IMG/VR virus record: IMGVR_UViG_3300025120_000589
Location: 1 to 23,136 of that record
Reading direction: 5' to 3' (one strand)
Length of the DNA: 23,136 bases
DNA from: a virus
The notes under the pieces are model-generated. The model was not told the origin of the DNA and ran no database searches. It saw nothing but the letters and a program-made list of their open reading frames with translations. Below, piece after piece: positions 1 to 23,136 of the stretch. Both the position numbers and the translations under genes were made by a program. Every line of letters begins with the position of its first letter. Within the stretch, counting starts at the first letter, position 1.

Positions 1-2
1 CC

Positions 3-149
3 GATAGATATCTAGATAAAAAATTTTGGTTGGATTCTAGCGACACCTTAATGTATCAGGGTAAAGCACCACAGCTTTCTGCTACTAAGTCAGCAAGGAT
101 GCCAGCATTCTTCGAGCATAGTAATGTTAACCTCCCACAATATGCTTAG
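3..149 (+). CDS. C-terminal end of an unidentified upstream gene (partial)
   Basis: The frame starting at base 3 is open from the window edge to a TAG at 147-149 and encodes 48 residues, ending in S-N-V-N-L-P-Q-Y-A. The other two forward frames stop within the first 15 bases, so this is the only candidate for the tail of the preceding gene. The stop overlaps the likely ATG of the next gene by 8 bases, the same arrangement used at the next junction, which supports it being real. I do not recognise the family. In cyanopodoviruses this position, before the portal gene, follows the DNA-replication and nucleotide-metabolism genes, but the fragment is too short to link to any of them. Confidence 0.55.
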   Translation, partial: DRYLDKKFWLDSSDTLMYQGKAPQLSATKSARMPAFFEHSNVNLPQYA

Positions 150-321
150 TTTGCTAGAGGCTAAAGGTATGCAAGCCAACGCTTTAGCACTCGAAGCACA
201 ACAAACTTTTCCACCATTTACTCCCTCACCAACTGACGATATGAACACAATTATGTACAAAGCTGGTCAACGTTCTGTTGTTGAATGGTTGATTGAAAGG
301 ATGGAGAATAACGATGGGTAG
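142..321 (+). CDS. Small hypothetical protein upstream of the portal gene
   Basis: Encodes 59 residues from the ATG at 142. An ATG at 124 in the same frame would give 65 residues. I prefer 142 because it overlaps the upstream stop as ATGnnTAG, exactly the arrangement at this gene's own 3' end (ATG of the next gene at 314, stop at 319-321). Neither start has a good Shine-Dalgarno sequence. The C-terminal half carries A-G-Q-R-S-V-V-E-W-L-I-E, an amphipathic helix; I have the impression that similar short proteins lie upstream of phage portal genes, but no function is known to me. It probably belongs to the late structural operon. Confidence 0.6.
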   Translation: MLSLLEAKGMQANALALEAQQTFPPFTPSPTDDMNTIMYKAGQRSVVEWLIERMENNDG

Positions 322-964
322 TTTTAACAAAAAATTTAATGAGTACTCTAAGGATAATTATATAGCTGCTGAAGAGATTCAAGATCTAGCCAAGCAGTAT
401 TCAAGTCAGGCACTTTCTGGTAGACCTGGTGAGGATAATAATTATTTTAAAGAGTGGAGGCTTAATGATGAGAAAGCGTTTTGGAAGAAATTTAAGGAGA
501 ATTATAAGAAAGGTGGCGGGGAGAAACTAGGTGTTGCTGGTGTAACGGGCAGGGCAGATAGAGAAAAACTAATTAATGCCTACAATAATCCACAGTATGG
601 TGCACCAGTAAAGCCGACTGAAAAGAAAGAGGAAGAATATAAACCAAAAGTAAGAGATTATAATATGGACTTTTCAAGTCAAGCGTATAAAATGGAGACC
701 ATAGATGTAAGCGCTATTGATGAGAAGTATAATTTAGACAGGACTCAAAAACAAGTAGACAGATTAGCTAGTAAAGCTAAAGAGCCTGGTAAGTATAAAA
801 GCTATCTCGACAATCTTCGAGGTAGTTTTAATGAGACAAAAAGAGTGGATCTTAATAAGATCAATAAAGGCTTGTCAAGGGATATTAAAAAAAACAAAAA
901 GCAGATTAGAAGGCTTTCTAAATTTAATCCAGATCCTTTCAAAAATAAAAAATCTAAACGCTAA
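314..964 (+). CDS. Hypothetical Lys-rich protein preceding the portal
   Basis: Encodes 216 residues from the ATG at 314. An in-frame TTG at 293 would add seven residues, but the ATG has GGAG at 303-306 at a good distance and overlaps the upstream stop by 8 bases. The protein is hydrophilic and charged throughout, has no membrane segment, and ends in a strongly basic tail (about residues 185-216, many Lys/Arg) that could contact nucleic acid. A Gly/Lys-rich stretch near residue 70 and a Lys/Glu/Pro linker near residue 100 suggest separate modules. It ends two bases before the portal start. I do not recognise it. A small packaging or assembly factor is possible from position alone. Confidence 0.7.
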   Translation: MGSFNKKFNEYSKDNYIAAEEIQDLAKQYSSQALSGRPGEDNNYFKEWRLNDEKAFWKKFKENYKKGGGEKLGVAGVTGRADREKLINAYNNPQYGAPVKPTEKKEEEYKPKVRDYNMDFSSQAYKMETIDVSAIDEKYNLDRTQKQVDRLASKAKEPGKYKSYLDNLRGSFNETKRVDLNKINKGLSRDIKKNKKQIRRLSKFNPDPFKNKKSKR

Positions 965-966
965 TC

Positions 967-2523
967 ATGGAAACAGCTCTTAGTCGCTACACGGCACTCC
1001 GATCTGACCGTGACCAATATCTAGAGACTGCCGTAGAAGCAGCAAAGCTTACCCTTCCTTATATCATCCGATGGGATGATGAAGATAATGTGAAATCACG
1101 TAGTCAATTGTTGACTCCGTGGCAAAGCGTAGGAGCTAAAGGTGTTGTCACCTTGGCATCAAAACTTATGCTTGCAATATTACCTGTACAAACTAGTTTC
1201 TTTAAGCTTCAGTTAGATGAAGCCAAGTTACTACAGCAAGGTGTAGATGCACAAATGAAAACAGAAATGGATCTTAGCTTTGCCAAGATCGAGCGGACAA
1301 TTAATGAAATGATTTCTGCTTCTGATGATCGTGTAGTCGTACATCAAGCACTAAAACACTTAGTTGTTACTGGTAATGCACTCATTTTTATGGGTAAGGA
1401 TAAGCTCAAACTGTTTCCACTAAACCGGTATGTTGTCGATAGAGATGGTGATGGTAATGTCATAGAGATTGTCACACGCGAAAGAATTAATAGAAAAATT
1501 GTAGAAGGTAAGTCACCTACTTCTGCAAAGAAACGAATCAATGCCGTAGGTGATGATGGAAACAAGAGTACTCAAGATGATGATGTCGATGTCTACACTC
1601 ACGTAAAGCGTGAGGACAATCGTGTCATCTGGTATCAGGAATCAATGGGTGAACGCTTGCCAAAATCATTTAGCAAGGCACCACTTGATACTAATCCCTG
1701 GATCACTCTTCGTTTTAATACAGTAGATGCTGAACCATATGGACGAGGCAGAGTAGAGGAATTTATGGGTGACCTTAAGTCCCTTGAGGCACTCTCTCAG
1801 GCTATCGTAGAGGGCTCAGCAGCAGCAGCTAAAGTAGTCTTTGTTGTATCTCCTAGCAGTACAACTAAACCACAGACTCTGGCGGCAGCAGGCAACGGTG
1901 CAATCGTACAAGGAAGACCTGAAGACATTGGTGTTATTAATGTAGGTAAGGGTGCAGATTTCCAGACTGCCATGCAACAGATGCAGATATTAGAAAAGCG
2001 TCTAGCAGAAGCATTTCTTGTCCTTAATGTACGTGACTCTGATCGTACTACTGCTGAGGAAGTACGTATGACGCAGATGGAACTAGAGAAGCAACTTGGT
2101 GGATTGTTTGGTTTGCTAAGCGTTGAATTTTTGATTCCATATCTGAATCGTAAACTTGATACTTTGCAGAAGTCAAAGGATATACCAAAGATTCCAAAAG
2201 ATTTCGTCAACCCTACTATTGTTGCAGGTCTAGGTGCTATTGGTCGTGGTCAAGACGGTGAAGCGTTAACTAATTTTATGAACACTGTATCTCAGACACT
2301 TGGTCCAGAAGCCATGCAGCAGTATATCAATAGTGATGAGGTGATTAAACGTCTAGCTGCTGCTCAAGGTATTGATGTCCTTAACTTAGTTAAGAGTATG
2401 GACGAGCGTCAATCTGAACAATCACAGCAGCAAAACTCAGCTATTGATATGGAAATGGCTAAACAAGCTGGTCAGTTTGCACAACTAGATCAGCAACAAG
2501 CACAGATGCAACAACAACAATGA
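967..2523 (+). CDS. Portal (head-tail connector) protein, T7 gp8-like
   Basis: Encodes 518 residues, close to T7 gp8 (536). The dodecameric portal forms the vertex through which DNA is packaged and ejected and to which the tail is attached. The N-terminus has the pattern of podovirus connectors: a helical start with R-Y, D-R-D-Q-Y-L and a T-L-P-Y segment, then a W-Q-S-x-G-A-K-G-V stretch at about residues 52-62. The centre holds the conserved P-Y-G-R-G-R-V-E-E-F segment (about 258-267), and a long helical region follows. The last 40 residues are Gln/Met-rich. It starts two bases after the upstream stop and overlaps the next gene by ATGA. Assignment rests on motif, length and synteny with the scaffold and capsid genes. 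Confidence 0.93.
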   Translation: METALSRYTALRSDRDQYLETAVEAAKLTLPYIIRWDDEDNVKSRSQLLTPWQSVGAKGVVTLASKLMLAILPVQTSFFKLQLDEAKLLQQGVDAQMKTEMDLSFAKIERTINEMISASDDRVVVHQALKHLVVTGNALIFMGKDKLKLFPLNRYVVDRDGDGNVIEIVTRERINRKIVEGKSPTSAKKRINAVGDDGNKSTQDDDVDVYTHVKREDNRVIWYQESMGERLPKSFSKAPLDTNPWITLRFNTVDAEPYGRGRVEEFMGDLKSLEALSQAIVEGSAAAAKVVFVVSPSSTTKPQTLAAAGNGAIVQGRPEDIGVINVGKGADFQTAMQQMQILEKRLAEAFLVLNVRDSDRTTAEEVRMTQMELEKQLGGLFGLLSVEFLIPYLNRKLDTLQKSKDIPKIPKDFVNPTIVAGLGAIGRGQDGEALTNFMNTVSQTLGPEAMQQYINSDEVIKRLAAAQGIDVLNLVKSMDERQSEQSQQQNSAIDMEMAKQAGQFAQLDQQQAQMQQQQ

Positions 2524-2750
2524 CAGAAGAAAACAAGAAACCAGCACGTACTCGCAAGAAGCCAACACAACAACGTGAAGAGCTTCCTCCTGAAGAGGAG
2601 CGCGGTCCAGGTATAGCTGGCAACCCGAACAAATATGCCCAACGTCCAAAAATTGGTACTCCAACCCTAGGCAGATCCACCAATTATGTTGAGACGGTTG
2701 GTCTTGGAAACTTAAAAGTAATTAGTGCAAATGGCAACAATGACGTATAA
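2520..2750 (+). CDS. Small basic/proline-rich protein between portal and scaffold
   Basis: Encodes 76 residues. The ATG overlaps the portal stop as ATGA, so it is probably made by translational coupling. The N-terminal 35 residues are rich in Lys, Arg, Glu and Pro and look disordered. The rest (P-G-I-A-G-N-P-N-K-Y onward) is more varied. Its 3' end overlaps the start of the scaffold gene in another frame, by 11 to 20 bases depending on which scaffold start is used. I do not recognise a family. The position suggests a head-assembly accessory, but nothing in the sequence proves it. Confidence 0.7.
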   Translation: MTEENKKPARTRKKPTQQREELPPEEERGPGIAGNPNKYAQRPKIGTPTLGRSTNYVETVGLGNLKVISANGNNDV

Positions 2751-3504
2751 CCCTTCTGAACAACAGGAAGGAGAACTTTCAGCAGATGAGCAGGACTCTC
2801 TAGCTGTTGGTGAAAAGATGGCTGAACAGGAGCAACAACTCCTAGCTGGTAAATACAAAGATGCTGAAGAATTGGAGAAAGCTTATGTGGAACTTCAATC
2901 TAAATTTAGCGAAGGTAAATCAGAAGCACCAAAGGCTGTAGAAGAATCAGAAGCACCTGAAGAACCTGAGCCGCAGAAAGAGGAGATTGATTTTTTTGAA
3001 CGTTTATGGGAAGAGTCCCAGAATGATTCAGATAATTATTCTGATGAACTTCATTCTGCATTACAGTCTATGTCTAAGGCTGACTTAGCAGAAGCTTATC
3101 TAAATGTTAGGTTTCAAGGTACGCAGCCTGTATCTAACATGAGTAATGAAGATGTAACTTCTTTAAAAGATATGGTTGGTGGTGCTAAATCCTATACTGA
3201 TATGTTGGCATGGGCAAAGTCTGCATTTAATGAGCAAGAGATTGCTATGTATGATCAAGTCATGCAGAATGGTGACCGTGCTTCTGCCTTTTTTGCAGTA
3301 CAAGCATTGGCCTCGCGTTATGGGAATTCACAGGGTGTAGAAGGTGAGATGCTTACAGGTAAAGCTCCACGTTCAGATAAAGGTGATACCTTTAAGAGTC
3401 AGGCAGCCGTAGTACGAGCTATGTCTGATGCTAAATATGACAAGGATCCTGCATATCGTCAGGAAGTAATGGAAAAACTAGAACGTTCTAATTTGAATTT
3501 TTAA
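2731..3504 (+). CDS. Capsid assembly scaffold, T7 gp9-like
   Basis: Encodes 257 residues from the ATG at 2731. A GTG at 2725 and an ATG at 2740 (giving M-T-Y-N-P) are alternatives, and no Shine-Dalgarno sequence decides among them. The protein is acidic and Gln/Glu-rich at the N-terminus, with an extended Pro/Glu linker near residues 65-90. It ends in a short charged helix (E-V-M-E-K-L-E-R-S-N-L-N-F), which matches scaffold proteins whose C-terminal helix binds the coat protein. T7 gp9 has 307 residues and the same place between portal and capsid. In T7 this protein guides procapsid assembly and is then released. Here about 3.1 kb, including psbA and lysis-type genes, separates it from the capsid gene. 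Confidence 0.87.
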   Translation: MATMTYNPSEQQEGELSADEQDSLAVGEKMAEQEQQLLAGKYKDAEELEKAYVELQSKFSEGKSEAPKAVEESEAPEEPEPQKEEIDFFERLWEESQNDSDNYSDELHSALQSMSKADLAEAYLNVRFQGTQPVSNMSNEDVTSLKDMVGGAKSYTDMLAWAKSAFNEQEIAMYDQVMQNGDRASAFFAVQALASRYGNSQGVEGEMLTGKAPRSDKGDTFKSQAAVVRAMSDAKYDKDPAYRQEVMEKLERSNLNF

Positions 3505-3524
3505 TTATGGCTAAGAAAGGATGT

Positions 3525-3531
3525 AAAGGAG
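3525..3531 (+). promoter_or_regulatory. Shine-Dalgarno sequence deciding a GTG start
   Basis: AAAGGAG six bases before GTG 3538. It favours the GTG frame over the ATG at 3507, which has no such site, and explains the small protein without a frameshift. Confidence 0.7.
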
Positions 3532-3537
3532 CCAAAG

Positions 3538-3663
3538 GTGGCAGCAAAAAAAAAGGCTACTAAGACTCGTCTTGATAAGTCTTGTTGGAAAGGCTACAAA
3601 AAATCTGGTACCAAAGTAAAAGGGGGTACCCGAGTAAATAACTGTGTAAAAAAGAAAAAATGA
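3538..3663 (+). CDS. 41-residue Lys/Cys-rich small protein, GTG start
   Basis: A GTG at 3538 is preceded six bases upstream by AAAGGAG (3525-3531), one of the best Shine-Dalgarno matches in the window, and opens a 41-residue frame ending at TGA 3661-3663. The stop overlaps the next ATG as ATGA, supporting coupled translation. The protein starts M-A-A-K-K-K-A-T-K-T-R-L-D, then has a C16-W17-K-G-Y core, a G-T-K-x-K-G-G segment and V33-N-N-C36. The two Cys could bind metal or form a disulphide. I recall a similar Cys-Trp...Val-Asn-Asn-Cys pattern in small marine cyanophage proteins, without a known function. A second frame from ATG 3507 ends after 18 codons beyond an A9 tract; see findings. Confidence 0.72.
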   Translation: MAAKKKATKTRLDKSCWKGYKKSGTKVKGGTRVNNCVKKKK

Positions 3664-3956
3664 TTCCACTCCTATCCACTATCGTATTAACAGCTTCATG
3701 GTATGGCGATTATTTCCATGGTCGCACCGCTGCTAATGGCTCCGTGTACAACATGTATGCCAGTACTGCAGCTCACAAGTCCCTCCCCTTTGGCACCCGG
3801 CTACGGGTTTGTTATAAGACTTGCGAAGTGGTGATGATCACAGACAGAGGACCGTACATTCCTGGACGGCACCTTGACCTATCTAAAGGAACAGCTACAC
3901 GCATTGGCATGAAAGATGTTGGTGTAGCACCTGTTGAAGTTTATCGAATGAACTAG
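3660..3956 (+). CDS. RlpA-like double-psi beta-barrel protein
   Basis: Encodes 98 residues, little more than one RlpA/barwin-like barrel. Visible family elements in order are A-S-W-Y-G (12-16), F-H-G-R-T (19-23), T-A-A-H-K-S-L-P-F-G-T (36-46), I-T-D-R-G-P (60-65), G-R-H-L-D-L-S (69-75) and G-V-A-P-V-E-V (88-94). RlpA proteins of bacteria are lytic transglycosylases for peptidoglycan stripped of peptides. His39 and Asp62 sit at conserved positions, but the Glu usual after the Asn-Gly (T-A-N-G-E) is Ser28 here. Cys51 and Cys55 could pair. There is only a short hydrophobic start (residues 2-12) and no full signal peptide. It is translationally coupled to the upstream small protein. It could be a lysis enzyme, a virion wall enzyme or a non-catalytic glycan binder. 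Confidence 0.88.
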   Translation: MIPLLSTIVLTASWYGDYFHGRTAANGSVYNMYASTAAHKSLPFGTRLRVCYKTCEVVMITDRGPYIPGRHLDLSKGTATRIGMKDVGVAPVEVYRMN

Positions 3957-4011
3957 CTGAATAGAATAAGGAGGGTGCAATTCCCTCCGCAGCTATTGGA
4001 CAGCCAAGTCC
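3955..4011 (+). ncRNA. Structured RNA element A (T-loop hairpin) before psbA
   Basis: Starts on the stop codon of the RlpA-like gene. AGCTG (3955-3959) pairs with CAGCT (3990-3994) and encloses an unpaired A-rich strand and a perfect hairpin, GGAGGG (3970-3975) with CCCTCC (3983-3988), whose 7-base loop TGCAATT matches the tRNA T-loop pattern U-n-C-A-A. A further hairpin, GGAC (3998-4001) with GTCC (4008-4011), follows. The loop bases 3977-3982 could also pair with AATTGC at 4029-4034 as a pseudoknot. The same primary and secondary pattern recurs at 6463-6520. Candidate known classes, from memory, are the phage manA/wcaG motifs and PhotoRC-II; I cannot confirm any of these. Confidence 0.6.
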
Positions 4012-4059
4012 TAAAAATGGTCTTACCTAATTGCTACAAAAAAATGCACTATTACTTTA
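4012..4059 (+). promoter_or_regulatory. AT-rich psbA leader without a Shine-Dalgarno site
   Basis: Short AT-rich stretch between RNA element A and the psbA ATG. The 20 bases before the ATG contain A and T runs and no GGAG-like sequence, so initiation is probably Shine-Dalgarno independent. I see no convincing sigma-70 -35/-10 pair. Confidence 0.4.
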
Positions 4060-5136
4060 ATGACCACTATTCTTTCAGGACTACAAAAACAAAATAACTG
4101 GGAAGCCTTTTGCAAATGGGTTACCTCAACAGATAACAGGCTTTATGTTGGCTGGTTCGGTGTCTTAATGATACCTACTTTACTAGCAGCAACTATATGC
4201 TTCATCGTTGCATTCGTTGCAGCACCACCCGTTGATATCGACGGTATCCGTGAACCAGTCGCAGGCTCTTTACTCTATGGCAACAACATCATCAGTGGGG
4301 CAGTCGTCCCAAGTTCCAACGCAATCGGTCTTCATTTCTACCCCATCTGGGAAGCAGCAAGTCTCGATGAATGGTTGTACAACGGAGGACCATTCCAACT
4401 TGTCGTCTTTCACTTCCTTGTCGGTATCTACGCTTACATGGGACGAGAATGGGAACTTAGTTATCGACTTGGTATGAGGCCTTGGATCTTTGTCGCATAC
4501 TCAGCACCCGTTGCCGCAGCGTCGGCAGTCTTTCTTGTCTATCCATTTGGACAAGGTTCTTTCTCAGATGCAATGCCTCTCGGGATATCCGGGACCTTCA
4601 ATTACATGCTCGTCTTCCAAGCGGAGCATAATATTCTTATGCATCCTTTTCATATGCTTGGTGTTGCCGGCGTATTTGGTGGGGCTTTGTTCTCTGCTAT
4701 GCACGGAAGCCTTGTCACGTCTTCTCTCATTCGTGAGACGACTGAACAGGTAAGTCAGAACTACGGTTATAAGTTCGGTCAAGAGGAAGAGACCTATAAC
4801 ATTGTTGCAGCTCATGGATACTTTGGTCGTCTTATTTTTCAGTACGCTTCTTTTAACAACAGCCGTAGTCTCCACTTCTTTTTGGCAGCTTGGCCTGTTG
4901 TTGGTATCTGGTTTACTGCTCTTGGTGTATCTACCATGGCTTTCAACCTAAACGGATTTAACTTTAATCAATCGATTGTCCATGGAGGACATGTCGTAAA
5001 TACTTGGGCTGACATCCTGAACCGTGGTGGTTTAGGTATGGAAGTCATGCATGAGCGGAATGCTCACAACTTCCCACTTGATCTTGCAGCAGCTTCTACT
5101 ACTGAAGTAGCACTGACTGCACCTTCTATCGGGTAA
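4060..5136 (+). CDS. psbA: Photosystem II reaction centre D1 protein
   Basis: Encodes 358 residues of intact D1, uninterrupted by an intron. D1 carries five membrane helices and binds the chlorophylls, pheophytin, QB and the manganese cluster; the phage copy replaces photodamaged host D1 and keeps energy flowing during infection. Key residues are at standard positions: Tyr161 (YZ), Asp170, Glu189, His190, His198 (P680), His215, His252, Ser264, His272. After 272 the numbering is one short (His331, Glu332, Asp341, Ala343 for canonical 332, 333, 342, 344), so one residue is missing in the lumenal segment near 307-310. Residue 130 is Glu, the high-light D1 type. Cleavage after Ala343 would remove 15 residues. 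Codons are more C-ending than in most neighbours. Confidence 0.99.
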
Positions 5137-5169
5137 TTATTAATTACTCTTTCTTCATTTCTTATTATT

Positions 5170-5379
5170 ATGTCCTTAGCATATAACCCTAGCAATCGTT
5201 CTTTGAGTAAAGTTCAATATATGGTCAACACTACAGGTGATCAATGGTTTGTTCCTACAACTGGTTATGGCGACAGCTATAACTCCGGTACAACAGCACA
5301 GCGCCTAGCTGCATGTAAAGTCCTGTCTGGTAAAAAAGCAGATGGTACAACTGATATCGCAGAAGAGGTCGTTGCCTAA
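5170..5379 (+). CDS. Small hypothetical protein after psbA
   Basis: Encodes 69 residues from the ATG at 5170, 33 bases after the psbA stop in an AT-rich gap with no Shine-Dalgarno sequence. The protein is polar, with many Ser, Thr, Gly and Tyr and no membrane segment or signal peptide. It contains D-Q-W-F-V-P-T-T-G-Y-G-D (about residues 24-35) and a short helix with A-A-C-K-V-L. Its TAA shares a base with the next ATG (TAATG), placing it in the same translational unit as the holin-like gene. I do not recognise it. Confidence 0.65.
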   Translation: MSLAYNPSNRSLSKVQYMVNTTGDQWFVPTTGYGDSYNSGTTAQRLAACKVLSGKKADGTTDIAEEVVA

Positions 5380-5603
5380 TGACTGAGATTGGTGTAACAG
5401 TAGCTCTTGCGCTGTTCACTGCTCTTGGAGCTGCCACCCGACAGCTACACAGTAAAATTGATAGTCTAGATCGTCGTGTTGATCATCATGAACTAAGGGT
5501 AGCTGAATCATATTTATCTAAAGCTGATTTTACTTCTGCTCTGGATCGTATGGAAAATCATATGGTCCGCATTGAAAATAAACTCGACAAATTATCATCA
5601 TGA
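5379..5603 (+). CDS. Holin-like protein: one TM helix plus coiled coil
   Basis: Encodes 74 residues. Residues 4-19 (G-V-T-V-A-L-A-L-F-T-A-L-G-A-A-T) form one hydrophobic segment. The remainder is a charged heptad-like helix (I-D-S-L-D-R-R-V, then L-D-R-M-E-N-H-M-V-R-I-E-N-K-L-D-K-L). A membrane anchor with a coiled coil, sitting just before a short amphipathic protein and a peptidase, fits a holin or other lysis-timing membrane protein, but no single motif proves holin activity. It overlaps the upstream gene by one base and the downstream gene by ATGA, so all three should be made in fixed proportion. Alternative: a structural membrane protein or a spanin-like subunit. Confidence 0.75.
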   Translation: MTEIGVTVALALFTALGAATRQLHSKIDSLDRRVDHHELRVAESYLSKADFTSALDRMENHMVRIENKLDKLSS

Positions 5604-5761
5604 TTTTTACTGTTCTCCGCCCTATTCTGTTTAGCTTTCTGACTAGTAAACAGGTCAAGCAACTTATTGTTGACGTGCTTGAAGCACTTGCTAAAAAAAC
5701 TGAAAACACTCTCGATGATCAAGCAGTCGCTGCTGTTCGTCGTGCACTTCTACCTGAATAA
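5600..5761 (+). CDS. 53-residue amphipathic protein, lysis-cluster accessory
   Basis: ATGA overlap with the holin-like gene opens a 53-residue frame ending in TAA at 5759-5761. It begins with a hydrophobic stretch (M-I-F-T-V-L-R-P-I-L-F-S-F-L, residues 1-14), followed by S-K-Q-V-K-Q-L-I-V-D-V-L-E-A-L-A-K and a C-terminal D-D-Q-A-V-A-A-V-R-R-A-L. The whole chain looks like two amphipathic helices. I have the impression that similar short proteins lie beside endolysin genes in other phages, but no role is established to my knowledge. It ends two bases before the peptidase start, so it likely belongs to the lysis cluster. Confidence 0.72.
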   Translation: MIFTVLRPILFSFLTSKQVKQLIVDVLEALAKKTENTLDDQAVAAVRRALLPE

Positions 5762-5763
5762 AT

Positions 5764-6291
5764 ATGACTAAAAAAATTCTGGATGTACCATATCAATCTC
5801 AATTAGATAATGTAAGTGGCACCGGATACAGAGAATGCTTCTCATCCTCTTGTGCAATGATTGCTATGTATCATGGCTACATTGAGGGGGATGATGCATA
5901 CAATGCAGTTAGACAGAAGTATGGAGACAGCACTGATGCTATGGCACAGGAGTCTGCATTACGTAGTCTTGGACTTGATCCAAGGTTCCGTACTAATTGT
6001 GAAAAGAAAACCCTGATTGGTGAGATTGATCAGGGGAGACCAGTTGCTGTTGGTTGGCTACATTATGGCCCTCCTTCTGCACCAACTGGTGGTGGTCATT
6101 GGTCCGTTGTTGTAGGTTATGATGACACTGGTTTTTACATGCATGACCCTAATGGTGATGCTAACCTTGGTTCAGGTGGTTACCTCCCATCATTAGATGG
6201 TGCATGTCTCCACTACTCATTTAAGAATTGGCTTCCAAGATGGGCAATCCCTAATCCATATAATGGATGGGCAATGATTGTTACTAAATAA
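5764..6291 (+). CDS. C39-like cysteine peptidase, probable endolysin
   Basis: Encodes 175 residues with the Peptidase_C39-like papain fold. It shows V-P-Y-Q-S-Q near the N-terminus (8-13, oxyanion Gln), a nucleophile region E-C25-F-S-S-S-C-A-M-I, then G-G-G-H112-W-S-V-V-V-G-Y-D-D and H-D128-P-N-G-D. A Cys25-His112-Asp128 triad fits the family. Such proteins could cut peptide cross-links of peptidoglycan. The position after a holin-like gene and an amphipathic gene supports an endolysin role, since no other lysozyme or T7-type amidase is present in the window. There is no signal peptide, so it would need a holin for release. Alternative: a virion-associated or processing protease. It starts two bases after the upstream stop without a Shine-Dalgarno sequence. 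Confidence 0.85.
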   Translation: MTKKILDVPYQSQLDNVSGTGYRECFSSSCAMIAMYHGYIEGDDAYNAVRQKYGDSTDAMAQESALRSLGLDPRFRTNCEKKTLIGEIDQGRPVAVGWLHYGPPSAPTGGGHWSVVVGYDDTGFYMHDPNGDANLGSGGYLPSLDGACLHYSFKNWLPRWAIPNPYNGWAMIVTK

Positions 6292-6300
6292 ATTACCTTA

Positions 6301-6357
6301 CGTTCAACCTTAAGGTCGCATGATACATAGCTATGGAACGGGAGCTATGCATAAGGT
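6301..6357 (+). promoter_or_regulatory. Glutamine-II (downstream-peptide) riboswitch
   Basis: CGTTC (6301-6305) pairs with GAACG (6336-6340) as P1. ACC (6307-6309) and GGT (6314-6316) close a short P2 hairpin. CATAGCT (6326-6332) pairs with AGCTATG (6343-6349), downstream of P1, as a 7-base pseudoknot. Conserved-looking strands CGTTCA, TCGCAT and GGAACGGGAG match my memory of the downstream-peptide RNA class, which binds glutamine and occurs in cyanobacteria and cyanophages upstream of short genes. The pseudoknot ends four bases before AAGG (6353-6356), the Shine-Dalgarno site of the 36-residue gene. Glutamine binding is therefore expected to limit ribosome access. Confidence 0.85.
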
Positions 6358-6364
6358 ACTACTA

Positions 6365-6475
6365 ATGTCCAACATCGTTACCCGCTACATCACAAATCAA
6401 AAGAAAAAATCAGCAAATTATAAAGCTGATGCTCTTCGTTATCGTGGTGTAGTTTACAAACAACTGAATAAGTAA
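6365..6475 (+). CDS. 36-residue YRG peptide controlled by the riboswitch
   Basis: Encodes 36 residues, basic and Lys/Tyr/Arg-rich, ending in L-R-Y-R-G-V-V-Y-K-Q-L-N-K. The Y-R-G-x-x-Y signature resembles the small cyanobacterial DUF4278 proteins, which often consist of little else. AAGG (6353-6356) lies eight bases before the ATG. The gene follows a glutamine-type riboswitch, the known setting for such peptides. In cyanobacteria, small basic proteins under glutamine riboswitches include inhibitors of glutamine synthetase, so a role in steering host nitrogen metabolism is a reasonable inference but not shown. The last codons overlap structured RNA element B. Confidence 0.8.
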   Translation: MSNIVTRYITNQKKKSANYKADALRYRGVVYKQLNK

Positions 6476-6520
6476 GCTTACTGGAAGGTGCAAGTCCTTC
6501 CTTCAGTATTAGGCTTCAGT
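6463..6520 (+). ncRNA. Structured RNA element B (T-loop hairpin) before the capsid gene
   Basis: A three-way junction can be read directly. ACTGAA (6463-6468) pairs with TTCAGT (6502-6507). Inside lie the perfect palindrome AGTAAGCTTACT (6471-6482) and the hairpin GGAAGG (6483-6488)/CCTTCC (6496-6501) with loop TGCAAGT, again a T-loop pattern. The strand after the junction (ATTAGGC...CAGTCCC) resembles the same place in element A (ATTGGAC...AAGTCC). The element starts within the last codons and stop of the YRG gene, just as element A starts on the stop of its upstream gene. Stem changes between A and B keep pairing (GGAGGG/CCCTCC versus GGAAGG/CCTTCC), which is covariation evidence for a real RNA fold. 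Confidence 0.68.
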
Positions 6521-6639
6521 CCCTTACGAGGATACGCTGTTGTCGAACCATGGTCTCGGTTAGAAGACTGCTTATAAAAAAACTAAATAACTTCTACGCG
6601 TAGAGGACAACAAAGCACACAAATAACCTCTTTAAAACA
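6521..6639 (+). promoter_or_regulatory. Long structured 5' leader of the capsid gene
   Basis: Largest part of the longest stretch free of supported genes (6476-6639). TGTTGTC (6538-6544) can pair with GACAACA (6606-6612), enclosing AACC/GGTT (6546-6549/6558-6561) and a perfect 12-base palindrome TCTACGCGTAGA (6593-6604). The last 25 bases before the capsid ATG are A-rich with no Shine-Dalgarno site. I see no convincing sigma-70 promoter. A phage RNA polymerase promoter, an RNase processing site or an extension of RNA element B are all possible. Confidence 0.45.
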
Positions 6640-7725
6640 ATGACTGCTGCTGCCGGTACTCCTCCTAATAGTACCTCAACTCCGATTGGAAGTATTAACT
6701 CCAATCCACAACTCGGACTTTCTACGGCTACAAACGCTACAACACCTGGTTATCAGCCTGGTGATTCTACTGGAAAGTACGCTCTCTATCTGAAACTCTT
6801 CAGTGGAGAAATGTTTAAAGCTTATGAATCTGCATGTATTGCTAAGGGTACGGTCCAAAACCGTCAACTTGCCAATGGTAAGTCCATGCAATTTATCTTC
6901 ACTGGTCGTATGACGGCTGGTTACCACACTCCTGGAACTCCGATTCTTGGTAGTGGTGATCCTCCAGTGGCAGAGAAGACCATCATCATGGATGACCTCC
7001 TGATTTCTTCAGCCTTCATCTACGATCTCGATGAAACACTTGCTCATTACTCCCTTCGCTCTGAGATCTCCAAGAAGATTGGACATGCTCTAGCTGAAGC
7101 CTATGACAAGAAAGTGTTCCGTACAGTTGCTCTTGCAGCTCGCGAAGCACACCCGATCACTGCTGCTCCTGGTCCTGAGCCAGGTGGTTCGGTCATCAAA
7201 CTTGGTACTGGTAATCAGTACAACGCTCAATCGTTGGTTGATAGCTTCTTTGAAGCTGCTTCCATTCTTGATGAGAAGAATGTACCCCGTGATGGACGCA
7301 CTGCTGTACTGTCACCACGACAGTATTACGCACTTGTGTCGCAGGTCGATTCGAATATTCTCAACCGTGACTACGGAAACAGTCAGGGCAACCTGAACTC
7401 CGGTGAAGGTCTCTATGAGATTGCTGGTATCACGATCAAGCGTTCCAACAACTTGCCATTTATGGTTACTGGTGGTGGAACTGCAGGTGTTATTGATCCC
7501 GTCGCTGGTGAGAACAACTTCTATGGCGGCGACTTCACTACATCATGTGGACTCATCTATCAGAAAGATGCTGCAGGTGTTGTTGAAGGAATTGGTCCTT
7601 CTGTCCAGACCACTGGTGCAGATGTGAAAACCATGTATCAGGGTGACATCATCGTTGGCCGTCTGGCTATGGGTGTTGGTACTCTCAACCCTGCTTGCGC
7701 CATTGAGCTGCAAGCTGCGAGCTGA
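6640..7725 (+). CDS. Major capsid protein, T7 gp10A-like
   Basis: Encodes 361 residues (T7 gp10A has 345) with the HK97-type fold expected of T7-like coats. Visible family features are L-Y-L-K-L-F-S-G-E-M (about 49-58), the G-K-S-M-Q-F-I-F-T-G-R segment (79-89), D-L-L-I-S-S-A-F-I-Y-D-L-D-E (118-131) and a C-terminal G-R-L-A-M-G-V-G-T-L-N-P region. It forms the icosahedral shell around the scaffold. Codons favour C-ending and common forms, as for psbA, consistent with very high expression. No Shine-Dalgarno site precedes the ATG; expression probably relies on the structured leader. It is followed by two small genes and then a terminator. A T7-style 10B frameshift extension is not supported. 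Confidence 0.95.
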   Translation: MTAAAGTPPNSTSTPIGSINSNPQLGLSTATNATTPGYQPGDSTGKYALYLKLFSGEMFKAYESACIAKGTVQNRQLANGKSMQFIFTGRMTAGYHTPGTPILGSGDPPVAEKTIIMDDLLISSAFIYDLDETLAHYSLRSEISKKIGHALAEAYDKKVFRTVALAAREAHPITAAPGPEPGGSVIKLGTGNQYNAQSLVDSFFEAASILDEKNVPRDGRTAVLSPRQYYALVSQVDSNILNRDYGNSQGNLNSGEGLYEIAGITIKRSNNLPFMVTGGGTAGVIDPVAGENNFYGGDFTTSCGLIYQKDAAGVVEGIGPSVQTTGADVKTMYQGDIIVGRLAMGVGTLNPACAIELQAAS

Positions 7726-7741
7726 TAAGGAGTAATTGGTT

Positions 7742-7903
7742 ATGCCACAAACTCCTGGTACAAGTGCTCCGTACACAGTTGATCCTTCAATTCATACGGA
7801 AATGGCTAATCGTACTGACAAGCAAGCTAACCCTGTGTCTTCAACAACTCAGGATCCTGCTGTTGGTATCGAGATTGGTCGGACTGCAACTCTTGGTAAT
7901 TAA
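7742..7903 (+). CDS. 53-residue protein downstream of the capsid gene
   Basis: An ATG at 7742 opens 53 codons ending in TAA 7901-7903. AAGGAG at 7727-7732, nine bases upstream, is a strong Shine-Dalgarno sequence and supports the start. The chain is polar and low in complexity (M-P-Q-T-P-G-T-S-A-P at the start, V-G-I-E-I-G-R-T-A-T-L-G-N at the end), with no membrane segment. Its place between the capsid gene and the terminator means it should be transcribed at capsid level, which fits a minor head component such as a decoration protein. I recognise no family, so the role is inference only. Confidence 0.72.
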   Translation: MPQTPGTSAPYTVDPSIHTEMANRTDKQANPVSSTTQDPAVGIEIGRTATLGN

Positions 7904-7905
7904 TT

Positions 7906-8094
7906 ATGCCTACTACTACACGATATTCCGTTGCTAAAACACAAAGCTCCTACAGTGCTTCTGGCCTGGGTGCTGTTTTAGGTTCAACGGTTAAATCAGA
8001 AACAGAACAATGGACAGGTGGTATTGCTTATGGTTCGCCAGAAGCTCTCGATCCTAAGTCGCAAAACACACCACGAGTACCTCCTACCTCGTGA
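7906..8094 (+). CDS. 62-residue protein before the terminator
   Basis: Encodes 62 residues beginning two bases after the previous stop, without a clear Shine-Dalgarno site, so probably coupled. Composition is Ser/Thr/Gly/Pro-rich. The motif S-A-S-G-L-G-A-V-L-G-S-T-V (about 18-30) is followed by E-T-E-Q-W-T-G-G-I-A-Y-G and a proline-rich end. It could be an extended, flexible virion protein. No known family is apparent. The stop lies nine bases before the stem of the intrinsic terminator, making it the last gene of the capsid transcription unit. Confidence 0.68.
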   Translation: MPTTTRYSVAKTQSSYSASGLGAVLGSTVKSETEQWTGGIAYGSPEALDPKSQNTPRVPPTS

Positions 8095-8102
8095 TTTATA
8101 CG

Positions 8103-8130
8103 GGAGTCTCTTCGGAGGCTCCTTTTTTTT
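8103..8130 (+). terminator. Strong intrinsic terminator after the capsid unit
   Basis: GGAGTCTC (8103-8110) pairs with GAGGCTCC (8115-8122), eight pairs with one G-U, closed by a TTCG tetraloop (8111-8114) and followed by eight T (8123-8130). It lies between the capsid cluster and tail tube A, the position of T-phi in T7. It would lower transcription of tail genes relative to capsid genes. Confidence 0.95.
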
Positions 8131-8154
8131 ATTCTCTTATTGAGAACAAATCTC

Positions 8155-8796
8155 ATGACACAATCTGCTTTCAGTAAAACACACTTTGAATTACAGGCCA
8201 TTAATCAGATGCTAGAAAGCATTGGACAGGCTCCTGTTACAAACCTAAATCAATCCAACCCTGACGTTGCAATTGCTTACGACACACTGATGCAAGTGTC
8301 TAGGGATGTGCAGGCTGAAGGTTGGACCTTTAATAGAGAATATGATTACAGTATGGTTCGTCAATCCGATGGAACAATTACTGTACCTAGCACAGCATTG
8401 CAGGTATCATTGACAGATTCCAATGCATACAATAAAGATAAGAGAGCAGTTGTCAGAACTCAATCAACAGGCTCTACTACACGCAAATTATATGATATAA
8501 TCTCCCACTCATTTATATGGTCTCAAACTATTAAATGTGATGTGGTTTGGTTTGTAGAATTTGTAGCAATACCTATTCCTATTCAATCTTACATTGTTGC
8601 AAGAGCTGCTAAGTTTTTTTCTCAAAGAACTATTGGCGACGGTACTCAATACTCAGCACTTGCTGAACAGGAAGTTACCTGTAGGGCTTATGCACTAGAG
8701 TATGATACTCGTCAGATCGATAGGTACTTCTTTGGCTACAACAATAATGGGCAGTTCTATAACAGCTATCAACCTTTCAAAGCACTTACTCGATAA
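8155..8796 (+). CDS. Tail tubular protein A, T7 gp11-like
   Basis: Encodes 213 residues from the ATG at 8155 (T7 gp11 has 196). An in-frame TTG at 8140 would add five residues but lies close to the terminator and is less likely. Typical features are an N-terminal helix E-L-Q-A-I-N-Q-M-L-E-S-I-G-Q-A-P-V (about 13-29), then E-G-W-T-F-N near 57, a central beta region, and Y-I-V-A-R-A-A-K-F-F (about 148-157) with a helical C-terminus. Gp11 proteins form the dodecameric adaptor ring between portal and nozzle. TAATG overlap with the next gene links the two tail tube proteins in translation. Confidence 0.92.
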   Translation: MTQSAFSKTHFELQAINQMLESIGQAPVTNLNQSNPDVAIAYDTLMQVSRDVQAEGWTFNREYDYSMVRQSDGTITVPSTALQVSLTDSNAYNKDKRAVVRTQSTGSTTRKLYDIISHSFIWSQTIKCDVVWFVEFVAIPIPIQSYIVARAAKFFSQRTIGDGTQYSALAEQEVTCRAYALEYDTRQIDRYFFGYNNNGQFYNSYQPFKALTR

Positions 8797-11048
8797 TGCC
8801 TGCTATTACACAAGAAATCTCTCCTTATATATTTGGAGTCTCTCAAGAACCTGATGTAGTTAAGAAACCTGGATTCCTAAAGGAATGTCAGAATGGATAC
8901 CCTGATATTGTATTTGGTCTACAGAAACGTCCAGGTAGTAAATATCTAAATACATTGCTAGATCTAAGTGACAATCCAGTCAACTTGGTTGATGTGAAGG
9001 ATGCATTTTGGTTCTCTATTTCTAGAGAAGAGGATTCATTATACTTTGGTTGTATCATTCCAGCTACTTATTCTGGGTCAACATTGTCTACGTATGGTCA
9101 AATCAGACTGTGGAATGTTAGTACAAACCTGGAGTGCAACATAGTCTATTCGGATGATACTGATCCGTCTTCGTCCAAGGATGGCAGCGGAGCAGGTACA
9201 ACAAGAGCTTATCTAACTGGTAGTTCTAGGAACGATTATAAGACGATTACTGTTGAGAAGGGAACAACTCTTTTAAATAGAAAGATGGTTGTTAGTCCTA
9301 GCACTATTCTTACTTCTGGATCTTTAACTGGCAGTGTATCTACCTTTGCATCTTTACCTGTAAGTCCTGCTGTAAGCAGTATTTATAAAATCATTAATAC
9401 TGAGAATACTCAGAATGACGATTACTATGTAACCTGGAATGGTTCCTCTTGGTCTGAAACAATTCTCCCTGGAATTTCTAATGGATTTAATAATTGGACT
9501 GCACCACATAACTTACTGAAAACTATTGATAATCCAACAGGTAGAGATACATTTACTTTAGGGGAAGAGCTTTATAGTGATAGAACTGTTGGTGACGATG
9601 CTACTAATTTCCATCCTAGTTTCGTGGGAAGCACCATTCAGGATACCTTTTTTTATTTTAATAGGTTAGGTTTTCTATCTCAAGATAACGTTGTTATGTC
9701 TCAACCGCTAAAGGCTGACAACGTATCTGCTACACCACAGGTTCATGACTTCTACAATAAGTCAGCACAAATCAGTATTGCTTCAGACCCTGTTGATTTA
9801 AATGCTAGTAGTGTTAGATCCATACGTCTTTCTAACGTCCTTCCTGCAGCACAGGGGCTCATATTATTTGCTAATAATGAGCAGTTTATGATGGTTGCAG
9901 ACTCTGGTGTTATCACTCCACAAACTGCTATTATCAAATCAATCTCTAATTATCAAGTTGATGATAACTTAAGGCCTGTTGAGTTAGGTGGTGAATTTTA
10001 TTATATATCTAAAACACTTCGTTACTCTCATGCTTTCAGGCTTTTAACTAGAGGTATGGATAACGACCCTGTTACTACTGAGGTAAGTAAGATTGCTTCT
10101 GAGTATATCCCGTCATCCATTAATCAATTCACTTCCAATCCACAGAATCAATTCATAGCCATGTCTGATTCAACTCAGTCTTATGTATGGTTTTATAAGC
10201 AATTTATGGATGGTGGTCAACGGCAACAAGCGTCGTGGTTTAAATGGCAATTACCTGGTAACTCACTTGCCTCTAGATTTACAAATGATACTATGTTTGG
10301 TCTAGCTGGAACTGTAGATAATAAGGTTATTGCTTTTGAAATACCACTAAATAAGAGTCCCGATGACAGTCTCTTAACCTCTGCTCCTAATATAGCTTTG
10401 GGGCCGTACCTTGATTTATGGACAAGTAATACTGGTACACCTACGTATGATTCTAGTACTGATTTAACTACAATTCCTGTACCTGCTAATTACCCAATAC
10501 TTGATACTTCATCTGGAGCTAAACCCTGTCTGATCTTCTCTACTACCGCAGTTGCTGCTGGTTCAGCCGGTGCTCCTATCAGTAATCAACAGTGTGGAGC
10601 CTTTTTTGATGCAACTATTCAAGGTAATAATTTTCAGATCATTGGTAATTTTGTACCTGATGCTTCTAACTACGTAATCGGATATAAGTATGACATGATA
10701 TTAGACCTACCTACTACATTTTTTAGGTCTGGAGAATCTGCTGATTACACAGCGTCTTTACGCATTAGTCGTTACAAGTTCTCTTTTACTAATTCTGGTC
10801 TTGTTGATTTTCAAATTAAAAATTATACCGATAACGATGAATTTACTACAGCCTATAGCGTAGCAAATACAGAGTTTTATAAGGCAGATACGTTACCAAT
10901 TTACAAACAATTAGTATTTACTATTCCTATTCATCAACGGAATGAATACTTTAATTTTAGAATCTTTAGCGATTCACCATATCCTTCAACATTGAACAAG
11001 TTAATGTGGGAGGGAGTGTATACCCCACGTTATTATCAAAGGAGTTAA
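8796..11048 (+). CDS. Tail tubular protein B (nozzle), T7 gp12-like
   Basis: Encodes 750 residues (T7 gp12 has 794). The N-terminus, with S-P-Y-I-F-G-V-S-Q-E-P-D (8-19) and then C-Q-N-G-Y-P-D-I-V-F-G-L-Q-K-R-P-G-S, matches the family's pattern of a 'stretch of polypeptide to known genome register' start seen in nozzle proteins. The centre is rich in beta-forming Ser/Thr/Asn residues, and F-Y-F-N-R-L-G-F-L-S and S-F-I-R-like beta-propeller strands occur in the middle. Six copies form the tail nozzle in T7. It shares one base with tube A and ends three bases before the gp14-like gene, with AAAGGAG (11039-11045) overlapping its stop region serving the next start. Confidence 0.9.
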   Translation: MPAITQEISPYIFGVSQEPDVVKKPGFLKECQNGYPDIVFGLQKRPGSKYLNTLLDLSDNPVNLVDVKDAFWFSISREEDSLYFGCIIPATYSGSTLSTYGQIRLWNVSTNLECNIVYSDDTDPSSSKDGSGAGTTRAYLTGSSRNDYKTITVEKGTTLLNRKMVVSPSTILTSGSLTGSVSTFASLPVSPAVSSIYKIINTENTQNDDYYVTWNGSSWSETILPGISNGFNNWTAPHNLLKTIDNPTGRDTFTLGEELYSDRTVGDDATNFHPSFVGSTIQDTFFYFNRLGFLSQDNVVMSQPLKADNVSATPQVHDFYNKSAQISIASDPVDLNASSVRSIRLSNVLPAAQGLILFANNEQFMMVADSGVITPQTAIIKSISNYQVDDNLRPVELGGEFYYISKTLRYSHAFRLLTRGMDNDPVTTEVSKIASEYIPSSINQFTSNPQNQFIAMSDSTQSYVWFYKQFMDGGQRQQASWFKWQLPGNSLASRFTNDTMFGLAGTVDNKVIAFEIPLNKSPDDSLLTSAPNIALGPYLDLWTSNTGTPTYDSSTDLTTIPVPANYPILDTSSGAKPCLIFSTTAVAAGSAGAPISNQQCGAFFDATIQGNNFQIIGNFVPDASNYVIGYKYDMILDLPTTFFRSGESADYTASLRISRYKFSFTNSGLVDFQIKNYTDNDEFTTAYSVANTEFYKADTLPIYKQLVFTIPIHQRNEYFNFRIFSDSPYPSTLNKLMWEGVYTPRYYQRS

Positions 11049-11051
11049 ATT

Positions 11052-14012
11052 ATGCCAGCCGCATGGATAGGTCTTGGTGTTAGTGTATTGGGTTTGGGCG
11101 CGAGTGTTGCTGGTGCTAGTAGTGCTGATTCTGCAAACAAAGAGGCGATCAAAAAACAGTTTCAGCAGGACAAAAAGAATTGGAAGTTTGAGAACAATCA
11201 GAGGGCTGATGTTTACGAATATGAAAAACAAACTGTTGAAACTAATAGACAGAATAACGAAAATGAGATTACATTTCGGGAAGCTGTTGATCAACAGGGT
11301 TATGATCGTGCATTGGAAGAGCGGAAGCGTGTTTTCGATGCTGAAAAGGAAGCTTATCAGGCATCTGAGGAAGATTATAAAAATCAAACTAAACTCAACG
11401 AAAAGTTTGCCAAGCTTGCCGTAACAGAAACAGAAAATAAACGTGACGAACAATATGCAGAACAAGACTTCGCTAATCTTCGTAATAAGTTAAGCTATCT
11501 TAAAGATCAAGATGCAGTAAATTTTGCGCTCAAGGGTAATAAAAATAATTTAAAAGATGCTACCGCTGCACAAACAATTTCTGACAAACGAAATGAAAAT
11601 GCTTTAGAACAAGCTAAATTGGCAGCAAATTTATCTATTGATGAAGCTAAAGCTAATAAAGGATTTGTTAAAGATAAGAAAACACTCGCTGATGAGGCTT
11701 TTGTTAATCAACAAGCTTCTCTTGAGACTAATACGCTTGGTAATAAACAAGCTTTGCAAAATCAAATTGACAATGCAAATCTTGCTTCTACTCAAAATAT
11801 AGCTGGCATTAATTCTAACTTTGCTAATCAGAAGCTACAAAATGCTCAGCAAACAGATTCCATTGCTGCAAAGCGTGATCGTGAGATCATGTCTATCAAT
11901 CAAAACATAGCCAGTATTACTGATAGTTTTGGAGATCAATCATTAGCCAGTGAGCAGAATAAGGCTGAAATTACAGATGCCTATGGCGATAAACAATTAG
12001 CTAATCAACAGAATCAAGAAAATATCTCTGCGCAATTTGGACGCCAATCCATGGAGAGTGATATTAATCGTTCAAATATTGGTGCTCAATTTGGTGATCA
12101 ATCATTAGCTAGTGAGCAGAATCGTGCAAATATCATGGATTCGTTTGGTGATGCTGCTCTTGCCACCGCACAGCAACAAGCTGATTTACAAGGTAATTTT
12201 GGATCTCAAAAACTAGCTAATAAGCAAGCCAGGGAAAATATTAAAGATCAGTTTGGTGATTCTAGTTTAGCTACACAGCAATTGCAACAAAATCTAGATC
12301 GTGATTTACAATCTGCACAATTAAAAACTCAACAAACCATAGGGTCTATTGAGGATACTTTAGGAGACCAAAGACTTGCTAAAGATCAAGCTATTGTTGA
12401 TCTTGATGATCAAACTAAATACCAGCTATTTGAAGGTAATAATCGTATTTCTGACCTTAAAGGTGAATTGGTTACTAGTGCATTGCAATATCAGCAGCAA
12501 CGCGCTACACAAATGTTTCAGCAGCAGGCTAACAATCTTGAGGCTCTACAGTCACAAGGAATCGCTTCTGCATCTGGTCGTCGAGGAAGGTCTGCTGCAC
12601 GTCTTGTAGCTTCTTCTATGGCTTCTGCAGGTCGTGCGAATGCACAGCTTACTGACAGTATTCTCCGTGGTGATATCCAGCAAGGCGATCTTGTTACTAA
12701 TATTAGGCGACGTATCAAAGAAGCTGGTAGTTTAAAATCTATGCAGCAGATATCGAATGAACGCCGTAAACGTGACCAACAGGATACCTTCAAGAGAAGT
12801 GTTACTGATCGCGCTAGAGGGCTTACTCAGGCCGAACAAGATTTAGCATTTTCTAAAGGCTCTAGTGACTTATTAAAGAATCAATCTAAAGAATCTTTAT
12901 CTAGAGAGGCGATTGACCGCGACAGGCGTTTAGCGCAGAATTTGGAAACAGAACGGGACCAAGAGAGTACAACAGCTAGAAGGAAAAATCAACTTGATCA
13001 AACTTTAAGTCGTAACTTATCAGATAGGGATCGTGCTCTACTTCAAGATTCACAAAACCTAGAACGTAGAAAAGGTGATAAGGATCGGGCTTTAAATCAG
13101 GATTCTCTTCGATTAGATCAAGATAGAGCAGATAGAGATCGTGCTATGAACCAAGGGAATCAAACTCTTGAACGTGATTTAGCAGATATGAATCGGGGCG
13201 TGGACAATCAAACAGACAATCTTAAACGTAGTCAAATTGATCGTGATCGCGATATTAAGCAGCAAAATGCTATTAAAGAACTTTCAGAGATTGATGCTGC
13301 ACGTCAAACGCAGGATATTGTTGAAACCGAAAGTCTTCAGAATTTAGATAAAGGTAGGCTTGTTGAAAATCAGCGCGCCAACAATGAGCTTGTCAAAAAG
13401 CAAACTGAGGATAAAATAACGCTTGAAGATCAAGTCTTTAAAAATAGTCTTGCATCAATGACGACTGAAAAGAAACAGCTTATGGCATCATTAGATGCAA
13501 GCTTATCTCAATATGGTTTTGATATTCAACGTTCTAAAAATGCTAAGCTTGCTGCTAAGGATGATTATAAAGTTAATAAATTAGGTGCTGAGGAAGCATT
13601 TAAATCTGCTTCTAGAGATTATGATCTTACTGAAGCACAACAAAACAAAGAACTCAAACGTGCTGATGCACAACGTGAGATTGAAAAAGACGAGTACAAG
13701 CAATCTATCAAATCCATTGATAAAGCATTTGATGCTAACGTCAAAGGTGTTGCATTGGATCAATATAGTGCAGACCTTACGGCTGATAAAGATCGTTTGG
13801 TTAAACCTGTTAAAGGTCCTAAACCAGCTAAACCCCTTAAATATCCTAAGACTATTTACCAGGATCCAAGGGAGCCTATGGAAACTCCTAAACCTATCAA
13901 AGGTGTAGCTAAAGGTGGAGCAGTGTTATCTGCTGTTGGACAGGGGCTAGGTAATATAGCTTCATTAACTCTGTCAAATGCTGGGGCTATTAATAAGGCT
14001 CTAGGTGGCTAA
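11052..14012 (+). CDS. Expanded internal (ejection) protein, gp14-like, with 18-residue repeats
   Basis: Encodes 986 residues, against 196 in T7 gp14. AAAGGAG upstream fixes the start. Residues 1-24 are hydrophobic Gly/Ala/Val-rich. Residues about 470-585 carry a conserved core typical of podovirus gp14-type proteins (Q-G-I-A-S-A-S-G-R-R-G-R-S-A-A-R-L near 502-518). A Pro/Lys-rich linker (about 915-955) and a Gly/Ala hydrophobic end follow. On either side of the core lie two arrays of 18-residue repeats: residues 239-454 (F-G-D-Q-S-L-A-x-x-Q-N type) and 586-747 (D-R-D-R-A-L-x-Q-D type). Long helices are predicted, as 18 residues make five turns. In T7, gp14 enters the outer membrane to start the DNA channel; the repeats could lengthen that structure. 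Confidence 0.82.
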   Translation: MPAAWIGLGVSVLGLGASVAGASSADSANKEAIKKQFQQDKKNWKFENNQRADVYEYEKQTVETNRQNNENEITFREAVDQQGYDRALEERKRVFDAEKEAYQASEEDYKNQTKLNEKFAKLAVTETENKRDEQYAEQDFANLRNKLSYLKDQDAVNFALKGNKNNLKDATAAQTISDKRNENALEQAKLAANLSIDEAKANKGFVKDKKTLADEAFVNQQASLETNTLGNKQALQNQIDNANLASTQNIAGINSNFANQKLQNAQQTDSIAAKRDREIMSINQNIASITDSFGDQSLASEQNKAEITDAYGDKQLANQQNQENISAQFGRQSMESDINRSNIGAQFGDQSLASEQNRANIMDSFGDAALATAQQQADLQGNFGSQKLANKQARENIKDQFGDSSLATQQLQQNLDRDLQSAQLKTQQTIGSIEDTLGDQRLAKDQAIVDLDDQTKYQLFEGNNRISDLKGELVTSALQYQQQRATQMFQQQANNLEALQSQGIASASGRRGRSAARLVASSMASAGRANAQLTDSILRGDIQQGDLVTNIRRRIKEAGSLKSMQQISNERRKRDQQDTFKRSVTDRARGLTQAEQDLAFSKGSSDLLKNQSKESLSREAIDRDRRLAQNLETERDQESTTARRKNQLDQTLSRNLSDRDRALLQDSQNLERRKGDKDRALNQDSLRLDQDRADRDRAMNQGNQTLERDLADMNRGVDNQTDNLKRSQIDRDRDIKQQNAIKELSEIDAARQTQDIVETESLQNLDKGRLVENQRANNELVKKQTEDKITLEDQVFKNSLASMTTEKKQLMASLDASLSQYGFDIQRSKNAKLAAKDDYKVNKLGAEEAFKSASRDYDLTEAQQNKELKRADAQREIEKDEYKQSIKSIDKAFDANVKGVALDQYSADLTADKDRLVKPVKGPKPAKPLKYPKTIYQDPREPMETPKPIKGVAKGGAVLSAVGQGLGNIASLTLSNAGAINKALGG
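11766..12413 (+). repeat. Array 1: twelve 18-codon repeats in the gp14-like gene
   Basis: Period of 54 bases. The clearest seven units run 11928-12305, each beginning Phe/Tyr-Gly and containing L-A-x-x-Q-x-x-x-x-I. Three more degenerate units precede and two follow in register. DNA identity between units is low except for units 1 and 4 of the clear set, which share Q-F/S-F-G-D-Q-S-L-A-S-E-Q-N. Confidence 0.85.
12807..13292 (+). repeat. Array 2: nine 18-codon repeats in the gp14-like gene
   Basis: Period of 54 bases in register from 12807. Units start Asp-Arg-Asp-Arg in the best copies (12915, 13023, 13131, 13239), with consensus D-R-D-R-A-L-x-Q-D-x-Q-x-L-E-R-x-x-x. Highly charged and probably helical. 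It shares period but not sequence with array 1. Confidence 0.82.
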
Positions 14013-14042
14013 TAAGTAAAGCAAACTAAACATCATTTTAAA

Positions 14043-17000
14043 ATGGCATACAGGTCTTATGGGAGCTACGGCTCCTTTTCTACTTCACCGAATCCAGGAC
14101 GTTCAAGACGGATCCTGCAAGCTAACGCACAAGAGTCTCGCAACTTTCAAGAAAGAGAGCGCATGATTCAGGAGCAGCAACGCTCCTACATGGATGTCAT
14201 GCGTCAAAAATTAAGAGACGAGCAACAAAATAGGGACAAAAATTTTCAGTTAGAACAATCCTTTAGGCGTGATTATCAGGATTCTGTTAATCGTAATGAG
14301 GATCAGCGTATTGCTAACACCATACAACAAGGAGCAAACTCTGAAAGTTTTTGGAAATCTATTGGTGAGTTTTCTGTTAAAGCTGGTGAAGTTTATACAG
14401 AGAATTGGATTAACAAAGAAAATGAGAAAAATATACAACAGTTCTATGATGCAACTAATGAGTTAAACCAACTTAAAGCTACTAATATAGAGCAGTATAA
14501 TCGTACAATTGGTTTAAAAGTAGCAGAGGAAAATCAAAGTCTACTTGATTATGCAACTGCAAATTCCTCTGCGAATGAAATTGCCGAGACAGCCGGTGAG
14601 CTTCAAGCTGATCCTGTACGTCAAATGGGTGCAGGTTATAAACCTCTTATATGGCAGAAAGCTAAAGCTGCACATGTTGCAAACTATATGCCTCAGTATA
14701 TAAAAGAGAATTTAGATTCTAGAATTAAAGTTACTGATCAAGATGGTGAAGAGTTAGAATTTACTGTTCAGGATGCCTTAAATAGAGGTGGTCTGTTGGC
14801 TTATCAAGCTACTGAGCAACTCAAAATGCGAGTAGCTAATTCTGTTGAATTCGATAAACTTGATCCAGTTTGGACTAAAAAAAATTTTACTGATCCTGCA
14901 GACCGGGCTATTGGTAGATTTTTAGCTGCGAATGAAATTAACGTAGAAGAGCAAAAAGTTAAACAGCAGGAAGCATCTGAAAATAGAGTTCTTACTTCTG
15001 AAATTTATGTTGGATTTACTCAGAATGATAATCCTGACTCTACTATGTCGATGGAACGTTCTATCAATCGCATTGCGGTCGAGTCTGGCGGTAAATTCTT
15101 AAAACCTGATGGTAGTATTGATAAGGCATTTATTAGAGATAGTGTTTACCTGCCTCAAGTACAGGATCTTGTAGAGACTGGTCAATTTGATAATGATCTG
15201 CCAGCCATTAAACAGTGGATTAATAACCAACAATTTATGTTTAATGGTGATCAAGTAGGTACATTAGAGGATGTCAAGTCTAGTGAAGCACTCTTTGAAT
15301 TAAACAAGGTTATTTCTGAGCGTGAAGACAGGATTGAAACTAGTGTTGATACTCGTAACGCGGCCATTGTTGATGAAGAAGTTGATACTATTGTCTCTAC
15401 TGCTTTAGAAAATGATCAACGTATTGATAGTGTTGAGGCTGTAAAAATCCGAAGAGGACTTCTTAAGTATAGAGCTACTGATCCTGCTTTATATCAGCGT
15501 GCAGTAGATAGATTTGAAGCGTATGGTCCTGGTAACGCTGACAAGATTGACAAAACGAAAGCCTATGTCGATCTTGAGGCACAAGCTAATCAAGGTACAT
15601 TGACGGAGCTTGATCTTCAACAGAATATGAACTGGTTAAATAAAAATCAGATCTCAAGCCTTAATGAAAGAATCCAACAATTTGGACCTACTACTAATCC
15701 TGAACGTGAAGGTTATAAACGAAAAGATGTAGAAACAGAAATTAAAGCTTTATTCCGTTCAAAGCTAGGCGAAATGGATCTTGGAACTGGTGTTGATGCT
15801 AGCGTTGGCTGGGCTACAGCAACTGCTGGTGATTACTATGTCAATAGATTAAAAGAACTTTCAGAAGATCCTAAGCTTACTCCTGATCAGGTAGCTATTG
15901 AAGCAAAGAAGGATACAATTACTTATGTAGCTAATGGTATGGATGATGAAAAGAATCCATTCTATGTTGTACCTGCAAATAAAGCTGATAAAACACAAGG
16001 CTATGTAAAGAACTTTCGAGTTGGTAACTTTACACCTGAACAACGTTCTGATGTATCTAAACAATATCAAGACATTACTGCTTCACCTAGCCTACTAGCA
16101 GAGAAGGTATATCTATCAACAGGTTACCTGGCTGATTTAGAAGGTGATGTAAAGAATGGCCGTTCTGTTGTATATACACCATGGGTTAATGAAGTAGCAC
16201 GCCTTACTAAAAAGAAGCCTTATGAAGTATTGAATGAGCAGTTAAAAGCTGCAGGTATTAAACAAGAAATTAAACCAGGATCATATGATGTACTGTCTGA
16301 ACAGATTGTAGATAACCCTGCACTTGAAAGTATGCTTAAGCAACCTACTCGTGCTGGTATTGCTACATCAATCATTAGCTCTGGTAATGCCGTCAACAAG
16401 GTCCGTACGGGCTTCCAAGGTGAACAGGATGTGATGTCCTTAGCTACTGCAGCAGGCTTCAAATCACCTCCTCTAGCGGCTGCTATGTGGGCATTAGAGA
16501 CTGGTCGTGGTAAGACTGTACATGGACCTAATGCTCTATTTAATATTAAGAGTAAGGATGGTCAGGGTACACGAGCTACAACTAAAGAATTCATTGATGG
16601 TCAGCCTATATCTCAACCCTCTACTTTTAAGAACTATGCATCACCTCTTGAGTCAGTAAAAGACCTGAATGCATGGGCATCTAAAGCGCCTGGGTTTAAA
16701 GAAGCTAAGACATATCGCCAAGCTGTTGAAGCTATATACAATGCAGGATATGCTACTGACCCTAATTATGTAACAAAGACATTAGGTGTATTGGAAGGTA
16801 TGGGCTTTAAACCAGACCAACCTATTATTGAATATAAAGGTTCACCAGCTACTGATCCTAATTATATGTCACCTACAATGAAACAGGTGTTCTATAAGAC
16901 TGGAAATATTATGGCACCTGGTATGGATCCATCTGAACATTTAGATGTAAAACAAGCAGATAATCCTAATACTGCTGCTGATGAGACAAACGCTTACTTT

Positions 17001-17309
17001 GATGAGGATGCACTAGAGAACTATGTTTCTGTAAGTGATCCTGAATTTGGAGAAGTTGGTATGTCAGAACTAGCAGAGAAGTATTACGGTAAGGGTAATA
17101 GACCCGCTAATACATCCTTCTATGCCGCTAGGAAGTACCGTAATGGTATACACCTAGGATGGGACTATCCAACAGCTAGTGGCAGCTTGCTGAAGCTTAA
17201 AGGAGGCGCTCGTGTAGTTGGTGGTTATAACACTTCATTCGGCTATAAAGCAATAATTCAACTACCTGATGGTAGACGTTTCTCATTCCTACATGGATCT
17301 AAAGCATGA
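14043..17309 (+). CDS. Internal core protein, gp15-like, with glucosaminidase and M23-like domains
   Basis: Encodes 1088 residues (T7 gp15 has 747). The N-terminal 800 residues are helical and Gln/Glu-rich, as in ejection proteins that form the periplasmic tunnel. Residues about 795-930 match the FlgJ/glucosaminidase fold: A-A-A-M-W-A-L-E819-T-G-R-G-K, N-A-L-F-N-I-K, then T-F-K-N-Y-A-S-P-L-E-S-V-K-D-L and Y-A-T-D-P-N-Y. Glu819 is the expected catalytic acid. The last 55 residues resemble the first half of an M23 peptidase (H1037-L-G-W-D1041, G-G-A-R-V-V-G-G-Y, F-L-H1084-G-S) but stop before the family's H-x-H motif. The ATGA overlap shows the stop is genuine. The gene starts 31 bases after its neighbour, without a Shine-Dalgarno site. 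Confidence 0.87.
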   Translation: MAYRSYGSYGSFSTSPNPGRSRRILQANAQESRNFQERERMIQEQQRSYMDVMRQKLRDEQQNRDKNFQLEQSFRRDYQDSVNRNEDQRIANTIQQGANSESFWKSIGEFSVKAGEVYTENWINKENEKNIQQFYDATNELNQLKATNIEQYNRTIGLKVAEENQSLLDYATANSSANEIAETAGELQADPVRQMGAGYKPLIWQKAKAAHVANYMPQYIKENLDSRIKVTDQDGEELEFTVQDALNRGGLLAYQATEQLKMRVANSVEFDKLDPVWTKKNFTDPADRAIGRFLAANEINVEEQKVKQQEASENRVLTSEIYVGFTQNDNPDSTMSMERSINRIAVESGGKFLKPDGSIDKAFIRDSVYLPQVQDLVETGQFDNDLPAIKQWINNQQFMFNGDQVGTLEDVKSSEALFELNKVISEREDRIETSVDTRNAAIVDEEVDTIVSTALENDQRIDSVEAVKIRRGLLKYRATDPALYQRAVDRFEAYGPGNADKIDKTKAYVDLEAQANQGTLTELDLQQNMNWLNKNQISSLNERIQQFGPTTNPEREGYKRKDVETEIKALFRSKLGEMDLGTGVDASVGWATATAGDYYVNRLKELSEDPKLTPDQVAIEAKKDTITYVANGMDDEKNPFYVVPANKADKTQGYVKNFRVGNFTPEQRSDVSKQYQDITASPSLLAEKVYLSTGYLADLEGDVKNGRSVVYTPWVNEVARLTKKKPYEVLNEQLKAAGIKQEIKPGSYDVLSEQIVDNPALESMLKQPTRAGIATSIISSGNAVNKVRTGFQGEQDVMSLATAAGFKSPPLAAAMWALETGRGKTVHGPNALFNIKSKDGQGTRATTKEFIDGQPISQPSTFKNYASPLESVKDLNAWASKAPGFKEAKTYRQAVEAIYNAGYATDPNYVTKTLGVLEGMGFKPDQPIIEYKGSPATDPNYMSPTMKQVFYKTGNIMAPGMDPSEHLDVKQADNPNTAADETNAYFDEDALENYVSVSDPEFGEVGMSELAEKYYGKGNRPANTSFYAARKYRNGIHLGWDYPTASGSLLKLKGGARVVGGYNTSFGYKAIIQLPDGRRFSFLHGSKA

Positions 17310-20300
17310 CATACTCTCCTTTCGAGCCTTCTACTTACGATGATGAAGAGCAACTGAAGAGATACTACGAAAACCCTGATGATGGATCTTATAAAGGTCC
17401 TAATGTTGAAGAAGGTAGACCAGGACCTGATGGTAAGGTAGCTCCTACGGAAGCTCCTCCAAAACCTGAAGCTGAAGAACCAAACATTCTAGAAAAAGCT
17501 GGACAGTTTATCGAAGATAATAAAAAGACAATTGGTAGAGCTGGTAGTGCTGTAGCTCAGACTATTCCCATTGTTGGTCGTCCAATTGCTGCCGGTATTG
17601 AAGCAGCTACTGCTGATACTGACGCAGAGGCTGAGGCAGCCATTCTAGGTAAGGTCGGTATGGAACTTGGCCTTGTTGATTTTGGAATGGATGCTATTGG
17701 CAATATCCCTGGTGCTGCATCTATTGATGACTCCTGGGATGAAATGACAAGGTTTAAAAACCCTGCAACTGCTGCTGCACGAGATATGGCTTCTGTCATT
17801 GTCCCTAGTGTTGCAGCTTCTCTAGTAGCAGGACCTGCCGCTAGTAGAGCTGTATCAGCTATTAATGGTGGTAAAGTAGCAGCAGGTATTGCAGCAGTTG
17901 GTGCTAGTGCTGTAGCTGATACTAGTATCGCTTATCTTTCTGATTACTCAGAACGTGATGAAGGTTTAGCTCGTAGTACTGATGAATTCTTAGAATCTAT
18001 TGGTAGACCAATGGGTTTAAAGGTTCCGCAAGCTATTCAGGTAATGGATGATGATTCACCTGAAGTACGACGTAATAAACTTATGCTGGAAGCAGGTGGC
18101 CTATCCGTAATTGGTGATGCCATTGGTTACCTGTTTAAAGCAGGTAAGCCAATCATGAATTGGTTTGAACCAAAAGATGATGCAGCTAAAGCATTCAAAG
18201 AGATTAAAGTTAGAGAGAATCCTGATCCTGATACTGTCTTTCGTTCTATGGAATTAGACGAAGAGATTGCTCAGATTGCAGATGAACTAGCAATTACTAC
18301 TGATCCATCTGATATTGCATTACTGCAAACTAAACAGGATGCATTAATTGAAGAGAATGCTGCTTTATTTCAATCTTACTTTAATACTGGCCGTACATCT
18401 GCAACTGTTGACCCATTAGCTTCTGCTATTGAAGAAGGTCAAGCATCTCGTGGATGGCAGACCGATGAAATTGGAGCTAAAAAATTACAGCAAGATCCTG
18501 AAAGGGTTACCTTCGATGCTGATATCCAATCACCATTAGCACCTGAATCTGCACGTCCTACACAAGCTATTCCTAGGGCAAATGTAGCTCGTAATGCGGC
18601 TGATATTGCTGCTACTAGGTCTGGTACATCAACAGGAATACCTGCGCCTCTCATCTCTAAACCTATGTTGAAGGATGGTATGGAATTGGATGAACCATCT
18701 AGAGCGATTGTTTCTAGGCTTGTTGAGGATCTCAATGAAGGTGGTAATTTTGCCGCCAATGTTGACGGCTTCCGTTTTGTTAAAAAACAAATGCATGATG
18801 ATGCACTTGATCTCTTTACTGAGATTGTTAGTGCAAAGGATGTTGATGAATTACGTGCCGTTCTTTTGCCTAAGAAATATACGCGTATGGTTACTGAAGA
18901 ATTTGGTGTCAATATGCTTGTTGACTCTAGAATGCCCGACGTAGGTAAGGCAATTAAATATCTATCTAAGGAATTCCTTGGTGAAGATGTGTCTGCTATG
19001 TCAGCTAGAGTGATAGAAACTACTGCTAAAGAAGTTGAAGCACATCTAGATGCTATGCGTATCTTTAAAGGTCAAGCCAATGAAGATGCTATAAAAGATA
19101 TTATTACTGATAAATTAGCATTACTTACTGAAGAATATGGAATTGCTAAATACACTTCAGGTTGGTCACTGGAGAATGTGGCCTGGTGGAAATCTAAAGA
19201 TCCTACTGCAATTGCTGAACATTTCACTGGTGTAGCTAAACGTAATCACGAGGATGCTCAACAGTTTGCAGTCGATTTGAGGAAATTTAAGGAAGATAAT
19301 CCCGAAATGGCGGCTAACCTATACATGGCATATGATATGTCTAATGGTAATGTTAATACCATCGCTAAGTTAAATGCTTGGGCTAAAACTCAGATCAATC
19401 CTATGACTGCTGTTGTAGGCAGTAAGTTTGGCTCCACATCGTTTAATGAAAACCTCCAAGGTGTTATCTATAACAACGTATTATCTGGCCTATCAGCAGG
19501 TCGTGCAATGATTGGTGGTGTGTCGTCCCTGGCATTGAAGCCTATTGATTATATGGTTGGTGCTGGTGTACGTGGTGTCATGAAGAAAGACTTTAGTGAT
19601 CTACGTAAGGGCATGTATGCCTTTGGTGTTGAATTTGATGTCATGGGTCGTGCTTTAAATGATGGTTGGCAGACTTTTAAGAAGTCAGCTACTGATCCTG
19701 AATCAATGATGCAGATGTTGAGAAAGGATTACAGCTTCCAATCATCTAAGAACACTGAGGAAATCCTTGACCGTATGGCTCTTGAGTATGAGCGTAATGG
19801 TGATTTTGGTAATCTAATGTTATCACGTTGGAATAAAGCCAATCGTTATCTCAGCATGAATAAATTCATGAGATATGGTACTAACGCTATGCTTGGTATT
19901 GACCGTGCTACTAATATCATGATGGCTACTATGGTATCTAAATTTAATGCGTGGGATGAAGCGTATACTGCTGGTCAGAAGATGGATCCTGAGAAACTTT
20001 TAGCTGCACAAGAGAAACACTATTCTAAAGTGTTTGATCCTAAAACTGATCTTATAAAGGATAGCTGGACTAAGCAGCAGGCTGCTGATATTGCATTAAA
20101 TGAAACTACAGGTATTGGTGACTTCCTATCTAAAGCTACAACTAAGCTTCCTGCTTTAAAAGCATTCATGATGTTTCCTAATACAGGTATTAACCAAGCC
20201 CGTAAAGCCCTTACATATACACCATTCGCTGCTATTCCTAATTCTAGCCGTAATGCTAAAGCACTAATGGCTACTTCTCCAGAACAGATTGATGAAGTAA

Positions 20301-21457
20301 TGGTCTTACATGGTATTTCACCTAATGATCCTGATAAGCTACGTATTCTAGACAACATGAAGACTGAATATACAGGTCGTTTAGTTGTTGGTTCTATGAC
20401 TGCTCTTGGTGCAGCTCAATATGCTCTATCTGGTAATATTCGTGGTAACTATCCTAAGGATAAAGCACGTAAAAATTATCTCATTAGTAATAATTGGAAA
20501 CCAAAGACTATTAAATTAGGTGGTATCTGGGTATCCTACGCTGGTGTTCAGATGTTAGACCCTATCCTTGCAATGGTAGGTGATATGGCTGAGTATTCAT
20601 CAGATATGTCATCTCCTTTTAAAGAAGATATAATTGGAAAGCTTGGTTGGACCTTATCTCAAAGCTTTGGTAGTGCTTCTCCTTTGACTGGTCTAGAACC
20701 TTTGATTGCTCTTACACAGGGTGATGAAGGTGCTATGCAACGTCTTCTAAATAACTACTCTCGTATGGCAATACCTCTCTCTAGTGCTCAAGCTGTGCTT
20801 GCTAAGGGTATTGATAGCAGCTTAAAAGAAACATATGATGATCTTCAAGGCTATATCTCTAGTCGTATTCCTATTGTTAATACAACAGTACCTAAGAAGT
20901 TTGATTGGTGGACAGGGCAACCTATCCAAGAGATAGATAATCCTATGCTTCGTATGTTAAATGCTATTAACCCTATTCCTATGTCTCAATCTGAAGAACC
21001 ATGGCGTATCTGGGTAAATCAATCTGGTATCGATCTATCTCAAATGATGCTTACTGACAGTACCGGTACACATAAGTATAGTAGTGCAGAGCGATCACAG
21101 CTTTCTAAGCTTATTGGTCAAATGCAGATCTATAAAGAAGTAGAAAAAATGATGAAGAATGATAAATTTAATGACCAATTAAATATTGTACGTGCTGAAT
21201 TATCCACTGGTAAGACATTTGACGAGTTGCAGCCTGAAACAAAGAAGCTGCCTGTTGTTGACCGTCTCACAACCTTAGTCAAAGATGCTAAAGCTGTAGC
21301 TGAACAACAGCTATTGCAACGATACCCCAACATTCAAGTGAAGATTCTTGGTAAACAAATGGTCGATAAGAAAATGCAAGCAGGCGACCCTAGTGGTGCA
21401 TATAAGCAAGCAGAAAAAACACAACAACAATTGAAACAACTGGAACAATTTAGATGA
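17306..21457 (+). CDS. Internal core protein, gp16-like
   Basis: Encodes 1383 residues (T7 gp16 has 1318), coupled to the upstream gene by ATGA and to the fibre gene by ATGA. In T7 this protein forms the inner part of the ejectosome and crosses the inner membrane. The first 60 residues here are an acidic, proline-rich leader. I see no E-S-x-x-x-x-x-A-x-S transglycosylase signature, which T7 gp16 carries at its N-terminus. Ala/Gly/Val-rich hydrophobic stretches lie near residues 85-120, 160-215 and 1025-1042 and could insert in a membrane. The C-terminal 60 residues are a Gln/Lys-rich helix. Assignment rests on size, order and composition. Confidence 0.87.
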   Translation: MTYSPFEPSTYDDEEQLKRYYENPDDGSYKGPNVEEGRPGPDGKVAPTEAPPKPEAEEPNILEKAGQFIEDNKKTIGRAGSAVAQTIPIVGRPIAAGIEAATADTDAEAEAAILGKVGMELGLVDFGMDAIGNIPGAASIDDSWDEMTRFKNPATAAARDMASVIVPSVAASLVAGPAASRAVSAINGGKVAAGIAAVGASAVADTSIAYLSDYSERDEGLARSTDEFLESIGRPMGLKVPQAIQVMDDDSPEVRRNKLMLEAGGLSVIGDAIGYLFKAGKPIMNWFEPKDDAAKAFKEIKVRENPDPDTVFRSMELDEEIAQIADELAITTDPSDIALLQTKQDALIEENAALFQSYFNTGRTSATVDPLASAIEEGQASRGWQTDEIGAKKLQQDPERVTFDADIQSPLAPESARPTQAIPRANVARNAADIAATRSGTSTGIPAPLISKPMLKDGMELDEPSRAIVSRLVEDLNEGGNFAANVDGFRFVKKQMHDDALDLFTEIVSAKDVDELRAVLLPKKYTRMVTEEFGVNMLVDSRMPDVGKAIKYLSKEFLGEDVSAMSARVIETTAKEVEAHLDAMRIFKGQANEDAIKDIITDKLALLTEEYGIAKYTSGWSLENVAWWKSKDPTAIAEHFTGVAKRNHEDAQQFAVDLRKFKEDNPEMAANLYMAYDMSNGNVNTIAKLNAWAKTQINPMTAVVGSKFGSTSFNENLQGVIYNNVLSGLSAGRAMIGGVSSLALKPIDYMVGAGVRGVMKKDFSDLRKGMYAFGVEFDVMGRALNDGWQTFKKSATDPESMMQMLRKDYSFQSSKNTEEILDRMALEYERNGDFGNLMLSRWNKANRYLSMNKFMRYGTNAMLGIDRATNIMMATMVSKFNAWDEAYTAGQKMDPEKLLAAQEKHYSKVFDPKTDLIKDSWTKQQAADIALNETTGIGDFLSKATTKLPALKAFMMFPNTGINQARKALTYTPFAAIPNSSRNAKALMATSPEQIDEVMVLHGISPNDPDKLRILDNMKTEYTGRLVVGSMTALGAAQYALSGNIRGNYPKDKARKNYLISNNWKPKTIKLGGIWVSYAGVQMLDPILAMVGDMAEYSSDMSSPFKEDIIGKLGWTLSQSFGSASPLTGLEPLIALTQGDEGAMQRLLNNYSRMAIPLSSAQAVLAKGIDSSLKETYDDLQGYISSRIPIVNTTVPKKFDWWTGQPIQEIDNPMLRMLNAINPIPMSQSEEPWRIWVNQSGIDLSQMMLTDSTGTHKYSSAERSQLSKLIGQMQIYKEVEKMMKNDKFNDQLNIVRAELSTGKTFDELQPETKKLPVVDRLTTLVKDAKAVAEQQLLQRYPNIQVKILGKQMVDKKMQAGDPSGAYKQAEKTQQQLKQLEQFR

Positions 21458-23136
21458 CTTACACTCCTCTTTCTACTAATACTTATTTAACCACTTCCGC
21501 TAATGAAACAAATTTCACTGTAACCTGGAATTCTCCTTATTATCTTGAAACTGAAGATGTTTTTGCAAAGGTAAATGGAGCGGCTTGGACTGTTGTTTCA
21601 GTTTCTGGGACAACTGTTGTTTTAGCTACAGGTATCCCTGCTAATGCCAACGTTTTTATCTATCGAGATACAGATATTTCTGAAAACGTAGCCAATTTTA
21701 GTGCAGGCTCCACATTTAGAGCACAAGATTTAAATAAAAATTATGACCAATTACTTTTTAAAGTACAAGAAAACCAAGATATAGCTAATAAAGCTCAGGG
21801 TGAGATCGATATTATTGATAATACCTTGTCACAAATAGCGTTGTATATAGGTGTTGCTAATACATCAGCACTAAATACTGTAGCTGCTGGCTTACTAGCT
21901 GATCCTTCTATTACCAATATTAGATATGAAGTTGCTGATAGTACTAATGTCGATGGCACAGTAGTTACACCACCAATAGTTAATGCTGCACCTCTTCCCG
22001 TAATTAATAGTTTACCAAGTGGTGTCAATTGGAATAGTGGTATTGCTACTAGAGTCATTTGGAATGGTTCTAGTTGGGATTTCAATGTCTATGTCCCTTA
22101 CGATCCAGATGGAAGATATCTGGAAAATGGTGAAGTTAATTTAGCAACTACTAAATCTTCTACTGCTAACGTAATTACTAATACGGCTGGTACTGATGCT
22201 ACTTTAGTAGGTGCTACTGGTACAGATTCGGGCCTTCTAACATCCGCTGATAAAACAAAATTAGATGGTATTGAAACTGCAGCAACGGCTGACCAAACTG
22301 GATCTGAAATTAAAGCTCTGTATGAGTCTCAGGCGGATACTAATGCTTTTACTGATGCTGATCATACTAAACTAGATGGCATTGCTACTGGGGCAACTGT
22401 TAGCCAATGGAGTGATGTTTCAGGAGGTATTGCTTACAGCGCGGGCCGAGTTGGGATTGGCAGCACGTCGCCTGAGGACTCGCTGCATATTAAATCCAAT
22501 AGCGGAGCAATTCGCCTAGAAAATACCGTTGTCTCAAACAATGATTCGACGATTGCATACGACAACACTGATTTAGCTTTTCACGTTGATCCAAATAACG
22601 TAAGAGGAAACAGTAATATCACTTTCTCGGGCGACGGTTCCGAGCGAATGAGAATCGACAGCTCGGGCAGGGTTGGGATTGGCACAACGTCGCCTAGCTC
22701 AAATTTACATATTGCATCTTCTCTTGCAACCATTCGACTTGAAGATAGTGATGTTGCGGGAGGTGCATCTTACTCACTTATTACGTCTTCTTCCAATGGC
22801 AATATCGAGTTTTTAGCTGATCCTGACAATGCCCGCTCTAGCACAGATATTAGATTTGCTGTTGATGGAAGCGAGCGGATGCGAATCGACAGCTCGGGCA
22901 ATGTTGGTATTGGAGCATCAGCTCTTGCAAGCTCTAGTCGTTTAACACTTTTTGAAGATACAGGTAACGCTCAGACATTAGAAATTATTGCTGCAAGAGC
23001 TGGTGGTGTAGGATCACAACCAGGAATTAAATTTACAAACAATACTGGCGGTAATTTAGGTGGTATTTACGGAGAAGTTAGCTCAGCCTCTGTGAATCTG
23101 CAAACGGGCGGCACTGTTCGCATGCGAATCGACAGC
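21454..23136 (+). CDS. Tail fibre, T7 gp17-like N-terminus with mosaic repeats (3' partial)
   Basis: The frame is open from the ATG at 21454 to the window end (561 codons), so it continues outside. Residues 1-110 match the T7-type fibre anchor: a beta-rich start with Y-Y-L-E-T-E-D-V-F-A-K-V, then V-F-I-Y-R-D-T-D, V-A-N-F-S-A-G-S-T-F-R-A-Q-D-L-N. Next come two T-K-L-D-G-I repeats (near residues 267 and 307), a common fibre shaft motif. From about residue 329 a repeat R-M-R-I-D-S-S-G-x-V-G-I-G-T-T-S-P recurs every 77-81 residues. The distal part should bind the host surface. Base composition changes within the gene, see findings. It starts on the ATGA of the gp16-like stop. Confidence 0.92.
   Translation, partial: MTYTPLSTNTYLTTSANETNFTVTWNSPYYLETEDVFAKVNGAAWTVVSVSGTTVVLATGIPANANVFIYRDTDISENVANFSAGSTFRAQDLNKNYDQLLFKVQENQDIANKAQGEIDIIDNTLSQIALYIGVANTSALNTVAAGLLADPSITNIRYEVADSTNVDGTVVTPPIVNAAPLPVINSLPSGVNWNSGIATRVIWNGSSWDFNVYVPYDPDGRYLENGEVNLATTKSSTANVITNTAGTDATLVGATGTDSGLLTSADKTKLDGIETAATADQTGSEIKALYESQADTNAFTDADHTKLDGIATGATVSQWSDVSGGIAYSAGRVGIGSTSPEDSLHIKSNSGAIRLENTVVSNNDSTIAYDNTDLAFHVDPNNVRGNSNITFSGDGSERMRIDSSGRVGIGTTSPSSNLHIASSLATIRLEDSDVAGGASYSLITSSSNGNIEFLADPDNARSSTDIRFAVDGSERMRIDSSGNVGIGASALASSSRLTLFEDTGNAQTLEIIAARAGGVGSQPGIKFTNNTGGNLGGIYGEVSSASVNLQTGGTVRMRIDS
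22441..23136 (+). repeat. Dispersed RMRIDSSG/VGIGTTSP repeats in the tail fibre
   Basis: An 18-base identical core (GAATCGACAGCTCGGGCA) lies at 22652-22669 and 22883-22900, and its first 11 bases at 23126-23136 at the window end. Spacing is 231 and 243 bases. The following G-V-G-I-G part also occurs at 22451-22470. Repeat DNA is richer in G and C than the sequence between copies. Confidence 0.9.

Follow-up and report, generated by a model that had tools for sequence, protein, structure and literature searches.

The window, by which we mean the whole 23.1-kb stretch of DNA analyzed here, is a piece of a T7-like marine cyanopodovirus. It carries, in this order, genes for the portal, a capsid assembly protein, psbA, the major capsid protein, the adaptor, the nozzle, an open reading frame (ORF) of 986 aa, a gp15-like protein, a gp16-like protein and a tail fibre. 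The T7 gp12-like tail nozzle (8796..11048, + strand; Pfam Phage_nozzle PF25675, E=2e-125) lies directly 5' of the 986-aa ORF (11052..14012, +), which is followed by the gp15-like internal virion protein (14043..17309, +), recognized from gene order and from a glucosaminidase domain (PF01832, residues 809-918, E=6e-13), and by the gp16-like internal virion protein (17306..21457, +; phrog_6651, E=3e-183). The order from the nozzle to the gp16-like gene is kept in relatives. The glucosaminidase domain lies on the gp15-like protein, unlike the arrangement in T7, where gp16 bears the peptidoglycan-cutting domain. We also noticed a 98-aa ORF beside psbA (3660-3956) with a DPBB/RlpA-type lytic transglycosylase domain (PF03330, E=1e-23), at a position equivalent to that of a 'rare lipoprotein A' gene in DSL-LC07, and a 175-aa ORF (5764-6291) that is an endolysin according to PHROGs and belongs with the C39-like cysteine peptidases according to Pfam (PF13529, E=2.5e-12). 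A 32-kb IMG/VR contig, 3300025137_000159 (L002 / L003 / L179), represents the same virus and extends beyond the window; it was 100% identical in the genes searched, namely the gp14-like, gp16-like and nozzle genes.

The 986-aa ORF occupies the position of gp14 in T7, which likewise comes after the nozzle and before gp15 and gp16. It had been read as a gp14-like ejection protein about five times the length of its T7 counterpart, and the lengths (986 aa versus 196 aa for T7 gp14 in L178) bear this out. Its N-terminus (residues 10-156) matches phrog_20153 (E=5e-19), a family to which no function is assigned there. Direct protein searches were unproductive: tblastn against the phage collection gave zero matches, a scan of IMG/VR with the 986-aa protein alone returned the identical contig only, and a sequence search of the PDB gave a meaningless match to Factor V, caused by repeat composition, along with weak matches to DedD (E 0.11) and an N4 gp52-like protein (E 0.23). 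Relatives therefore had to be reached through their gene neighbourhoods: loci in IMG/VR and in cultured phages were identified by their nozzle, capsid and gp16-like genes, and the ORF lying 3' of the nozzle gene was extracted. The family alignment grown in this way increased from 79 to 104 and finally to 149 distinct complete ORFs, which span ~200 to 986 aa, the 18-residue period described below being present in the longer members. Divergence across the family was too great for a scan with degenerate peptides.

The alignment consists of three conserved blocks separated by two variable arms. In the window protein, a glycine-rich hydrophobic segment that may enter a membrane (residues 1-23, 11052..11120, +) is read from the sequence; AlphaFold gives it low confidence and does not predict a helix. 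It is followed by the conserved N base block with the near-invariant N116 (residues 24-142, 11121..11477, +), for which pLDDT is mostly >85. Next comes an insert of 349 residues, the N arm, which is missing from short relatives (residues 143-491, 11478..12524, +), and then the block that would form the tip of a hairpin (residues 492-538, 12525..12665, +), with the motif GxxxxxGxxGRSAAR........GR and a glycine, G512 (12585-12587), that is invariant in 50 of 50 sequences. The C-arm insert (residues 539-887, 12666..13712, +) is also 349 residues long. The protein returns to a second conserved base block, on the C side, which contains D908 and A911 (residues 888-918, 13713..13805, +), and ends in a proline-rich linker (conserved P919, P928, P932, P939 and P948) and a hydrophobic C-terminus (residues 919-986, 13806..14009, +). 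The sequence thus shows hydrophobic glycine-rich ends.

The sequence-only reading had described 18-residue repeats before and after a conserved core, in strict register. Lag-18 BLOSUM autocorrelation confirmed this periodicity against residue shuffles, with z=12.7 for residues 201-470 and z=6.9 for residues 561-760, as compared with z=0.9 for the core. The best three lags in the protein are 18, 36 and 54, and the lags expected as helix harmonics (7, 11, 25 and 29) score low, which indicates that the period exceeds generic helix periodicity. Twelve units of the FGDQSLAxxQN type lie within the N arm (residues 239-454, 11766..12413, +), as had been counted; the C arm holds eleven frames of the DRDRALxQD type instead of nine (residues 581-778, 12792..13385, +), the middle ones being clearest, and the expanded regions are wider than either array. 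Mean pairwise identity is 31% among the N units and 25% among the C units (9% in shuffles), and the units of both arrays are free of indels. The two arrays are indeed built from distinct unit types, but they are not wholly different, since cross-identity between N and C units peaks at one register (15% versus a mean of 8%); this faint common pattern hints that the two either descend from one ancestor or present the same helix face. Tandem Repeats Finder detected no 54-bp array in the DNA, and the frequency with which identical residues share a codon is hardly above that expected from codon usage (0.54 observed versus 0.46 expected, and 0.43 versus 0.44), so that the duplicated copies are old. 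The N units show two hydrophobic seams on roughly opposite sides and a nearly invariant glutamine column, as would be expected if each helix contacts neighbours on both sides. We dropped the idea that the 18-residue unit forms a beta-solenoid, because the arms have no prolines and few glycines and are predicted to be helical nearly throughout.

We then measured arm lengths as the numbers of residues between N116, G512 and D908 (window numbering). Across the 149 ORFs the N-arm insert equals the C-arm insert in every length class, with a largest difference of 3 residues. The classes (N/C) are 0/0, 29/29, 36/36, 40/40, 54/54, 72/72, 90/90, 97/97, 106/106, 126/126, 138/138, 209/210, 227/227, 263/263 and 349/349; one clade of the 72/72 class reads 72/75, and some +54, +90 and +126 members have one residue fewer on the N side because their tip loop is shorter by one. 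G512 of the window protein is exactly central, 396 residues from both N116 and D908. When the C values were permuted across 15 nonzero classes, the summed difference, observed as 5.5, never fell below 312.5 in 200,000 permutations. Comparison among related phages, which had been proposed as a check, thus revealed a ladder of arm lengths in which both arms lengthen in lock-step. Five classes are multiples of 18 (36, 54, 72, 90 and 126) and nine are not (29, 40, 97, 106, 138, 210, 227, 263 and 349), and two of the steps inside the window's clade are of ~18 and ~36 residues. A tree of the conserved blocks shows ~15 changes of length class; nearly all nonzero classes either make up one clade or are represented by one sequence, and the window falls together with the 210, 227 and 263 forms (support 0.99). 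In the literature searched, which comprised open-licence papers only, we found no description of such paired lengthening.

Pairs of close relatives show where the arms have grown. Compared with L181, to which it is 65% identical, L180 has paired 36-residue insertions located 63 residues before and 63 residues after the tip. L181 in turn has insertions of 18 and 17 residues relative to L098, near -66 and +65 from the tip. An ungapped sliding test located each mirrored insertion to within a few residues. An antiparallel hairpin requires its insertions to lie at matching distances from the tip in both arms, and we know of no other reading that predicts this placement. Taken together, the equal arms and the mirrored insertions identify the arrays as paired arms of a single antiparallel helical hairpin, running from the base through the N arm to the tip at G512 and back through the C arm to the base, an architecture that these alignments make almost certain. 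The arms would change only together because a one-sided insertion would break their pairing. The earlier description of two arrays flanking a core holds in its layout; the arrays are not separate devices, however, and the core is the tip of the hairpin.

Structure prediction agrees with this arrangement in outline. AlphaFold models the window protein as nearly all helix with a turn at residues 508-512, which accords with the proposal that the 18-residue units, each equal to five helical turns, form long helices flanking the conserved core. The confidence of this model is high at the base (pLDDT >90) and low in the FGD array (pLDDT 33-55), and pTM is 0.30. In the model of L020, a shorter relative (581 aa, +126), helices of 80 residues flank the tip turn and the breaks in them are mirrored. 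VIA-align superimposed this model on two chains of ejected-state T7, 8e4g_a (127/127 residues, rmsd 2.6 A, Z 10.9) and 9jz0_0 (119/119 residues, rmsd 2.6 A, Z 10.3), which we took to be gp14 because the residues they span (19-145 and 25-143, respectively) agree with the range given for gp14 in PMC11784390. Given that unrelated helical hairpins, such as those of SMC proteins, the dynein stalk and chemoreceptors, also score Z near 10, the overlay is support and not proof. Viral Foldseek matches of the window model include homologues from S-B28 and S-CBP4 and several proteins that bear the name internal virion protein B; generic long coiled coils dominate these results, so we drew no proof from which families they did or did not contain.

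Gene position, the hairpin and the T7 overlay all support the gp14-like identity, and a gp14-type role for the 986-aa protein is very likely. Ejected T7 gp14 is a pair of antiparallel helices connected through a short loop, and six such molecules make up a channel inside the opened nozzle, their turns towards the nozzle and their distal ends at the LPS (PMC11784390); sequence and prediction point to the same two helices and short turn here. The hydrophobic termini of T7 gp14 have been shown experimentally to insert into the outer membrane (PMC8954989), and P2_38 of Peru-2, whose termini are believed to insert into the membrane, resembles T7 gp14 (PMC13320782). The proteins differ greatly in size: T7 gp14 has arms of ~60 residues (resolved 25-143), whereas the window protein has arms of ~396 residues and 18-residue repeats. 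Compared by hhalign, T7 gp14 alone and the short family gave a probability of 0.7%, a direct profile comparison that detected no sequence similarity to T7 gp14, and the P-SSP7 and P60/Syn5 gp14 groups were linked at 97%. The gp14-like proteins of cyanopodoviruses (S-CBP1, 314 aa; S-CBP3, 292 aa; S-CBP4, 413 aa; S-B28, 372 aa; and those of P60, Syn5 (gp43) and P-SSP7; phrog_20153) have the base and tip blocks in common with the window protein, but the cultured isolates examined have arm inserts of 0 to 40 residues each, as compared with 349.

Based on T7, we propose the following mechanism. After adsorption, about six hairpins would exit the head and refold to line a channel, with the tip end docking into the opened nozzle and the base, with its hydrophobic termini, reaching the membrane. 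Every residue added to both arms would extend the conduit by ~1.5 A, so that the 349 residues added to each arm would make it ~52 nm longer than in short-arm relatives; the 396 residues from N116 to G512 would correspond to ~59 nm. The 18-residue steps would keep the helix faces aligned, and the polar faces rich in N, Q and R would suit a DNA path; these three residues make up 28% of the arms as compared with 13-18% of neighbouring virion proteins. By analogy with T7, we think it reasonably likely that longer arms give a longer conduit, and the earlier suggestion of a tunnel wall fits the ejected-state structure of T7 gp14 (PMC11784390). For the data as a whole, the best explanation is likely to be that this T7-like cyanopodovirus has a gp14-type ejection protein with a lengthened, channel-lining hairpin, each arm of which carries 349 extra residues made up in large part of 18-residue units. 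A straight hairpin of ~60 nm would not fit the head of this class of phage, and the protein must therefore fold differently in the virion. In the mature head T7 gp14 does have another fold, of five short helices (PMC11784390).

We also considered the possibility that the paired arms act inside the virion, where the hairpins would form or wrap the internal core and the packaged DNA on the portal, and their length would matter for packaging or pressure. T7 gp14 of the mature head lies between the portal and the gp15 ring with helices reaching the DNA side (PMC11784390), and the C arm of the window protein is rich in R and D. However, the five short helices of the mature T7 fold are at odds with the straight paired hairpin that the equal-arm rule indicates, and the major capsid proteins of +0 and +349 phages are ~80% identical, so that head size hardly explains a range of 349 residues. 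We consider this explanation unlikely. Quite unlikely, too, is neutral growth, in which the arms lengthened by tandem duplication, folding alone enforced their equality, and total length had little function. The repeat-like units speak for it, as does the N insert of L180, which resembles its downstream neighbour (score 44, versus <=24 for any non-adjacent window), but free drift should not leave length fixed within clades, as it is in 33 of 33 sequences at 72/72 and 28 of 28 at 125/126 despite wide divergence.

The sequence-only reading had suggested that the arms let the phage span a thicker cyanobacterial envelope; this idea was not supported. The longest-arm clade does bear psbA and so infects cyanobacteria; however, phages isolated on a single host strain, Synechococcus CB0101, include both +0 (S-CBP1 and S-CBP3) and +36 (S-CBP4) forms, and cyanophages with psbA are found in the +0, +36, +54, +126, +210, +227 and +349 classes, which makes an adaptation of this kind improbable. 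Host-specific outer layers, such as a sheath, an S-layer or glycan, are possible determinants of length. Finally, although the arms resemble low-complexity sequence in which alignments place gaps freely, the notion that equal arm lengths are an alignment artefact has a negligible chance of being correct and is already refuted as far as sequence allows, because the counts use only the distances between N116, G512 and D908, which are visible by eye in each sequence, separate alignments at default settings choose identical anchors, and the ungapped sliding tests locate the mirrored indels.

Overall, the protein is a probable gp14-type ejection hairpin with an extreme and strictly paired extension of its arms. 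gp14 has been described as the most size-conserved ejection protein, with 181-240 aa across podophages (PMC8954989); in the present family gp14-like proteins run from ~200 to 986 aa under one rule, by which the arms change jointly, often by five helical turns. Having been obtained from sequence alone, the equal-arm rule independently supports the hairpin of ejected T7 and Peru-2, extends this architecture to a large and mostly uncultured family, and suggests a role for the unnamed family phrog_20153. The size series (+0, +36, +40, +54, +72, +90, +126 ... +349), which includes cultured phages of one host with different arms, offers natural material with which to study what determines how long a phage entry channel is. 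We would even speculate, with some doubt, that after adsorption a single ejected hairpin protein builds an alpha-helical tube of ~50-60 nm, longer than the phage's own tail, and that the length of this tube is written in the genome as equal arm extensions, often in five-turn units. If this speculation is true, then the family is a natural ladder of rulers.

Two other systems resemble the family in part. The cytoplasmic hairpins of chemoreceptors, which are also among the fold matches, vary their arms in pairs as well, from 12 to 32 paired heptads (PMC6628036); they are unrelated signalling proteins with a 7-residue step, whereas the step here is often 18, and the likeness is one of principle only. 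Membership of the window protein among such signalling hairpins was rejected, as the Pfam match is absent and the resemblance is confined to a hairpin with paired length changes. The pilot protein H tube of phiX174 is another phage-made alpha-helical DNA conduit, lined with N, Q and R and built from heptads and hendecads (7+11=18) (PMC7354561). It differs in consisting of ten single parallel helices over 170 A in a ssDNA phage, and we do not claim homology.

Arm length showed a weak correlation with gp15 length (rho 0.24), none with gp16 and a negative one with the nozzle (rho -0.47), all of them confounded by kinship; the nozzle is shorter in the long-arm clade (729-750 aa) than in +0 phages (median 856), which may reflect kinship only. 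The fold matches also include the BFVD entries A0A6S4PGZ5, A5HL22 and A0A7G3WH47, which are a 641-aa protein from phage MedDCM-OCT-S39-C11 together with proteins from Phormidium phage Pf-WMP3 and Arthronema virus TR020. These may be additional long-arm members, in phages of filamentous cyanobacteria.
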